Assembly (NCBI GenBank): GCA_018266845.1
Contig: JAFDZO010000016.1
Location: forward strand, 1 to 64,000
Reading direction: 5' to 3'
Source: Bacteroidota bacterium
Lineage (GTDB): Bacteria > Bacteroidota > Ignavibacteria > Tepidaquicellales > Tepidaquicellaceae
DNA length: 64,000 nt
Under the pieces are notes generated by a model. That model was given only the letters and a program-made list of their open reading frames with translations. It ran no database searches and was not told where the DNA came from. The stretch's first letter is position 1, and each line of letters starts with the position of its first letter. This document shows positions 1 to 64,000 of this stretch, in pieces. The translations under genes were made by a program, and so were the position numbers.

Positions 1-192
1 AAATATAAGGTAGAGGGAAATTATACAAACCGCAAATGAAAACATTAAGCTAATGATTTGTTTTCAATTTTTTATAAGGAAAGGTCTTTAAAGATTGCTC
101 GCAAAATTTTAAAGAAAAATACAGCTTTTCGATTTTAGCACTTTATTTTAAAATTTTGCTTTGTTAGTTTTATACTATACCCAAGCTTTCAG

Positions 193-723
193 TTGAAAAA
201 AATTTTCGTTTATATATTGCTTTCCGTGTTCATTTTTAATTTCTGTGGATTTACATTTTACTTTTTTGTAAAGCAGCAGTTTATTTACATGGAAGTAAGG
301 GAAAAGATGAGTGATAAATCTAATTTTGAAACAGTTACGATTCATAAAAATGATTTATCAAAATATTCATGGGGAAAAAAGGAACTGAATGTAGATGGAA
401 AGCTTTTTGATATTGTCAGTCAGGATGAAAAGGAGGACAGCTTAGTATTTTCCTGTGTAAGAGATAAAAAAGAGGAAGTTCTATATACAACTCTGGAGAA
501 ATTTCTTGATTACAAAGAATCTAAGAAAAGGAATAATGAAACAGCGCAGGCAAATCTGGTAAAATTTCTCAGCCTGGTTACAATTCTGCCGAATCAAAAC
601 AACATTTCAAATATAGACTGGCATCCGTTTTCAAAATCGGAAGCCTCGTTGAATTTTAATTCCTCAAAACCATCTCCTGATATACCTCCGCCGAAAAGTA
701 GTTTTTCATATAAGTTAATTTAG
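193..723 (+). CDS. Small membrane-anchored protein of unknown function upstream of TonB receptor
   Basis: A 176-residue protein read from a TTG start (MKKIFVYILL). Residues 4-27 form one hydrophobic segment, so the protein is probably an inner-membrane anchor or uncleaved signal with a periplasmic remainder. The middle carries an FDIVSQDE-like stretch, and the tail (about 155-170) is rich in serine and proline. There is no lipobox. It lies 68 bp upstream of the TonB-dependent receptor on the same strand, which suggests co-transcription. From memory, similarly built small proteins precede TonB receptors in other Bacteroidota, but I know no function for them. The 192 bases before it show no gene or clear signal. 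Confidence 0.6.
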   Translation: MKKIFVYILLSVFIFNFCGFTFYFFVKQQFIYMEVREKMSDKSNFETVTIHKNDLSKYSWGKKELNVDGKLFDIVSQDEKEDSLVFSCVRDKKEEVLYTTLEKFLDYKESKKRNNETAQANLVKFLSLVTILPNQNNISNIDWHPFSKSEASLNFNSSKPSPDIPPPKSSFSYKLI

Positions 724-791
724 TTTTCACTTGGAAATAATTTTGTTCAAGATTATTTCCTGTATCTATTTATTAAATTTAAATTATTGAA

Positions 792-2930
792 ATGAAAAAA
801 TTACTTTTTATTTTTTCCGTAATATTATTATATACTAATATATCCTTTTCTCAATCTGATTCGAAGACAAATTCAGATACAGTAAAATATCAGACTGATG
901 AAGTTGTAATATCGGGAACAAGAACAGAAAAAAAATTAATAGATATTCCTTATCCTGTAGATTTAATTTCAAAAAAGGATTTTGAATATTCCAGAAACTT
1001 GGGCATCAATGATGTGCTTGGCACAACACCGGGGTTATTTTTACAGTCGAGATATGGAAATCACGATGTAAGAATCTCCATTAGAGGGTTTGGAAGCCGT
1101 TCAAATACAGGCATACGCGGTGTACGAATTCTACAAGACGGAATACCTGAGTCAGAGCCGGACGGGCAGACAAGGATTGAGGCAATTGATTTTAACGCTT
1201 TGGGAAGCATTGAAGTTGTAAGAGGAAATGCTTCAGCATTATATACAAATGCCCCGGGTGGTGTAATAAATTTTATTTCGGATATAAAATTCTATAAACC
1301 GTTCGTGTGGTCATTTAATGAATTCGGTGAATTCGGAATGAAAAAAAATAGTCTGAAATTCGGTTTAGCTTCCAATTCGCTTCGTTTTATGTCAACGTTT
1401 ACATATACTAATTATGACGGGTACAGAGTACACAGCAACGAATATCAAAAAATATTTAACTCTTCTTTAGAGGCTGAAGTTGGCAGAAATTCAAATATCG
1501 GAATACTGACAAATTTTGTCAGCGGCGCAATTCGGCTTCCCGGTTCACTTACTTTAACACAATATACAACAGACCCGCTGCAGGCAAATCCTACGGATAA
1601 ATCGCGTGATGCGAAAAGAGATTCGAAAAAAGGAAGACTTGCTGTAAGATATAATACAATGTTTGGAAAAACTCTAAATAATCTTATAGAAGCAACAGGA
1701 TATATTGCCATTAAAGATTTTGACAGAACAGCGAAAACATACAGATTGTTTTCAAGATACGGCTTGGGCGGTTCGTTCAGGTATGTGAATAAATCGCAAA
1801 TAGGAGACAGAGATAATGAGTTCTCAGTAGGAGGGGATGTTTTTTATCAAACTGGACCAATTGAAGAGTATGAAAATATCGGCGGAACAAGAGGCGATAT
1901 TTTACTCGGGGTAACGGATGAAACTATTACTAACGGCGGAGCATATTTTTCAAACCAAATCAGCATCGTGAGAGGTAAACTTGATTTTCTGTTTACAGGA
2001 AGATATGACAATGTTGGATTTATAGTTGACAATCGCTTAAACGGAGTAAGAAGCGCATCAAGAAGCTTTAGCAAATTTACACCGAAGTTTGCATTTAACT
2101 ATAAACTAACTCCCTATGCAGCTATATATACTTCTTTTGGATTAGGGTTCGATACCCCTGCATTTAATGAACTTGATAACTATCCGCTTTCGTCAGATGG
2201 AAACAAGGCAGCAATAAATCCTGATTTAAATGCGCAGACCTCAACAAATTTTGAAATCGGAACTAAGGGAAACTTTGTTAATCACGGCGGCAAATGGTTT
2301 AAAGATAATCTTTATGAACTTGTTTTCTATAGATTGAATATCGAAAATGAAATTGTCCCTTTTGTTGTAAGCAACACAACTTATTTTAGAAATGCTGCAA
2401 AGAGCAACAGAACAGGTATTGAATTCGGTCTTACAACAAATATTACAGGCGGGTTGAAATTAAAAACTGCGTATAACTATTCAGACTTTAAGTATGATTC
2501 ATATACTGCACTTATTGTAGATATTAATGGTATCAGCACTACGAATGATTATTCAGGCAATATTGCACCTTCGGTCCCGAAACATTATTTATCCTCTGAC
2601 CTGAGCTATGAATACAACTTTACAAAAAATGTAACAGGATTTGCAAAGTTTAACTATACATATGTTGAAGGAATGTTTACAGATGATGGAAACTCCGCCA
2701 AGACGGAATCATACATATTATTGAATAGCGGACTTGGAATGGAGGTTAGTTTGGATAACTTCAGTATTATTGCAAATGCAGGACTCGGAAACATTACAGA
2801 TAAAAAATATGTCGCATTTATTAATATAAATGCAGACCCGGATAAATCTGTTGTAAATAGAGCGTACTATGAATCCGGCGCGCCAAAGAACTTCTATGCA
2901 GGTATAAATCTTGGTTATATTTTCAGATAA
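792..2930 (+). CDS. TonB-dependent outer-membrane receptor
   Basis: A 712-residue outer-membrane beta-barrel importer. It has a signal peptide (about 1-20, ending NISFSQ), a TonB-box-like start of the mature part (TDEVVISGTR, about 35-44), a plug domain (about 50-160) with the typical LDGIP-like ILQDGIPESEPDG and IEVVRGNASALYTNAPGGVIN stretches, and a barrel ending GINLGYIFR with an aromatic residue next to last. The barrel resembles iron-complex/siderophore receptors, but the substrate cannot be read from the sequence. It follows a small membrane-anchored protein gene, and TonB-ExbBD are not in the window. The ATG start is well placed for the signal peptide. Transport by TonB energy is family knowledge; the ligand is unknown. 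Confidence 0.9.
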   Translation: MKKLLFIFSVILLYTNISFSQSDSKTNSDTVKYQTDEVVISGTRTEKKLIDIPYPVDLISKKDFEYSRNLGINDVLGTTPGLFLQSRYGNHDVRISIRGFGSRSNTGIRGVRILQDGIPESEPDGQTRIEAIDFNALGSIEVVRGNASALYTNAPGGVINFISDIKFYKPFVWSFNEFGEFGMKKNSLKFGLASNSLRFMSTFTYTNYDGYRVHSNEYQKIFNSSLEAEVGRNSNIGILTNFVSGAIRLPGSLTLTQYTTDPLQANPTDKSRDAKRDSKKGRLAVRYNTMFGKTLNNLIEATGYIAIKDFDRTAKTYRLFSRYGLGGSFRYVNKSQIGDRDNEFSVGGDVFYQTGPIEEYENIGGTRGDILLGVTDETITNGGAYFSNQISIVRGKLDFLFTGRYDNVGFIVDNRLNGVRSASRSFSKFTPKFAFNYKLTPYAAIYTSFGLGFDTPAFNELDNYPLSSDGNKAAINPDLNAQTSTNFEIGTKGNFVNHGGKWFKDNLYELVFYRLNIENEIVPFVVSNTTYFRNAAKSNRTGIEFGLTTNITGGLKLKTAYNYSDFKYDSYTALIVDINGISTTNDYSGNIAPSVPKHYLSSDLSYEYNFTKNVTGFAKFNYTYVEGMFTDDGNSAKTESYILLNSGLGMEVSLDNFSIIANAGLGNITDKKYVAFININADPDKSVVNRAYYESGAPKNFYAGINLGYIFR

Positions 2931-3101
2931 AGCGATGAAAAATATTTCTTCGCAATAATATACCTGATAGTATTTTGAAAAATTACAAATGAACCTATAA
3001 AATTTTGAGTGTGCCGAACTTTCGTTCTTTCAAATCAAATCAATCAACTCCTTCTGATTGAGGTTTAGTTTAAAATAAAAAGCCAGGCACACTTACATAC
3101 A

Positions 3102-3153
3102 CTTCTATATATTATGATTTCCAATTCTGATTGTAAATCATAATATATAGAAG
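3102..3153. repeat. Perfect 19-bp inverted repeat, 14-nt loop
   Basis: The left arm at 3102-3120 is exactly complementary to the right arm at 3135-3153. The arm is AT-rich. Seven Ts follow nine bases later, so it could act as an intrinsic terminator on the plus strand after the TonB receptor gene. Its length and perfection would also fit a miniature inverted-repeat element remnant. Confidence 0.6.
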
Positions 3154-3251
3154 ATGATTGATTTTTTTAATTAAAAAAAATTTCAGTTACAGATTAGCGA
3201 TACTCTTTTACTTCTTTAAAAATTTTTGAGCGCAAAAAATTTCTCCTTCAA

Positions 3252-3319
3252 AAGTGAGGTAAATAGGCTGAAATTGTTTTCTGGTTTCTCTTTGGTTTCT
3301 TTGTCTATTTGCTTCACTT
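3252..3319. repeat. Long RNA-type stem with G-U pairs
   Basis: Bases 3252-3268 can pair with 3303-3319 over 17 bp if three G-U pairs are allowed on the plus strand. The loop is 34 nt and TTTCT-rich. Because the wobble pairs are only good as RNA, and only when the plus strand is transcribed, this points to a structured transcript rather than a DNA palindrome. A TATATTTG sequence (3326-3333) directly after it resembles the Bacteroidota -7 box. Confidence 0.45.
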
Positions 3320-3406
3320 ATTTTCTATATTTGTGATTTACAAGTTTTTGTACGACGAATTAATTAGATAACAATTTTGTTAACATATTAGCAGCAAACT
3401 TAATAT

Positions 3407-5038
3407 ATGAGAATGAAAATCTTACTTTCCGTGTTGTTTCTCGCCGCTTTTGCCGGGTTTGGGTATAAAGAGTATAAAAATTCAGAATTTCAATCTGACT
3501 ACTCTAATTTTTTTGTTGCTCCGAATTACAGAATATTTCCCAGCTCATTTTCGCAGTCAGAACCGGAAATTGTAAGGCATCCTATTAATCCGAATATTAT
3601 GTTTGCAAGCGCTTTTACTTTTAATGGCAGTTTCAAAAGTGAAGGGGTTTTTATTACAACTAACGGCGGCAATACGTGGTTCGGAAGTGATACCTGTAAA
3701 GGCGCACCTATTTTTAATCATGGCGGAGATCCGGGACCATTAATTGATAAAGACGGTAGATTTTTAATGGCTCATATCGGAAGTTTTGCAGCAGGTCAGT
3801 TTACACATTACTCAACTGATTTTGGAGCATCTTGGTCAGGACAATATCCCATTGCAACCGGCGATCAGGATAAAGGGGATATAAGAAGCGATGGTAAACC
3901 CGGAAGCCCGTATTTTGGCAGAACATATCTATCGTGGGTGCAGTTTGCCCCTCCGTTTCCTGTTTTTATAACATCCACAACTAACGGCGGAGTAAACTGG
4001 TCAGGCAACTTACAGGTAAACAATCCTACGCAAAGAAGTCAGGGTACTGTTTTAAGAGTCGGTCCTTCGGGCGAAGTAGTTATCTGCTGGGCAGGGACTA
4101 TTTCTACTTCTCCCTTTACTGAAGATTATATAGGATTCGCAAAATCCACAAATGGCGCTCAGAGCTTTTCCGTAAATGAAAACATTTTTGATATTAATGG
4201 AATAGCCGGAACTCTTCCGCAGAAGGGGAACATTAGAGTAAATGGGCTTCCTAAAATGGATATTGATTTAAGCGGCGGTACAAGAAACGGATGGATCTAT
4301 ATTGTTACCACTGAGAAAAATTTATCACCTGCGGGAACTGACCCTGATATTATTTTGCGCAGGTCATCCGATTTTGGACAAACCTGGTCTCAACGAATAA
4401 GAGTCAATCAAGATGCTGTTAACAATGGTAAAACTCAATTTTTCCCGGCTATACGTGTAGATGAAGGCGGCGGTATTAATGTTATTTATTACGATGACAG
4501 AAGAACTGCGAGCGATTCAGCGGAAGTTTTTCTTTCACGCTCCACTGACGGCGGTAATACATGGACAGATTTTGTAATAAGCGACCATAGATTTAAACCC
4601 TCACCTATTTCGGGTACTACAGCGGGATATATGGGCGATAATATAGGACTTACTTCCGGGAACAATTTTCTCTGGCCCGTCTGGATGGATAACTCTTCCG
4701 GGATTTATCAGGTATGGACTTCAAAGATAGATATAAACACTCTTGGCATCCGGCAAACATCAGCGCAAATACCGGATAAATTTTTACTGGAACAAAATTA
4801 TCCGAACCCGTTTAATCCTGTTACGAATATTAAGTTCAGCATAAAGGAAAAATCAGATGTAACTATGAAAATTTATAATACCGAGGGGAAATTAATCGAA
4901 ACATTAGTTGAGAAAATTTTACCGGCAGGGGAGTACGAGTATTCTTTTAATGCAGCCGGCTTAAATTCAGGAATATATTTTGTAACTCTTGAAACCGATG
5001 GATTTTCCGATTCTAAAAAAATGATTTTACTAAAATAA
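3407..5038 (+). CDS. Secreted BNR/sialidase-like protein with T9SS C-terminal sorting domain
   Basis: A 543-residue exported protein. It has an N-terminal signal segment (about 3-19) and a beta-propeller with repeated BNR-like blocks of the type S.DGG.TW (for example TTNGGNTWFGS, STDFGASWSG, TTNGGVNWSG, STDGGNTWTD). The type A sorting domain spans about residues 460-543, opens with QNYPNPFNP and ends SKKMILLK. The family fold is shared by sialidases and many non-enzymatic surface proteins, and no catalytic set was identified, so an enzyme activity is not claimed. It should be secreted by the T9SS and lose the tail on the way. The GNAT gene starts at the base after its stop codon. Confidence 0.85.
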   Translation: MRMKILLSVLFLAAFAGFGYKEYKNSEFQSDYSNFFVAPNYRIFPSSFSQSEPEIVRHPINPNIMFASAFTFNGSFKSEGVFITTNGGNTWFGSDTCKGAPIFNHGGDPGPLIDKDGRFLMAHIGSFAAGQFTHYSTDFGASWSGQYPIATGDQDKGDIRSDGKPGSPYFGRTYLSWVQFAPPFPVFITSTTNGGVNWSGNLQVNNPTQRSQGTVLRVGPSGEVVICWAGTISTSPFTEDYIGFAKSTNGAQSFSVNENIFDINGIAGTLPQKGNIRVNGLPKMDIDLSGGTRNGWIYIVTTEKNLSPAGTDPDIILRRSSDFGQTWSQRIRVNQDAVNNGKTQFFPAIRVDEGGGINVIYYDDRRTASDSAEVFLSRSTDGGNTWTDFVISDHRFKPSPISGTTAGYMGDNIGLTSGNNFLWPVWMDNSSGIYQVWTSKIDINTLGIRQTSAQIPDKFLLEQNYPNPFNPVTNIKFSIKEKSDVTMKIYNTEGKLIETLVEKILPAGEYEYSFNAAGLNSGIYFVTLETDGFSDSKKMILLK

Positions 5039-5473
5039 ATGATTTTTGAAAAAAACCATGGTGAATATTTTGTTACGAATGATGTAACACGGATGGATTT
5101 GGATGCAATTCACGATTGGATTACAAACTCTTATTGGGCAAAGGGAAGAACAAAAGAGGCAATGAAGAAAGTTATAGATAACTCCCTTAACTTTGCCCTG
5201 TTTCATAAAGATAAACAGATAGGATTTGCCAGAGTTGTTACAGATTACTACACCTTTGCTTATTTATGCGATGTGATAATAGATGAAAAATACAGAGGCA
5301 AAGGTTTAGGAAAACTGCTTATGAAAAAGGTAATGAATTATCCCGATACAAAGATAATGAAACGCTGGTTTCTTTTTACGAAAGATGCTCACGGATTATA
5401 TGCGCAGTATGGGTTCGGTCCGCTTGATATGCCCGAAAGAAGCATGGTTAAAAAAAATCCCGAGGTAAGTTAG
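5039..5473 (+). CDS. GNAT family N-acetyltransferase
   Basis: A 144-residue acetyl-CoA-dependent acetyltransferase. The acetyl-CoA pyrophosphate loop is visible as RGKGLG (86-91) after the beta strand YLCDVIIDEKY. The C-terminal WFLFTKDAHGLYAQYGF is typical of a GNAT subgroup common in Bacteroidota. The length matches a single GNAT domain. It begins immediately after the stop codon of the preceding BNR gene, so translation may be coupled. The substrate is unknown. It faces the next gene, which is on the other strand and ends one base away. Confidence 0.85.
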   Translation: MIFEKNHGEYFVTNDVTRMDLDAIHDWITNSYWAKGRTKEAMKKVIDNSLNFALFHKDKQIGFARVVTDYYTFAYLCDVIIDEKYRGKGLGKLLMKKVMNYPDTKIMKRWFLFTKDAHGLYAQYGFGPLDMPERSMVKKNPEVS

Positions 5474-5474
5474 T

Positions 5475-6761
5475 TTACTTCACAAGCGCCATTTTTTTAG
5501 TCTGCCTGAAGTTTTCCCCTGCTCTTAAAGTGTAGTAATAAATTCCTGCGGGTAATTCTTTTGCAGAGAATTTCATTTTATATTCTCCCGGAGGTTTCAT
5601 ACCATCTATTAAAATCTTTACCTCTCTTCCCAGCATATCAAAAATTTTCAGGCTTACGTATTCAGGCTTTTGAAGCGTAAAAGTGATGACTGTTTCAGGG
5701 TTAAACGGATTCGGATAATTTTGCTTGAGTGAAATTTCTGAAGGAAGAACTTCCCCTGTATTTTCAACGTTAACATAAGCAGTGTTAAATTTCAGAATTG
5801 CCCCGTTTTTTCCTACAGCTATACCGTTTCTCTTATTGGAAAAAACTGCATCGAAAATTACTTCTCCATTCGGGGTTAGCCATGAAGTCCAGTTAGCTCC
5901 TCCGTTCATTGTGTAAAAAAATTTCTGACCAATGCCCAAAGGCATCCACCCTTCACTTGGAGTTCTAAAAGCCAGTGCCTGTGCAATTCCGAATTCTTCC
6001 AATGCAATATACTCCCAGTCAATACCTCCGTTACTCGATACAGCCATACTTGCTCCATACTCAAAATCTCCTCCAACTGCAATAATTCGATTTGCGTCGA
6101 AGTAATGAATATCGTAAAGCGGTTCAGGGCTTACACCTTTTGCTATCCAATTAACTCCGTTATTAGTTGTTCTCCAGATTACTCCTTGAATATCAATCCA
6201 TCCTCCGCAGGCAAGCCCCACGTTACCATAAGTCTTTATATTTCTTACAGGGAAATCATAAAAAGTTGCTGAATCTATATGGTCAGCAGCCCATGTATCG
6301 CCAGCATTACTAGTTCTTAATATTCCCACTCCTTCCCCTACAAGAAAGCCCTGTGTATTGTTAACAAACTTCATTCTGCTATAAAATACATTTGTATCAA
6401 CTTTGTAGTTTGGATTCCATGACACGCCAGCATTCGTAGTTTTTAGAACAATAGAACCTATGAAATTCGGATTGTTTAAACCAAATTCCCAGGCTATAGC
6501 AAATCCTGTGCTTACGTTTAAAAAAGTTATATCTATTATGTTGCTTAGAATTCCCGTATTATATGTTGACCAGCTTATTCCAGCATCAGTGCTGCGAAGA
6601 ATTTTCCCGGAATCGGCGGCAATATAAAAATTTAATGAATCTGAATAAGCTGCCTTGTTGAGAGTCATCGGCGGTGTAAACGAAGAGCGCAACCAGTAAT
6701 TTTGAGATTTTACTGTGCAGGAAACTAAAAGAAATAATATTAGAAATATACTTTTAATCAA
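5475..6761 (-). CDS. YCF48-like beta-propeller protein with T9SS sorting domain (copy 1)
   Basis: A 428-residue secreted protein. It has a signal peptide (about 1-19; LLVSC could also be read as a lipobox). Repeated blocks such as KTTNAGVSWN, RTSNAGDTW, RTTNNGVNW and YTMNGGANW are typical of the photosystem-stability factor YCF48/BNR propellers. The sorting domain (344-428) opens QNYPNPFNP and ends KKMALVK. In this phylum such propellers are secreted proteins, and a role in photosystem assembly is not implied. It is a close paralogue of the next gene upstream, with the same order of blocks (NPNF.GSI.LKTTN; IIWRTTN; FEYGAS), so the pair arose by tandem duplication. Confidence 0.85.
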   Translation of the reverse strand: MIKSIFLILFLLVSCTVKSQNYWLRSSFTPPMTLNKAAYSDSLNFYIAADSGKILRSTDAGISWSTYNTGILSNIIDITFLNVSTGFAIAWEFGLNNPNFIGSIVLKTTNAGVSWNPNYKVDTNVFYSRMKFVNNTQGFLVGEGVGILRTSNAGDTWAADHIDSATFYDFPVRNIKTYGNVGLACGGWIDIQGVIWRTTNNGVNWIAKGVSPEPLYDIHYFDANRIIAVGGDFEYGASMAVSSNGGIDWEYIALEEFGIAQALAFRTPSEGWMPLGIGQKFFYTMNGGANWTSWLTPNGEVIFDAVFSNKRNGIAVGKNGAILKFNTAYVNVENTGEVLPSEISLKQNYPNPFNPETVITFTLQKPEYVSLKIFDMLGREVKILIDGMKPPGEYKMKFSAKELPAGIYYYTLRAGENFRQTKKMALVK

Positions 6762-6811
6762 TTTTATGTTTCTGTGCGTAATGAATTTTTTTTAGTAATG
6801 TAAGGAAAGGG

Positions 6812-8116
6812 CTATTTTACCAATATCATTTTTTTTGTAGCAGAGAAATTATTCCCGGTTTTTAATGTATAAAAATATACTCCAGCCGGAAGGTCAGCCG
6901 CATCAAACTTTATGTTATGTTCACCCTGAGTAAATGCCTTTGAAACCAGCGTTCTTATTTCTTTTCCTAATGCGTCGAAAATTTTTATTTCGACATTTTT
7001 TGTTTTATCCAATGTAAAAGAAATAATAGTAGCAGGATTAAAAGGATTAGGATAGTTCTGTTTTAGCCCTACTGATTCAGGAAGCCATGTTCCCGCATTT
7101 TCTATTGCAACCAATGAAGTATTGTAAATAAGTATAGCAGCATGCTGACCCACTGCTATGCCGTGCCTTTTGTTTGAAAAGCATACATCTTTAATTGATT
7201 CGCCGTTAGGTGTCGAATAATATCCCCATCTCTTTCCGGCATCCATTGTGAACATAAATTTTTGTCCTATATCCAATGCAACCCATCCTTCTGAAGGAGT
7301 TCGAAAAGAAACACCTTTTCCGATACCGAATTCATTAAATGGAGAGTAGTTCCACGTTTCTCCTGCATTAGAAGTTGAAACAAGACTTGCCCCATATTCG
7401 AAATCACCTCCTACAGCTATGAAGTTCTGATTGTCTAAAAAATGAATTGCGTATAGAGGTTCCGGCGCAACTCCCGCAGCTTTCCAGTTGGTTCCGCCAT
7501 TGGTAGTTCTCCAGATAATACCTGCTAAATCCATATGTCCCCCGCATGCAATAGCAAACTGAGAGCCAATTGTTTTTACATTGTAAACAGGAAAACCGCT
7601 GCTGACTCCCTGGTCAATACTATCCTTTGTCCAAGTCATACCGTTATTTGTAGTTTTTTGAATTCTGGTTGGATACCCTACAAGATAACCAAACTGATTA
7701 TTGATGAATGTTATTTTATTATAAAACTCGCTTGAGTCTATTTTATAATTTGCGTTCCAATTCAATCCGCCGTTAGTAGTTTTCAAAATAATTGAACCGT
7801 AAAAATTCGGATTTATTATTCCGTATTCCCATGCTATTGCATAACCTGTATTTGCGTCGGAGAAACAAATATCAACAATGTTATTCGGTATCCCTGTGTT
7901 TTGAATTATCCAGTTTAAGCCGCCGTTCGAGCTGTAAAGAATTTTCCCGGAATCTGCCGCAATATAAAATTTCAAACTGTCTATGCTTATGACTCTGTTT
8001 AAAGTCATATCTGAGTTCGGGAGGTTAATTTTCAGCCAATAGTCGGCTGCAAAAGACCTTTGGAAAGTAATTAACAAAAATAAAAATGCGGGTAATATAA
8101 AAATCCGTTTATTCAA
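6812..8116 (-). CDS. YCF48-like beta-propeller protein with T9SS sorting domain (copy 2)
   Basis: A 434-residue paralogue of the downstream gene with the same propeller blocks (LYSSNGGLNW, LKTTNGGLNW, QKTTNNGMTW, WRTTNGGTNW) and a C-terminal sorting domain with QNYPNPFNP, ending KKMILVK. I place the start at a TTG (8114-8116) that gives MNKRIFILPAFLFLL, a clean signal peptide, 13 bases after an AGGAG. The open frame continues upstream to a TTG at 8164, but that would add 16 residues before the signal. About 50 bp separate it from copy 1, so the two are probably one transcript. Function is unknown beyond secretion. Confidence 0.8.
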   Translation of the reverse strand: MNKRIFILPAFLFLLITFQRSFAADYWLKINLPNSDMTLNRVISIDSLKFYIAADSGKILYSSNGGLNWIIQNTGIPNNIVDICFSDANTGYAIAWEYGIINPNFYGSIILKTTNGGLNWNANYKIDSSEFYNKITFINNQFGYLVGYPTRIQKTTNNGMTWTKDSIDQGVSSGFPVYNVKTIGSQFAIACGGHMDLAGIIWRTTNGGTNWKAAGVAPEPLYAIHFLDNQNFIAVGGDFEYGASLVSTSNAGETWNYSPFNEFGIGKGVSFRTPSEGWVALDIGQKFMFTMDAGKRWGYYSTPNGESIKDVCFSNKRHGIAVGQHAAILIYNTSLVAIENAGTWLPESVGLKQNYPNPFNPATIISFTLDKTKNVEIKIFDALGKEIRTLVSKAFTQGEHNIKFDAADLPAGVYFYTLKTGNNFSATKKMILVK

Positions 8117-8206
8117 TAAATTGATAACGCTCCTTCTTTCGAAATTTATAACACAATAAAACAAAAATTAATTCAAATTTTGGGTCTTGTTAACTTTAAA
8201 AATAGG

Positions 8207-8232
8207 AAAAAAAGATTTTTATTAAAATCTTT
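8207..8232 (-). terminator. AT-rich intrinsic terminator after the YdeP-like gene
   Basis: A 9-bp stem (8211-8219 with 8224-8232) with a 4-nt loop. Read on the minus strand it is followed by seven Ts. It lies 14 bases past the stop of the YdeP-like gene. The stem contains only two G-C pairs, so it would be weak. Confidence 0.45.
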
Positions 8233-8245
8233 AAAAGCATTTTTT

Positions 8246-10489
8246 TCACGCTTTAATAATTTTGATTTTTATGCTTTTAGAAACAGGGGTATTGCTTTTG
8301 CGGGCAGTTTCGGAGATAGGAATTATTTCATTTGCTTCGGGAAAATATGTTGCAACTGACTTTGAAGGAATTTCATATTCAACAACTCTGAAGTTTTTTG
8401 AAACTCGCTCGTTTCCATAAAAACTTACAAGGTTTACAGTATCATTATGCTTTAAACCTGATTTTACTATGTCGTTCCTGTTCATCAATACAACACGCCT
8501 TCCCTTTATTATTCCGCGGTATCTGTCATTCATTCCATAAATGGTTGTGTTGAACTGGTCATGACTGCGAATAGTCATCATCAGGTATTCATCATCTTCT
8601 AAATGAAATTCAGGCGCTTCGCAAACTGTGAACATCGCTTTGCCAATAGGCGTATCGAAATCCCCATCTCGGGCGCAGTTAGGAAGATAAAACCCTCCCG
8701 GTTTGCGCACACGTTTATTATAATTTTCAAAACCGGGAATTACTTTTTCTATTTCATCACGAATGTTATCATAGTTCTCAGCCAATTTGCCCCAGTCAAT
8801 TTTCGTTTTAGCATACAAAGTTTCTTTTGCAAGCCTGCAAACAATTTCAGGCTCACTTAGTAGTTTATCCGAAACAGGTTTTAGATTTCCTTTTGATTGA
8901 TGAACTATTCCCATAGAGTTTTCAACTGTAACAAATTGCTCTATTCCCTTTTTAATATCTGAGTCCGTTCTTGCAAGGCAGGGAAGAATAAGAGCTTCTT
9001 CTCCGCAGCTGAAATGAGTCCTGTTAAGCTTAGTAGAAACGCTGACAGTCAGTTCACATCTCTTTAGGGCTTCTGCCGTGTAGTTTGTATCGGGAGCAGC
9101 AGATAAAAAATTTCCTCCCATTGCAAAAAATACTTTTGCTTTGCCTTCATACATTGCGTTAATAGAATCAACTGTATCATATCCGTGTTCATAAGGCGGG
9201 TTAAAACTATAAACTTCTTTGAGCTTCTCAATAAATTTTTTACTTGGCTTTTCATAAATTCCCATTGTTCTATCGCCTTGCACATTACTGTGTCCGCGAA
9301 CGGGGCACGCTCCTGCACCGGGCTTTCCTATGCTGCCTTTTAATAAAAGCAAGTTTACAATTTCCTGAATGTTGTCAACTGCGTTTTTATGCTGTGTAAG
9401 TCCCATTGCCCAGCAGAAAATAATTTTCTTTGAAGCGGCAATCATCTTAACAGCTTTTTCTATTTCTCCTATGGAAATTCCGCAGTTTTCGGCGAGCGAT
9501 TGCAGATTTTGTTTCCTTAAATCTGAAATAAATTCTTCAAACCCTGATGTTTTGTTTTTTATAAAATCTAAATCAAATATCTTTCCCGGATTTTTTTCCT
9601 CCTCTTTTAGCAATAACAACATAACTGCTTTGAGCAATGGAACGTCTCCGTTTATCCTTATTTGCAAATATAAATCAGTGAGCTTAGATGAAATGCCTAT
9701 TAAGTTTTTTATATTTTGCGGATCCTGGAAATTTAAAAGTCCTGCTTCTTTAAGCGGGTTAATAGAAATTATTTTCGCGCCGTTGCGCTTTGCTTTTTGC
9801 AAAGCCTTCATCATGCGCGGATGATTTGTGCCGGGATTTTGTCCTGCGATAATTATTAAATCTGTTTCATAAAAATCTTCAAGCTTAACTGAGCCTTTAC
9901 CAATTCCCAGTGTTTCACTTAATGCCACTCCGCTTGATTCGTGGCACATGTTGGAGCAATCAGGTAAGTTATTTGTACCGAACATTCTAACAAATAATTG
10001 ATACAAAAAAGCTGCCTCGTTGCTTGTTCTTCCCGAGGTATAAAAAATCGCTTCATTTGGGGAGGAGAGTAAGTTTAATTTTTTCGCGATTAGTGAAAAT
10101 GCTCCCTCCCATGAAATCTCTTCGTAATAATCTTTGTATTTCGGTTTGTAAACGGGCTGGGCAATTCTGCCAAGTTTGCCAAGATAAAATTCCTCCGCAT
10201 TAGATAAATCTGAAATTTTATTTTTCTTAAAAAACTCTGATGTAACTTTTTTTTTAGTTGCTTCTTCTGCAATTGCTTTTGCGCCGTTCTCACAATACTC
10301 TCCAAGGGATGAACGCTCATCGTCGGAATCTGGCCATGCGCATCCGGGACAATCGGCGCCATCGAATTGGTTTAACTTGAACATTACTTTTCCTGAACGC
10401 AGCAAATCCATCTCTGAAAGCATGTGCTTAGTTGCAGAGACAATGGAAGGAATTCCTCCCGCGGTATTTTTCGGCTTCTTTATTTTCAT
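8246..10489 (-). CDS. YdeP/FdhF-like molybdopterin oxidoreductase
   Basis: A 747-residue protein of the formate dehydrogenase alpha-like YdeP family (DMSO-reductase superfamily). The N-terminal DCPGCAWPD (C47, C50) is the hallmark of YdeP; there is no canonical four-cysteine Fe-S site. C182 in NMCHESSGVAL sits where FdhF carries its Mo-binding selenocysteine. The family's GQNPGTNHPR and VRGHSNVQGDRTMG cofactor-binding stretches are present, and the C-terminal part is a molydopterin dinucleotide-binding domain. It overlaps fdhD by 4 bp (ATGA), and mobA lies just before that, so the three form one unit for making an active Mo enzyme. E. coli YdeP is linked to acid resistance; the substrate is unknown. 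Formate oxidation cannot be assumed. Confidence 0.9.
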   Translation of the reverse strand: MKIKKPKNTAGGIPSIVSATKHMLSEMDLLRSGKVMFKLNQFDGADCPGCAWPDSDDERSSLGEYCENGAKAIAEEATKKKVTSEFFKKNKISDLSNAEEFYLGKLGRIAQPVYKPKYKDYYEEISWEGAFSLIAKKLNLLSSPNEAIFYTSGRTSNEAAFLYQLFVRMFGTNNLPDCSNMCHESSGVALSETLGIGKGSVKLEDFYETDLIIIAGQNPGTNHPRMMKALQKAKRNGAKIISINPLKEAGLLNFQDPQNIKNLIGISSKLTDLYLQIRINGDVPLLKAVMLLLLKEEEKNPGKIFDLDFIKNKTSGFEEFISDLRKQNLQSLAENCGISIGEIEKAVKMIAASKKIIFCWAMGLTQHKNAVDNIQEIVNLLLLKGSIGKPGAGACPVRGHSNVQGDRTMGIYEKPSKKFIEKLKEVYSFNPPYEHGYDTVDSINAMYEGKAKVFFAMGGNFLSAAPDTNYTAEALKRCELTVSVSTKLNRTHFSCGEEALILPCLARTDSDIKKGIEQFVTVENSMGIVHQSKGNLKPVSDKLLSEPEIVCRLAKETLYAKTKIDWGKLAENYDNIRDEIEKVIPGFENYNKRVRKPGGFYLPNCARDGDFDTPIGKAMFTVCEAPEFHLEDDEYLMMTIRSHDQFNTTIYGMNDRYRGIIKGRRVVLMNRNDIVKSGLKHNDTVNLVSFYGNERVSKNFRVVEYEIPSKSVATYFPEANEIIPISETARKSNTPVSKSIKIKIIKA

Positions 10490-11292
10490 AATTCGATTCT
10501 CTCGGGATAAGTATAGATGTTAAATCTATTCTCTCTTAAAAAACCAATCAATGTAATTTTATTTTCTTGTGCAAGTTCGATAGCGAGAGATGAAGGCGCG
10601 CCTACTGCGCACACAACCGAGATACCAAGCATTGTGGATTTTTGTATAAGCTCGAAGCTTGTCCGTCCGCTTAAAAGTAAAATATAATTATTTAATGGAA
10701 TAAGATCGTTTTGCAAAGCAAAACCTGCAAGCTTATCCAAAGCATTGTGTCTGCCGACATCTTCTTTTAGGGTAATGAAATTTCCACTAAAGTCAAATAA
10801 TCCGCTTGCGTGGAGTCCTCCTGTCATATCAAAAATATTTTGGTTTTTCCGTAATGTTTCAGGTAAGGTGAGAATTGTATTTTTTTGAATTTTCAAAGGA
10901 GAAAATTCAATTTTGTAATTAGAATTTAGCTTAACTGAATCAATCGAGCTTTTGCCGCACACACCGCAGCTTGAAGTCATATAAAAATTTCTATCAGAAT
11001 TTTTTAAGTTAATTTCTGAGTCCGGTTTTATAAACACTGTAATCGTATTAATTCCTGTTGAAAAATTTTCTATAGCGTAGGTATCTTTTATTATCCCTTC
11101 TGTAAATAAAAATCCCGCAGCAAGCTCTTTGTCATTTCCCGGAGTCCGCATAGTAATGGAAACAACTTTTTTAATTTGCTCTTTCCCATATATAATAGAT
11201 ATTTCCAGCGGCTCTTCAATAGCAGCGCTATCACTTTGCTCGCTTACTTCGCGATGATTTACTTTTAAAATTTTATATTCTGTATTACTCAT
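10486..11292 (-). CDS. fdhD: FdhD sulfurtransferase for molybdenum cofactor
   Basis: A 268-residue FdhD, which passes sulfur from a cysteine desulfurase to the bis-MGD cofactor of formate dehydrogenase-like enzymes. The conserved C-x-x-C loop is seen as SSCGVCGK (C109, C112), along with TGGLHASGLF and EDVGRHNALDKL, both strong family signatures. Length is normal. It overlaps mobA by 8 bp and the YdeP-like gene by 4 bp, so all three are translationally coupled and the partner enzyme is almost certainly the YdeP-like protein. Confidence 0.95.
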   Translation of the reverse strand: MSNTEYKILKVNHREVSEQSDSAAIEEPLEISIIYGKEQIKKVVSITMRTPGNDKELAAGFLFTEGIIKDTYAIENFSTGINTITVFIKPDSEINLKNSDRNFYMTSSCGVCGKSSIDSVKLNSNYKIEFSPLKIQKNTILTLPETLRKNQNIFDMTGGLHASGLFDFSGNFITLKEDVGRHNALDKLAGFALQNDLIPLNNYILLLSGRTSFELIQKSTMLGISVVCAVGAPSSLAIELAQENKITLIGFLRENRFNIYTYPERIEL

Positions 11293-11821
11293 CTTTATCT
11301 ATAATGGGCTGGTAAAGAGGAATATGCTTACACTCAAAATCTTTCAAAAATTTTATGATTGAATATTTACCGGCTTTATATTTCTCCAAAAGAATTTTGT
11401 TTGCTTTATTTTCGATTATTACAAGAGAAGGTTCAGGAAAATTATTAATACTAAAACATGATGCAAATTTATCGTCGTCTCTTTCGTTAAGTAAAATTTC
11501 AATTAAGTTCTCAATATTCACTAAATCACAATACATAACAAGAAAATTATCCTTTGGGTATTTTTCAATTGCAGATATTAACCCCGTTAATGGTCCTTGG
11601 TTTTCAGCAGATTCATCGTCGAAAATTATTTCATAAAGATTATCTGGAATTTCCGCCTGCTTTTTATTTCTTGAAATTAAAATTTTGTTGCAGTGAGGTT
11701 TTATAAGATTGGCTAAATAAAAAATTTGTGGTATGCCGTTATATTCAAGCAATGCCTTATCCATTCCCATGCGGGAACTTTTTCCGCCTGCAAGAATGAT
11801 ACCTGTTAAGCAATCTGCCAT
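11285..11821 (-). CDS. mobA: Molybdenum cofactor guanylyltransferase
   Basis: A 178-residue MobA, which joins GMP from GTP to Mo-molybdopterin to give the guanine dinucleotide form needed by DMSO-reductase-type enzymes. The nucleotide-binding loop is LAGGKSSRMGMDK (10-22), and the later YCDLVN aspartate fits metal binding. I start at the ATG at 11821 (MADCLTG); an in-frame TTG two codons earlier is less likely. The protein is first in the mobA-fdhD-ydeP-like unit, and the upstream gene is closed off by a terminator at 11824-11851. Other Mo cofactor genes are not in the window. Confidence 0.85.
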   Translation of the reverse strand: MADCLTGIILAGGKSSRMGMDKALLEYNGIPQIFYLANLIKPHCNKILISRNKKQAEIPDNLYEIIFDDESAENQGPLTGLISAIEKYPKDNFLVMYCDLVNIENLIEILLNERDDDKFASCFSINNFPEPSLVIIENKANKILLEKYKAGKYSIIKFLKDFECKHIPLYQPIIDKDE

Positions 11822-11823
11822 AA

Positions 11824-11851
11824 ACAAAAAGAGCGAAACATGTTCGCTCTT
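11824..11851 (-). terminator. Intrinsic terminator of the aldehyde dehydrogenase unit
   Basis: A perfect 9-bp stem (11829-11837 with 11843-11851) and a 5-nt loop. On the minus strand it is followed by TTTTTGTTTA. It lies 24 bases after the aldehyde dehydrogenase stop and directly before mobA, so it separates the deoC-ALDH unit from the Mo unit. Confidence 0.75.
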
Positions 11852-11875
11852 AAAATATAGTTATGAAATTATTTT

Positions 11876-13378
11876 TTATAAACTAACATATGCATCCAAT
11901 CCCTGCTTGCCTCCCTCGCGCCCGAAGCCGCTTTCTTTGTAACCGCCGAACGGAGACGCGGGATTGAATTTATTAAATGTGTTTGCCCATACAACGCCTG
12001 CTCTTATTTTACTGAGCACATTGAAAACTTTCGAACCTTTGTCTGTCCATACACCCGCTGAAAGTCCGTAGAAAGTATTATTAGCTTTTTCCACAGCTTC
12101 TGCAGGAGTTCTAAATGTAAGAATAGAAAGTACCGGTCCGAATATTTCTTCGTTCGCAATTCTGTTTGACTGCGCAACTTCGGTGAAGAATGTCGGCTTG
12201 AACCAGAAGCCTCTTGCCGGCAATGTGCATTCAGGCTGATACATGCTTGCGCCCTCTGCAACACCCGAGTCAACCATTTCTTTAATTTTATTCAGCTGCA
12301 TTCTTGAGTTGATAGCGCCGATGTCTGTATTTTTATCCAGTGGATCGCCAACTCTAAGATTTCTCATTCTGTGTTTCAACTTTTTAACAACTATGTCCTT
12401 TATGCTTTCCTGCACCAAAAGTCGTGAACCTGCGCAGCATACATGCCCTTGATTAAAATAAATTCCGTTTATAATTCCTTCTATAGCTGCATCAATCGGA
12501 GCATCTTCAAATATTATGTTTGCCGCTTTTCCTCCAAGCTCAAGAGTAAGCTTCTTATCCGTTCCTGCAATGGAGCGCATGATAATTTTTCCTACTTCAG
12601 TAGAACCCGTAAAAGCAATCTTCTTTACCTTAGGATGATTAACCAGATAAGCGCCTGTAGCGCCATCTCCTGAAATAATATTTACAACGCCTTCAGGGAC
12701 TCCGGCTTCCTCTATAACTTCTGCTAGTTTGTAAAGTGTCAGCGGAGTCGTTTCAGCTGATTTTATTACAACTGTATTTCCGCAGGCAAGCGCAGGCGCA
12801 ATTTTCCATGCTGCCATAAGCAGAGGAAAATTCCATGGAATAATTTGCCCTACAACCCCTATAGGTTTTGGGTTTTGTCCCGGAAAAGCATACTTTAATT
12901 TATCTGCCCACCCGGCATAATAAAAGAAATGAGCGATTGAAAGCGGAATATCCACTGCCTTTGATTCGCGCACGGGCTTTCCGCCGTTCATAGATTCTAT
13001 AATTGAAAACTCTCTTGCTTTTTCCTGTAGTATTCTTGCAATTCTGAAAATATATTTTGAACGTTCCTTAGCAGAAATTTTGCTCCATACATTATCGTAA
13101 GCTTTTGAGGCAGCGTTAACTGCTTTATCAACTTCTTTTCCTTCTGCATACGCAACTTTGGAAATCACTTCTTCATTAGAAGGATTTATCGTATCAAAAT
13201 ATTTTTTCGTTTTTTCCCATTTACCGTTTATGAATAAATCATACTTCGGCTTTAATTTTATATGCGACGGATCTTCGATGGATTTCGAGTAATTCCATTT
13301 TGGAACTATGTTTGTTCCTTTTACGGTAATTTCTTTTGCTGCTGCTTTTTTTGCTTTCGCAGGTAGTTTTGAACTCAT
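11876..13378 (-). CDS. Aldehyde dehydrogenase (NAD(P)+-dependent)
   Basis: A 500-residue ALDH superfamily enzyme that oxidises an aldehyde to the acid. Key residues are present: oxyanion N183 in IPWNFPL, general base E280 in LELGGK, and nucleophile C314 in [11 protein letters not shown]. The C-terminal ESGFGREGG block is typical. About 40 residues at the N-terminus (lysine- and alanine-rich, [10 protein letters not shown]) precede the usual domain and look like a disordered extension. It lies downstream of a 52-residue protein gene and deoC on the same strand. DeoC makes acetaldehyde, so acetaldehyde is the likely substrate; this is inference from context. Confidence 0.92.
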
Positions 13379-13403
13379 TGTGTAAAATTAAAATTCTTTA
13401 ATG

Positions 13404-13562
13404 TTAATCAACTGATTTGCCTTCGCTCTCAACAAACTTCTTAATCGCTTCGAGATTTGCAAGTATCATTTTTGCTTTGTTCAGTCCGAATGAGAACGGA
13501 TATTTTTCTCCCGGATTTAAACAAATTAATTGATTTCCTTTGTATTCCTGAATTTCTGCCAT
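13404..13562 (-). CDS. Conserved-looking 52-residue protein between deoC and aldehyde dehydrogenase
   Basis: A short open frame from ATG (13560-13562) to TAA (13404-13406). It begins MAEIQEYKGNQLICL, then NPGEKYPFSFGLNKAKMIL, and ends EGKSVD. It has no membrane segment and no known motif. It starts 10 bases after the deoC stop and ends 25 bases before the ALDH start, all on the minus strand, which supports real translation. The composition is protein-like, with alternating charged and hydrophobic residues in the last half that suggest one amphipathic helix. I do not recognise the family. Confidence 0.7.
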   Translation of the reverse strand: MAEIQEYKGNQLICLNPGEKYPFSFGLNKAKMILANLEAIKKFVESEGKSVD

Positions 13563-13572
13563 AACTTAATAA

Positions 13573-14523
13573 TTAATCTATTGTGAAATAATCTGCTCCC
13601 TGATAGAAGCCGGTTTTTTGTTTTCTAATCTGCATTAATAAATCATTAAGCAGTGTGCTTGCTCCGAGACGGAACATATTCGGATTGAGCCAATCGGGTC
13701 CGAGTGTTTCATTCACAAGCACTAAATAGGCAATTGCATCTTTAGCGGTGCGGATTCCTCCTGCAGGCTTCATGCCGATTTTTATTCCTGTTTCAAAATA
13801 ATAATCCCTTATTGCTTCGAGCATAACTAATGTAACAGGAAGTGTTGCAGCGGGCTGAACTTTTCCTGTAGAAGTTTTAATAAAATCTGCGCCTGCCATC
13901 ATTGCAAGTATGCTAGCCTTGCGGACGTTATCAAATGTTTCAAGTTCTCCTGTTTCAAGGATAACTTTTAAATGTACGTCCCATTTTTTGCCGAGCTTTT
14001 CGCTCATGTATTTTGACTCCTGAACGCAGACTTGTTTGATTTCTTTTATCTCATCAAACACTGTCTGATATTCACCGGATAAAAATTCTCCTCTGGAAAT
14101 TACCATATCTATTTCATCTGCTCCGTCGCGGATGCAGTCAACTGTATCCTGAACTCTTAAATCCATTGAATATTGTCCTGAAGGGAAAGCGGTAGCAACG
14201 GATGCTACATGAACACCGGAATCTCCGACTGCTCTTCTTGCATGTTTAATCATGTTCGGATACACGCATACAGCTCCGCAGTGCGGAATGGAAGAGTCTC
14301 CGGGCATAGGATGAATTGCTTTCTGGCACATAGCAATTACTTTGCCTTCAGTATCTTTTCCTTCAAGAGTTGTAAGGTCTATCATTGAAATAGCAGTTTC
14401 CAATGCCCAAAATTTGCTATCGGTTTTTATGCTTCTTCCTGCAAGCATTGCAGCGCGTTCTTTTGTTCCTATTTCATCAACGGGCAATAAGAAATTGCTT
14501 AGAAAATTCTCTTTGAACTTCAT
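13573..14523 (-). CDS. deoC: Deoxyribose-phosphate aldolase
   Basis: A 316-residue DeoC of the longer class, which cleaves 2-deoxyribose 5-phosphate to acetaldehyde and glyceraldehyde 3-phosphate. The Schiff-base lysine is K216 in DFIKTSTGK, and the second catalytic lysine is K252 in GMKPAGGIRTAKDA. The DEIDMVISRG strand carries the conserved aspartate. Length exceeds the 220-260 residues of the short bacterial type and resembles the E. coli/eukaryotic long forms plus an N-terminal extension. It leads a likely three-gene unit (deoC, 52-mer, ALDH) that would take the acetaldehyde on to acetate. Confidence 0.95.
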   Translation of the reverse strand: MKFKENFLSNFLLPVDEIGTKERAAMLAGRSIKTDSKFWALETAISMIDLTTLEGKDTEGKVIAMCQKAIHPMPGDSSIPHCGAVCVYPNMIKHARRAVGDSGVHVASVATAFPSGQYSMDLRVQDTVDCIRDGADEIDMVISRGEFLSGEYQTVFDEIKEIKQVCVQESKYMSEKLGKKWDVHLKVILETGELETFDNVRKASILAMMAGADFIKTSTGKVQPAATLPVTLVMLEAIRDYYFETGIKIGMKPAGGIRTAKDAIAYLVLVNETLGPDWLNPNMFRLGASTLLNDLLMQIRKQKTGFYQGADYFTID

Positions 14524-14633
14524 TATTTGTAAAAAAATTGATTTTCTGAATGTAATAATTATAGCAAGAGATTAAAATAGACTAAAATTTATCTAAAAAA
14601 AAATATATTTTACTTTTTTTAAACTAACCGTCA

Positions 14634-16463
14634 ATGCCGGAAAAAAAATCATCTTCCGTAAGAAAACTGACAGTAGAACAATTTTTTGCTATCAGGTCAA
14701 TTTCAGGATTTTCCCTATCCGAAAAGAATCAACAGATTTTTTATTTAACAAATACCACAGGACTTCCGCAAATCTGGGTAACTTCAATCGCAGGAGGAGT
14801 TACAAAACAGATTTCAATGTGGCACGAATCTATCAGGGAAGTTCATCACAACCCCAAAACAAACGATTTAATTTTTGTAAGCGATAATAACGGCGATGAG
14901 CAGATGCAGATTTACTCAATGCCAGATAAAGGCGGCGAGGTAACTTATCTCTCCGAAGGATTTGAAAACTCTCAAACTCTTTTTATTACTTACAACAAAA
15001 AGGGAAATAAATTTTTATTTGCCACCAATAAACGTCTTCAGTATAATTTTGATAATTACATAAGGGATTTAAAGACTGGGAAAAATATTCTTGTGAAAGG
15101 ATTTGATGATGAGTATCCGACTCATGCTTCCGAGTGGAGCGCAAACGAGAGATACATTGTGTTTGAGCGAATCTATGGAAATCTTAACAAAGACCTTCTG
15201 CTGTATGATTCAAAAAATGACACGCTGAAAAATATTACTGAGCACGATATAAAAGAAAACATCTTTTACAGCAATATTCATTTTGATAAAAAAGACAAAG
15301 GCTTTTATTATCTTGCAGATGAAGGGCGCGAGTTCAAAGGATTAAAGTATTACGATATTAAAACCGGAAAATCGGAATGGGTTATTACTGAAAACTGGGA
15401 TATCGTCAGCTATAATTTTTCAAAGGATTTTAAGACGATGTGCTGGGTAATAAATGAGAACGGCAGTTATATTACGAAAATAAAAAATTTAAAAACCGGT
15501 AAAGTTAAAAAATTAAAGCTAAAGAAAGAAACTTATCACGGGATTACTTTTACTTCCGACGGCAAAAAACTTGTGTATATGTGTAATAGCCCGCTTGTTC
15601 CGACGGAAATTTATGTTTACGATTTAGCAAAGGATAAAAAATATGCAGTTACGGATTCTCTTATAGGAAATATTAGTGAAGATGCTTTTACGCAGCCGCA
15701 TGATATTTTTTACAAAAGTTTTGACGGATTAAAAATTCACGGTCTGATTTACATTCCCAAAGGATTAAAAAAAGACGGCAGAAACGCTGCTATACTCTGG
15801 CCCCATGGCGGACCCGAAGCGCAGGAAATGCACAACTTCAATAAGTATCTGCAAGTCTTTACCAATGCAGGTTACATTGTAATTGCACCTAACTTCAGGG
15901 GAAGCGTAGGTTACGGAAAAACTTTCCAGAAGATGATTTATAAAGACTGGGGGGGAGCCGAGCTGAATGATGTTCTTGGAGCAGTAGAATATTTAAAGCA
16001 AACCGGATATGCTGACCCGAAGAAAATAGCAGTGGTGGGCGGCAGCTTTGGCGGATTTATGACACTTACCTGTGTTACAAAGGTGCCCAAGGTTTGGAAA
16101 TGCGCAATTGATATTTTCGGTCCTTCAAATTTATTTACCTTCCTGGAGTCAGTTCCTGAACATTGGAAACAGGGAACTGATATTCTTGTCGGAAATGCCG
16201 TAACCGATAAGGAGATGCTGAAGGAAAGATCTCCGATAAATTATGTTGAAAATATAAAATGCCCGATGCTTGTAATTCAAGGAAAGCACGACCCGCGTGT
16301 AGTGGAAGCGGAGTCAGTGCAGATTGTGGAAAAGCTAAGAGCGATGAACAAGCCGGTAGAGTATATGCTGCTTGAAGATGAAGGGCATGGATTTTCAAAA
16401 GTTTCCAACCAGATAAAAGTTTTTAAGCTAATGTTGAATTTCCTCGATAAATACTTAAAATAA
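14634..16463 (+). CDS. S9 family prolyl oligopeptidase-type serine peptidase
   Basis: A 609-residue S9 peptidase with an N-terminal beta-propeller (about 1-350, WD40-like/DPP-IV type) and a C-terminal alpha/beta hydrolase domain. The catalytic set can be placed as S471 (GGSFGGF), D553 (GKHDPRV) and H585 (EGHGF). WPHGGPEAQ supplies the oxyanion region. No signal peptide is seen, so it is probably cytoplasmic and degrades peptides, perhaps acyl-aminoacyl or dipeptidyl substrates. It stands alone, 29 bases before a lipoprotein gene on the same strand. Confidence 0.93.
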   Translation: MPEKKSSSVRKLTVEQFFAIRSISGFSLSEKNQQIFYLTNTTGLPQIWVTSIAGGVTKQISMWHESIREVHHNPKTNDLIFVSDNNGDEQMQIYSMPDKGGEVTYLSEGFENSQTLFITYNKKGNKFLFATNKRLQYNFDNYIRDLKTGKNILVKGFDDEYPTHASEWSANERYIVFERIYGNLNKDLLLYDSKNDTLKNITEHDIKENIFYSNIHFDKKDKGFYYLADEGREFKGLKYYDIKTGKSEWVITENWDIVSYNFSKDFKTMCWVINENGSYITKIKNLKTGKVKKLKLKKETYHGITFTSDGKKLVYMCNSPLVPTEIYVYDLAKDKKYAVTDSLIGNISEDAFTQPHDIFYKSFDGLKIHGLIYIPKGLKKDGRNAAILWPHGGPEAQEMHNFNKYLQVFTNAGYIVIAPNFRGSVGYGKTFQKMIYKDWGGAELNDVLGAVEYLKQTGYADPKKIAVVGGSFGGFMTLTCVTKVPKVWKCAIDIFGPSNLFTFLESVPEHWKQGTDILVGNAVTDKEMLKERSPINYVENIKCPMLVIQGKHDPRVVEAESVQIVEKLRAMNKPVEYMLLEDEGHGFSKVSNQIKVFKLMLNFLDKYLK

Positions 16464-16491
16464 TCTTATCTTTACAAAACCTATTTAGAAG

Positions 16492-16959
16492 ATGAGAAAT
16501 TTTAAAACTTATTTTTCTACTTTACTTTTTGCAATTGTATTGGCTGTTTCAACCTACTTGAGCGGATGCGTTCCGTTCGATGAATCAGCCAGTGATGACC
16601 CGTGCGTTCAGTGCGAAGAGCAAAAGAAAAAATACGTTCCGCCTACAACTTATATACCGCCAACGACTTATACGCCGCCTCCGACGACTTATACACCGCC
16701 TCCGACAAATTATACACCTATAAATACCGTAATTCAGCTTGGAGCTTTTGTGAATAAAACATACGCAGATAACTTTATGGCAAGAGCAAAAAATGATTTG
16801 CAGGGATATTTTATTGATATGAAATGGAACAAGAAAGGGTTTTATCAGATAGTAACCGGAGAGTATAATAATCTTGGCAAAGCTGAGCAGGATTTATCAT
16901 TTGTGAAATCGAAAGGTTATAATGATGCTTTTATTAAGGAAACAAAATATCTGCAATAA
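16492..16959 (+). CDS. SPOR-domain lipoprotein
   Basis: A 155-residue lipoprotein. The signal peptide ends in a lipobox, LSGC with C26. A proline-, threonine- and tyrosine-rich linker with repeated PPTTY/PPPTTYT units (about 45-75) is followed by a SPOR domain (about 78-155, starting VIQLGAFVNKTYADNF), which binds denuded glycan strands of peptidoglycan at division sites. The short linker repeats at DNA level (16640-16720) could vary in copy number. A strong terminator follows at 16985. A role at the septum or cell wall is inferred from the domain. Confidence 0.88.
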   Translation: MRNFKTYFSTLLFAIVLAVSTYLSGCVPFDESASDDPCVQCEEQKKKYVPPTTYIPPTTYTPPPTTYTPPPTNYTPINTVIQLGAFVNKTYADNFMARAKNDLQGYFIDMKWNKKGFYQIVTGEYNNLGKAEQDLSFVKSKGYNDAFIKETKYLQ

Positions 16960-16984
16960 AAAAATTGAAATAAATTTTTATGGA

Positions 16985-17016
16985 AGCCTCTTTAATAATA
17001 TTAAAGGGGCTTTTTT
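16985..17016 (+). terminator. Intrinsic terminator after SPOR lipoprotein gene
   Basis: An 11-bp stem with one G-U pair (16985-16995 with 17001-17011) and a 5-nt loop, followed by a run of six Ts. It lies 26 bases past the lipoprotein stop and separates it from carA. Confidence 0.85.
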
Positions 17017-17085
17017 GTTTCTAAATTTTAAATTCCATTTTTTGTAACTTATATACCACCCCTATAACACATTAGAGAAACTCCA

Positions 17086-18171
17086 TTGAAAGACGGAAAA
17101 TTAATCTTAGAGAACGGCGAAATATTCGAAGGAAAAATTTTCGGATGTATTGCAGAAGCTTCAGGCGAAGTTGTTTTCAATACATCGCTTTGCGGTTATC
17201 AGGAAATTCTTACTGACCCTTCGTATTACGGTCAGATTGTAATAATGACTTATCCTCTTATAGGCAATTATGGAACTAACAACGAAGATTGCGAATCGGA
17301 AAAAGTTCAGGCAAAAGGATTAATAGTCGGCAGCTACGAAGACGAGTGGAGCAATTTCGAAGGGAGGCAGTCTCTGAATGACTACCTGAAAAAAAATAAC
17401 GTAACAGCTATTGCGGGAATAGATACGCGCGCGCTGACAAAAATGGTGCGCACTCAAGGCTCGATGAGAGGGATAATTACAGGCGAAAACATAAGTGAGA
17501 AAAAACTGCTGCAGAAAGTTTTAAATGTTCCTGAAATAAGCGGAGCCAATTTAGTGCCTTTTGTAACTGCGAATGAAAACTATATAGTGAGTTCGGAAAA
17601 TCCGAAATATAAAATTGCAGTGTATGATTTTGGAATAAAGAAAAATATTTTAAGAGAATTTTTAAAGTTTGATATTGAGCTGAAAGTTTTCAAGGCTGAT
17701 TGTGATTATAAAGAAATTCTTGATTACAAACCTGACGGAATATTTTTCTCTAATGGTCCCGGCGACCCTGCCGCAGTTACATACGGAATAGAGAACGCAA
17801 AAAATTTAATTCCAAGCGGAGTTCCTGTATTCGGAATTTGTCTGGGGCATCAGTTGATTTCTCTTGCGCTTGGAGCGCAAACATACAAACTTAAGTTCGG
17901 ACATCGCGGGGGAAATCATCCCGTGAAGAATCACGACATAAACAAAATAGAAATTACATCACAAAATCATGGCTTTTCAGTGAATGAAAAAACTTTCGAT
18001 AACCCTGATATTGTTATTACTCACACTAATTTGTACGACGGCACGAATGAAGGTATAAGGCATAAAAAATATCCCGTGATGTCGGTGCAGTATCACCCCG
18101 AAGCATCACCGGGTCCGAACGACAGTAAATATCTTTTTACTGAATTTATGAAAATAGTTTCAAAGAATTAG
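17086..18171 (+). CDS. carA: Carbamoyl-phosphate synthase small subunit
   Basis: A 361-residue glutamine amidotransferase subunit that supplies ammonia to CarB for carbamoyl phosphate (arginine and pyrimidine synthesis). The N-terminal CPSase_sm domain holds GYQEILTDPSYYGQI. The class I GATase domain has nucleophile C252 (FGICLGHQ) with H337 and E339 (YHPEASPGP). The start is a TTG with no clear Shine-Dalgarno sequence. It begins a run carA-folD-prmA-ppx with tiny gaps or overlaps. The large subunit is not in the window. Confidence 0.96.
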   Translation: MKDGKLILENGEIFEGKIFGCIAEASGEVVFNTSLCGYQEILTDPSYYGQIVIMTYPLIGNYGTNNEDCESEKVQAKGLIVGSYEDEWSNFEGRQSLNDYLKKNNVTAIAGIDTRALTKMVRTQGSMRGIITGENISEKKLLQKVLNVPEISGANLVPFVTANENYIVSSENPKYKIAVYDFGIKKNILREFLKFDIELKVFKADCDYKEILDYKPDGIFFSNGPGDPAAVTYGIENAKNLIPSGVPVFGICLGHQLISLALGAQTYKLKFGHRGGNHPVKNHDINKIEITSQNHGFSVNEKTFDNPDIVITHTNLYDGTNEGIRHKKYPVMSVQYHPEASPGPNDSKYLFTEFMKIVSKN

Positions 18172-18174
18172 AAA

Positions 18175-19056
18175 ATGGAAGAAAATAAAATAATAAACGG
18201 AAAAGAAATTTCAAATCAGATTCTTGAAGAAGTAAAAACAGAAACCGATGTGTTGAGAAGCTCTTATAATACAATACCGGGTTTAGCTTTTATAATTGTA
18301 GGGGAAAATCCTGCATCAAAAGTTTATGTCTCAAGCAAAGCAAAGGCGTGCGAAAAGGTTGGATTTTATTCTGTTACGGAATCTCTTCCTGAAAGCACCC
18401 CTGAAAGTGAGTTACTATCTCTTATAGACAGATTTAATAATGACGACCTTATACATGGAATACTTGTTCAGCTTCCGCTCCCAAAACATATTGATGAGCA
18501 GAAAGTAATCGAGTCAATTGACTACAGAAAAGATGTTGACGGCTTTCATCCGCAGAATATCGGGAGATTGGTAATTGGAACTGATTGTTTTATCCCATGC
18601 ACTCCCTATGGAATAACTGAACTTCTGAAAAGAAGCAGCACAGAGACTAACGGAAAAAATGTTGTTGTGCTGGGGAGAAGTAATATTGTAGGGAAACCGA
18701 TTGCGAATTTAATGGTTCAGAAAGAGTTTAACTCTACCGTTACTATATGCCATAGTGCGACAAAAAACCTCAATGAAATTACATCGCAGGCAGACATATT
18801 AATAGCTGCGATAGGCAAAGCGGAGTTTGTGAAAAAGGACATGATAAAAGAAGGATGCGTAATAATAGATGTCGGCATAAACAGAGTAAAAGATGAGACG
18901 GCAAAAAACGGTTCACGAATTACCGGTGATGTTGATTATAAAGACTGTTTTGAAAAATGTTCTAAGATAACTCCTGTGCCGGGCGGTGTCGGTCCTATGA
19001 CAATTGCAATGCTTTTAAAAAATACTCTAAAATCAGCTAAAAACAGATTGCAATGA
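18175..19056 (+). CDS. folD: FolD bifunctional methylenetetrahydrofolate dehydrogenase/cyclohydrolase
   Basis: A 293-residue FolD that interconverts 5,10-methylene-THF, methenyl-THF and 10-formyl-THF in the cytoplasm. Signatures: VGENPASKVYVSSKAKA with the catalytic lysine, VQLPLPKHI, KDVDGFHPQN, the NADP loop VVLGRSNIVGKP and TPVPGGVGPMTIAML. Length is normal. It starts 3 bases after carA and shares 4 bases (ATGA) with prmA, so this is one transcript. Confidence 0.97.
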   Translation: MEENKIINGKEISNQILEEVKTETDVLRSSYNTIPGLAFIIVGENPASKVYVSSKAKACEKVGFYSVTESLPESTPESELLSLIDRFNNDDLIHGILVQLPLPKHIDEQKVIESIDYRKDVDGFHPQNIGRLVIGTDCFIPCTPYGITELLKRSSTETNGKNVVVLGRSNIVGKPIANLMVQKEFNSTVTICHSATKNLNEITSQADILIAAIGKAEFVKKDMIKEGCVIIDVGINRVKDETAKNGSRITGDVDYKDCFEKCSKITPVPGGVGPMTIAMLLKNTLKSAKNRLQ

Positions 19057-19898
19057 TTTCAAATTATTTCGAGGTAACAATCCCGTTTAATTCCGAAACC
19101 TACGAAAAAATCCAAAGCGCATTATATCTATGCGGAGTAGAAAATATTTTGGAAGAAAACGGATTTTTTAAAGTTTACATAGAAGAAGATAAAGGCGATT
19201 TGATTGATTCGGTTAAATTTTCCATTGAGAATGATTGTGGAATTTCAAACATGGAAATTAAAAAATTTGAAGATAAGAATTGGAATGACGTGTGGGAAAA
19301 ATCCATAGAGCCTGTTTACATTAAAGATAAGATAATAATTCATACTTCGTGGAATAAGCAGCAGATAGAAAATCCCGGAGGGAAAATTTTAATTGAAATT
19401 GACCCTAAGATGTCTTTCGGCACCGGGCATAACGAAACCACACAGCTTGTTCTTGAGCTGATGTGTGATTATCTTGAGCGAGGCGATAATCCTATGCTTG
19501 ATTATGGTTCGGGAACAGCAGTGCTTTCTATAGCGGCAGCAAAGCTCGGCGTTGAAAATATTATTGCTGTTGATATAGATGCAGATGCTATAGAAAATGC
19601 AAAAGAATATATAAAGTTGAATCACACGGAAAAGTTCATTAAGCTCGATAACTGTAATATTTCTCACGTTGAAGAAACCGGCTTTGATGTAATTGCTGCA
19701 AATATTATACGCTCGGTAATTACGGTAAATCTTTCTCATATATATTCAAAGCTAAAGGCAGATGGAAAATTATTCATTTCAGGAGTATTAATTGAGGAAG
19801 AGGCACTTCTGGTGAAAGAACTGGAGAAGTATAACTTCGAAATTATAGAAATTAGAAAAAAAGCGGAGTGGCTGGGGTTATATGCAAGAAAAAAATAA
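19053..19898 (+). CDS. prmA: Ribosomal protein L11 methyltransferase
   Basis: A 281-residue PrmA that methylates L11 lysines and N-terminus with SAM. The N-terminal substrate-recognition domain (about 1-95) is followed by the class I fold. FGTGHNETT (122-130) is the family hallmark; LDYGSGTAVLSI (149-160) is the SAM loop and VIAANIIRSV the later motif. It overlaps folD by 4 bases and the next gene by 17 bases. Confidence 0.93.
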   Translation: MISNYFEVTIPFNSETYEKIQSALYLCGVENILEENGFFKVYIEEDKGDLIDSVKFSIENDCGISNMEIKKFEDKNWNDVWEKSIEPVYIKDKIIIHTSWNKQQIENPGGKILIEIDPKMSFGTGHNETTQLVLELMCDYLERGDNPMLDYGSGTAVLSIAAAKLGVENIIAVDIDADAIENAKEYIKLNHTEKFIKLDNCNISHVEETGFDVIAANIIRSVITVNLSHIYSKLKADGKLFISGVLIEEEALLVKELEKYNFEIIEIRKKAEWLGLYARKK

Positions 19899-20808
19899 GA
19901 GAATTGCAGTCATAGATTTAGGCACCAATACATGCCTCCTTTTGATTTCGGAACTTGTAAGCGGGAAGGTAATAACAGTCGGAGATTTTCAGGAAGCCCC
20001 GCGGCTTGGAAAAGGGGTAGATAAAGAGAAGAAAATTTCAGATTCGATGTTCGGGATAATAAAAGATGTTTTCCTAAGATATAAACAGATATGCGCCGAG
20101 AACAGATGCGATCACATTTTCGCATTCGGTACCAGCGCGCTTCGCGATGCGCTTAACCGTGATGAGTTTGTTGAGTATATTCATGCTGAAACCGGAATAG
20201 AAATAAAGATTACCGGCGGAAAGAAAGAGGCGCGGTTTGCCTTTGAAGGGGCGCTGATAGATTACCCGTCTAAAAACAACCATATTGTTCTCGATATAGG
20301 CGGGGGAAGCACAGAGGTTTCATTGCTTAACAATGGAAGATTTACTTCTATAAGCATGGATATTGGTTCAGTTAGGTTAAAAGAAAAATTCTTTGAGGAA
20401 TCTTATTCTATCGAAAATCTTGAAAAAGCTGAGCAATTCATTCTTCATAACTTCATCAGCTTGGCTTATCTTAACCTGCAAAATTACAATCTGGTAGGAG
20501 TTGCAGGCACAGTTACAACTCTCTCTGCAATCAATATGGATTTGAATAAATTTGAAGCAGGGAAAGTAAATCAATCCACTTTAAGACTCTCTGATGTAGA
20601 AAGAATTTTTACAAGACTAACGGAGATGCGTGAAGTTCAGATAAAATCACTTGGAGAATATATGACGGGCAGAAGCGATATAATAACAGCCGGAGCATTT
20701 ATACTCTTGCAGTTTATGAAGCACTTTAAATTTGAAAAAATAACCGTCTCCACAAAAGGTCTGCGTTACGGCGCGGCTCTTGAAATTTTTTCATCTCATT
20801 TTTTTTAA
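19882..20808 (+). CDS. Ppx/GppA exopolyphosphatase/pppGpp phosphatase
   Basis: A 308-residue member of the ASKHA-fold Ppx/GppA family. The phosphate-1 loop AVIDLGTNT (9-17) and the second loop VLDIGGGSTEVSLL are clear; GVAGTVTTLSAI completes the site. It has only the two N-terminal domains and lacks the extra C-terminal HD-like domains of E. coli Ppx (over 500 residues), as in many Bacteroidota short forms. It could act on polyphosphate or pppGpp; the sequence does not decide. The start lies inside prmA. Confidence 0.9.
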   Translation: MQEKNKRIAVIDLGTNTCLLLISELVSGKVITVGDFQEAPRLGKGVDKEKKISDSMFGIIKDVFLRYKQICAENRCDHIFAFGTSALRDALNRDEFVEYIHAETGIEIKITGGKKEARFAFEGALIDYPSKNNHIVLDIGGGSTEVSLLNNGRFTSISMDIGSVRLKEKFFEESYSIENLEKAEQFILHNFISLAYLNLQNYNLVGVAGTVTTLSAINMDLNKFEAGKVNQSTLRLSDVERIFTRLTEMREVQIKSLGEYMTGRSDIITAGAFILLQFMKHFKFEKITVSTKGLRYGAALEIFSSHFF

Positions 20809-20838
20809 TATATCTCTATATTTTTTTATTAAAGGCAT

Positions 20839-21237
20839 ATGGCTGAAGATATAAGATGGAAACAAAGGTTCTCTAACCTCAAAAAAGCATTTTCTCAGTT
20901 AAAATCTGCGTTATCTAAAGGAGAATACAGTGAACTTGAGCGGCAGGGAGTTATCCAATGCTTTGAATACACCTTTGAACTTTCGTGGAATACACTGAAA
21001 GATTTTCTTGAAGAACAGGGTTACAGAAACATTAACGGTCCGAAAGATGCAATACAGGAATCTTTTAATATCGGGTTAATAGAGAACGGTGAAGAGTGGA
21101 TGAATATGATTAAAAGCAGAAACCTGACTTCACACACTTATAACGAAGAAACCGCAGAAGAGATTTTTGAGGAAATTAAAGAAAATTATTTCAGTAAATT
21201 TGAAATGTTGATTTCTAAATTTGAAAAAGAAAACTAA
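20839..21237 (+). CDS. HEPN-domain toxin, HepT/HI0074 type
   Basis: A 132-residue all-helical protein of the nucleotidyltransferase substrate-binding (HI0074) family. It carries the complete RX4HXY motif R94-NLTS-H99-T-Y101, which marks active HEPN ribonucleases such as HepT; in studied HEPN-MNT pairs the tyrosine is AMPylated by the antitoxin. A further signature is QCFEYTFELSWNTLKDFLEEQG. The partner MNT gene starts 3 bases after its stop. RNase activity is inferred from the motif and pair. Confidence 0.88.
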   Translation: MAEDIRWKQRFSNLKKAFSQLKSALSKGEYSELERQGVIQCFEYTFELSWNTLKDFLEEQGYRNINGPKDAIQESFNIGLIENGEEWMNMIKSRNLTSHTYNEETAEEIFEEIKENYFSKFEMLISKFEKEN

Positions 21238-21240
21238 TCT

Positions 21241-21558
21241 GTGAAGTACGGACTGAAGCCAAAACATATTGATGCCATAGTAAAAATTTTTTCAGGCAAT
21301 CCAAATATCTCCGAAGCGGTTTTATTCGGTTCAAGAGCAAAGGGCAATCATAAAGCCGGCTCTGATATTGATATTGCATTAAAAGGAAAAATAAATTTGA
21401 AAGATGTATTGTTCCTCCATAGATTGATAGACGAGCTTAACCTTCCATACAAATTTGATTTAATAATATTTTCCCAAATAAAAGAACCTGCGCTGATAGA
21501 CCACATAAACAGAGTAGGGCAAACTTTGTACGGGAAAAACTTTCGCGAGTATGCATAG
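21241..21558 (+). CDS. MNT-type minimal nucleotidyltransferase antitoxin
   Basis: A 105-residue nucleotidyltransferase of the MntA/HI0073 type. The motif GSX10DXD is exact: G30-S31, ten residues, D42-I-D44, as in SRAKGNHKAGSDIDIA. The start is GTG, 3 bases after the HEPN gene. In characterised pairs this protein neutralises the HEPN toxin by AMPylating its tyrosine. The gene overlaps the following cupin gene by 8 bases, an extra partner not part of the classic two-gene module. Confidence 0.9.
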   Translation: MKYGLKPKHIDAIVKIFSGNPNISEAVLFGSRAKGNHKAGSDIDIALKGKINLKDVLFLHRLIDELNLPYKFDLIIFSQIKEPALIDHINRVGQTLYGKNFREYA

Positions 21559-21865
21559 TATTCTTGACCTGTCTTCAATCAAAATTTTTTCTGAAGAAAT
21601 TTTTGAAACAATTCTTACCGGAGAAAATATTAAAATCGAACGGATAATTTCTAATGGGCAGACAACTCCAGAAAATGAATGGTATAATCAGGATAAGAAC
21701 GAATGGGTTCTGCTTATTCAGGGAGAAGCGGAAATACTCTTTGAAACAGATGAAAAAACAACTCTTAGGGCAGGCGATTATCTGTTAATTCCTGCGCATA
21801 AACGCCACAGGGTAACTTTTACAAGCTGTAATCCTTCCTGCATTTGGCTCGCCGTATTTTTCTGA
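21551..21865 (+). CDS. Single-domain cupin protein
   Basis: A 104-residue cupin (double-stranded beta-helix). The two cupin motifs appear around ENEWYNQDKNEWVLLIQGEAE and AGDYLLIPAHKRHRVTF. The histidines and glutamate of the metal site are partly replaced in motif 1 (W, D, E), while motif 2 keeps HKRHR. The start codon lies inside the MNT gene (8-base overlap), so it is likely translated with the HEPN-MNT pair. Similar small cupins occur alone in many bacteria, so a toxin-antitoxin role is only a possibility. Function unknown. Confidence 0.8.
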   Translation: MHSILDLSSIKIFSEEIFETILTGENIKIERIISNGQTTPENEWYNQDKNEWVLLIQGEAEILFETDEKTTLRAGDYLLIPAHKRHRVTFTSCNPSCIWLAVFF

Positions 21866-21932
21866 AAACCTCTCCAAAAAAGTATTTTTTACAGTGTTGA
21901 TATATTGATTTATATCTCTTTTCTTTGTGATT

Positions 21933-22436
21933 ATGTCCTCCCGAGTGGATTACTTAGTCAAACATTTGGAACTTAAACCGCATCCTGAAGGCGGCTACTT
22001 CAGGGAGATGTACCGGAGCGAAGAGTCGCATCAGAAGGAACATCTCCCCGCGCGTTTTTCCGGCAGCAGGTCTCATTGCACATCTATTTATTTTTTACTT
22101 TTCGGTAATAATTATTCAGCGCTTCATAAAATAAAATCTGACGAAATCTGGCATCACTACGAAGGAGGCACGCTTGAAATTTTCTCTATAGATAATAGCG
22201 GAAAGCTTACCGTTCATTTGCTCGGAAAGGATTTTGAAAATAATGAAAAACCTCAGATTGTAATAAAAGCAGGGGATTGGTTCGGCTCGCGTGTGAAAGA
22301 TAAAAGTACTTATGCTCTTGTCGGCTGCACTGTTGCGCCGGGTTTTGATTTTGAAGATTTCGAAATGGGAGACAGAAACAGTTTATTAAATTCATTTCCT
22401 CAGCATAAAAAAATTATAGAAGAATTAACTCATTAG
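21933..22436 (+). CDS. Cupin superfamily protein, DUF985 type
   Basis: A 167-residue cupin of the DUF985 (Cupin_5) family. It begins with the family signature VDYLVKHLELKPHPEGGYFREMYRS, followed by SIYFLLFGNNYSALHKIKSDEIWHHYEGG and later GDWFGSRVKDKSTYALVGCTVAPGFDFEDFEMG. I take the ATG at 21933; a GTG two codons earlier is possible. No Shine-Dalgarno sequence is visible. The family's role is unresolved, though sugar-binding has been proposed from structures. Confidence 0.88.
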   Translation: MSSRVDYLVKHLELKPHPEGGYFREMYRSEESHQKEHLPARFSGSRSHCTSIYFLLFGNNYSALHKIKSDEIWHHYEGGTLEIFSIDNSGKLTVHLLGKDFENNEKPQIVIKAGDWFGSRVKDKSTYALVGCTVAPGFDFEDFEMGDRNSLLNSFPQHKKIIEELTH

Positions 22437-22445
22437 CATATTAAC

Positions 22446-22880
22446 ATGGACGAATTTTTTAAAGCAGCAGTTGATGAAGCAAAACAGGGATTATCCGAAG
22501 GCGGAATCCCCATAGGCTCAGTACTCGTTAAAGACGGGAAAATTATTGGTCGCGGACATAATAAAAGAGTGCAGGAATCAAACCCTGTTTTCCATGCAGA
22601 AATAGACTGCTTGTTTAATGCCGGCAGAATCGGCTCATACAAAGACACAACGCTTTACTCAACTTTAATGCCATGCCATCTTTGCGCAGGCGCAGTTGTG
22701 CAGTTCGGAATTAAAAAAGTTATTGCAGGCGAATCGCTTACATTTAACGGAGCAAGGGAATTTATGGAATCTCATGGAGTGGAAGTTGTTGATTTGGAAG
22801 ATAAAGAATGTATAGGTATGATGAATAAGTTCATTGCTGAAAATCCCGAATTGTGGAGTGAAGATATAGGAGAACTATAA
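22446..22880 (+). CDS. Cytosine deaminase, yeast FCY1-like
   Basis: A 144-residue CDA-fold zinc deaminase. The metal and catalytic residues are H50-A-E52 and C77-x-x-C80 (MPCHLC). Unlike TadA or guanine deaminase, the whole chain follows the fungal cytosine deaminase FCY1: EGG(I/V)PIG near 20, GRGHN near 36, YKDTTLYSTL near 65-74, and a C-terminal P.LW.EDIGE that closes over the base in the yeast enzyme. Cytosine to uracil is therefore the best guess; bacterial CodA is an unrelated amidohydrolase. It starts 9 bases after the DUF985 gene. Confidence 0.82.
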   Translation: MDEFFKAAVDEAKQGLSEGGIPIGSVLVKDGKIIGRGHNKRVQESNPVFHAEIDCLFNAGRIGSYKDTTLYSTLMPCHLCAGAVVQFGIKKVIAGESLTFNGAREFMESHGVEVVDLEDKECIGMMNKFIAENPELWSEDIGEL

Positions 22881-22901
22881 AAAAATTTTATATTAATCTT
22901 T

Positions 22902-24212
22902 ATGACGGTTTCACAAACAAAACTAAACCACTCATCTGAGTTTAAAAAAAGAAGAGGACTTAACTGGCTGACTCTTGGGCTTACCTATGCTTCTATGTAT
23001 ATGGCAAGGTATAATTTCGGCTTTGCCAATAAGCAGTTATCTGATACGTTTGGATTTTCAAAAACAGAAATAGGCACAATAATAACTATCAGCACTTTGG
23101 TGTATGGTCTTTCAGCGATTTTTAATGGACCTATTGCGGATAAATGGGGTGGAAGAAAGGCAATGATTACCGGGGCATTCGGTGCATGTATTTTTAATTT
23201 TGCATTCGGGCTTGCTGCCTATATGGGATTTTTGGGAACAGGCACTTTAATGTTAATGTATCTTGCAACTGCATGGACATTGAATCAATACTTCCAATCA
23301 TACAGCGCTCTTGCACTAATAAAAGTAAATGCAGGATGGTTTCATGTTACGGAGCGGGGAGTATTTTCAGCTATTTTTGGCTCAATAATTCAGAGCGGAA
23401 GGGCATTTGTATATTTTCTTATGACCTTACCCGCAGTAGTTTTTCTGCCATGGCAATGGAAGTTTTTCCTTCCTGCCATAATAGTCGGTATATTTGCAAT
23501 CCTTACTACTTTAATAGTTAAAGATACGCCAAAAGATGCAGGGCTTGGAGATTTTGACCCTCAGGATGCAACCAGCGGTGATACAGAAAAAATTACTTTA
23601 GGTTATGTAGCTAAAAAAGTTTTTACAAATCCTGTTGCAATTACAATTGCAGCAGCGGAGTTTTGTACGGGACTTGTAAGAAAAGGATTTGAAGAGTGGT
23701 TTCCCCGTTATATGCAGGAGGCGCAGCATCTAAGTCTGGATAATCCTATATTTCAAAGAAATGCGTTTGCGATTGTATTAGCAGGAATAGCCGGGGCTTT
23801 CATTGCAGGTTTTATGTCTGATAAAGTTTTCGGCTCACGAAGACCGCCTGTCGCCTTTATTGGATATGTAATTCAAATTCTTGCTCTTGCAATAGTTTCA
23901 ATGGCGCCAAGCTTAAACGCCATTGTTATTGCATTTGTTCTTAATTCACTGGCAATTTCAATGGTGCATTCAATGCTTTCAGGCACAGCTTCTATGGATT
24001 TCGGTGGAAAACGTGCTGCCGCCACCGCCGCAGGAATGTTCGACGGCATGCAATATGTCGGGGGTTCTGTAATGGGCGTTGGCGCAGGATGGCTGATTGA
24101 TGCTTACGGCTGGGGCGCGTGGGGTCCAAGTATGATTGGGTTTGCTGTCATTGGTGCAGTGCTTATGCTTTTCCTATGGAATGCAAGACCGAATAAGCAC
24201 GCCGCGCATTAA
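22902..24212 (+). CDS. MFS transporter, organophosphate:phosphate antiporter (GlpT-like)
   Basis: A 436-residue inner-membrane protein with about 12 transmembrane helices. The N-terminal YASMYMARYNFGFANKQL and the loop ADKWGGRKAMITGA match the OPA family (GlpT/UhpT). The central RKGFEEWFPRYMQ is also family-like. Glycerol-3-phosphate or another organophosphate is the likely cargo, but the residues do not settle which. It ends in a strong terminator about 110 bases downstream. Confidence 0.85.
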   Translation: MTVSQTKLNHSSEFKKRRGLNWLTLGLTYASMYMARYNFGFANKQLSDTFGFSKTEIGTIITISTLVYGLSAIFNGPIADKWGGRKAMITGAFGACIFNFAFGLAAYMGFLGTGTLMLMYLATAWTLNQYFQSYSALALIKVNAGWFHVTERGVFSAIFGSIIQSGRAFVYFLMTLPAVVFLPWQWKFFLPAIIVGIFAILTTLIVKDTPKDAGLGDFDPQDATSGDTEKITLGYVAKKVFTNPVAITIAAAEFCTGLVRKGFEEWFPRYMQEAQHLSLDNPIFQRNAFAIVLAGIAGAFIAGFMSDKVFGSRRPPVAFIGYVIQILALAIVSMAPSLNAIVIAFVLNSLAISMVHSMLSGTASMDFGGKRAAATAAGMFDGMQYVGGSVMGVGAGWLIDAYGWGAWGPSMIGFAVIGAVLMLFLWNARPNKHAAH

Positions 24213-24320
24213 TTCTGCTTTGTGTTTTTAATATTGATTTTTTTTCTCAGAATATTATATTATAAAAAGTAAAATAATTACCGCAATGGTTTAAGTTATT
24301 TAAAAAGTTTAAACGATGTT

Positions 24321-24354
24321 AAGCTCCGGTAATTCATTTTGCCGGAGCTTTTTT
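24321..24354 (+). terminator. Intrinsic terminator after GlpT-like gene
   Basis: A 10-bp stem (24321-24330 with 24341-24350) and a 10-nt loop, followed by TTTTTT. It lies about 110 bases after the transporter stop and just before the next gene's ATG at 24378. Confidence 0.88.
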
Positions 24355-24377
24355 ATTTTAATCAAAAATTTTCCCCT

Positions 24378-25448
24378 ATGTGGAAATCTGAAGAAGGTTC
24401 AACTGCGCGGCTCGTTCAGCTTTGTATAGGATATTTTATTTTTTATGTTATTACGGGAATAACCGTAAAATACTTTACGGAATTTCCTACAAGAGATGCA
24501 GCTCCTATGAACTCCATGGAGTATCTGGTCTATAATACCATTGGCGGAAATCTGATTGCGCTTGGAGTTGTGTTTGCTTTAAGGTGGTACAAATTTCCAG
24601 CAGATAGAATCGCTAATATCGGACCTATAAAAATCCCTTATGAATTTCTTTATATAATCCCCTCAGGTTTCTGCACAGCCGTCGTTATCCCTACCACTAC
24701 GCTTATGTATATGCTTCCGATTTCCGTCATGGTTGCAATGGTTATTATGCGCGGAAGCGTTATTGTTATCAGCAGGGTTGTTGATGCGGTTCAAATAAAA
24801 CAGGGTATATTAAAAAAACGTGTTTACTGGGAAGAAAATATTGCTGTGGTATTTGCCATAATGGCTGTTGCCGTTAACTTAGTTTCTCTCAAGCCAGGCA
24901 GCTTTGATTTTATAAATAATCCCGCCGCAGTTGGTATTCTCACATGTTATCTTCTTGCTTATTCATTCAGAATATATATAATGAATTACTACAAGAATAC
25001 GGCAGGAAAAAATGTTAAGCAGGACAATAAAAGCTTCTTTGCTATTGAACAGATTTCAGCATCTATCTTTATGATTTTAATTTCTGTTTTTGTTTACTAC
25101 ATACTCGGAAATAATACACATGTAGTAGAAATTGCTGCATTTAAATCTGCAATTGAAAACCCCAAGCCCTTGTGGTACTGGGCAACGGTTTCCGGTTTTG
25201 CGTTCGGAATCGTAGCATTCTTTTCTGTTTTTATTTTTATGTTCAAAGGAAGGACGGCAACGTTTGCCGGGCTTGTAAACCGCCTCACTTCTCTCGTGGC
25301 AGGAACATTTGCCACACTGGTTTTCGCGTTTTCATTCGGGGGTAAATACCCTACTCAGGAAGACTGGACTACACTCGGCTTTATTTTAATAGCTGTATAT
25401 TTTTTAACCCGCGCTGAAAAGAAAAGAACTAAAGAGCTTCATGTTTAA
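24378..25448 (+). CDS. Ten-helix membrane protein, DMT/EamA-like, unknown substrate
   Basis: A 356-residue integral membrane protein with roughly ten hydrophobic helices and a short basic tail (EKKRTKELHV). The fold looks like the drug/metabolite transporter class, with two half-repeats in which PTTTLMYMLPISVMVAMVIMRG resembles the first EamA half. I start at the ATG at 24378 because an upstream in-frame TTG (24339) lies inside the terminator stem. It is placed three bases before a methyltransferase gene. The substrate is not known. Confidence 0.72.
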   Translation: MWKSEEGSTARLVQLCIGYFIFYVITGITVKYFTEFPTRDAAPMNSMEYLVYNTIGGNLIALGVVFALRWYKFPADRIANIGPIKIPYEFLYIIPSGFCTAVVIPTTTLMYMLPISVMVAMVIMRGSVIVISRVVDAVQIKQGILKKRVYWEENIAVVFAIMAVAVNLVSLKPGSFDFINNPAAVGILTCYLLAYSFRIYIMNYYKNTAGKNVKQDNKSFFAIEQISASIFMILISVFVYYILGNNTHVVEIAAFKSAIENPKPLWYWATVSGFAFGIVAFFSVFIFMFKGRTATFAGLVNRLTSLVAGTFATLVFAFSFGGKYPTQEDWTTLGFILIAVYFLTRAEKKRTKELHV

Positions 25449-25451
25449 TAA

Positions 25452-26054
25452 ATGGATTTAGATAAAAATTTCTGGGAAGAAAAATTTCAAAGTAATCAAA
25501 CAGGCTGGGATATAGGCTATGTTTCCACTCCTTTGAAAGAATATTTTGACCGGTTGTCAGATAAGAATATAAAAATACTTATTCCCGGCAGCGGCAACGG
25601 GTATGAAGCGGAGTATCTATATAAAAATGGATTTAAAAATGTTTTTGTTCTCGATTGGTCTGATACTGCAATAAAAAATTTCACATCCCGCTTTTCTGAA
25701 TTTCCTATAAAAAATATTTTTCGCGAAAACTTCTTTGAACATAATGGCAGTTACGATTTAATTATCGAGCAGACATTCTTCTGCGCTTTGAATCCCTCCT
25801 TGCGAAATGAATATGTAAAAAAAACTCATTCACTCCTTAATGAGAACGGTAAACTTATCGGACTCCTTTTTAGTAAGGATTTTGGAAATCCTTTTCCCCC
25901 TTTCGGCGGTTCAAAAGATGAGTATATTAAACTCTTTGAACATTATTTCAATTTTAAATATTTTGATGAGTGTTATAATTCTATTCCGCCAAGAGCAGGA
26001 ACGGAATTATTTATTAATCTAATAAAAATTGAAACTATTTCGTCCGGTAAATAA
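25452..26054 (+). CDS. SAM-dependent methyltransferase, TPMT family
   Basis: A 200-residue class I methyltransferase of the thiopurine S-methyltransferase-like group. The opening FWEEKFQSNQTGWDIGYVS is diagnostic, the SAM loop is ILIPGSGNGYEAEYL, and IIEQTFFCALNPS follows. Bacterial members methylate sulfur, selenium, tellurium or halide compounds; which one applies here is unknown. The start is 3 bases after the membrane-protein stop and the stop lies inside the next gene. Confidence 0.88.
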   Translation: MDLDKNFWEEKFQSNQTGWDIGYVSTPLKEYFDRLSDKNIKILIPGSGNGYEAEYLYKNGFKNVFVLDWSDTAIKNFTSRFSEFPIKNIFRENFFEHNGSYDLIIEQTFFCALNPSLRNEYVKKTHSLLNENGKLIGLLFSKDFGNPFPPFGGSKDEYIKLFEHYFNFKYFDECYNSIPPRAGTELFINLIKIETISSGK

Positions 26055-26361
26055 AGCAGAACTTGATTTAATTGAAGCAGCAGATTGGAAGAAGTTTCCA
26101 CCCAGACTTCCAGAGCAGCCGATTTTTTATTCAGTACTTAATATTGAGTATGCAAGACAAATTTCGATTGAATGGAATCTCCCATTTTATGGAGCAGGAT
26201 ATATATTACAATTCGAAGTTAAAGATGATTATGTAAAAAACTTTGAGAAAAAGGTTGTTGGTAGTATGATGCATGAGGAATTGTGGGTTCCATCAGAAAA
26301 TCTTGAAGAGTTTAATAATAACATTATAGGAAAAATAGAATTAGTAGAAATAATTAAATAA
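26029..26361 (+). CDS. Conserved hypothetical protein (110 residues)
   Basis: A 110-residue soluble protein read from a TTG that overlaps the methyltransferase gene by 26 bases. It reads RPVNKAELDLIEA near the start, then FPPRLPEQPIFYSVLN.EYA and a final ELWVPSENLEEFNN. I recall this as a widespread uncharacterised family of about this length, so the short size is probably full length. No catalytic motif or membrane segment is visible. It may be translationally coupled to the methyltransferase. Confidence 0.72.
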   Translation: MKLFRPVNKAELDLIEAADWKKFPPRLPEQPIFYSVLNIEYARQISIEWNLPFYGAGYILQFEVKDDYVKNFEKKVVGSMMHEELWVPSENLEEFNNNIIGKIELVEIIK

Positions 26362-26365
26362 TTTT

Positions 26366-26710
26366 ATGAACACAATTACGACTGTTGTTCTACTGGTGAT
26401 TTCAAATATTTTTATGAACTTTGCATGGTACGGGCATTTGAAAAAAATGGAATATCCCGTTTGGCAGGCAATTCTAGTGAGCTGGGGAATAGCGTTCTTT
26501 GAATACGTGCTTATGGTGCCGGCAAATAGAATCGGATTTCAAACTCTTTCCATCTTCCAGTTAAAAATTCTTCAGGAAATTATCACTATATCGGTATTTG
26601 TGCTTATTGCAGTTCTTTATTTTAAAGAAGCAATGAAGTGGAATTACATAGTAGCATTTGCCTTCATCATCGGCGCTGTATTCTTTGTGTTTTACGATTT
26701 CAAGGCGTGA
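26366..26710 (+). CDS. DUF486 family small membrane protein
   Basis: A 114-residue protein with four transmembrane helices, of the DUF486 family within the DMT superfamily. Signatures: FMNFAWYGHLKKM after helix 1, SWGIAFFEYVLMVPANRIG in helix 2, and QLKILQEIITISVF in helix 3. Length equals the family norm. Like EmrE it may work as a dimer, but no substrate is known. It faces the glyoxalase-like gene on the other strand, which ends at the next base. Confidence 0.88.
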   Translation: MNTITTVVLLVISNIFMNFAWYGHLKKMEYPVWQAILVSWGIAFFEYVLMVPANRIGFQTLSIFQLKILQEIITISVFVLIAVLYFKEAMKWNYIVAFAFIIGAVFFVFYDFKA

Positions 26711-27094
26711 TTAAATTTCATACGTAGTAAGCTCAACGATATATCCATCAGGGTCTTTCGTATAAATTGAGTAACATATTTCGTGGTCTTCTATTTTATA
26801 CTCTAAGTTTTTCTCATTGTAAATTTTTTTAGCCCGCTCAAAATTTTCTCTGTTAACTCTGAAAGCAAAATGCCTTACGTCGTATTTTTCGTTTGCGGGA
26901 CCGGAATCTTCCAATGAAACATTAGCGGGAAAAACCGCAAGACCGCTGCCGTTGGCTAGAAGAAATGCAGGGACACCGTCCCACTTATCTTTGTGCACAT
27001 GCTCCAGCCCGATTACCTCAGTGTACCATTTGATTGTCTGCTGCATATCTTTTACCGTGATAGCGATATGGTCTAAGCCTTCTGTTTTAATCAT
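26711..27094 (-). CDS. VOC/glyoxalase-fold metalloenzyme
   Basis: A 127-residue protein with two beta-alpha-beta-beta-beta halves of the vicinal oxygen chelate fold. DHIAITVKDMQQTIKWYTEVIGLE opens the first half; RHFAFRV and SIYTKDPDGYIVELTTYEI close the second, with H9, H-of-RHF and the final E as likely metal ligands. This group includes dioxygenases, fosfomycin-resistance proteins and lactoylglutathione lyases; the sequence does not pick one. It ends one base from the DUF486 stop. Confidence 0.85.
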   Translation of the reverse strand: MIKTEGLDHIAITVKDMQQTIKWYTEVIGLEHVHKDKWDGVPAFLLANGSGLAVFPANVSLEDSGPANEKYDVRHFAFRVNRENFERAKKIYNEKNLEYKIEDHEICYSIYTKDPDGYIVELTTYEI

Positions 27095-27154
27095 ACAATT
27101 TTTTTCCTAATTTAATAAATTCGTAAAGAAGTAAAACGAGTTAAAATTATTCTC

Positions 27155-27697
27155 ATGATTAAAGAAAACTATTTTGTTCTTACGGGCGCGATGGGTGCTG
27201 GCAAGACTTCCATTCTCAGTAAATTAAGAGAGGAAAATATAAAATGTGTTGATGAGCCGGCGAGAATAATATTAAAAGAGCAAAGATTAAAAAACGGCGT
27301 TGGGGTACCAGAAAAAAATGCCGGATTGTTCACTAGTCTCATGCTTAAAAAAATGATTTCTGATTATGAAAAATATGTTTCTTCTAATGAAAATATTATT
27401 TTTGATAGAGGAATACCCGACATAATTGCTTATGCCGGGCTTCTTAGCGCAAGTGAAAAGGAAGGAGTTATTTTCGCCAATAAATTGAGGTACAACAAAT
27501 TTGTTTTTTGGTTTAGCGGAGCAGAAGAAATTTATGTTAATGATGATGAAAGAAAAATTGATTTTAAGTCTGCATGCAGCTTCGGAGAAAGTGTAAAACG
27601 GATTTATCTTAATTTTCAATATACAGTTATCGACGTCCCCTTTGCCTCAATTGATGAACGCGCCTTGTTCATAATTGAAAAGATAAAAGCATTATGA
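27155..27697 (+). CDS. P-loop ATPase/kinase-like protein (AAA_28 type)
   Basis: A 180-residue P-loop protein. Walker A is GAMGAGKTS (about 10-18); DEPAR and later FDRGIPDIIAY match the AAA_28/NadR-like kinase group that phosphorylates small molecules. Length is typical of the stand-alone group. The substrate is not known. About 177 bases downstream hold no clear gene. Confidence 0.8.
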   Translation: MIKENYFVLTGAMGAGKTSILSKLREENIKCVDEPARIILKEQRLKNGVGVPEKNAGLFTSLMLKKMISDYEKYVSSNENIIFDRGIPDIIAYAGLLSASEKEGVIFANKLRYNKFVFWFSGAEEIYVNDDERKIDFKSACSFGESVKRIYLNFQYTVIDVPFASIDERALFIIEKIKAL

Positions 27698-27874
27698 AAA
27701 ATCAGAGCTGTGTTTTACAAAGCCCAAAGCTGCCTGCAAATTACATTTTTGCTTTTAAAGGAAAAGATAAGACAATGTTTTGAAGATGTTTCATGAGCAA
27801 TTCTCAACATAACAAAGTTAAGAACTGTGAATAAATTACTCAAAGAAACTTATTGAATTTTGTGAGCGGGAAAA

Positions 27875-29749
27875 TTAATTATTATAATAATTATCTGCGT
27901 CATTAATATCGGGTATCATCTCGTTTCCGAGAATAACGTTTTTGATTTCTTTGCCTGACTCGTCAGAAATTTCTATTTCCTTGCCGGAGTTTTTCCATAC
28001 ATCCATTCTTTTTGAAATAACTCCACTTGTACCGTCAGTATATTTTATTGTAAGTTCAACAGGGAGAGGAAGAGTTCCTTTGTTTTCAACTACAATAATA
28101 TTTTTATCAGAAGTTTTCCTGATTTCTTTTACTGCTAAATTTGGGAAGCCCTTTTCGAAAAACCAGGGCTGCCAGAACCATTCGAGATTTTCTCCTGATG
28201 CTTCGTTCACTGTAAAGAAATAATCATAGGGGGAAGGGTGTTTGCCGTTCCACCGCCTGATGTACTCTTTTAATATTTCTTTGTATTTTTCTTTGCCGAA
28301 ATAATCTCTTAACAAATTATATACAACTGCCGATTTAAAATACGCGTTTGAAGAAAAAGCGTCTCCTTTTAGCAGGTATCCGGTCGTCATCATTGATGCT
28401 TCCAGTTCGTCCCCTGCAAAATTTTCATAACGTTTTGTGTTAGCTTTTCGTTTTCTGGTGTTGCTTGAAAGATTATCCTGCAAATCTTCCGGCAGCATCT
28501 GCGCCATACCCTCTTCCATCCAGGTATATCTTTTTTCATTTATTCCCATGAAGAATGGAAAATACTGGTGTGCAATTTCATGAGCAGTTACATCCACCAT
28601 TTCATTGTAGGTTTTTGCCGAGCGGTCGTTTACAAACATTGGAAACTCCATTCCTCCTCTGAACTGCCCGTTAAATACTGTAAGCGAAGGGTACGGAAAC
28701 GGAACTCCGGGAAGGTCATTTGAGAAATATAAAACAGCATCTCTTGAAACTTTGCATACTGAATAAAAATCTTTTGCGCTTTTGTTGTATGAAGAAGAAA
28801 TCATTACCCTTCTTCCCGGTTCGACTTCAGCGCTTGAAGCATCCCAAAGATGATGGCTGCTTATTCCGAATACAAAATCAGTTACATTGGAAGCTCTGAA
28901 TTTCCATGTATTGAAACCGCTTGTTTTGTTGTAATAATTTTTTTCACGGATGTTTACGCTGTCTATAAGGCTGATTATCTCATCGGAGGTTTTAGCAAAG
29001 TTATACTTTTTTAATACTGCCATGCTTAAAACCTCTTCGGGATTTTGAAGCTCTCCCGTTGCCCATACATTAAAGTTATAAGGAACTTTTACCTCGACAT
29101 CATAATTGTTGAAGTCGTTGTAAAACTCCGTATTGCCGTTATATACTAAATCATCCCAGCCGTTTAAATCGTCATATACTGCAATCTGCGGATACCAGTA
29201 CCCGACAACAAATGTAGCCGAATCCTTCGTGCCCATCCTTATGCTTGTTCCGTTAGGAATAGTAAAGCTCCATTCTATTTTAATCTCGGTTTCCGACCCG
29301 GGTAAAACTTTTTCATCGGGTCCGGCTATCATCATAGTCTCATATCTGTAGATTCCTCTTTCAGAGATTTTTTTATTATTAATTATTATTTCGTCAAAAA
29401 TGATCCCCTGAGTAAACTCTTTTGCAGTAATTCCCCTGTCTCTGCTCGTTTCCGGTTTGTATAAATCCTGATACATTCTTAAATAAATTCGTGATAGCGT
29501 ATCCTGAGAGTTATTTTTATATAAAATAGTTTCTTTTCCTTTTACTGTTCTTGATACAGGGTCAACCTCGGCAAAAATTTTATAATCTGATTTATTTTGA
29601 AAATAGTTTGCTCCGGGCTTGCCGTCAAATGAACGGGTGCCTTTTTCGTAAGCACGGATGAAATTAACAGGCAGATATAGGTTAGTTTGAGGTTTTGTTT
29701 CTCCGGGAAGTAACAGAAAAATGAGGGCAAGAAATGAGAAATATTTCAT
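27875..29749 (-). CDS. M1 family metallopeptidase
   Basis: A 624-residue exported zinc peptidase. It has a signal peptide (about 1-19), an N-terminal beta-sandwich, and the zinc site H390-E-I-A-H394 with E413 (WMEEG) nineteen residues on. The exopeptidase loop is GGMEF (365-369) in place of GAMEN, as in many bacterial M1 proteins, so aminopeptidase activity is plausible but less certain. No type IX tail is present, so it is probably periplasmic. It follows queA after 6 bases. Confidence 0.92.
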   Translation of the reverse strand: MKYFSFLALIFLLLPGETKPQTNLYLPVNFIRAYEKGTRSFDGKPGANYFQNKSDYKIFAEVDPVSRTVKGKETILYKNNSQDTLSRIYLRMYQDLYKPETSRDRGITAKEFTQGIIFDEIIINNKKISERGIYRYETMMIAGPDEKVLPGSETEIKIEWSFTIPNGTSIRMGTKDSATFVVGYWYPQIAVYDDLNGWDDLVYNGNTEFYNDFNNYDVEVKVPYNFNVWATGELQNPEEVLSMAVLKKYNFAKTSDEIISLIDSVNIREKNYYNKTSGFNTWKFRASNVTDFVFGISSHHLWDASSAEVEPGRRVMISSSYNKSAKDFYSVCKVSRDAVLYFSNDLPGVPFPYPSLTVFNGQFRGGMEFPMFVNDRSAKTYNEMVDVTAHEIAHQYFPFFMGINEKRYTWMEEGMAQMLPEDLQDNLSSNTRKRKANTKRYENFAGDELEASMMTTGYLLKGDAFSSNAYFKSAVVYNLLRDYFGKEKYKEILKEYIRRWNGKHPSPYDYFFTVNEASGENLEWFWQPWFFEKGFPNLAVKEIRKTSDKNIIVVENKGTLPLPVELTIKYTDGTSGVISKRMDVWKNSGKEIEISDESGKEIKNVILGNEMIPDINDADNYYNN

Positions 29750-29755
29750 GTTATT

Positions 29756-30988
29756 TTAAAAATTTAGAAGCAAAGAACTATCTCCATAGCTGAGAAACCT
29801 GAAATTATGCCTTAGCGCATACTCGTAAATTTTTTTCCAGTTTCCTTTTGTAAATGCCGCTATCAAAAGAAGCAGTGTGCTTTTCGGCTGATGAAAATTA
29901 GTGATAAGTCCTTCGATAATTTTAAATTCATAACCCGGTGCAATAATAATTTGCGTTTCGCACTGTAAAGAATTCAGTTCGTTAAATTTCATGTATTCAT
30001 AAAGCGCATTAAGGGCATCTTTCACATTATGTTTTCCAGAGCTTTCATTTTCATAGGCTTCCCATTGAGATACTTTAAGGTTTTCGGGTTTTACAGAGGA
30101 GTTTTCTCTCAGCTTTAATCCGAGCCAGTAAAGAGATTCTATTGTTCTTGCAGATGTTGTTCCCGCTGCAATTATTTTTTTCTCTTTGTTATTGAGGAGC
30201 TTTTCTATAAGCGCTTTTGTAACAAAAAATATTTCGCCGTGCATATCATGGTCTCCTATTTTTTCATGTTTTACCGGCTGAAAGGTTCCCGCCCCTACGT
30301 GCAGTGTAACAAATTCCTCATCTACTCCTTTTGCTTTTAATTCTTCAAGAACTTCATTGGTAAAATGAAGCCCCGCAGTCGGCGCTGCAACCGAGCCTTC
30401 TAAGTTCGCATATACTGTCTGGTATCTTTCTGCGTCAGACCTTTGATCTGCGCGCTTTATATAGGGAGGAAGCGGTATGTGCCCTACAAGCGTAAGGACT
30501 TCGCTGAAAGAAAGTTCAATCGGATTCCATTCAAAATCAACTTCATATACTCCGTTAACAGGGGAAGATTTTTTTGCCCGAAGCTCTATTACTTTTCCTT
30601 TAGTTACGAAGTTATGTATGATAACATCTTCTTTCCATTTCTTAGCGTTGCCTATCATACAAAGCCACCTGCATTTTTTTACTGCGGAAAATGTTATCTG
30701 AAAATCTTTTGAGGGAAGAATTGGTTCAAGGCAAAAGATTTCTATTTTTTGCCTTTTGGAGTTCTCAATTATAATCCTTGCTTTAACAACTTTTGAATCA
30801 TTAAAAATTAATATAGAATCGTCAGGGATAAACTCTGAGATATTTTTAAAAGCGCTTTCCTGTATTTTGTCATCTTTATAAACAAGCAGCCTCGACTCAT
30901 CACGCTGCGGAAGCGGGTGCAGTGCAATATTTTCCGAAGGCAGCTCGTAATCGTAATCTTTTATTTCAATTTCTTTTGTATTTATCAA
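29756..30988 (-). CDS. queA: S-adenosylmethionine:tRNA ribosyltransferase-isomerase
   Basis: A 410-residue QueA that adds the cyclopentene ring precursor to preQ1 in tRNA (epoxyqueuosine). Signatures: YDYELPSENIALHPLPQRDESRLL near the N-terminus, YQTVYANLEGSVAAPTAGLHFT, VTLHVGAGTFQPVK and TNFHQPKSTLLLL near the end. Length is above the usual 340-360 residues because of loops in the middle. It overlaps the upstream gene by 4 bases. Other queuosine genes are not in the window. Confidence 0.96.
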   Translation of the reverse strand: MINTKEIEIKDYDYELPSENIALHPLPQRDESRLLVYKDDKIQESAFKNISEFIPDDSILIFNDSKVVKARIIIENSKRQKIEIFCLEPILPSKDFQITFSAVKKCRWLCMIGNAKKWKEDVIIHNFVTKGKVIELRAKKSSPVNGVYEVDFEWNPIELSFSEVLTLVGHIPLPPYIKRADQRSDAERYQTVYANLEGSVAAPTAGLHFTNEVLEELKAKGVDEEFVTLHVGAGTFQPVKHEKIGDHDMHGEIFFVTKALIEKLLNNKEKKIIAAGTTSARTIESLYWLGLKLRENSSVKPENLKVSQWEAYENESSGKHNVKDALNALYEYMKFNELNSLQCETQIIIAPGYEFKIIEGLITNFHQPKSTLLLLIAAFTKGNWKKIYEYALRHNFRFLSYGDSSLLLNF

Positions 30989-31434
30989 ACCTCTTTGTTT
31001 CTCCTTAATAGAATTAGTACTCCAATTGAAATCATTAATCCGAACAAAATTCTCATATGGGTCGGCTCAACCGAATAAGCAAAAAATATCTCATCGGCAA
31101 AAACAAATCCTGTGAACAGCAGTAAGCCGACTGAATGCGCGGCGTAAATTCTTGAATCATCGGGATTAACAAATGCGCGCCAAAATAAAACCGAGCATAT
31201 TAGCTCAAGAAAAATTACTCCGGCAAATAAAAATGCGTTCAGCGCATATGGAGTTCCCAGATTTGCAGTTGTCTGCAAAATCAATTCAAAGTTACCTGAG
31301 GCAAATTTCCAATCTTTGGAAAGTATGCCCATTGCTTTCATCCCGTCAAGAATATTTGTGAAAGTAACTATGCTGAGCCAGCTGCTCCAGAATAGCAAAA
31401 TAAGTTTTTGTATTGTTGAGTTATTTGCTTTCAT
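30985..31434 (-). CDS. Small membrane protein with four helices, unknown
   Basis: A 149-residue integral membrane protein starting at ATG 31434 (MKANNSTIQKL); the open frame extends 21 codons further but that part looks non-coding. It has four hydrophobic helices with a conserved-looking SWLSIVTFTNILDG between the first and second and FADEIFFAY before the last. The layout is like DUF2165-type proteins, but I cannot assign it. It overlaps queA by 4 bases, which suggests co-translation. Confidence 0.65.
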   Translation of the reverse strand: MKANNSTIQKLILLFWSSWLSIVTFTNILDGMKAMGILSKDWKFASGNFELILQTTANLGTPYALNAFLFAGVIFLELICSVLFWRAFVNPDDSRIYAAHSVGLLLFTGFVFADEIFFAYSVEPTHMRILFGLMISIGVLILLRRNKEV

Positions 31435-31628
31435 AATGAAAATTTTTAGTGAAAATATATTTTTTATTAATAACAAAATACGGCTTTCAAGGTGCATAGT
31501 ATTGCTGCTACAAACAAAGTTTTGCTACTGTTTTCTGATACCGGCTCAAAATTATGTTTTCGGAGATAAAATATTGAAAATATGATATTTATTCGTTTGG
31601 CATAAGTATTGAATTACATGGGCTGACT

Positions 31629-34223
31629 ATGAAACTCATAAACCAAAAAACCATGGAAACATTTAATTCAATTTTAAAGAGATTTATCAAGTTTGCCTTG
31701 ATAACTCTTTTGGGGCTTAATTTTGCATACGCCCAGTCAAGAGGCGTGAGCGTTTGCAAAGTTCAAAACATCGGCGACGGCACAAATGTGTCATTTACAA
31801 GCCCATATCCGCCGTTTGGAAATATGAACGTTTTCGCAGGAGTATTTAACTCTACAATTGATAATAATTCTGCCAAGATGTATTGTATTGACATAAAAAA
31901 TAACCTCGTATTTAATGAGGTTTACAATGATTCCGGCTTCACCCCTTCAAAGATTACATATATATTAAACAATTATTATCCGTATAAAACGTATCCGTAC
32001 GCAGGTTCTTTAAACACTGTTGGAAAAGAAGCAGCCGCTGTTCAAATTTCTGTATGGCACTTTAGCGATGGAGTAGATGCAAACACTGTTACTAACAGTG
32101 AAATCAAAAACAGAGCATTGCAAATTATTGCAGATGCAGATGCTAATGCCGGTTCCGTGCTGCCTGTAAAGACTTTACAAATTGTACCTGTAAGTATGCT
32201 TCACAATCCCTCAGTGAAGGATACTATTCAAATAAAAGCGTTAAATGAATTAGGTGCCGGAGTAAGCGGAATAAATGTAACGCTTACAATCAATTCCGGT
32301 ACATTGAGCACATTGAATACTACCACCGGCGCGGGCGGACTTTCCCCAAAGATAACAGTTACAAAAGGCGCGTCATATACTGCAACAATAAAAGCATCGG
32401 CAAGTGTAATTATTCCGCAAGGCACAAGATATGTTCATTTAGGCAGCCCGACAACTAAACAAAAACTTGTAATTGCTACTCCTACTTATGGAACCAAAGA
32501 AGATTTTTTTGAATGCACATGGGATTCTACTTCCTCAGGAAATAACGGGGGAGTCGAGTCATCGTATGATTTAGCTGAGGCTCTGTTTGTAAGGCATAAC
32601 AAGATTGCAAACGGTGAAACAACTCCGCTTCTTTCAAATAACGTTGATGTGTTCCCTCTTACATATACACTTGAGCAGATTATTCCGATGGCAGGACCTT
32701 ATTCAACCGGAAGATATGAAACAACTCCGTTTGATATACTTGGAATTTCAAATGCAACTTCGGCTTATGCAGCGGATTACAAGATAAACAGCAGCTCTGC
32801 AAGAATAGGTGCTATCTTTGCGACAACAACTAACGCTCCGAATATTTATTCGCATACAAAATCAGTCTGCGACAGGCTTGCTAATTGCAATCTTGAAGAT
32901 TTGCAGAGAACATTAATAGACGGTCATGAGTTTTATGCAGCGAAGATTGTAAATCCGGCAAAACACTATGTTGACTATTCAGTGGTGTTCAGCGTGTATG
33001 AAACAGCTAACGGATTTATAGTTGATAATAAGTGGACAATTCCCGAATACGTTGTTCCCGCAGGCACAACCAATGTATATAATTTTCAGGTATGGGGAGC
33101 AGATTTCGGCGCAACATCTATTTTGGTAAAGAGCATTCTTGCAAAGCTTGCTTCGTTCACAACTGTTAAATATCAGGCAGGAGAGCTGAAGTATCCCGAT
33201 GTTTATATGAAGTCTGCAAAATATACAAATGACGGAAAGATTAAGATTAAATTTATTAATACAACAGGAGTAAGCCAGACAATTCCGGTAACTTATACAT
33301 ATACTCCGCAGACAGGAATGTCTTCGCAAACTCTTACACAAAATGTAAATCTTCCTCACGGAGAATCAGAATATAACACAACTATCGGAATTATGTCAGG
33401 CGCATCAGTGAATTTAACTTGCGCTAACGGATTTAAAGATGCAGCATTTATCGGAGGCGGTGTTTACGGCTCATATGCAGGCGCTTCAAGCACTATTCAA
33501 CAATTTTCAAACGTAGTTACAAGCGGAAATCAGAACCTGCCGCAGAATTCATTAATATTCCCCGGCGGCGCAAGAATGAAAGGAACTTTAGGCGATAAAG
33601 TTTATATCGGGCGCTCGCTTGACGGCTCTTACGAAGGGATTAATCTTAGCAATTTCTTAAAGTTAAGATTTGAATGTGCCGGTTCAGGTACATTGAGCGT
33701 ATATCTTGAAGTGAAATCAGGCAACAATACTTATTATCCTTACGTGAACGTTCCGTTAACTTCAAGCGTAACAACACGCGAGATTGCCTTGAATACATTT
33801 TTAATAAACGGACAGCCCGCTGATTTAAGCAGCGTTTCAATGGTAACGTTCCAATTATCAAAATCGCTGAACCCTTCAGTATCGAGCTATGACTACACAA
33901 TTCAGAATGCAGCAATTATTGCAAACTCAGTGGGAATAGGTTCAAATACATCTGAGGCAAAGGAATATTCATTATCACAAAATTATCCGAATCCCTTTAA
34001 CCCTGTTACAAAGATAGCATTCTCCCTCCCTAAACAGGGTAATGTAACATTAAAAGTTTACAATATGCTCGGTAAGGAAGTAACCGAACTTGTAAACGGC
34101 TTTAGGAATTCAGGTAGCTATGAAGTAAACTTCGACGGAGCTTCGCTTTCAAGCGGAGTATATTTCTACAAGCTTGAAGCTGAAGGTTTCTCCGAGGTAA
34201 AAAGAATGATGCTAATTAAATAA
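31629..34223 (+). CDS. Thioester-domain (TQXA-type) surface adhesin with T9SS sorting domain
   Basis: An 864-residue secreted protein. After the signal peptide (about 9-36, ending AYAQ) comes a thioester-domain-like module (about 38-160). C86 lies in KMYCIDIK and Q139 in AAAVQISVWHFSDG, the Cys and Gln pattern that forms an internal thioester in Gram-positive adhesins (TQXA family). A beta-sandwich Big-like domain follows (about 175-260, SMLHNPSVKDTIQIKALNELG), then a long region without a recognised domain, then the sorting domain (781-864, QNYPNPFNP). The combination suggests covalent attachment to host or surface amines. It is alone on its strand. The thioester assignment is inference from motifs. 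Confidence 0.78.
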   Translation: MKLINQKTMETFNSILKRFIKFALITLLGLNFAYAQSRGVSVCKVQNIGDGTNVSFTSPYPPFGNMNVFAGVFNSTIDNNSAKMYCIDIKNNLVFNEVYNDSGFTPSKITYILNNYYPYKTYPYAGSLNTVGKEAAAVQISVWHFSDGVDANTVTNSEIKNRALQIIADADANAGSVLPVKTLQIVPVSMLHNPSVKDTIQIKALNELGAGVSGINVTLTINSGTLSTLNTTTGAGGLSPKITVTKGASYTATIKASASVIIPQGTRYVHLGSPTTKQKLVIATPTYGTKEDFFECTWDSTSSGNNGGVESSYDLAEALFVRHNKIANGETTPLLSNNVDVFPLTYTLEQIIPMAGPYSTGRYETTPFDILGISNATSAYAADYKINSSSARIGAIFATTTNAPNIYSHTKSVCDRLANCNLEDLQRTLIDGHEFYAAKIVNPAKHYVDYSVVFSVYETANGFIVDNKWTIPEYVVPAGTTNVYNFQVWGADFGATSILVKSILAKLASFTTVKYQAGELKYPDVYMKSAKYTNDGKIKIKFINTTGVSQTIPVTYTYTPQTGMSSQTLTQNVNLPHGESEYNTTIGIMSGASVNLTCANGFKDAAFIGGGVYGSYAGASSTIQQFSNVVTSGNQNLPQNSLIFPGGARMKGTLGDKVYIGRSLDGSYEGINLSNFLKLRFECAGSGTLSVYLEVKSGNNTYYPYVNVPLTSSVTTREIALNTFLINGQPADLSSVSMVTFQLSKSLNPSVSSYDYTIQNAAIIANSVGIGSNTSEAKEYSLSQNYPNPFNPVTKIAFSLPKQGNVTLKVYNMLGKEVTELVNGFRNSGSYEVNFDGASLSSGVYFYKLEAEGFSEVKRMMLIK

Positions 34224-34237
34224 TAAAATTATACCAT

Positions 34238-34266
34238 AGGGGGCGTTTGCTGAAATGCGGCGCCCT
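34238..34266 (+). repeat. GC-rich hairpin after the thioester adhesin gene
   Basis: A two-part stem: 34243-34248 pairs with 34253-34258 around a GCTG loop, and an outer aggg/ccct (34238-34241 with 34263-34266) closes it with an internal loop. No T tract follows, so this is not a standard terminator. It lies between the adhesin stop and a short open frame at 34298. Confidence 0.45.
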
Positions 34267-34297
34267 CAGTGTTAAAAAATTAAACCCCTAAAACAAC

Positions 34298-34459
34298 ATG
34301 AAAAAAATTCTCAAATCACTCGGTTCAATTGAAAAACTCTCTAACAAATTGACCGAAAAACTTTTAGCCAATACTAAACTTGAAACACAAATTAAGCTGG
34401 CTAAGGTAGTGCTTCCGAACTACTATAATAAAAATATGTTTCGGAGCAAAGCTTTTTAA
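34298..34459 (+). CDS. Possible 53-residue basic protein
   Basis: An open frame MKKILKSLGSIEKL...RSKAF of 53 codons with ATG and TAA. It is lysine- and leucine-rich and would form an amphipathic helix, with no signal peptide. It sits 75 bases past the adhesin and is followed by a strong terminator at 34541, which supports a transcribed gene. No family is recognised and no Shine-Dalgarno sequence is obvious, so it may not be translated. Confidence 0.4.
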   Translation: MKKILKSLGSIEKLSNKLTEKLLANTKLETQIKLAKVVLPNYYNKNMFRSKAF

Positions 34460-34540
34460 AAAAATGTTTAGAGATAAATCTCGCAATTAATTATTCATTT
34501 CTAATTAGTAATTGGCAAAGAGTGGTTAATTAGTCAAAAT

Positions 34541-34583
34541 AAAGCGGGCAGGGGTTTCATGGTTCCCCTCCCGCTTTTTATTT
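34541..34583 (+). terminator. Strong intrinsic terminator
   Basis: A long G-C-rich stem: 34541-34548 pairs with 34570-34577 and, past a one-base bulge, 34550-34554 with 34565-34569. It is followed by a T-rich tail. It closes the adhesin/53-mer transcript. Confidence 0.9.
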
Positions 34584-34632
34584 TAATACAAATAAATACT
34601 CTGAAAAGCATTCCCTTTCTTATCGTATAGGG

Positions 34633-34668
34633 CATAAAAAAAAGCAGACTGAATAATCAATCTGCTTT
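34633..34668 (-). terminator. Intrinsic terminator of the TPR lipoprotein gene
   Basis: An 8-bp stem (34641-34648 with 34661-34668) with a 12-nt loop. On the minus strand eight Ts follow the stem; on the plus strand a seven-T run also follows, so it may stop both directions. It lies 22 bases past the TPR lipoprotein stop. Confidence 0.85.
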
Positions 34669-34690
34669 CTTTTTTTGAGTCTGTTTAAAA

Positions 34691-37087
34691 TTATTTTGGC
34701 GCAGCGCCTTCTTCTTTTTTCTTTTCCTCTTCCTCGTTTCTTTTAGCTTCATCTTCGAGAATTTTTTTAATTTCATCAGGCGTTTTATTTTTAAGCATAT
34801 CTTCTAAATTTTGCTCGTTCTCTTTCTGCTTTTGTTCGCCCGGAATTTGAACTCCGTTATTAAGCGAGTCTTTTATCTGTTTTCCTGTTGAATCTAACGG
34901 AATTTTAGCGCCTGTAGAATCAAGCATCATTTTTGTTTTTAAAGAATCGGACTCGATGTTTACATCAAGAACGGCGAGCTTTTCAGTAACCTTTGCCGCG
35001 TATTCGGAAGAAGGGTATTTTTCTTTTAGTGTTTTATAAAAATATATAACGCTGTCTTTATTTCTGAAAACATTTTCATAAATCCATCCGAGTGTATATA
35101 AGGATTTAGGCACTAATTCGCTTTCGGGATATTTATCTTTTAATCCATTCAGAATATTAATGGCATCTCTGCCTGCTCCGGCAAGGAGGCGTTTTTCAGC
35201 ATCTTTATAAATTTCCTTTACAGTTTCCTCTTCAAGCTCTATAGCGGCAATCCCTAATACCTTCCTGCATTCATTTGCATAAATTGTGTTCGGATACTGC
35301 TGGATAATTTCTCTATAGAGATCATTTGCTTTTTCAGGCTCGTTGTTGTTTGCATATATTGTAGCAAGGGTATAAAGGGTTCTTGAGGCTTTATCAGTCT
35401 CTTTGAATTTATCTAAAATTACTTCAAGATAATAAACGGACGAATCTACCCGTTTTAAATCATACAAAAATAATTCTGCAAGCTCATAATAAGCATTGAA
35501 CTTGTCATCATTCGCTTTTCTTACAGCAGCAGTATCAATAGAAGGAGTTTGCAAGGTATCCGATGTCTTTACGGTTACACTGTCTTCGGTTTTCTTAATG
35601 TTCGTTTCATCTTTTTTCTTCTTTCGTTTTTCTTTTAATGTATCCGATATACCGGAAATTGAAAAATCCGGTGTCCGAATTCCTGCTCCTTTTCCATTCT
35701 CTCTGCCGTTCGGCGGAACATTCGGATTGTTATTGTTTTTATCGGGCGTAATTCCCTTTTCTTCGTTTTTATAGATACGCCTCTTTTCAAGCTCTTTGTT
35801 CTCTGTAGGGACCGTTACTTTGAACGAAGAATCAATTTTTGAATGTAATTCAAAATATCTCTTAAAAACATCTGCCTTCTTTTTGCTGTATGCAATAAAA
35901 TCAGAACCCTGATTTTCCTCCGCTGCTTTTTTGTAATTTACAAGCGCTTTAAGGTAGCTGTTCTCAACCGTTTCATAATGCTTTGCAAGATAATAATATG
36001 CATCGCTGGAGGTAACCGTACTCGGATAGTCTATTATCACATCAAAGTAACTTGTGAGAGCTTCCTTGTATTTTTTCTGAGCGTATAAATTATTTGCTAT
36101 TTCAAGTTCGGCAAGCTGTTTGTATTCGGGCTGCTCTCTGTATTTTCTTCGCAGCTTTTCAAGCTCCTCGTTTGCCTTTGCGTATTGTCTATCTTTATCA
36201 AGAGATTTTGCATGGTTTAGGCGGGCATAAAAGACTAAATCAAAATCTGAAGTAAAATCTAAAACTCTTTCAAATTCCTTTGCGGCTTTTTCAGGCTCGT
36301 ATAGAGAAAATATTCTTGCAAGGATAAACTGCTTCAGAGCTTTGTTGTCATTATCTTTAGTATATTCAATTGATTGTCTGAAATAATCAATGGCATCTTT
36401 GTAATTCTTTTTTACAAAAGAGCTTATGCCTAATTGTCCCGCAGCTTCCGAGCGGACTTCCCTGTCTTTAGCCGTTGATACGATATTCTTTAAAATAATA
36501 TCCGCTTCTTCGGTTTTGCCGAGCTTCATTTTTGTTACACCAAGATAGTACATTGCTTCATCGTATAGGCTGCTTGCAGATAAGTTGGTCAGGAATTCAT
36601 TAAACTTTCTTTCTGCCTGAAGATAATCACCGAGTAAAAAATATGATTTGCCGATAAGCAGCACGGCATCGTCAAGGTATTTGCTGTTTTTATGAAGCTG
36701 AATTACTTTTGACGCGCGCTCTATAACTTTGTTCAGCTTGTCTTTTATGTCATTGCTGATAGGGGGAGTGATGTTAAGGGAATCAAGCCTCCTGTTGAAA
36801 GATGCTACAGTGGAAGTTCTGTATAAATTATATGCTTCATCATAGTCGGATGAAGCCATAAAGTATGTATTGAAATAAGTGGAGAAGTTTTCGTTTCTGT
36901 TGCCCATGAACATAAACGAAACATAATCCTGATAGTCTTCATTTAAGGAAATATCGTAGTCCGGCTGAGGGTCTTCCTCGTCAGCTTTAGGAGTTCTTTC
37001 ATATGTTCGCTGAGTGGTATAGTTGCAGCCGGAAAAAAATATTCCCGACAATAAAAAAATAAATACCGATAGCTTAATGTATCTCAA
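34691..37087 (-). CDS. Large TPR-repeat lipoprotein
   Basis: A 798-residue lipoprotein. The signal peptide ends FFSGC with C21. Tandem TPR repeats of the BamD/YbgF type cover about 125-410 (for example AERKFNEFLTNL, DDAVLLIGKSYFLLGDYLQ) and again about 560-700 (NEPEKANDLYREIIQQYPNTIYA). A charged, low-complexity middle (about 430-530, lysine- and asparagine-rich) and a highly charged lysine- and glutamate-rich tail separate and end them. It probably acts as an outer-membrane scaffold, for example in gliding/secretion or envelope assembly; the partner is unknown. Confidence 0.88.
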   Translation of the reverse strand: MRYIKLSVFIFLLSGIFFSGCNYTTQRTYERTPKADEEDPQPDYDISLNEDYQDYVSFMFMGNRNENFSTYFNTYFMASSDYDEAYNLYRTSTVASFNRRLDSLNITPPISNDIKDKLNKVIERASKVIQLHKNSKYLDDAVLLIGKSYFLLGDYLQAERKFNEFLTNLSASSLYDEAMYYLGVTKMKLGKTEEADIILKNIVSTAKDREVRSEAAGQLGISSFVKKNYKDAIDYFRQSIEYTKDNDNKALKQFILARIFSLYEPEKAAKEFERVLDFTSDFDLVFYARLNHAKSLDKDRQYAKANEELEKLRRKYREQPEYKQLAELEIANNLYAQKKYKEALTSYFDVIIDYPSTVTSSDAYYYLAKHYETVENSYLKALVNYKKAAEENQGSDFIAYSKKKADVFKRYFELHSKIDSSFKVTVPTENKELEKRRIYKNEEKGITPDKNNNNPNVPPNGRENGKGAGIRTPDFSISGISDTLKEKRKKKKDETNIKKTEDSVTVKTSDTLQTPSIDTAAVRKANDDKFNAYYELAELFLYDLKRVDSSVYYLEVILDKFKETDKASRTLYTLATIYANNNEPEKANDLYREIIQQYPNTIYANECRKVLGIAAIELEEETVKEIYKDAEKRLLAGAGRDAINILNGLKDKYPESELVPKSLYTLGWIYENVFRNKDSVIYFYKTLKEKYPSSEYAAKVTEKLAVLDVNIESDSLKTKMMLDSTGAKIPLDSTGKQIKDSLNNGVQIPGEQKQKENEQNLEDMLKNKTPDEIKKILEDEAKRNEEEEKKKEEGAAPK

Positions 37088-37290
37088 TGTGTGTAATTAT
37101 TTATAGAAATGGTATAGAGTATCCGATATGATATATTAAATGTATGAAAACGTCTAAAGGTTCCTTTAAAATATTCGTAAACAGCTTTTAATTCAAGGCA
37201 TTAGAAGGGGGAAAACAAAAGATGTAGAGTTTTTTAATCCTACCGGTATAAAAGATTTGAAACTCTTTTTTTATATAATTAATTTTAAGT

Positions 37291-37476
37291 ATGAAAAGTG
37301 AGCTGAGAAAGTTAGAGTATTTTTCTAAAAAGTATAACTCTACGTTTGAAGAGTTTGAAAAGAAAATTAAAACTTCAAAAAAAGAAAATTTTGAAGAATG
37401 GGATGATTATATAGAGTGGAATGCCTTTCAAAATTCCTATCAGGACTTACGATCCGAAATACAGAATAAAAAATAA
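37291..37476 (+). CDS. Antitoxin-like 61-residue acidic protein
   Basis: A 61-residue charged protein (MKSELRKLEYFSKKYNSTFEEF...). The pattern KLEYFSKKYNSTFEEFEKKI followed by EEWDDYIEWNAF resembles small antitoxin-like proteins found beside toxins in several phyla; there is no DNA-binding motif. It lies 22 bases before the TIGR02391-type gene on the same strand, so it may be its partner. The classical toxin for this family is not present. Confidence 0.6.
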   Translation: MKSELRKLEYFSKKYNSTFEEFEKKIKTSKKENFEEWDDYIEWNAFQNSYQDLRSEIQNKK

Positions 37477-37498
37477 ATAACTTTTTAGGTATAATTTT

Positions 37499-38308
37499 AT
37501 GTCTATCAACATTAAAGATTACAAACCTTTTTCTTCGGAAGAACTTGAAAACATTTGTAAAATTTTGGCGGATACTAATCTTGGATTTACTGGTTCTGAA
37601 TTAAGCTATATGTTAAAGGAAGTTAGTATTGCTGACATTGATCCAAATAATACAAAGTGGAGACGATTGTTTAACGCATTTGTTGAATGGCAAAATAAAA
37701 ATAATTCAGGTTATAAGGTTCTTTCATTTATTGCTAAAGCTTTAAGTCCGAAAAGATTCGTTAATAATATGGAATTATATAGAGCCTATGAAGAAAAAAT
37801 TAATCCTATTTTAGCTTTTTATGGTTTAGAAATAAAAGATGATGGCAAATTTTATAAAGTAGAAAAAGCTAAAACATTGACAGAAGTTGAGATGAGAGTT
37901 AATAAATTAAGAAAGCACTTAGAACAGAGAAATGTTGACCCATTTATTTTAAAATATTGTAACGCTGAAATAATAAAAGATAATTATTTCCACGGTGTAT
38001 TGGAGGCAACTAAAGGTGTAGCATCATTAATAAGACAAAGAGCAATACTTGTCTCTGACGGTGCAGAATTAGTTGATGAAGCTTTTGGAGGTTCTAATCC
38101 AATTTTGAAGATTAACAAATTTGTAACAGATACAGAAAAAAGCGAACAAAGAGGATTTGTTAATTTAGCTAAAGGAATGTTTGGTACATTTAGAAATCCT
38201 ACTGCACATGCTCCAAAAATTGAATGGAATCTCTCAGAACAAGATGCATTAGATTTATTTTCTTTGGCTTCTTACATCTGCCGCAGAATTCAAAATGCAT
38301 ATAATTAA
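37499..38308 (+). CDS. TIGR02391 (Ymh) family abortive-infection-type HEPN protein
   Basis: A 269-residue protein. The N-terminal half (about 1-110) is helical with no recognised domain. The C-terminal half (about 150-269) matches the Ymh/TIGR02391 family: DNYFHGVLEATKGVASLIR, GFVNLAKGMFGTFRNPTAHAPK and SLASYICRRI. R232 and H237 form a HEPN RX4H motif (RNPTAH). Members occur in phage-defence and abortive-infection settings and are thought to be RNases. The gene shares 4 bases with the converging membrane-protein gene. Confidence 0.82.
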   Translation: MSINIKDYKPFSSEELENICKILADTNLGFTGSELSYMLKEVSIADIDPNNTKWRRLFNAFVEWQNKNNSGYKVLSFIAKALSPKRFVNNMELYRAYEEKINPILAFYGLEIKDDGKFYKVEKAKTLTEVEMRVNKLRKHLEQRNVDPFILKYCNAEIIKDNYFHGVLEATKGVASLIRQRAILVSDGAELVDEAFGGSNPILKINKFVTDTEKSEQRGFVNLAKGMFGTFRNPTAHAPKIEWNLSEQDALDLFSLASYICRRIQNAYN

Positions 38309-38913
38309 TTTTTAAAACGTGCGTTATAATTAACAATTATGTTCTCTCTAATAATTTTATACTGAAAAACACCAACAGAAATTAGAAACAATATTTCTAC
38401 TGCATTTACAATATAAAATTCAAAAGAATGCGAATACCAATATAAAAATGAATAATAGTTTCCTAAAGCAATTGAGCCAATTGATAGCATAATAAATAAT
38501 ATTATTATCGAAACGTAATTGTATTTGAGTTGAGGAGTTTTACCGTTTTCCTGTATATTTCGTAACCAATTTGAAAAATTTAATGCCTTTTCTTCCTCAA
38601 CGGCAGACATATTATGTTTGGTTAATTTGATATTAATGTTCGTTTCAATTTTCATTAAATATTTTCCGGCTCTCATCATTCTTGCCAATTCACCTAACCA
38701 TATAAATTGGACAAGACTGCAAATTATGGGAAGAAAAATAAAAAATATAACCCCTGGCAAAACAGGTCTATCCCATAGATTAAAAGCTGAACCAAGTAGA
38801 ATGCCTATTACTGTAGTACCATACCTTAATATTGAATGTTGAGTTTGAATTGCATTTTGGCATTCTGTGTGTAAAATTTTGAATTCCTCGATAGAAACAG
38901 AAATCCAATCCAT
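38305..38913 (-). CDS. Four-helix membrane protein, unknown
   Basis: A 202-residue protein with two helix pairs (about 29-75 and 127-185) separated by a cytoplasmic-type charged loop (AVEEEKALNFSNWLRN). The cytoplasmic N-terminus, SIEEFKILHTECQNAIQTQHSILRYGTTVIG, reads like small membrane effectors, and the layout is comparable to SLATT-type proteins, but I see no diagnostic motif. It converges on the TIGR02391 gene with a 4-base overlap, so the two are neighbours but not one operon. Function unknown. Confidence 0.68.
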   Translation of the reverse strand: MDWISVSIEEFKILHTECQNAIQTQHSILRYGTTVIGILLGSAFNLWDRPVLPGVIFFIFLPIICSLVQFIWLGELARMMRAGKYLMKIETNINIKLTKHNMSAVEEEKALNFSNWLRNIQENGKTPQLKYNYVSIIILFIMLSIGSIALGNYYSFLYWYSHSFEFYIVNAVEILFLISVGVFQYKIIRENIIVNYNARFKN

Positions 38914-39060
38914 GATAAATAATTATTTATTATAAAATAATAATTATTTTCAATAAATTGGAAGGGAAAAAATTTATTTCAAAATACTTGATCTAATTAT
39001 TTCTATATGAAAGTAAATAAAATCTTTGTTAGAAATTCGTAAAAAGAATCAAACACCAAT

Positions 39061-39096
39061 AAAAAAATCCCTGCCGGAAAACTCCGGCAGGGATTT
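39061..39096 (-). terminator. Strong intrinsic terminator of rpsA
   Basis: A perfect 13-bp stem (39065-39077 with 39084-39096) and a 6-nt loop. On the minus strand it runs into a seven-T tract. It lies 27 bases past the rpsA stop. Confidence 0.93.
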
Positions 39097-39122
39097 ATAT
39101 TTTTAAAGCGAACTATTTCTAA

Positions 39123-41018
39123 TTATGCTTTTGGTTCTTCTGCGGGCACTTCAGTTACAGCCGGCGCAGTCGGGTCAATGATAACAGGAGCTGCTGCTTC
39201 CTGTCCTTCTTCTCCGATGATGTCCTCAATCTTGAAATCAATCTGTTCTGCTTCGTATGTCTTTGTCTTGTCAGCTATATCTTTTGCCTGGAACTTCTTC
39301 GGAATCTTGAACTTCTCGATGTAAGCATCTATTTCGTTCTGATCTTTATCCTTTAAGTAATCAATTACCGAAAGAACGATTTTCTTATTGTTCTTATCTA
39401 CGTCAATTACTTTAGCTTTTAATGTATCGCCTGCTTTGAAAAGCTCTGCAAAGTTTCTGATATTGTTTGCAGCTAATTGTGAAGCCGGAATAAATGAATC
39501 AACTTCGTTCGGAAGCTCTACAATCAATCCTTTATCAATAGCTTTGATTATCTTTGCTTCTGCTTCTGTTCCTACTTTGTATGTATCGGAAAGTGTTTCC
39601 CATGGATTTTCAAACAACTGCTTTCTTCCAAGAGAAATTCTCTGGTTAGCTACGTCAACACCTAAGATAACAACTTCTATTTCATCGCCTACTTTGTAAT
39701 GCTCATTAATATCGAATATCTTCTTTGTCCATGATAAATCTGAAATGTGTACTAATCCGTCAACACCTTCTTCAAGCTCAACGAACACTCCGAAGCCTGT
39801 GATGTTGCAGATTTTTCCTTTGTGCTTGGTTCCTACAGGGAATCTTTCAAGCAATGACTGCCATGGGTTCGGTGTTAATTGTTTGATACCCAATGAAAGC
39901 TTTCTGTTCTCTGAATCAATTGTTAAGATTTGTGCCTCTACAACCTGTCCCATGTTTACAATCTGTGTCGGATTTGTTACGTGTTGTGTCCAGCTCATTT
40001 CGCTGATGTGAATCAAACCTTCGATACCTTTTTCGATTTCGATGAAGGCGCCGTAGTCTGTCAATGACACAACTTTACCTGATACTTTATCGCCGATTTT
40101 ATATTTATCTTTTACTGAATCCCATGGATGTGCCTGTAACTGCTTCAAGCCGAGATATACTCTCTGCTTTTCAGGGTCAAACTCAAGAACATATACTTCT
40201 ATTTCCTGGTCAAGCTTCACAACATCGGTAGGATGTGTGATTCTTCCCCATGAAAGGTCTGTGATATGAATTAAACCGTCAAGACCGCCTAAGTCAACGA
40301 ATACACCGAAGTCCGTAATAGCTTTTACGGTTGCCTTCAGAGTCATTCCTTTTTGAATGGTCTTAAGCAGTTCTTCTCTCGCTCCTGCCATACCTTCTTC
40401 GATAATGACTTTGTGAGAGATGATAATATTTTCGTTAAGGTTGTTTACTTTTATAACTTTGAATTCCATCACTTTGCCGATGTATTCATCGTAATCTCTG
40501 ATTGGCTTTGTATCAATTTGCGAGCCGGGCAGGAATGCTGAAAGTCCGCTTAAATCTACTACGAAACCACCCTTGATTCTTCTTACGCATCTTCCTTTAA
40601 CAATCGAACCGTTCTTCCATGAATCAACAATTCTATCCCACATCTTTATGGAATCAGCCTTCTTCTTCGAAAGCACCAATTGTCCTTCTTTGTCTTCAAT
40701 CTTTTCAAGGAATACTTCAATATCGTTACCGACAACTATTTCGCTCTGGTCAGAGAATTCGTTTACCGAAACTCTTCCGTCTGATTTAGAGCCGATGTCA
40801 ATCAAAACGTCATCGCCGCTTACAGATACAATTTTACCTGTAACAACTTCATTTTCTTTGATAACGCTGAAAGTTCTTTCATAGAGCTTCAGCATCTGCT
40901 CGTAATCGGCTTCGTCGTAATCGTTGCCTTTGATTTTTTTAACTTTCACAATCTGCGGTTTTACTTCATCCGTAGCTGCGCCGTTTGTTTTCTTTTCCGG
41001 TGTTAAAGTTTCACTCAT
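39123..41018 (-). CDS. rpsA: 30S ribosomal protein S1
   Basis: A 631-residue S1 with six S1 RNA-binding domains: about 52-120, 135-200, 215-290, 305-375, 390-460 and 475-545. Repeated GLIHI(S/T)(D/E)(L/M)SW motifs end domains 3-5. It helps mRNA load onto the ribosome. The N-terminal 45 residues and the acidic C-terminal tail (AAAPVIIDPTAP..) are the usual lineage-specific extensions. It lies downstream of cmk, the classic cmk-rpsA order, though almost 400 bases with hairpins separate them. AAGGAAAAAAAGAAAG precedes the ATG, an acceptable Shine-Dalgarno region. Confidence 0.96.
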   Translation of the reverse strand: MSETLTPEKKTNGAATDEVKPQIVKVKKIKGNDYDEADYEQMLKLYERTFSVIKENEVVTGKIVSVSGDDVLIDIGSKSDGRVSVNEFSDQSEIVVGNDIEVFLEKIEDKEGQLVLSKKKADSIKMWDRIVDSWKNGSIVKGRCVRRIKGGFVVDLSGLSAFLPGSQIDTKPIRDYDEYIGKVMEFKVIKVNNLNENIIISHKVIIEEGMAGAREELLKTIQKGMTLKATVKAITDFGVFVDLGGLDGLIHITDLSWGRITHPTDVVKLDQEIEVYVLEFDPEKQRVYLGLKQLQAHPWDSVKDKYKIGDKVSGKVVSLTDYGAFIEIEKGIEGLIHISEMSWTQHVTNPTQIVNMGQVVEAQILTIDSENRKLSLGIKQLTPNPWQSLLERFPVGTKHKGKICNITGFGVFVELEEGVDGLVHISDLSWTKKIFDINEHYKVGDEIEVVILGVDVANQRISLGRKQLFENPWETLSDTYKVGTEAEAKIIKAIDKGLIVELPNEVDSFIPASQLAANNIRNFAELFKAGDTLKAKVIDVDKNNKKIVLSVIDYLKDKDQNEIDAYIEKFKIPKKFQAKDIADKTKTYEAEQIDFKIEDIIGEEGQEAAAPVIIDPTAPAVTEVPAEEPKA

Positions 41019-41413
41019 TTTAATTTTTACTTCTTTCTTTTTTTCCTTCGGAACTTTTGGCAGAAATATTCTGCAATCCTTGTTTTAGATTTTGTTAAAA
41101 AATTCCAAAGGGTTTAATTTAATTAATCCCCGCTTTACCGGGCTTATGTTAGTATTGGGTAGTGAGTACTGTGTATTGAGAAAATACTCAACCAATTCTA
41201 AAATCTTTCAGTCTGTTCCCCTCCTTTTCAAGCTACCGCTTATCAGAGTCCCGCTTTAGCGGGAGAGGGGTTAGGGGTGGTTAACTCCCAAACTTCTCTT
41301 TCCCAAGCTCCTGCTTTGGAAAGCCGTATGAAGCGAAGCTCCGCTTCGCAAAAATTTGTCTATTTATCTAAGGCAATCACCTGGCAGCTATTAACCGGCA
41401 ACTGATAACTAAA
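41019..41413. other. Hairpin-rich gap between cmk and rpsA
   Basis: No gene is seen in these 395 bases. They hold a 6-bp hairpin near rpsA (41060-41074, gcagaa/ttctgc), a degenerate cccgctttaccggg (41128-41141), and three strong hairpins at 41249-41264, 41298-41323 and 41333-41349 described separately. Between them are short repeats such as ggttaggggtgg. The rpsA promoter should lie at its right-hand part or within cmk. Confidence 0.6.
41249..41349. repeat. Three short hairpins with tiny loops
   Basis: Hairpin 1: 41249-41255 with 41258-41264, 7 bp, loop TT. Hairpin 2: 41298-41308 with 41313-41323, 10 of 11 pairs, loop TCCT. Hairpin 3: 41333-41339 with 41343-41349, 7 bp, loop TCC. The stems are unrelated in sequence, but loops and flanks are alike and match hairpins at 43.25-43.62 kb. 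The loops are too small and uniform to be chance. Confidence 0.7.
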
Positions 41414-42070
41414 TTACTTCGGCACAATCTTCCTATAAATACACTCCACCTGCTCCTCGATAATCATATTCGTAGTATCCACCTCAATAGCATCGTCTGC
41501 TTTTCGCAAGGGGCTTTCCTCCCTTTTTGTATCCACTTCATCGCGTTTGCGAAGCTCTTTCACGATTCTGTCAATCGCTATTTCCTGACCAAGGTCTCTG
41601 AAATCCTGCTGCCTTCTTGCCGCGCGCGTTTTAATATCGCACACAAGAAAAAATTTATACTGCGCCTCAGGAAAAACCACTGTTCCAATATCCCTGCCGT
41701 CCATTACAACGCTGTTGGTAAGAGAGTATTCCCTCTGCTTTGCAACAAGTATTTCCCTCACTTCTTTTATTGCGCTCACTGCGCTTACGTTTGCAGTAAC
41801 GTCAATATTTCTTATAGGGGAAGTAACGTCTTCTCCGTTCAGCAATACCTGCTCGTCCTGCAAAACTATGTCTAAAGTTTTTGCAAGCTCGATTATTTTT
41901 TCAGTTTCGGCTGCCGGGATTTTGTTTTTAAGAACGCTGTATGTAACGGCGCGGTACATTGCGCCGCTATCTATGTAAAGATAGTTTAATCTTTTGGCAA
42001 GGAGTTTGGCTGTGGTGCTCTTACCTGTCCCTGAGGGACCATCAATTGCGACAACTGTAAATTCGCTCAC
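41414..42070 (-). CDS. cmk: Cytidylate kinase
   Basis: A 218-residue CMP/dCMP kinase. The P-loop is IDGPSGTGKSTTAK (9-22). DSGAMYRAVTY, VVMDGRDIGTVVFPEA and RRQQDF..LGQ complete the site. It converts CMP and dCMP to diphosphates with ATP. It precedes rpsA on the same strand, as in many bacteria. Start ATG (42068-42070) with AGGTTT-like upstream bases only, so the Shine-Dalgarno sequence is weak. Confidence 0.96.
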   Translation of the reverse strand: MSEFTVVAIDGPSGTGKSTTAKLLAKRLNYLYIDSGAMYRAVTYSVLKNKIPAAETEKIIELAKTLDIVLQDEQVLLNGEDVTSPIRNIDVTANVSAVSAIKEVREILVAKQREYSLTNSVVMDGRDIGTVVFPEAQYKFFLVCDIKTRAARRQQDFRDLGQEIAIDRIVKELRKRDEVDTKREESPLRKADDAIEVDTTNMIIEEQVECIYRKIVPK

Positions 42071-42172
42071 AAATTATAAATACAATTTTTCGGAAACCTT
42101 AAATTTAACAATTATTTATGAGAATTTCAAGGGAAGGCAGGGGGTGAAAAAACAACTCATTTCATTAATTCA

Positions 42173-43024
42173 TTAACGATTTTGGATATTATAAATTCCT
42201 CGTATTTCTATTTTTTCATAATTTGAGCGCGGGTAATGTACCGAATCACTTTTAATCTCAAATTCTTTTTCGAGAATATATATATCATATGTTTTTTTAT
42301 CAGGGTAAGATTGTGGAACAGGTCTCCCAAAATTAAGTGCATCTCCTGTACTCATTTCCACAACATATTTATATTTACCTTTTTCCTGAACAGCATAATC
42401 TGGTCCTATAAAATCTGCGCCCATAGAAATTATTGTGTCACCCGGTTTGAAAGAAGGACCTTCCCCCCTTGTTCCGCAAATGCCTCCCAAACTTTCCAAA
42501 ACCCATTTAGCATCTGTGAATTTATAAGTGTTGCCCCAAAATTCATTGAACAAACTATTAAAAGTAAAAGATGAATTATTTATCAGCTTAAATGCTGGCT
42601 CACTACCAATTAATTCGGGCCAATGCGGAATTATCTCTACTTCTGAAGGCGCTTTATAATAACGCAATACAGTAATGTTAGTCAGAATAATTCTGTTATA
42701 TTCCAATTTTATCAGTACTTCACTTTCATCTCCTTTTAGTTGAAATTCATAGTCAAATTCTTTCCATACGTTATCATTGTTCGAGTACAGAACTACAAAT
42801 TGATTTTCAGGAAAAAGTTTGAGGCTGTCTTTAAAAAGTTCTCCATTAGGTAATTTAAAAAGGGAACTAATTTTAACTAGAGTGTCTCCCCCGGAAACAA
42901 GAAAAATTTTATATGAATTTAGATTTATATAAATATCGTCTTTAGTTTGTTGAATGGAAAGGGGAGTTTTTGCCGGAATGATATTTGTGAGGGCTAAAAG
43001 AAAAATTACGATTAGCTTTTTCAT
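42173..43024 (-). CDS. Exported protein of unknown function
   Basis: A 283-residue protein with a signal peptide (about 1-18, ending IIPAK). The mature part is beta-rich, with GGDTLVKISSLF and KYKYVVEMSTGDALNFG. It has one possible disulfide partner only (C183 in GGICGTRGEG), so no disulfide is expected within the chain. No sorting tail or lipobox is seen. It stands alone between cmk and the 1.1-kb hairpin region. I do not recognise it. Confidence 0.68.
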   Translation of the reverse strand: MKKLIVIFLLALTNIIPAKTPLSIQQTKDDIYINLNSYKIFLVSGGDTLVKISSLFKLPNGELFKDSLKLFPENQFVVLYSNNDNVWKEFDYEFQLKGDESEVLIKLEYNRIILTNITVLRYYKAPSEVEIIPHWPELIGSEPAFKLINNSSFTFNSLFNEFWGNTYKFTDAKWVLESLGGICGTRGEGPSFKPGDTIISMGADFIGPDYAVQEKGKYKYVVEMSTGDALNFGRPVPQSYPDKKTYDIYILEKEFEIKSDSVHYPRSNYEKIEIRGIYNIQNR

Positions 43025-43251
43025 AATATAAATCTACTTATAATTTTAGAAAATTCCAACTTTATTTTGCTTTGGAAAATGTAATTAGCATTTCTTTTAA
43101 TGAAAAATAATAAAACAATGTGAAGAGACAATCTTTTAGGAGAAAAAAAATTATTGACTTGTAAATTTTTCTGCCTGTCCCAAACTTGATGCGGGGAGCG
43201 GTATTGTTTTGACACCGCCCCCTCAGTCCCTCCCGATTACATTGGGACAAG

Positions 43252-43620
43252 CTCTCCTTAAGAAAGGAGAGGGAAGACATGCGAAGTGTCCCTCGTTCCG
43301 ATGCTCCAGCTTCGGAACGTAAATCAAACCGACCATTAAAAATTGGAGTTTGTTCCGCACTTGATGCGGGATTAAGAAAATTACAAGAAAAAGCGTAAGC
43401 CAGAAAAACTGTTTGAGTCCGCTTGAAAAATGGCGAGCTGAGTTTACGAAGTCCCGCTTCAGCGGGATTTTTTTCGAGCAGCTTTTTCGCTGAAATTTTT
43501 AGCTAAATTTTTTCTCCTTGCGAAGCTCTTGCATCGCGAGGAATATGTTTTATGAAACTCCGCTTCATAACAAAACAGAGTTTTGTGGGCACTTTCCGTC
43601 CCAAACGGAGTTTGGGACGG
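43252..43620. repeat. Cluster of short hairpins with TCC/GGA-type loops
   Basis: In order: 43252-43259/43264-43271 (8 bp, loop AAGA); 43294-43301/43312-43319 (8 bp, loop with CTCC); 43355-43359/43365-43369; 43452-43458/43461-43467 (7 bp, loop TC, then T7); 43520-43526/43531-43537 (one mismatch, loop TCTT); 43550-43556/43564-43570 (core CTCCG); 43570-43576/43580-43586 (loop AGA); 43595-43606/43610-43621 (12 bp, loop GGA). Stem sequences differ but loop and core recur; the last two pairs abut. They resemble the set at 41.25-41.35 kb. Confidence 0.68.
43452..43474 (+). terminator. Terminator-like hairpin with T7
   Basis: A 7-bp G-C-rich stem (43452-43458 with 43461-43467), a 2-nt loop, and seven Ts. 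It has the form of an intrinsic terminator, but no plus-strand gene precedes it within 500 bases, so it may simply be one of the repeated hairpins. Confidence 0.4.
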
Positions 43621-43963
43621 AGAACCTTCAATTACCCTTTGACTTTTAACACAGGCTCCCCGGTTTGGAACGGAAAATAGAGAATGCTATGTATTTTGAA
43701 GAAACAATATTAATCCACCTCGCAAAAGACGGGGAATCTAAAAGTGAAAAAAATGAATTAGTGAGTTTTAGAGCTTTTGGAGTTTTCGTGGTGAAGGAAT
43801 CAAAAAAAATTTTCCTATTACTACTAATAGGCAGCTTTTGCTTTACTTCTTCATCCGGTTTACTTAAATTAACTAAGCAGTTTTTCCTGTCAGGTAAAGC
43901 GCGCAAAAACGTTCTTAAAAATTCGAAAAATCGAAATTGAAAAAACAATAATTTAGCCGAAAA

Positions 43964-44016
43964 CTTACGAGGGGGCGTAAGCTTTGGTATATGTTTTTTC
44001 AGAGGTTTACGCCCCC
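43964..44016. repeat. Two mutually exclusive hairpins
   Basis: cttacg (43964-43969) pairs with cgtaag (43976-43981) around an AGGGGG loop. Alternatively gggggcgtaa (43971-43980) pairs with ttacgccccc (44007-44016), 10 bp with a 26-nt loop. Both cannot form at once because they share 43976-43980. The pair lies 100 bases past the end of the TMEM175-type gene on the minus strand. Confidence 0.5.
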
Positions 44017-44116
44017 CAAAAAGGCAAAGACGAAAAGCTGAAAATAGCGATTCCGGCTTGAAAATGAAGAATTTTGCAGCCGGCTTAAAAATACCAAGCT
44101 CAATTTAGGAATATTT

Positions 44117-44752
44117 CTATATTTTTTTCCTTCTTTTTTCAAAAAATTTAGCAACTGCGAACATGATAGGAATCAGGTACATAAATGTCAGGCTTGCTCT
44201 CGGGCTAAAAAGTGCTATCAGGCAGCAGACTAAAAAAACCACCGGCACTGAGTAAATCAGAAGGGAAGAAGCCTTAATGTAATCTTTCGGCAGGTCTTTG
44301 TTAATAAGGCGGTAGTCTTTGCTGGCATACCTCCAATGAACTGCAAGGGCAAGCCCGATGAAAAGCAAATTGAGTGAGTATAAAAACTGAGCGACTTCAA
44401 GCCCTGTGTATTTCATTAGTATTCCGGTTGAAAATGGCAGCAAACCTACAAAGACAAGGAAAAAGATGTTTATCCACAACAGGTTTCTATCGGCTTCTTT
44501 AATGTGCTTGAATTGTAGCTGGTGGCGTATCCAGTATATTCCCAGTAAAATAAAGCTAAGAAAATAATTTTCAAATTGCGGCAGCATATCGAACAATTTT
44601 TTTGCCAGCTGGTCATTGATGTTGCCGTGTAAAATTACATCGGGGACATCAATCTTAAAAATCAGAAGAGTCATTGCTATACCAAAGACTCCGTCCGATA
44701 ACCCCTCGATTCTGTTTGTCGGCAGCCCTTCATCGGAATATTTTTTAAACAT
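44117..44752 (-). CDS. TMEM175-type potassium channel (DUF1211)
   Basis: A 211-residue membrane protein with six helices. The first helix starts RIEGLSDGVFGIAMTLLIFKI, matching the (F/L)SDG(V/A)FAIAITLL motif that lines the pore in TMEM175 proteins. Bacterial members carry one six-helix unit and form tetramers, as expected here. It should pass potassium; selectivity is family knowledge. It faces away from the TspO-like gene. Confidence 0.88.
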   Translation of the reverse strand: MFKKYSDEGLPTNRIEGLSDGVFGIAMTLLIFKIDVPDVILHGNINDQLAKKLFDMLPQFENYFLSFILLGIYWIRHQLQFKHIKEADRNLLWINIFFLVFVGLLPFSTGILMKYTGLEVAQFLYSLNLLFIGLALAVHWRYASKDYRLINKDLPKDYIKASSLLIYSVPVVFLVCCLIALFSPRASLTFMYLIPIMFAVAKFFEKRRKKI

Positions 44753-44831
44753 AAAAATTTGTATTATATAATAAAAATAAATGAGTTAGATTCAAGGAAC
44801 GAAATATATTCCCGAAACGTTATTCCCCGAT

Positions 44832-45611
44832 ATGGAGATAAGAAAGCACTCGTCCCTGGTAAGATGGTTTGTACTTGTTGTTGTTTCACTTCACGTTCTG
44901 TATGTCAATGTTTACGATTTAATAGTTAAGCAAAATACAATTCCCCAGATTACGGAAAAATACAAAAGCTTATTTGTACCGGCTCCCTTTACTTTTTCTA
45001 TTTGGATAGTATTATACATTCTGTTTTTTGTTTATGCAATATACCAGCTTCTTCCTTCCCAAAAGGGTAAAGAGCTGTTTGATGATATTGCTCTGCCATT
45101 TATGATTTCCATTACTTTGGGAATATGGTGGGGAATTACTTATCACTTCGAGCTTATAGGCTTGAGTATGATTCCGATTATTGGAATGCTTGTTTTTGCG
45201 TTTTCCGTTTATAGAGAAATTTATTATGCCTACCTCTACGATGAATGCCCCAAATGGTATTTATACCCGTTTAGTATTTATTTCGGGTGGCTGATTGTTG
45301 CTTCCTTGGCTAATCTGACAATATGGCTTGTCTCCATCGGCTCTAATAATATCCTTTTTAGCGAGATGCTCATGGGGCGGATTCTTGCTCTGCTCATATT
45401 CATAATTGGTATTTCTTTAAGTGTTAAATACTGGGATTTTGTGCTGCCATTGGCGATTGCATGGGGTTTAGTAGGAGTATATATCGGGCAAAAAGACAGC
45501 GCGCCTCCCGTTGCCGGAGCTGCAATTTTCTTTGCAATAATTTTAATAGTTTGGAGCACAATAGTAACCTTCATTAAAAAAACTCCGCGCCTTGAAAACC
45601 TTCCGAGGTAA
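44832..45611 (+). CDS. TspO/MBR-like tryptophan-rich membrane protein
   Basis: A 259-residue integral membrane protein with about eight hydrophobic stretches. The stretch FVPAPFTFSIWIVLYILFFVYAIYQ is the TspO-like signature (aromatic TM segment after a proline). Length exceeds the five-helix TspO (about 160 residues), fitting the larger uncharacterised relatives that carry two or three extra helices. The ligand is unknown. No other gene in the area suggests a role. Confidence 0.68.
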   Translation: MEIRKHSSLVRWFVLVVVSLHVLYVNVYDLIVKQNTIPQITEKYKSLFVPAPFTFSIWIVLYILFFVYAIYQLLPSQKGKELFDDIALPFMISITLGIWWGITYHFELIGLSMIPIIGMLVFAFSVYREIYYAYLYDECPKWYLYPFSIYFGWLIVASLANLTIWLVSIGSNNILFSEMLMGRILALLIFIIGISLSVKYWDFVLPLAIAWGLVGVYIGQKDSAPPVAGAAIFFAIILIVWSTIVTFIKKTPRLENLPR

Positions 45612-45765
45612 ATTTATTTCCTGAAGTTTTTCGCTCCTGTAATAGGAATGAACCGCTTCTTTTAGCCCTGTTTGTTAATTTTGTGAATTTTTACGGGTGC
45701 TTAAATCTATTTTCAGACTCAATTACTACATTTAATACCTGCCTTAAAAAAACTAAATTTGTAGT

Positions 45766-47094
45766 ATGAAAAACATCATAACAATTTCAAACGGGGTATT
45801 ACACGTTCCCGATAATCCTGTAATACCATTTATTGAAGGAGACGGCATTGGTCCCGATGTATGGAATGCGACACAAAGAGTTTTAGATGCGGCAATAGAA
45901 AAATCTTATTCCGGCAAAAGAAATGTTAACTGGCTTGAAGTTTTTGCCGGTGAAAAATCTTTTAAACTGATGAATAGCTGGCTGCCGACAGAGACGATTG
46001 ATGCTTTCAAGCTGTTCAAGATAGGAATTAAAGGTCCTCTCACAACTCCGGTCGGCGGGGGTATTCGGTCTTTAAATGTTGCTTTGAGGCAGACCTTGGA
46101 CTTATACGTCTGCCTGCGTCCCGTAAAATATTATCAGGGTATCGAAACTCCTATGAAACATCCCGAATATGTAGATATGGTTATTTTCAGAGAGAACACG
46201 GAAGATATTTATGCCGGAATAGAGTTTAAATCAGGCTCTGTTGAAAATGATGCAATGCTTAACATTTTGCGAAAAGATTATCCGGCGCAATTTAAAAAAA
46301 TAAGATTTGGCACGCTTGAGCAGGTGAATGAATTTTTATCACAATCAGACAGAGATGAAACCGATAAAGTAGAAGTCGGCATTGGAATAAAAGTTATTTC
46401 CAAAACAGGGACGGAACGATTAATTATTGCTGCTATAAAGCATGCTATTGAGCATAATAGAAAGTCAGTTACGATTGTTCATAAAGGAAACATTATGAAA
46501 TTTACCGACGGTTCGTTCAGAGATTGGGGATATGACATTGCAGAAAAAATGTTCGGAGATAAAATTTATTCCTATAGAAATTATGAAAAACTGATGGCGG
46601 AAAAGGGAAAAGATGCAGCAGAAAAAGACAAGACAAATGCTATTAAGGAAGGGAAAATATTGTTGTGGGATTCCATAATGGATAATACACTTCAACAGGT
46701 TTTAACTAATCCCAAAGATTTTGATGTAATAGCGACGCTGAATTTAAACGGAGATTATTTATCCGATGCTATTGCTGCGCAGGTGGGCGGGATAGGAATT
46801 TCTCCCGGCTCAAACATAAATTACATCACGGGACACGCAATTTTTGAAGCCACTCATGGTACGGCTCCGGCTTTTGCCAATAAGGATATGGCTAACCCTT
46901 CTTCATTAATTTTATCAGGAGTAATGATGTTGAATTATCTCGGATGGAAAGAAGCGGCTGCGCTTGTAGAAAACGGATTGAAAAAAACCATCCTCAGTAA
47001 AAAAGTTACTTTCGATTTAGCAAGAGATATGGAGGGTTCAACTGAAGTTAAGTGTTCCGGGTTCGCTGAGGAAATAATTAAAAATTTTGAATAG
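45766..47094 (+). CDS. icd: Isocitrate dehydrogenase (NADP+)
   Basis: A 442-residue enzyme that makes 2-oxoglutarate, CO2 and NADPH. The substrate-binding loop [15 protein letters not shown] is close to that of E. coli Icd, and [23 protein letters not shown] holds the metal-binding aspartates. [12 protein letters not shown] shapes the coenzyme site. About 25 residues longer than E. coli Icd, with an insertion around 285-300 ([17 protein letters not shown]). A TAAATTTG sequence ends about 5 bases before the ATG. Confidence 0.95.
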
Positions 47095-47099
47095 CTGCA

Positions 47100-47900
47100 A
47101 TGAGAAACTGCCCCAACTGTAATTCTTCAGAGCATACATTGTATCTCACAGAGGGCGATTTTAAAATTGTGAAGTGCAGTAATTGTTCTTTAGTTTACCT
47201 TTTAAATATTCCTGATGAATCCGAAATTTATGAGGAATATTACAAAATTGAATTTTCAAAAGAAGATTATTCAAAGGATTCAAAGTTTCCTCATCTTGCT
47301 GAAATTTATACGATAAATGACCAAAGGTTATATTATCTTAGAAAGTTGAAATTAAAAGGCGCTATCTTGGATATTGGCTGCGGGACAGGATTGTTTCTGA
47401 AAACGGCAAGAGATTATGGCTATAATACTCAGGGAATTGATGTTTCACATAACGCGTTAGCTTTTGCCCGTGAAAGTTTTGGTCTGACAGTATCGAACGA
47501 TAAAATTGAAGATTTAATTACGAAGAATAAGAAGTATGATTTTGTAACTTTGTGGCATGTACTCGAACATTTTGCTAATCCCAAAGATGAACTTGGAAAG
47601 ATTAAAAAGCTCTTAAATCCCGGCGGAGTATTATTAATTGAAGTACCGAATCTAAACAGCTTAAAATTTAAACTGGCTAAGTCAAAATGGAAGGGAGGGA
47701 ATCACCCTCTTTATCATAGGACTTTTTTTACTGCTAAATCACTAAAGGAAACATTAAGGCTTGCCGGATTTGCAAAAGCCAAAAGGCTGAAAATTTCTTA
47801 TGAGCTTCCGGGAAAATCTATATTATATAATAAATCGAAGGACGTTTTTAATGTATTTGCAATGGATGCTTTTCTGGATTTTGCAGCAGTGAATCTATAG
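47100..47900 (+). CDS. SAM-dependent methyltransferase with N-terminal zinc ribbon
   Basis: A 266-residue protein. A four-cysteine zinc ribbon (C4, C7, C26, C29) precedes a class I methyltransferase (Methyltransf_23): ILDIGCGTGLFLKTARDYG is the SAM loop and TLWHVLEHFANPKDEL the post-II motif. It starts 5 bases after icd. Such zinc-ribbon methyltransferases often act on sugars or polyketides, but the substrate is unknown. Confidence 0.86.
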   Translation: MRNCPNCNSSEHTLYLTEGDFKIVKCSNCSLVYLLNIPDESEIYEEYYKIEFSKEDYSKDSKFPHLAEIYTINDQRLYYLRKLKLKGAILDIGCGTGLFLKTARDYGYNTQGIDVSHNALAFARESFGLTVSNDKIEDLITKNKKYDFVTLWHVLEHFANPKDELGKIKKLLNPGGVLLIEVPNLNSLKFKLAKSKWKGGNHPLYHRTFFTAKSLKETLRLAGFAKAKRLKISYELPGKSILYNKSKDVFNVFAMDAFLDFAAVNL

Positions 47901-48027
47901 TCATTTTCACCAATTCTTGAATTTTATCTCTCATTTGAAATTTTTAAATTAAACATAATGTTTATTGCGGGTATAGCCAAGCTATGCTATCAATTAACCT
48001 TAAATTTTAAAATTAAATTCATTCAAA

Positions 48028-48627
48028 ATGTTTAAGTCAATCAACAAGTTTATTTTTGTTCTTATTCTCGGTTTATTATTCTGCGGAAAGTCATTTTCGC
48101 AGGAAAAAAATACTCTAACTACCGATGCGCCTGCCATAGAAAAAACGCAGGAAGAGGGCAAGCTGTATGGCAGCGATGTTAAGCCGGGCACTCCTGTAGT
48201 TGAATTTGCAGACTTAGTTGCTGCGCCTGAAAAATACGATGGCAAGGAAATAGTCGTATCGGGAAATGTAAACGATGTATGCCAGGCAGAAGGCTGCTGG
48301 TTAGTGCTTAGCGATGGTAAGAAAGATGTTCTTGTGAAAACCCTGCATGTTTTTGTAGTTCCCAAAGACTGCTTTAATAACTCAGCTCAGGTGAACGGAG
48401 TTTTTAAAATTAAAGAAATCAGCGAAGAGCAGGCAAGACATTTGAATGATGAGTCAAAAAATTCAAAGATTAAGTCGGAAGATATTAAAGGACCCCAAAA
48501 GACATTTGTAATTGAGGCTGCCGGAATAAAACTTTCTCAAGGCGGAAAATCAGGCTCCGGCACGGAAAAAGGTTCTTGCTGCGATAAGTCTAAAAAGAAA
48601 GAAGACTGTAAAGACAAAAAGGATTAA
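48028..48627 (+). CDS. DUF4920 domain protein, exported
   Basis: A 199-residue protein with a signal peptide (about 1-25, ending KSFSQ). The DUF4920 domain (about 50-170) shows CQAEGCWLVL and the KTFVIEAAGIKL strand. The tail is short and lysine- and cysteine-rich (GSCCDKSKKKEDC), which could bind a metal. The family has no known function. A terminator follows directly. Confidence 0.8.
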   Translation: MFKSINKFIFVLILGLLFCGKSFSQEKNTLTTDAPAIEKTQEEGKLYGSDVKPGTPVVEFADLVAAPEKYDGKEIVVSGNVNDVCQAEGCWLVLSDGKKDVLVKTLHVFVVPKDCFNNSAQVNGVFKIKEISEEQARHLNDESKNSKIKSEDIKGPQKTFVIEAAGIKLSQGGKSGSGTEKGSCCDKSKKKEDCKDKKD

Positions 48628-48648
48628 TAAAAACCAAATATTATCAAT

Positions 48649-48684
48649 AAGGGTGCATAAGATTCTTATTCACCCTTTTTTATT
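48649..48684 (+). terminator. Intrinsic terminator after DUF4920 gene
   Basis: A stem of 7 plus 5 bp with one mismatch (48649-48661 with 48665-48677) and a 3-nt loop, then TTTTTTATTTTT. It ends immediately before the NUDIX ATG at 48688. Confidence 0.85.
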
Positions 48685-48687
48685 TTT

Positions 48688-49233
48688 ATGCAGGAAGAAA
48701 AATTCTGGAAGGTAATAGATTCGAAACACGGCTTTAAAGGAAATTGGATAGACTTGAAAGTTGAGCAGATTATTCTTCCTGATGGAAAGCAGATTGAATT
48801 TGAAGCGCTGAATTATCATAGAGCCGGCGTTGGTGTAGTTGCTGAAAACGAGAGCGGAGAAATCATTCTGGTAAAAAGCTACAGGTATATAAGTGATACA
48901 ACTGCATGGGAAATTCCTGCGGGAACTGTTCCGCCGGACCAATCTCATAGAGACTGTATAATTCAGGAACTGAAGGAAGAAGCAGGCTCTACAGTTAAAG
49001 ATGAAGATTTAAAATACATAGGAAGCTATTATCCCTCTATAGGTTCAAGTAACCAGATATTTTACTGCTACTATGCAAAAAATGTGAAGAAGATTTCGGA
49101 TGAAATAGATACTAACGAAATACTTGATACAAAGTGGTTTTCTAAGAATGAAATTAAAAGAATGATATTGAATGAAGAAATAAAAGACGGTTTTACGCTT
49201 GCAGTGCTGATGAAAGTTTTTTTGTTTTGCTAA
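48688..49233 (+). CDS. NUDIX hydrolase, ADP-ribose pyrophosphatase-like
   Basis: A 181-residue NUDIX protein. The box runs G79 to S101. The catalytic glutamates E94, E97 and E98 (QELKEEAG) are kept, but the leading glutamate of the consensus is Q85 and the arginine before E94 is Q93. The upstream AWEIPAG fits ADP-sugar pyrophosphatases. The two changes could reduce or redirect activity. The last codons overlap an open frame of the M15 gene, whose likely start is later. Confidence 0.84.
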   Translation: MQEEKFWKVIDSKHGFKGNWIDLKVEQIILPDGKQIEFEALNYHRAGVGVVAENESGEIILVKSYRYISDTTAWEIPAGTVPPDQSHRDCIIQELKEEAGSTVKDEDLKYIGSYYPSIGSSNQIFYCYYAKNVKKISDEIDTNEILDTKWFSKNEIKRMILNEEIKDGFTLAVLMKVFLFC

Positions 49234-49289
49234 CTAATCTTGGAGATACTCATTATAAGCGTTTTTACTTTTTAAATATAAGCTGCACA

Positions 49290-50030
49290 ATGAAAAAAAT
49301 ACTTTTTCTGATTTTATTTTTCCAGAGCTGTTTGTTTGCTCAAACAAATTTCGATAAGATGAATAAACTATATAAATCTTATCCTGATTTTATAGATTCA
49401 GCTTCCAATAACACGATATATTTTAAAGACGGTTCTACAATGCAGTTTGATGATGGAGTGGAGAAAGATTATGAAACGATGCTTGATAATCCTGATATAG
49501 AAGATATGCTTTCAATGAAATATACACCTGGTTCTGAATGGGACTCTCCGCCTCCGAAAAATTTTGAGCCGGGCAGAATACGCAACGAGGATTTTTTTGC
49601 TAAGATGTATGGAGGCTCTGCGAAAGAAGTTGAATCAAATCTTGTAGGAATAAAGTGGATGCCGAAGTCCACTAATGCAACTGTAATGATTACAAGAGTA
49701 AATGGAGTTGATAAAAAACTGAAAGAAGTTTCAGATGAGCTTGATGCCCTGCCTGAAAATTTAAAGAAATATGTAACAACTACGGCTGGGACTTTTAACT
49801 GGAGACCAATTGCAGGAACAAACAGAATGAGTATGCACAGTTACGGAGTTGCAATAGATATAAATACAAAATATTCTGATTACTGGCAGTGGAACAAAAG
49901 CATGAAATATGTTAACAGAATACCTATGGAAATTGTGGAAATTTTTGAAAAACACGGATTCATCTGGGGAGGTAAGTGGTATCATTACGATACTATGCAC
50001 TTCGAGTACAGACCGGAGCTTTTACCATAA
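49290..50030 (+). CDS. M15 family D-alanyl-D-alanine carboxypeptidase-like protein
   Basis: A 246-residue exported zinc peptidase starting at ATG 49290 (MKKILFLILFFQSCLFAQ, a signal peptide). The zinc site appears as SMHSYGVAIDIN (H and D ligands) and HFEYRPELL near the end, matching the VanY/M15 group that cuts D-Ala peptides of peptidoglycan. The open frame extends 21 codons upstream, but that part contains no signal. The gene overlaps nothing after trimming and ends 36 bases before a propeller gene. Confidence 0.87.
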   Translation: MKKILFLILFFQSCLFAQTNFDKMNKLYKSYPDFIDSASNNTIYFKDGSTMQFDDGVEKDYETMLDNPDIEDMLSMKYTPGSEWDSPPPKNFEPGRIRNEDFFAKMYGGSAKEVESNLVGIKWMPKSTNATVMITRVNGVDKKLKEVSDELDALPENLKKYVTTTAGTFNWRPIAGTNRMSMHSYGVAIDINTKYSDYWQWNKSMKYVNRIPMEIVEIFEKHGFIWGGKWYHYDTMHFEYRPELLP

Positions 50031-50066
50031 AATTACTTTTATTAATTCATCATATTTCTTTTTAAC

Positions 50067-51146
50067 ATGAAAAAACTAATCATCTTTTTATTTTTGTTGT
50101 TTCTTGCAAATTCTTCATTCTCGCAATATGGCAGCCCGGAAAGCGTTACTTACGATTCAACGGGTAAAAGGTACATCATATCAAATATGAGCACAAACAG
50201 CCTTCTGCAAAGAAATCAAGATGGAACTGTAACTACATTTGTTACCGGTACATCTTCCCCTCACGGACTGGCAGTTTACAATGGCAATGTATATGTCGCC
50301 TGCGGCGGCACTGTAAGAGGTTACAGATTATCTGACGCTACTTTAATTCTTAATGTTAATCTTGGCGCAAGTTTTTTAAACGGCATGGATGTAGATGCAA
50401 ACGGAATTTTATATGTTTCGGATTTTTCTGCAAAGAAAATTTACAAAGTGAATACTAATACACAAACGTTCTGGGTATATGTTGCAAATACTGTTTCCAC
50501 TCCAAACGGAGTTTGTGTTGATGCTCCAAGAAACAGAGTTTTATTCTGCAACTGGGGAAGTAATGCTCCTGTAAAAGCAATTAACTTAGCCGACTCATCC
50601 GTTACAACAGTTGCCACTACTTCATACTCAAATTGTGATGGCATAAAAATGGATAGAAATAATAATGTTTACATTTCTACGTGGGGTAGCAGCGGTGTTA
50701 TAAAGTATGATGTAAATTTTACCGGCGCGCCGACATTAGTGATAACAGGATTAAGCAGTCCGGCAGATATTTTTGTAAACAAGAAAAGTGATACGCTTGC
50801 GAGTCCTAATACAGGCAGCAATACTGTTACCTTTCATTTTTTGAACAATCCGACAGGAGTTGAAACCGGAAGCGCAACAGTAAAAGATTTTCAATTGTAT
50901 CAGAATTTTCCGAATCCTTTCAATCCTTCAACATCAATTAGTTTTAATCTTGCAAAGCAGGGATTTGTAAATTTATCCGTCTATAATATAAACGGAAGAT
51001 TAGTAAAGGAATTATTGGATGAAAAAATGAATGAAGGAATGCACAGCATTAATTTCAATGCTTCAGATTTGGCATCGGGAATTTATACATACAGATTGCA
51101 GGCAGAGGGTGTTTCGGTATCAAGAAATATGGTGCTGGTGAAGTAG
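50067..51146 (+). CDS. SMP-30/NHL-like beta-propeller protein with T9SS sorting domain
   Basis: A 359-residue secreted protein. Signal peptide (about 1-20, ending SFSQ); a beta-propeller (about 25-260) with repeated blocks of the type G.L.VSDF..KKIYKVN and NGVCVDAPRNRVLFCNWG. The sorting domain (276-359) opens QNFPNPFNP and ends SRNMVLVK. Such propellers are related to gluconolactonases and streptogramin lyases, but no active site is identified. It precedes porX on the same strand. Confidence 0.86.
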   Translation: MKKLIIFLFLLFLANSSFSQYGSPESVTYDSTGKRYIISNMSTNSLLQRNQDGTVTTFVTGTSSPHGLAVYNGNVYVACGGTVRGYRLSDATLILNVNLGASFLNGMDVDANGILYVSDFSAKKIYKVNTNTQTFWVYVANTVSTPNGVCVDAPRNRVLFCNWGSNAPVKAINLADSSVTTVATTSYSNCDGIKMDRNNNVYISTWGSSGVIKYDVNFTGAPTLVITGLSSPADIFVNKKSDTLASPNTGSNTVTFHFLNNPTGVETGSATVKDFQLYQNFPNPFNPSTSISFNLAKQGFVNLSVYNINGRLVKELLDEKMNEGMHSINFNASDLASGIYTYRLQAEGVSVSRNMVLVK

Positions 51147-51286
51147 TCAGTGTATAATTATTCGTATTAACTTTACAAATGAACTTTTTCTATATAAATT
51201 CGTTTAAATTATTAGTTTAAAACAAAAATAATACTATGAGAGTGTTTTACCTTTTCTAATTACTTTAATTAAAGAAAGGTAGAATT

Positions 51287-52873
51287 ATGTTAACCCAAAC
51301 AATGTCCGCAGCAGGAAAAAATAACATATTGTGGATTGATGATGAAATCGAGCATCTGAAATCGAACATACTTTATCTGAAAAACAAGGGATACAATGTA
51401 GATGAAGCAACCAATGGCGAAGACGGAATTTCATTGGTCCGCAACAAAGATTTTGATTTGGTTTTCCTTGATGAAATGATGCCCGGCAAGGGAGGATTGC
51501 AGACTCTCACGGAGTTGAAAGAGTTGCGCCCATCCCTTCCTGTAGTAATGGTAACGAAAAATGAGACTGAAACACTGATGGAAGATGCAATCGGAAGCAA
51601 AATTTCAGACTACCTCATAAAGCCTGTTAATCCTAATCAGGTTCTTCTTGTTTGTAAAAAAATTCTTGAGTCAAAAAGAATAACAGGTAATCAGGTTTCG
51701 CGAGATTATATTCAGGGCTTCAATGAAATTTCCATGTCTCTGATGGATAATCCCAATTGGCAGGATTGGATTGATATTCACGTAAAGATGACAAACTGGG
51801 AAATGGAGCTTGATGCGCACCCAAATCTCGGACTTAAACAAACACTCACAGACCAGCGTAAAGAATGCAATATAGAATTTTCAAAATTTGTTGAGAAAAA
51901 TTACGTTCACTGGGTAAATGAAACGCGCGATAAGCCCGTGCTTTCTAATCAGATTGTTGATAACTATGTTATACCAGAACTTGATAAATATAAATCGGTT
52001 TTCTTTTTTGTGATTGACTGTATGCGCCTCGACCAGTGGATGGTGATGGAGCGTTATCTTCACGAGTATTTCAAAATTCAAAAAGATTATTATTATTCGC
52101 TTCTTCCCACGGCAACTCCTTACAGCAGAAATGCAATTTTCGCAGGGTTATATCCTTCTGATTTGGAAAAGCATTACCCCGAGCTATGGAAAAAAAACGA
52201 TGACGATGAAAATAGCAAGAACAACTATGAAAAAGAATTTATGCAAAAGCTTCTTGAAAGAAGAAAAATAAAGTTGCGCAACGACCTGAAATATACGAAG
52301 ATAATGGATTCGGATTTCGGAAGGGGAATAGAAAATAAAATTCAGTCTTACTGTAATAATCACTTAAATGCAATCGTAATAAACTTTGTTGATATGATGG
52401 CGCACTCTCGAAGTGATTATGCAATATTAAAAGAAATTGCTCCCGATGAATCTGCATACCGCTCGCTTACTGCCTCATGGTTTGAGCACTCATCGTTTTT
52501 CGGAATGCTCCGTCAGCTTGCAAATAAGCCCGATGTGAAAGTAATTATTACTACAGATCACGGAAGCATAAGATGTTTGCATGGTGTGAAAGCTTTAGGC
52601 GATAGGGAGACTTCAACTAATCTTAGATACAAATGCGGAAGAAATGTAAAGGCAGAGCTTCGCAATGCAATTTTCATTAAAGATCCGCTTGAATACAAGC
52701 TGCCGAAAAGAAGCGGCATAGTGAACTACATTATTGCGAAAGAAGATTTTTATTTCGTTTATCCGACTGAATATCATAAATATTTGAATCAGTACAATGA
52801 TACGTTTCAGCACGGGGGAATTTCAATTGAAGAAATGATTCTTCCCGTTGTAACTCTGGAACCGAAATTATAA
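51287..52873 (+). CDS. porX: PorX response regulator with PglZ domain
   Basis: A 528-residue protein with a CheY-like receiver (about 12-130; phosphoacceptor D62, T90, K112) followed by a PglZ-type alkaline-phosphatase-like domain (about 230-510). Zinc-site residues visible are D244, T277 (ATPYSR), D424-H425 (TTDHGS) and H509 (HGGISIEEM). This is PorX, which with PorY controls type IX secretion genes in Bacteroidota; it is a nucleotide phosphodiesterase in studied species. Its presence beside five T9SS cargo genes fits. The stop TAA is in frame with the following tsaE. Confidence 0.93.
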   Translation: MLTQTMSAAGKNNILWIDDEIEHLKSNILYLKNKGYNVDEATNGEDGISLVRNKDFDLVFLDEMMPGKGGLQTLTELKELRPSLPVVMVTKNETETLMEDAIGSKISDYLIKPVNPNQVLLVCKKILESKRITGNQVSRDYIQGFNEISMSLMDNPNWQDWIDIHVKMTNWEMELDAHPNLGLKQTLTDQRKECNIEFSKFVEKNYVHWVNETRDKPVLSNQIVDNYVIPELDKYKSVFFFVIDCMRLDQWMVMERYLHEYFKIQKDYYYSLLPTATPYSRNAIFAGLYPSDLEKHYPELWKKNDDDENSKNNYEKEFMQKLLERRKIKLRNDLKYTKIMDSDFGRGIENKIQSYCNNHLNAIVINFVDMMAHSRSDYAILKEIAPDESAYRSLTASWFEHSSFFGMLRQLANKPDVKVIITTDHGSIRCLHGVKALGDRETSTNLRYKCGRNVKAELRNAIFIKDPLEYKLPKRSGIVNYIIAKEDFYFVYPTEYHKYLNQYNDTFQHGGISIEEMILPVVTLEPKL

Positions 52874-52888
52874 TTTTTAGCAAAACTC

Positions 52889-52916
52889 GTAGAGGCGCAA
52901 AGTATTGCGTCTCTAC
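52889..52916. repeat. 12-bp palindrome between porX and tsaE
   Basis: gtagaggcgcaa (52889-52900) pairs with ttgcgtctctac (52905-52916) with one G-U pair and a 4-nt loop. Only a weak T/A tail follows, so terminator function is doubtful. The sequence resembles the gtagagacgcaa-type palindrome that I recall as dispersed in many bacterial genomes. It separates porX from tsaE. Confidence 0.6.
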
Positions 52917-52933
52917 TGTTTATAATAAATATC

Positions 52934-53380
52934 ATTTCAATCAACAAAATTCTCACATACTCTCCTGAAGAAACTCAGGCAGCCGGTTTTGAGTTCGCAT
53001 CTTCTATAATTCTATCTGAGGTAATAGGATTTAAAGGAGAGCTTGGCTCCGGCAAAACGCAGTTTATAAAAGGTATTTGTAAATACTTTAATGTAAAAGA
53101 AGTAGTGAATAGCCCGACTTTTTTGATTGTAAACGAATACAAAGGTGAGAAAAACGGCAAAGAAGCTTTTATAAATCACTTCGATTTATACCGGCTGAAA
53201 TCAGATGAAGATTTGTTTTCAATCGGTTTCGATAATTATATTACTTCAAATTCGATTTGTTTAGTTGAATGGTCAGAACTTGCCGAAGAGCATCTAAATG
53301 AAAAATTGAAGACCGTAAGTTTTGATTACGGGGAAAATGAAAACGAAAGAATAATTCAATATGAAGCTCTTACTGCTTGA
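52934..53380 (+). CDS. tsaE: tRNA threonylcarbamoyladenosine biosynthesis protein TsaE, non-standard start
   Basis: A 148-residue TsaE, the ATPase of the t6A complex TsaB-TsaD-TsaE. The Walker A is GELGSGKT (35-42), and SPTFLIVNEY, FDLYR and LVEWSEL follow. The family-like N-terminus, INKILTYSPEETQAAGFEFASS, is encoded upstream of the first GTG (53105), so the real start must be further up. No ATG, GTG or TTG lies in frame between the porX stop (52871-52873) and 53105. I place it at ATT 52934; ATC 52931, ATC 52940 or CTG 52916 are alternatives. The gene ends 20 bases into tsaB. Confidence 0.85.
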   Translation: MSINKILTYSPEETQAAGFEFASSIILSEVIGFKGELGSGKTQFIKGICKYFNVKEVVNSPTFLIVNEYKGEKNGKEAFINHFDLYRLKSDEDLFSIGFDNYITSNSICLVEWSELAEEHLNEKLKTVSFDYGENENERIIQYEALTA

Positions 53381-54005
53381 TTCATCTTCTGCAGCAATTG
53401 AGTTTGCAGTTTTTGAAAATGAGAAAGAAACTTTACGGCACGAGCTATCGAAAGATGAAAACGCTGATGCGCTTGTTTATAATATGAGTAAGCGTTGTAA
53501 AGAGTATGAAGTTAGGATTAATGAAATAGATTATGTATCTGTTTCAAATGGTCCCGGCTCTTTTACCGGATTGCGTATTGCTTCCGCTATAGCAAAAGCA
53601 ATTTGTTTTGCCTCTGATGCTAAACTGGTTGAGGTAAACTCACTTGACGTTCTTGCAAACAGAGTAGAAACTGAAAAATTAATTGTGCCTCTTATTTTTT
53701 CAAATTCAAAAACACAGGAATTTTATTTTTCAAAATTTAAGCGCGGTAGTTTACTTGACAGAATTTCACCGTATGAAATTGGCGTTTTGCCCGGCATAAT
53801 AAATGATGAAGATTTTTTTGTTTCAAATCAGAGGGTGGAAGGATATGAGGACAAAATCCTCACTTTTGACTCATCCGGCATAATTTCACTTTATCAGTTG
53901 ACGCTTAATTATATTTCACAAAAAAAATTTTCTGACTATAATACATCGGAGCCGTTCTATATGAAAGAATTTGTTCCGCTAAAATCGCAAAAAAAACTTT
54001 TATGA
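53361..54005 (+). CDS. tsaB: tRNA threonylcarbamoyladenosine biosynthesis protein TsaB
   Basis: A 214-residue TsaB of the ASKHA fold: LLLLDSSSAAIEFAVF at the start and VSVSNGPGSFTGLRIASAIAKAICF in the middle are the family hallmarks. It scaffolds TsaD and TsaE for t6A37 in tRNA. The ATG lies inside tsaE (20-base overlap). tsaD is not in the window. Confidence 0.92.
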   Translation: MKLLLLDSSSAAIEFAVFENEKETLRHELSKDENADALVYNMSKRCKEYEVRINEIDYVSVSNGPGSFTGLRIASAIAKAICFASDAKLVEVNSLDVLANRVETEKLIVPLIFSNSKTQEFYFSKFKRGSLLDRISPYEIGVLPGIINDEDFFVSNQRVEGYEDKILTFDSSGIISLYQLTLNYISQKKFSDYNTSEPFYMKEFVPLKSQKKLL

Positions 54006-54799
54006 ATACAAAGAAATTTTACATAATCTTATTTTCCGTCTTAATATTCGGGTTAATTCTCTCTGTTAATCTGAAAAGCTCCGATATTCTTGGCAGTGTT
54101 TATCATGCCGGCGGACCAAAGTTAAACTTTTCTGAAAAACAAAAAGATTTTGGAAAAATCTTGCAAGGTGATATTGTTCAGTATGAGTTTGACTTTATTA
54201 ATGATGGTGATACAACACTGGAAATAACAAACGTTCAAACATCTTGCGGATGTACAGCGGCTACTGTTGGAGAAAAAAATAAATATGCTCCGGGCGAAAA
54301 AGGGAAAATAAGAATTACTTTTAACTCAAACGGAAAAGTCGGAAAAATAGAAAAGACTGTTCTTGTGCAATCAAACTCGCCTGCTCCGAATGACCAAATT
54401 ATACTTACATTGAATTTTGATGTTAAACTTCCCACGGAAGAGGAAAAAAAACATATGATGGTTATGCCGGGCGCTTCAATTTTTGCAGGTGTTTGTGTTG
54501 ACTGCCACGTAACCAAAGGTATCGGCAAAATCGGAAAAGAGCTTTTTGATGCCGACTGCGGAATCTGCCACGGTGATGCAAAAGACCACAAGCCGCATGG
54601 TCCTATAGATAAAAATACTATGTCAAAATATTCAGATGACGAACTGATTACATTCATAAAGAACGGCTCACCAACTCAGCCGACAATGATGCCGGGATTC
54701 CATAAAGATAACGGCGGACCTTTAACGACTGATGAAATTATGACTCTAATTGCATACATTCGCAGCGACCTTTCAGTAAACTCTTTTATAAAAGAATAA
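54002..54799 (+). CDS. DUF1573 domain fused to c-type cytochrome with two CXXCH motifs
   Basis: A 265-residue exported protein. One N-terminal membrane segment (about 6-23), a DUF1573 immunoglobulin-like domain (about 40-142, with SCGCT at C82/C84), then a cytochrome c part. C165-VD-C168-H169 and C186-GI-C189-H190 are two heme-attachment motifs 21 residues apart; TMMPG (229-232) offers an axial methionine. The second site, within GKELFDADCGICHGD, is the normal class I position. It would be membrane-tethered on the outer face of the inner membrane. The gene overlaps tsaB by 4 bases, though the functions look unrelated. Confidence 0.86.
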   Translation: MNTKKFYIILFSVLIFGLILSVNLKSSDILGSVYHAGGPKLNFSEKQKDFGKILQGDIVQYEFDFINDGDTTLEITNVQTSCGCTAATVGEKNKYAPGEKGKIRITFNSNGKVGKIEKTVLVQSNSPAPNDQIILTLNFDVKLPTEEEKKHMMVMPGASIFAGVCVDCHVTKGIGKIGKELFDADCGICHGDAKDHKPHGPIDKNTMSKYSDDELITFIKNGSPTQPTMMPGFHKDNGGPLTTDEIMTLIAYIRSDLSVNSFIKE

Positions 54800-54809
54800 T
54801 AGCTTTTTT

Positions 54810-54834
54810 TCCGCCTCTCACACCAAGAGGCGGA
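54810..54834 (+). terminator. Hairpin after the DUF1573-cytochrome gene
   Basis: A perfect 9-bp G-C-rich stem (54810-54818 with 54826-54834) with a 7-nt loop, 10 bases past the stop codon. Only a short T run follows, so the strength is uncertain. Confidence 0.55.
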
Positions 54835-54913
54835 TTTCCATCCTTTTTGAGTCTCAATTAATAAGCATTCTTTATTACTATCAAAATTGAAAAAAACCTT
54901 GTAAATTTAGCGA

Positions 54914-55753
54914 ATGGCATGGTTTAAGCGAAATAAAGAAAATATTCAGACGGAAACGCCTAAGCAAGATGTTCCTGACGGGATGTGGATAAAATGCCCC
55001 GAATGCAGCGAGCTTATGCACCGCAAGCAGTGGGAGGCAAATTCTTATCTATGTATAAAATGCGACCACCATTTTAGAATCGGAAGCAGTGAGTATTTTA
55101 AGCTGATTATTGATGAAGACACTCTGAAAGAATTTGACAAAAAAATGAAATCGGTTGACCCTCTTCATTTTACAGATACAAAGCCCTACGCTAAAAGAAT
55201 AGATGATACCATAAAGAAAACCGATTTGCATGATGCAATACGAACGGCAACGGGAGAGATAAACGGCAAAGATGTTGTAATTGCTTGCATGGATTTTGAT
55301 TTCATAGGCGGAAGTATGGGCAGTGTTGTCGGCGAAAAAATCAGCAGGGCAATAGATAAGGCTATAAAAAATAAATGTCCTCTAATTATCATTTCTTCAA
55401 GCGGCGGCGCGAGGATGATGGAGGGGGCAATTTCCTTAATGCAATTGGCGAAAACAAGCGCAAAGCTTGCAAAACTTGACGAAGAAAAAATTCCTTACAT
55501 TTCTTTATTAACAAATCCTACTACCGGGGGGGCATCCGCATCCTACGCTATGCTTGGCGATTTTAATATTGCAGAGCCAAAAGCGCTAATTGCGTTTGCA
55601 GGCCCGAGAGTGGTAAAACAGGCGACCGGAAAAGAGCTTCCGAAAGGATTTCAGAAGTCTGAGTTTTTGTTAGAGCACGGCTTTATAGATTTTATTGTTA
55701 ACCGTAAGGATTTAAAACAGAAGTTATCACAGCTTTTAGGTTTAATCAGTTAA
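54914..55753 (+). CDS. accD: Acetyl-CoA carboxylase carboxyltransferase subunit beta
   Basis: A 279-residue AccD. The zinc ribbon is C28-x-x-C31 and C47-x-x-C50 (CPECSELM / CIKCDHHF). The crotonase-type core has [20 protein letters not shown] and [12 protein letters not shown], which form the CoA and carboxybiotin site. It transfers carboxyl groups to acetyl-CoA for fatty-acid synthesis with AccA, which is not in the window. panC follows after 24 bases. Confidence 0.96.
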
Positions 55754-55777
55754 AATTTTCAAATTAAAACTTCAGGA

Positions 55778-56638
55778 ATGAAAGTTATCAAAGAGATTGC
55801 TGCAATGCAGGACGTTGCAGACTATTTCAGATGTGTGGGGAAAAAAATTGGTTTTGTTCCGACAATGGGATTTCTGCACAAAGGGCATGTATCTCTTATT
55901 GATAAGGCAAAAGAAGAAAACGATGTTGTAGTTGTAAGCATTTTTGTAAATCCCACGCAGTTTCTTCCGGGAGAAGATTTTGAAAAATATCCTCGCGATT
56001 TTTTAAAAGATTATTTTTCATGTGAAAAAGCCGGCGTTGATTATATCTTTCACCCTTCTGTTGAAGAGATGTATAGCGCAAAAAGCAGAACAAGAGTAGT
56101 TGTCTCGGAGATTACAGATTCTCTCGAGGGCAAAGCAAGACCTGACCACTTCACAGGGGTTGCCACGGTTGTTGCAAAATTGTTTAACATAGTGAAACCT
56201 AATATAGCCTACTTCGGGCAAAAAGATGCGCAGCAGGCTGTTGTAATAAGGCAGGTATCGGAAGATTTGAACTTTGATTTGAAAGTTTCAATCTGCCCTA
56301 CTGTCAGAGAAGAGAACGGACTTGCGTTAAGTTCAAGAAACTCTTACTTATCGGATGCTGAAAGAGAAGAGGCAGCAGCTATTTATAAGGGTCTTTGCGA
56401 AGGAAAAAAACTTGTGATAAATAATAGTGTATCAGATTCTAATGCAGTGATAGGAAAAATCGGAGAAACGATAAAAGCTAATTCCAAAAACATTAATATC
56501 GAGTACATAGAAATTACAGATAACTGCGATTTAAAAAAGATATACGATTTATCATCGTACAAAGGTGATGTATTAATCTCTTTGGCAGCTAAGCTGGGAG
56601 ATACAAGATTAATAGATAATATTTTATTTACAAAGTAA
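55778..56638 (+). CDS. panC: Pantothenate synthetase
   Basis: A 286-residue PanC that joins pantoate and beta-alanine with ATP. The HIGH-like loop is PTMGFLHKGH (26-35), and VSIFVNPTQF, YFGQKDAQQ, GLALSSRNSYLS (the KMSKS-like region) follow. Length is normal. It is the last gene before a terminator. Other pantothenate genes are not near. Confidence 0.96.
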   Translation: MKVIKEIAAMQDVADYFRCVGKKIGFVPTMGFLHKGHVSLIDKAKEENDVVVVSIFVNPTQFLPGEDFEKYPRDFLKDYFSCEKAGVDYIFHPSVEEMYSAKSRTRVVVSEITDSLEGKARPDHFTGVATVVAKLFNIVKPNIAYFGQKDAQQAVVIRQVSEDLNFDLKVSICPTVREENGLALSSRNSYLSDAEREEAAAIYKGLCEGKKLVINNSVSDSNAVIGKIGETIKANSKNINIEYIEITDNCDLKKIYDLSSYKGDVLISLAAKLGDTRLIDNILFTK

Positions 56639-56682
56639 TATTAAGTTAGCGCGCGGTTTTTACCGAACTGCGAAAATAAACT

Positions 56683-56722
56683 GCCTGTAAACACTTCTTC
56701 CGAAGATGTTACGGGCTTTTTT
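56683..56722 (+). terminator. Intrinsic terminator after panC
   Basis: A stem of 8 and 4 bp with a 3x3 internal loop (56683-56697 with 56702-56716) and a TTCC loop, followed by six Ts. It lies 44 bases after the panC stop. Confidence 0.8.
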
Positions 56723-56744
56723 ATAATCTATTCCAAACAACTCT

Positions 56745-57491
56745 ATGAAACCCCTTGCCACAGTAATCCTTGCCGCAGGAAAAGGCAAACGAATGAAGAA
56801 TCCTGATAAGTCGAAGGTAATGTTTGAGCTTAAAGGAAAACCCATGATTCAATATGTTGTTGAGCTTGCTCTAAAAATTCACTCTGAAAAAATAATTCTT
56901 ATTGTCGGGCATCAGAAACAGTCAGTAATGGATTTTATTAAGTCCGCTTTTGCCGGTGATATGGATAAAATTTCTTTTGCTTCACAAGATGAACAATTGG
57001 GAACAGGTCATGCAGTTATGCAGACAAAACCTGCGCTGGAAAATTTTAACGGAGACACATTGATTTTATCGGGTGATGTTCCGCTTCTAAGATATGAAAC
57101 AGTGGAGGATTTTATAAATTTTCATAATGAAAATAAATTTGATGCAAGTCTGCTTTCGGCAAAGTTTGAAAATCCGTTCGGCTATGGTAGAATTGTAAGA
57201 GATGGCAGCGGAAATTTTATTGATATAGTTGAAGAAAAAGATGCTGATGAAAATATTAAAAAAATTGATGAGATAAATTCAGGCATATATATTGTTGATA
57301 ATCAGAATTTGTTTGAAGCTCTGAAGACTATTAAGACGGATAATGCTCAGGGTGAGTATTACCTCACGGATATTTTCAATTACTTTAAGGAAAAAAATAT
57401 GAAGATAGGCGCAGTGCCGACTGAAAATAACATTGAAATTACCGGTGTGAATACTGTTGAGCAGCTTGAAGAAATGGAAAAAATGATGTAG
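56745..57491 (+). CDS. GlmU-like uridylyltransferase domain, no acetyltransferase domain
   Basis: A 248-residue nucleotidyltransferase. The pyrophosphorylase loop is LAAGKGKRMKNPDKSK (9-24), with QLGTGHAV and LSGDVPLL for substrate and metal binding, and ITGVNTVEQLEEM at the end. It corresponds to the N-terminal half of bifunctional GlmU; the left-handed beta-helix acetyltransferase half is missing and no stop or frameshift remnant of it follows. It may make UDP-GlcNAc from GlcNAc-1-P, or another UDP-sugar. glmM lies 0.7 kb further on. Confidence 0.85.
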   Translation: MKPLATVILAAGKGKRMKNPDKSKVMFELKGKPMIQYVVELALKIHSEKIILIVGHQKQSVMDFIKSAFAGDMDKISFASQDEQLGTGHAVMQTKPALENFNGDTLILSGDVPLLRYETVEDFINFHNENKFDASLLSAKFENPFGYGRIVRDGSGNFIDIVEEKDADENIKKIDEINSGIYIVDNQNLFEALKTIKTDNAQGEYYLTDIFNYFKEKNMKIGAVPTENNIEITGVNTVEQLEEMEKMM

Positions 57492-57539
57492 CTTTTAAAA
57501 TGGAATTTACCTGCTTTTTTTTGTACTTTAAAAATAAAA

Positions 57540-57743
57540 ATGATAATCGAGCGGACAAAAAAGGAAGTAATTATTAAACTTGCGGCTGATGTTCCAACGG
57601 AGGATTTGCAGGACTTTGTAAATTATGCCCGTTATAAAGAATTAACAAGAGGATTTAAAAGCGAGCAGGAAAAAGTTAATAGGCTTAGCAGAAGCATCAA
57701 CAATAATTGGTGGAAGAAAAACAGAAAAAAGTTTGTTAAGTGA
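57540..57743 (+). CDS. Antitoxin of a PIN-domain toxin-antitoxin pair
   Basis: A 67-residue protein beginning MIIERTKKEVIIKLAADVP and ending in a basic tail (KKNRKKFVK). No DNA-binding motif is certain, though the N-terminal beta strand fits AbrB- or Phd-like antitoxins. It overlaps the PIN gene by 4 bases. The pair is located between the GlmU-like gene and glmM. Confidence 0.75.
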   Translation: MIIERTKKEVIIKLAADVPTEDLQDFVNYARYKELTRGFKSEQEKVNRLSRSINNNWWKKNRKKFVK

Positions 57744-58183
57744 AGATAGTTGTTGACACCAATATAGTTTTCAGTTCATTATTAAACTCCAATAGTGCTA
57801 TATCCAAAATATTAATAACCGCGCCACAAAAATTCAGATTTTATTCTCCGTCATTTCTTAAGGTTGAACTGTTCAGACATCATAAAAAATTATTAAAGCT
57901 TACCAAACTTTCCCCAAAGGAACTTTCGGAATTGGAAAGCCTGATTTTATCGAAGATATTTTTTATTGATGAAAGTCTTATTCCTGAAAGTATTTTTACA
58001 TCTTCTGAAAAGCTTCTTCAAGATATTGATATATGGGATACACCTTTTTTAGCGCTAACTATTTTTTTAGAAGGGGTATTATGGTCAGGGGATTTAAAAT
58101 TAATTGAAGGATTGAAACACAAAGGATTCTCAGATGTTGTAACAACTTCTGAGTTAAATGAATTGGCGCAAAACACGAAATAA
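57740..58183 (+). CDS. PIN-domain toxin (VapC-like)
   Basis: A 147-residue PIN nuclease. The acidic metal ligands visible are D6 (VVDTN), E43 in LKVELFRH, D98 in DIWDTPFLAL and D117 in WSGDLKL. The start is GTG, overlapping the antitoxin stop (GTGA). PIN toxins cut RNA, often initiator or other tRNAs, in a metal-dependent way. The target is not predictable from sequence. Confidence 0.83.
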   Translation: MKIVVDTNIVFSSLLNSNSAISKILITAPQKFRFYSPSFLKVELFRHHKKLLKLTKLSPKELSELESLILSKIFFIDESLIPESIFTSSEKLLQDIDIWDTPFLALTIFLEGVLWSGDLKLIEGLKHKGFSDVVTTSELNELAQNTK

Positions 58184-58210
58184 ATTTCAAAACATTAAGT
58201 ATAAAAAGAT

Positions 58211-59587
58211 TTGTCAGAAATAATTGCTTCAGTTTCAGGCGTGAGAGGGATTTACGGCGATAATCTCACACCTCAGAACATTTCGAAATTCACTTCTGCG
58301 TTTGCAGAGTATTGCAGGAAAAATTCAAAATCAAAAAAAATAGTAGTAGGGCGCGATGGAAGATTGAACGGCGAGATAATCTCAAACCTTGTTGTAAATA
58401 ATCTTTTGCTTTCGGGTTTTGAAGTTGTTTACATAGGAATTGCCCCAACTCCTACAGTGCAGATTGCAACGGAAGATTTAAAAGCGGCTGGCGGAATTGC
58501 TATCACTGCTTCCCACAATCCCCAGCAATGGAACGGATTGAAATTTTTAAATCCTAACGGAACATTTTTAGACCCGGCTCAGATAAAAGAATTTTTAGCT
58601 GTAGCAGATAAAGGAGTTTTTTCTTTTGTAAAGGTTAATGAAATCAAAAAACTTACGTTCGATTTATCTTGGCTTGATAAGCATATAGAAAAAGTTTTAA
58701 AGCTGAAAATAATTGATGCGGGGAAAATCAGAAAGAGAAAACTTAAAGTTGTTCTTGATACGGTAAACTCTGCTGCCTCAATCATTGCGCCAAAACTGCT
58801 TGGGAAACTCGGATGCAAAGTTATTCCTTTGTTTTGTGATGGAAGCGGAATCTTCCCGCATACTCCAGAGCCGCTGCCTGAAAATTTGAAACAGCTTTCT
58901 TCGGCAGTGAAGAAACACAAAGCTGATGTTGGAATTGCAATTGACCCTGACAGCGACAGGCTGGTTATTATTACGGATAAAGGCGAGCCTTTTATAGAAG
59001 AAAACACTATTACATCGGTAGCAAATTTAGTACTACGAAAATCAAAAGGAAAAAATAAAACTGCCTGTGTAAATCTTTCTACAACCCGTGCAGTAGATGA
59101 TGTTGCTGCAATGAATAACGCAAAAGTTTTCAGAAGCGCCGTAGGAGAAATAAATGTTGTGAAAGAAATGATGAAGAGAAAATCCATTATCGGCGGTGAG
59201 GGAAGCGGAGGCGTGATTTATCCCGGGCTTCACTATGGAAGAGATGCAATTGTGGGAATGGCTTTAATACTTCAGGAGTTTGCCGAGTCGGGAATGAAAG
59301 TAAGCGATTATAAAAACGCCTTGCCTCAATATCATATAGTAAAAGCTAAAATTGAGAATGTAAAAAACCCCGGTAGAATATTAAAAACTGTAACCGGTAA
59401 ATATAAAAATGCCGGATGCAGAATTACAACAATTGACGGAGTTAAACTCGATTTTCCTGATTACTGGATTCATTTGCGCAAATCAAATACAGAACCGATT
59501 ATCAGGATAATTACGGAGGCGAAGACAGCGAAAGAGGCAGCCTCCATACAGGAGAAATTTGTCAGTGAAATTAAGAAATTAATATAA
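58211..59587 (+). CDS. glmM: Phosphoglucosamine mutase / phosphohexomutase
   Basis: A 458-residue alpha-D-phosphohexomutase. The phosphoserine is S101 (ITASHNP), the metal loop DPDSDR runs D245, D247, D249, and GEGSGG and HLRKSNTEPIIR match the sugar-binding loops. GlmM converts GlcN-6-P to GlcN-1-P; the close relatives PMM/PGM cannot be excluded, but the GlmU-like gene nearby supports GlmM. The start is TTG (58211), 27 bases after the PIN toxin gene. Confidence 0.88.
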   Translation: MSEIIASVSGVRGIYGDNLTPQNISKFTSAFAEYCRKNSKSKKIVVGRDGRLNGEIISNLVVNNLLLSGFEVVYIGIAPTPTVQIATEDLKAAGGIAITASHNPQQWNGLKFLNPNGTFLDPAQIKEFLAVADKGVFSFVKVNEIKKLTFDLSWLDKHIEKVLKLKIIDAGKIRKRKLKVVLDTVNSAASIIAPKLLGKLGCKVIPLFCDGSGIFPHTPEPLPENLKQLSSAVKKHKADVGIAIDPDSDRLVIITDKGEPFIEENTITSVANLVLRKSKGKNKTACVNLSTTRAVDDVAAMNNAKVFRSAVGEINVVKEMMKRKSIIGGEGSGGVIYPGLHYGRDAIVGMALILQEFAESGMKVSDYKNALPQYHIVKAKIENVKNPGRILKTVTGKYKNAGCRITTIDGVKLDFPDYWIHLRKSNTEPIIRIITEAKTAKEAASIQEKFVSEIKKLI

Positions 59588-59623
59588 TAAATTCCTACAC
59601 ACTAAATTTTAAAAGCATAATTT

Positions 59624-60631
59624 ATGTCTAAGCTTCTTGAAGTTAAAAACCTAAAAACATATTTCTATACCGATGACGGTGTTGCGACTGCCGTTGACGA
59701 TGTGTCCTATGAAGTTGACAGGGGTGAAACTCTCGGTCTTGTTGGAGAATCAGGGTGCGGAAAAAGTGTTTCTGCTCTTTCTATTATGCGGTTGATACCT
59801 GACCCTCCGGGAAAAGTCGTCGGCGGACAGATTATGTTTAAGGGCAAAGATTTATTGCAGCTTCCCGAAAAAGAAATGCAGCGTGTAAGAGGAAATGATA
59901 TAGGGATGATTTTTCAGGAGCCGATGACATCGCTTAACCCTGTTTTTACCTGCGGAAACCAAATAGAAGAAACTTTGATTCTTCATCAAAAGCTTTCAAA
60001 AGCCGATGCAAAAGATAAAGCAATCGAGATGCTGAAGCTTGTGGGTATTCCTGCGCCGGAGCAAAGATACGGGGAGTATCCGCACCAGCTTTCGGGGGGA
60101 ATGAGACAGCGCGTGATGATTGCAATTGCGCTCGCGTGTAATCCTGAAATTCTGATTGCCGATGAACCGACAACTGCATTAGATGTTACCGTTCAGGCGC
60201 AGATTCTTGAACTGATAAAGAGGTTACAGGATGAACTTGGTATGGGTGTGATAATGATTACTCACGATCTTGGAGTTATTGCAGAAGTCTCCAAGCGGGT
60301 TGCAGTTATGTATGCGTCTAAAGTTGTTGAGTACGGAGATGTGAATGAGATTTTTTATAATCCAAAGCATCCTTACACTTTAGGGCTTTTGAATTCTATA
60401 CCAAAGCTAAATAAAAATAAAGGCAGGCTTTCCACAATCGAAGGTTTTGTTCCTCCGCCAACATCTTATCCTGCCGGATGCCATTTCTGTACAAGATGCC
60501 AATATGCGGATGAGCGCTGCTGGAAAGAACAGCCGCCCGTTGTTGAAATTGTAAAGGGACACACTGCTGCATGCTGGAAGATAGATGAAGTTGCGGCAAA
60601 GCATAAAAAGACAGATTTTATTCCTGCATAA
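59624..60631 (+). CDS. Oligopeptide/dipeptide ABC transporter ATP-binding protein
   Basis: A 335-residue ATPase of the OppD/DppD type. Walker A is GESGCGKS (41-48), signature LSGGMRQRV and Walker B ILIADEPTTALD. The C-terminal Opp-type cysteine domain (PAGCHFCTRCQYADERC) binds an Fe-S cluster in some family members. No permease or binding protein is in the window, so it is either an orphan or its partners lie elsewhere. It ends 41 bases before hutI. Confidence 0.92.
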   Translation: MSKLLEVKNLKTYFYTDDGVATAVDDVSYEVDRGETLGLVGESGCGKSVSALSIMRLIPDPPGKVVGGQIMFKGKDLLQLPEKEMQRVRGNDIGMIFQEPMTSLNPVFTCGNQIEETLILHQKLSKADAKDKAIEMLKLVGIPAPEQRYGEYPHQLSGGMRQRVMIAIALACNPEILIADEPTTALDVTVQAQILELIKRLQDELGMGVIMITHDLGVIAEVSKRVAVMYASKVVEYGDVNEIFYNPKHPYTLGLLNSIPKLNKNKGRLSTIEGFVPPPTSYPAGCHFCTRCQYADERCWKEQPPVVEIVKGHTAACWKIDEVAAKHKKTDFIPA

Positions 60632-60672
60632 AATAAATTTCCCTCTTGAAATACAGAGGGAATTTCACCCCC

Positions 60673-61920
60673 ATGCTTTTACTCAAAAATATTTCGCAGT
60701 TAGTTACATGCTCTAATGTAAATAACTTTCCTAAAAAAGGAAAAGAGCAAAACGAAATAAATCTTCGTTTGGATTCCAACCTTTTAGTTGATAAGGGAAG
60801 AATTGAATTTATCGGTTCGCAAAAATCTCTTGCGAAAATTTTAAAAAAGAAAAAATTTAAAGTTACAAAAGAGATTGACTGCAAAGGAAAAGTTGTTACT
60901 CCGGGATTTATAGATTCACACACTCATCTTGTTTTTTCAGGCAATCGTGAAGATGAATATGAAATGAGAATTGCCGGAAAAACCTATCAGGAAATTGCTG
61001 CAGCAGGCGGTGGAATCGCTTCAACGGTTTCTTCTGTAAGAAAATCTTCGTTTAATAACCTATATAAAATTGCGGAAAAGCGGCTAAGTAAATTTATTGA
61101 AACAGGCACTACCACAATCGAAGTAAAGTCCGGTTATGGCTTAGATACCGAAAACGAAATAAAAATTCTCCGTGTAATAAAAGAGTTAAAAAAGAATAAA
61201 TTCGGGCTTGATATAATTCCTACCTTTCTTGGCGCTCACGCCGTTCCTAAAGGCGCAACAAAGAAGCAGTACATTGAGAGCATCTGCTATGAAATGATAC
61301 CTAAGATTGCTAAAGAAAAACTGGCAGAGTTTATTGATGTGTTTTGCGAAGTAAACTATTTTGATAAAGAAGATACAGCAAGAATATTTTCCGAAGGAAT
61401 TAAGTTCGGTATGATTCCGAAAATTCATACTGACCAATTCAATTCAATCGGCGGAGTTCGGGCTGCGCTAAAACATAGAGCAATTTCGGTTGACCATCTT
61501 GAAGTTCTTAAAGACAAAGATATAAAAAAACTTTCGGGAAAAAATACGATTGCCACTCTTCTGCCCGGAGTATCATACTTCCTCGATATTTCCTATCAGC
61601 CGGCGCGAAAGCTAATCGCAAATAATGTTCCAGTTGCTCTTGCGACAGATTTTAACCCCGGAAGCTGCCCTACACAAAATATGCAGATGATAATGTCTCT
61701 TGCTTCAATTCAGTTAAAGATGACAGCTGAAGAAATATTAAATGCTGTAACAATTAATGCCGCTTATGCAGTGAACAGGCAGAATAAGAGCGGCAGCATA
61801 GAAATCGGGAAGCAGGCAGATCTTCTTATTTTTGACATTCCTTCATACAAATTTATTACTTATAACTTTGCCGTCAATAATATCACTAACGTAATTAAAA
61901 AAGGCAGAATTATTAAATAG
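60673..61920 (+). CDS. hutI: Imidazolonepropionase
   Basis: A 415-residue amidohydrolase that opens the imidazolone ring in histidine degradation. I start at ATG 60673 (MLLLKNISQLV); an in-frame TTG at 60646 lies inside a hairpin. Metal ligands H83 and H85 (DSHTHLVFSGNREDEYEMR), IPTFLGAHAVP, IHTDQFNS and ATDFNPGSCPTQNM match HutI. The other hut genes (hutH, hutU, hutG) are not in the window. Confidence 0.93.
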   Translation: MLLLKNISQLVTCSNVNNFPKKGKEQNEINLRLDSNLLVDKGRIEFIGSQKSLAKILKKKKFKVTKEIDCKGKVVTPGFIDSHTHLVFSGNREDEYEMRIAGKTYQEIAAAGGGIASTVSSVRKSSFNNLYKIAEKRLSKFIETGTTTIEVKSGYGLDTENEIKILRVIKELKKNKFGLDIIPTFLGAHAVPKGATKKQYIESICYEMIPKIAKEKLAEFIDVFCEVNYFDKEDTARIFSEGIKFGMIPKIHTDQFNSIGGVRAALKHRAISVDHLEVLKDKDIKKLSGKNTIATLLPGVSYFLDISYQPARKLIANNVPVALATDFNPGSCPTQNMQMIMSLASIQLKMTAEEILNAVTINAAYAVNRQNKSGSIEIGKQADLLIFDIPSYKFITYNFAVNNITNVIKKGRIIK

Positions 61921-61957
61921 GTTGGTTTGTTCTTTTTATTAAGCTCTAACTAACTGT

Positions 61958-63121
61958 ATGAATAAAATTATGATTCCAATAATTTTCTCCCTTCTCATTT
62001 TCTTTTCCTGCTCAAAACCTCAGAAGCAGACATCTGCCGATAATAAGGAAAAGGAAAGATTATCTTCCAAAGAAGTTGTTTCGAATAAAGGCGATGATAA
62101 TTATGCTATAGAAACTTACGTTGAAAATCTTGAAGTGCCATGGGCAATAGCCTGGACTGATAAAGACAGGATGCTGGTAAATGAAAGACCGGGTAGAGTC
62201 CGTATTGTGAACAACGGGAAATTGCAGGATGCGCCGTTACTTGAAGTGAAGGAAGTTTCATCTGACGCTGAAGAGGGGTTGATGGGGCTGTGTGTTGACC
62301 CGAACTACAACGAAAATAAATTTATTTACATAAGCTATGCTTACGGCGGCAGCAAACTATTTGTCAAAGTTGTAAGATATAAAGATAATGGCAGCTATCT
62401 CTCCGGTGAAAAAATATTGATTGATAAAATTCAGGCAGCGCATTTGCATGCGGGATGCAGAATCAAATTTGGTCCCGATGGAAAATTATATATTACAACA
62501 GGTGATGCGACTGACGGGAAAATTGCGCAGGACTTAAATAATCTTGGCGGGAAAATTTTGAGGATAAATTCGGATGGTTCGATACCGGAAGACAATCCGT
62601 TTGCAAACTCTCCTGTATGGAGTTACGGACATAGAAATCCTCAAGGAATTGACTGGTATCCCGGCAGTTCAATTCTATTTGAAACAGAGCATGGTCCGTC
62701 CGGCTTTGATGGTCCCGGCGGAGGAGATGAGGTGAATATCATAACCAAGGGAAGCAACTACGGATGGCCCCTTGTCTCACACAGTGGAAGTAAAGAGGGA
62801 ATGGTTTCGCCTTTGCTTGTATTCACTCCGGCAGAAGCGCCCGGCTCTGCAATGTTTTATAAATCAGGAGTTATACCGCAATTCAAAAATAATTTTTTCT
62901 TCGGATGCTTGAGAGGGCGGGGAATTATAAGAGTTGTAGTAGATGAAACCAATCCTGAAAAAGTTTTATCTTATGAAAAATTTAAAGGAATAGATTTTGG
63001 AAGAATAAGAGAAGTTGCAGAAGGTCCTGATGGCGCAATTTATTTTTCTACATCAAATAAAGACGGGAGAGGAAATCCTGCCTCCGGCGATGACAGAATA
63101 ATGAGAATTGTAAAAAAGTAA
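61958..63121 (+). CDS. PQQ-dependent sugar dehydrogenase-like lipoprotein
   Basis: A 387-residue lipoprotein (lipobox FFSC, C18) with a six-bladed propeller of the glucose/sorbosone dehydrogenase family. LEVPWAIAW opens it, and SYAYGGS, HLHAGCRIKFGPDGKLYITTGDATD and ETEHGPSGFDGPGGGDEVN are family blocks holding PQQ and calcium ligands. It oxidises aldoses in the periplasm in family members; the substrate here is unknown. It faces the hisA gene. Confidence 0.88.
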   Translation: MNKIMIPIIFSLLIFFSCSKPQKQTSADNKEKERLSSKEVVSNKGDDNYAIETYVENLEVPWAIAWTDKDRMLVNERPGRVRIVNNGKLQDAPLLEVKEVSSDAEEGLMGLCVDPNYNENKFIYISYAYGGSKLFVKVVRYKDNGSYLSGEKILIDKIQAAHLHAGCRIKFGPDGKLYITTGDATDGKIAQDLNNLGGKILRINSDGSIPEDNPFANSPVWSYGHRNPQGIDWYPGSSILFETEHGPSGFDGPGGGDEVNIITKGSNYGWPLVSHSGSKEGMVSPLLVFTPAEAPGSAMFYKSGVIPQFKNNFFFGCLRGRGIIRVVVDETNPEKVLSYEKFKGIDFGRIREVAEGPDGAIYFSTSNKDGRGNPASGDDRIMRIVKK

Positions 63122-63122
63122 A

Positions 63123-63887
63123 TTAACAAACAGAAGGAAGCTCAAGAGAAGTATCCTGCCGCTCGGCTTCTCTCCAAATATTCTGGCAGGGGAATTTATT
63201 TTCGTAGAGCGCCCGCGATACAACAACAGAATCTACACCAAAAACTTCAAGCCCCTGAAGGCTTTTTAAATCCCTGTAATCTCTTATGCCGCCTGCAGAT
63301 GTTAATTTTATTTTCACCTTGTCTCCGATTTCTTTAAGGCGTTCTAGGTTCGGTCCGTTTAAGCTGCCCACTCTTGAAATATCCTGATAGATAATTCTTT
63401 TTACGCCAAAATCTTTCATCATGAAAGCAAAATCAAGAATTGTGCATGGGTAAGAATTGACCCAGCCGTCCATCATTACTTTGTTATCCTTTTCATCAAT
63501 GCCAATAATTATTTTGCTTGAGCCGAATTCCTTTATTATCTCTTTTACTAAATCAGGGTTTGAAATTGCGGCTGTTCCAAGAACGATTCTGTAAACCCCA
63601 AGTTCGGTAATAACTTTTTTGGCAGTATCGAAATCTCTTATACCGCCGCCAAGCTGTATGGGAATATCAACGCATTTGGTTATTTGTTTTATAACTTCGT
63701 AATTGCGCATATCGCCTCTTACAGCTCCGTCTAAATCCGTAATGTGAATTGTTTTGAAGTTCTCTTTTCGTAAAAGCCTTACAGTGTTTATGGGGCTTTC
63801 GCTGTAATATTCAGTTGTTTCAAAAAGCCCTTCAAATTTTTTTACGCACTTTCCGTCTATAATATCTATTGCGGGAATTAACAGCAT
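63123..63887 (-). CDS. hisA: HisA-type isomerase (ProFAR isomerase)
   Basis: A 254-residue TIM barrel of the HisA/HisF family. PAIDIIDGKCVKKFEG with D8, GGGIRDFDTAKK and SAGGIRDYRDL are the phosphate-binding and catalytic loops. It isomerises ProFAR to PRFAR in histidine synthesis. The conserved second aspartate is expected in the GIDEKDNKVMMDGW region. The last 20 residues are longer than usual. No other his gene is in the window. It starts 3 bases after a gene cut off by the window end. Confidence 0.9.
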   Translation of the reverse strand: MLLIPAIDIIDGKCVKKFEGLFETTEYYSESPINTVRLLRKENFKTIHITDLDGAVRGDMRNYEVIKQITKCVDIPIQLGGGIRDFDTAKKVITELGVYRIVLGTAAISNPDLVKEIIKEFGSSKIIIGIDEKDNKVMMDGWVNSYPCTILDFAFMMKDFGVKRIIYQDISRVGSLNGPNLERLKEIGDKVKIKLTSAGGIRDYRDLKSLQGLEVFGVDSVVVSRALYENKFPCQNIWREAERQDTSLELPSVC

Positions 63888-63890
63888 TAT

Positions 63891-64000
63891 TTACTCTCCG
63901 TTTCTTATAATAGCTACTTTCCCAAGCCCGACTTTGCCGCCGTCCTTTGTATAAGCTGCTACGATATAAATCCCTGTCGGCACTGTTTTACCGTTTTTGT
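63891..64000 (-). CDS. C-terminal end of a secreted-type protein (partial, cut by window edge)
   Basis: Only the last 36 codons are in the window, on the minus strand, ending in TAA (63891-63893). They read KNGKTVPTGIYIVAAYTKDGG then KVGLGKVAIIRNGE. The pattern TGIYIV....DG....GK..I.R is that of the final strands of a C-terminal beta-sandwich, such as a type IX sorting or FlgD-like domain. The rest of the protein lies outside, so no function can be given. Its stop is 3 bases before the hisA start. Confidence 0.7.
   Translation of the reverse strand, partial: KNGKTVPTGIYIVAAYTKDGGKVGLGKVAIIRNGE

Follow-up and report, generated by a model that had tools for sequence, protein, structure and literature searches.

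The question raised by this locus was how translation of tsaE, encoded directly downstream of porX, begins in a reading frame with no ordinary start codon ahead of its conserved N-terminus. The window (the whole stretch of DNA analysed, 64,000 nucleotides) carries the features listed in Table 1. The tsaE frame runs from 52874 to 53377 with its stop codon at 53378-53380, and comprises 168 sense codons after the porX stop (TAA, 52871-52873), all in the porX frame. Reading of the frames bore out the initial annotation, in which this TAA was described as the sole stop between the porX start and the tsaE stop in the shared frame of this genome, and in which tsaE was said to have no in-frame ATG, GTG or TTG from the porX stop up to GTG 53105, with the P-loop encoded upstream of that GTG. 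In no frame does the interval from the porX stop to the P-loop hold an ATG or GTG, and its TTGs are all out of frame.

Identity and integrity of TsaE

The product was identified as TsaE by matches above the curated cut-offs to PF02367 (118.8 bits) and TIGR00150 (91.8 bits), with an intact P-loop; the profile match starts at 52961. The fold predicted from the proposed ATT start had a mean pLDDT of 89.5 and placed the first strand at residues 3-8, opening two residues past ATT 52934. tsaB adjoins tsaE, and the support of t6A synthesis by this TsaE together with TsaB and TsaD is putative. A shorter TsaE starting at GTG 53105, the first standard start and the one that an ordinary ORF listing gives, or else a decayed gene, was judged highly improbable: the short form would be deprived of the P-loop, as had been pointed out earlier, and also of strand 1 and helix 1 of the predicted fold, the N-terminal part of the protein is under purifying selection (see below), and the genome has no second tsaE above the cut-off.

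Table 1. Coordinates of the features discussed, in the window unless a contig is named
Feature	Position	Strand	Evidence or remark
porX (T9SS response regulator, PglZ domain)	51287..52873	+	upstream neighbour; NF052313, 722 bits
REP-like dispersed palindrome, porX-tsaE gap	52889..52916	+	12-bp stem, 4-nt loop
Proposed tsaE start ATT (alternatives ATC 52940-52942, ATC 52931-52933)	52934..52936	+	ATT conserved in G001, 34 codons to P-loop, start context
tsaE CDS as proposed	52934..53380	+	148 codons plus stop; PF02367, TIGR00150, predicted fold
Walker A / P-loop GELGSGKT	53036..53059	+	sequence motif
GTG, first in-frame standard start of tsaE frame	53105..53107	+	too late for real start
tsaB	53361..54005	+	downstream neighbour, ATG overlaps tsaE end; TIGR03725, 88.7 bits
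infC of this genome	G000:C10:7511-8164 (L054)		other family infC loci: L055, L056, L057

Start codons of tsaE in relatives

The start codon used in relatives, a check that the initial annotation had called for, was examined in the one other genome of the genus included (G001; 75-76% protein identity over TsaE) and in a set of 44 loci of the order together with one locus from a further family in the class. The tsaE gene of G001 likewise has no ATG, GTG or TTG between its upstream stop and the P-loop. A standard start was found in 41 order or class loci and was absent in three, namely this genome, G001 and L171. The L171 locus is truncated by a contig end and was left out of the set with intact 5' ends, in which the relatives outside the genus had a standard tsaE start in 41 of 41 cases and lacked one in 0 of 41. 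These starts are placed 31-39 codons ahead of the P-loop, with additional ones outside that range in a few loci. In a second, named collection, made up of 80 wider TsaE loci found by contig search using an alignment, 80/80 had a standard start, 15 codons or more ahead of the P-loop. With 0 of 41 and 0 of 80 loci lacking a standard start outside the genus, its absence exceeds what chance would give. The missing start is therefore real and genus-specific, shared by two separately assembled species: it was seen in both examined genomes of the genus and not beyond the genus. As a candidate for the class of genes with non-canonical starts, tsaE has no standard start before its conserved N-terminus, and this property is conserved in relatives (the two genus genomes).

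A sequencing or assembly error that masks an ordinary start might be suspected in a draft assembly of 46 contigs, and the 5' end of tsaE had been marked for such a check, but this account is very unlikely because the independent genome of another species (G001) shows the same absence; nor would an indel restore a start, as there is no suitable one in another frame. The comparison bears equally on the earlier suggestion that ribosomes may read on from porX through its stop, to yield a PorX-TsaE fusion. The two genes do share a frame in both species, with one stop only in this genome, but in G001 another TAA follows in frame 45 nt past the porX stop TAA, several relatives have tsaE in a frame other than that of porX (often with an ATGA overlap; others have the same frame), and the linker of the fusion would here be coded by a dispersed repeat. 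Because of the second stop in G001 and the differing frames in relatives, read-through is not supported, and it was given next to no weight.

In many relatives tsaE lies against or overlaps the porX stop and starts with ATG or TTG. TTG starts are frequent across the family (L007, L008, L012, L020, L023, L024, L026, L029, L030 and L032), and several of them touch or sit near the porX end. These observations suggest that weak starts of tsaE are favoured throughout the family, with the ATT as perhaps the extreme case. The tsaB gene of G001 apparently has a TTG start directly after tsaE (L004, about 1490-1430, minus strand), compared with ATG 53361 here.

Choice of the start codon

With the SPEET motif as anchor, an ATT is found eight residues upstream in both species (52934-52936 here), and an Ile codon six residues upstream in both (ATC 52940-52942 here, ATT in G001). 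From the ATT onward the two species have in common I-x-I-N-K-I-x-T-Y-S-P-E-E-T, and upstream of the ATT there is no resemblance, the ATT being the first codon of the conserved block. The distance to the P-loop is 34 codons from ATT 52934 and 32 codons from ATC 52940, to be compared with the 31-39 codons of the relatives. Over 143 codons of tsaE, this genome and G001 differ at 27/24/77 first, second and third codon positions; in the first 36 codons the counts are 4/6/19. For tsaE, pN was 0.16 and pS 0.84. Judged by these substitutions, the N-terminus from the ATT onward is under purifying selection.

A start-context profile was built from 37 ATG genes of the window, their starts being putative, with a median score of 2.94. 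Candidates here scored 2.75 (ATT 52934), 3.27 (ATC 52940), -0.33 (ATC 52931) and -6.09 (CTG 52916), and those in G001 scored 0.60 (the ATT at eight residues), -4.28 (at ten) and -5.56 (at six). The context of ATT 52934 is near the median of the ATG genes, and its homologous ATT is the top candidate in G001. ATT 52934 has A at positions -3, -6 and -12; A at such upstream positions has been discussed as favourable in Flavobacterium johnsoniae, whose phylum is naturally without Shine-Dalgarno sequences (PMC6847099). No Shine-Dalgarno sequence was evident ahead of tsaE here.

That tsaE starts from none of the three standard codons (ATG, GTG, TTG) is well supported by these comparisons. The reading preferred, with a probability of roughly 0.8, is that tsaE is functional in the genus and that its translation begins at an Ile codon outside the canonical set. 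The most likely one is ATT 52934-52936, which fits best as the joint candidate over both species, followed by ATC 52940. A start at ATT 52934 is predicted to give the TsaE N-terminus M-SINKILTYSPEETQ here and M-PINKIITYSPEET in G001, and a start at ATC 52940 would give M-NKILTY. Use of another Ile codon by the same mechanism was considered unlikely, though the least remote in the case of ATC 52940-52942, which lies within the relatives' distance range and whose context here slightly exceeds that of the ATT (3.27 against 2.75); the corresponding ATT of G001 scores poorly for context, while ATC 52931-52933 combines a negative score with the lack of an Ile counterpart in G001. The proposal of the initial annotation that translation begins at ATT, ATC or CTG thus stood as to a non-standard start, with the ATT as best candidate, and fell as to CTG 52916, which has a poor context and is absent from G001. 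A frameshift from TTG 52905 was also discarded, that frame reaching a stop within a few codons.

Putative AUU starts elsewhere in the genome

infC had been named as a precedent for ATT starts, and the precedent holds within this lineage. In infC of this genome, G001, G007 and G008 the IF3 domain is not preceded by a standard start, and all four genes have ATT AAA GAY in common at the expected start. AUU initiation is therefore plausible in the lineage, since infC in the same genomes is also without an ordinary start and shares the ATT. A survey for further cases covered 464 kb of this genome (the window plus 400 kb) and 299 coding-like ORFs. Among the ORFs in which a notable coding signal precedes the first standard start and which were checked for overlaps, tsaE alone proved to be no shadow of a longer gene, and the other case, a short one, was infC; by this outcome non-canonical starts are rare in this genome too. 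A published reconstruction counted 1 switch to AUU among 61,358 ancestral AUG starts (PMC5622118).

Comparison with known non-canonical starts

Starts of infC (IF3) include AUU in E. coli, AUC in Streptomyces and AUA in S. aureus (PMC5472188, PMC13009471), and its non-standard start is also treated in PMC9410913. Like infC, tsaE has no standard start and keeps an Ile codon where the N-terminus is expected. In E. coli infC the AUU serves autocontrol by IF3, whereas any control of tsaE is hypothetical and the tsaE trait is confined to one genus. pcnB of E. coli is described, in work cited in PMC9410913, as the second chromosomal gene with an AUU start. It resembles tsaE in being an ordinary enzyme gene with AUU, proposed for tsaE and described as limiting translation in pcnB, and differs in that tsaE is another gene in another phylum. 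pcnB is nonessential; tsaE is usually essential.

In S. aureus, cvfC1 (AUU) and ccpN (AUA) have conserved non-canonical starts missed by annotation (PMC13009471), and the tsaE start is likewise conserved, non-canonical and overlooked by annotation; the two S. aureus genes have extended Shine-Dalgarno motifs and the support of ribosome profiling, whereas the tsaE start is a predicted one and is without an evident Shine-Dalgarno motif. sigR of Streptomyces starts at GTC and is repressed by IF3, as shown by experiment (PMC5472188); as with tsaE, its start is conserved but non-canonical and gene callers place it wrongly, and it differs in that GTC is not an Ile codon and that its regulation has been demonstrated.

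No report of a non-canonical tsaE start was found in the open-access literature searched, and tsaE of this genus is, by comparison of sequences, most likely a new addition to the small known class (infC, pcnB, cvfC1). Few bacterial genes are known to start outside ATG, GTG and TTG, and gene callers miss them: annotation restricted to these three codons would here give a TsaE without its ATP-binding loop. A case in two species and in a usually essential gene suggests that genes other than infC can also acquire such starts as a fixed trait.

Proposed history and mechanism

The AUU of tsaE would presumably be read by initiator tRNA-fMet, as in infC. In the genus, a short spacer parts porX from tsaE with no ordinary start left, and tsaE would begin in an unpaired A+T-rich stretch right after a dispersed palindrome. 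We infer that the standard start was lost in the genus ancestor and that palindromes entered the gap later, and expression of tsaE is expected to be low. Compatible with initiation at the ATT is reinitiation (translational coupling) there by ribosomes finishing porX, for which no strong start site would be needed. Such coupling would fit several relatives, in which the porX stop is overlapped by the start of tsaE (ATGA) or is separated from it by no more than about 18 nt, but the gap here, about 55-60 nt and holding a stable hairpin, is long for reinitiation, and coupling was held possible but doubtful.

Control of tsaE through IF3 is possible. The fuller proposal, that the AUU is a selected control by which initiation sensitive to IF3 would hold TsaE at a low level and link t6A modification of tRNA to the condition of the initiation machinery, parallel to the infC AUU in the same cells and with the porX-tsaE hairpin tuning the site, was regarded as improbable, though not to the degree of read-through. 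The tsaE AUU would offer a testable link from initiation fidelity (IF3) to a tRNA modification needed for decoding.

Palindromes in the porX-tsaE gap

The 12-bp palindrome that had been noticed in the gap is present; it is not particular to this site. It spans 28 bp (GTAGAGGCGCAA-AGTA-TTGCGTCTCTAC), with 12-bp arms and a 4-nt loop, and forms a strong hairpin with one G-T mismatch, a G-U pair in RNA. It belongs to a dispersed, REP-like repeat: GTAGAG-type copies numbered 60 in this genome at up to 1 mismatch and about 91 at up to 2, compared with 1 in G001, and several form arrays that repeat about every 110-120 bp. The gap of G001 holds a different palindrome, CCGTCCCAAAC-n4-GTTTGGGACGG, with 23 copies in G001 (up to 2 mismatches) and 25 exact copies in this genome, one of which is in the window (43596-43620). 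Both families were intergenic in the sample, with some sites common to both, except for three copies in an ORF inside one array; the two were noted at 43596-43620 of the window and at G000:C2, C10, C19, C23, C25 and C41. That two unrelated palindromes occupy the same gap is most simply accounted for by the preference of both families for intergenic sites, and a common need for a hairpin in the porX-tsaE gap of both species is possible. The palindrome was rejected as a dedicated local switch, being one of a dispersed family and having its place taken in G001 by an unrelated palindrome that is likewise dispersed.

The palindrome is dispersed, multi-copy, intergenic and within 20-40 bp, as expected of REPs, and like the GTAG- and CGTC-tagged REPs (PMC3733652) the palindromes here are short, dispersed, intergenic and contain GTAG or CGTC. 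REPs as defined carry the tag unpaired at one of their ends (PMC3733652), whereas at 52889-52916 no unpaired GTAG tag is found at the stem end, GTAG pairing with CTAC; since the GTAG or CGTC is here part of the paired stem, these palindromes miss a defining REP feature. An Rfam search gave no credible match, and a promoter scan of the + strand between porX and tsaE found no promoter-like site. The palindrome at 52889-52916 conforms to a simple terminator pattern, with a weak T tail.

Y1_Tnp-family matches numbered four in this genome, none flanked by a palindrome of the 52889-52916 type, and none in G001. These counts parallel the abundance of the GTAGAG palindrome, a weak parallel from two genomes only. 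One of the four, a Y1_Tnp/RAYT-like gene, has a CCGTCC palindrome just past its stop (L191:1333-1358 and 1393-1998; G000:C7, about 72823-73490).
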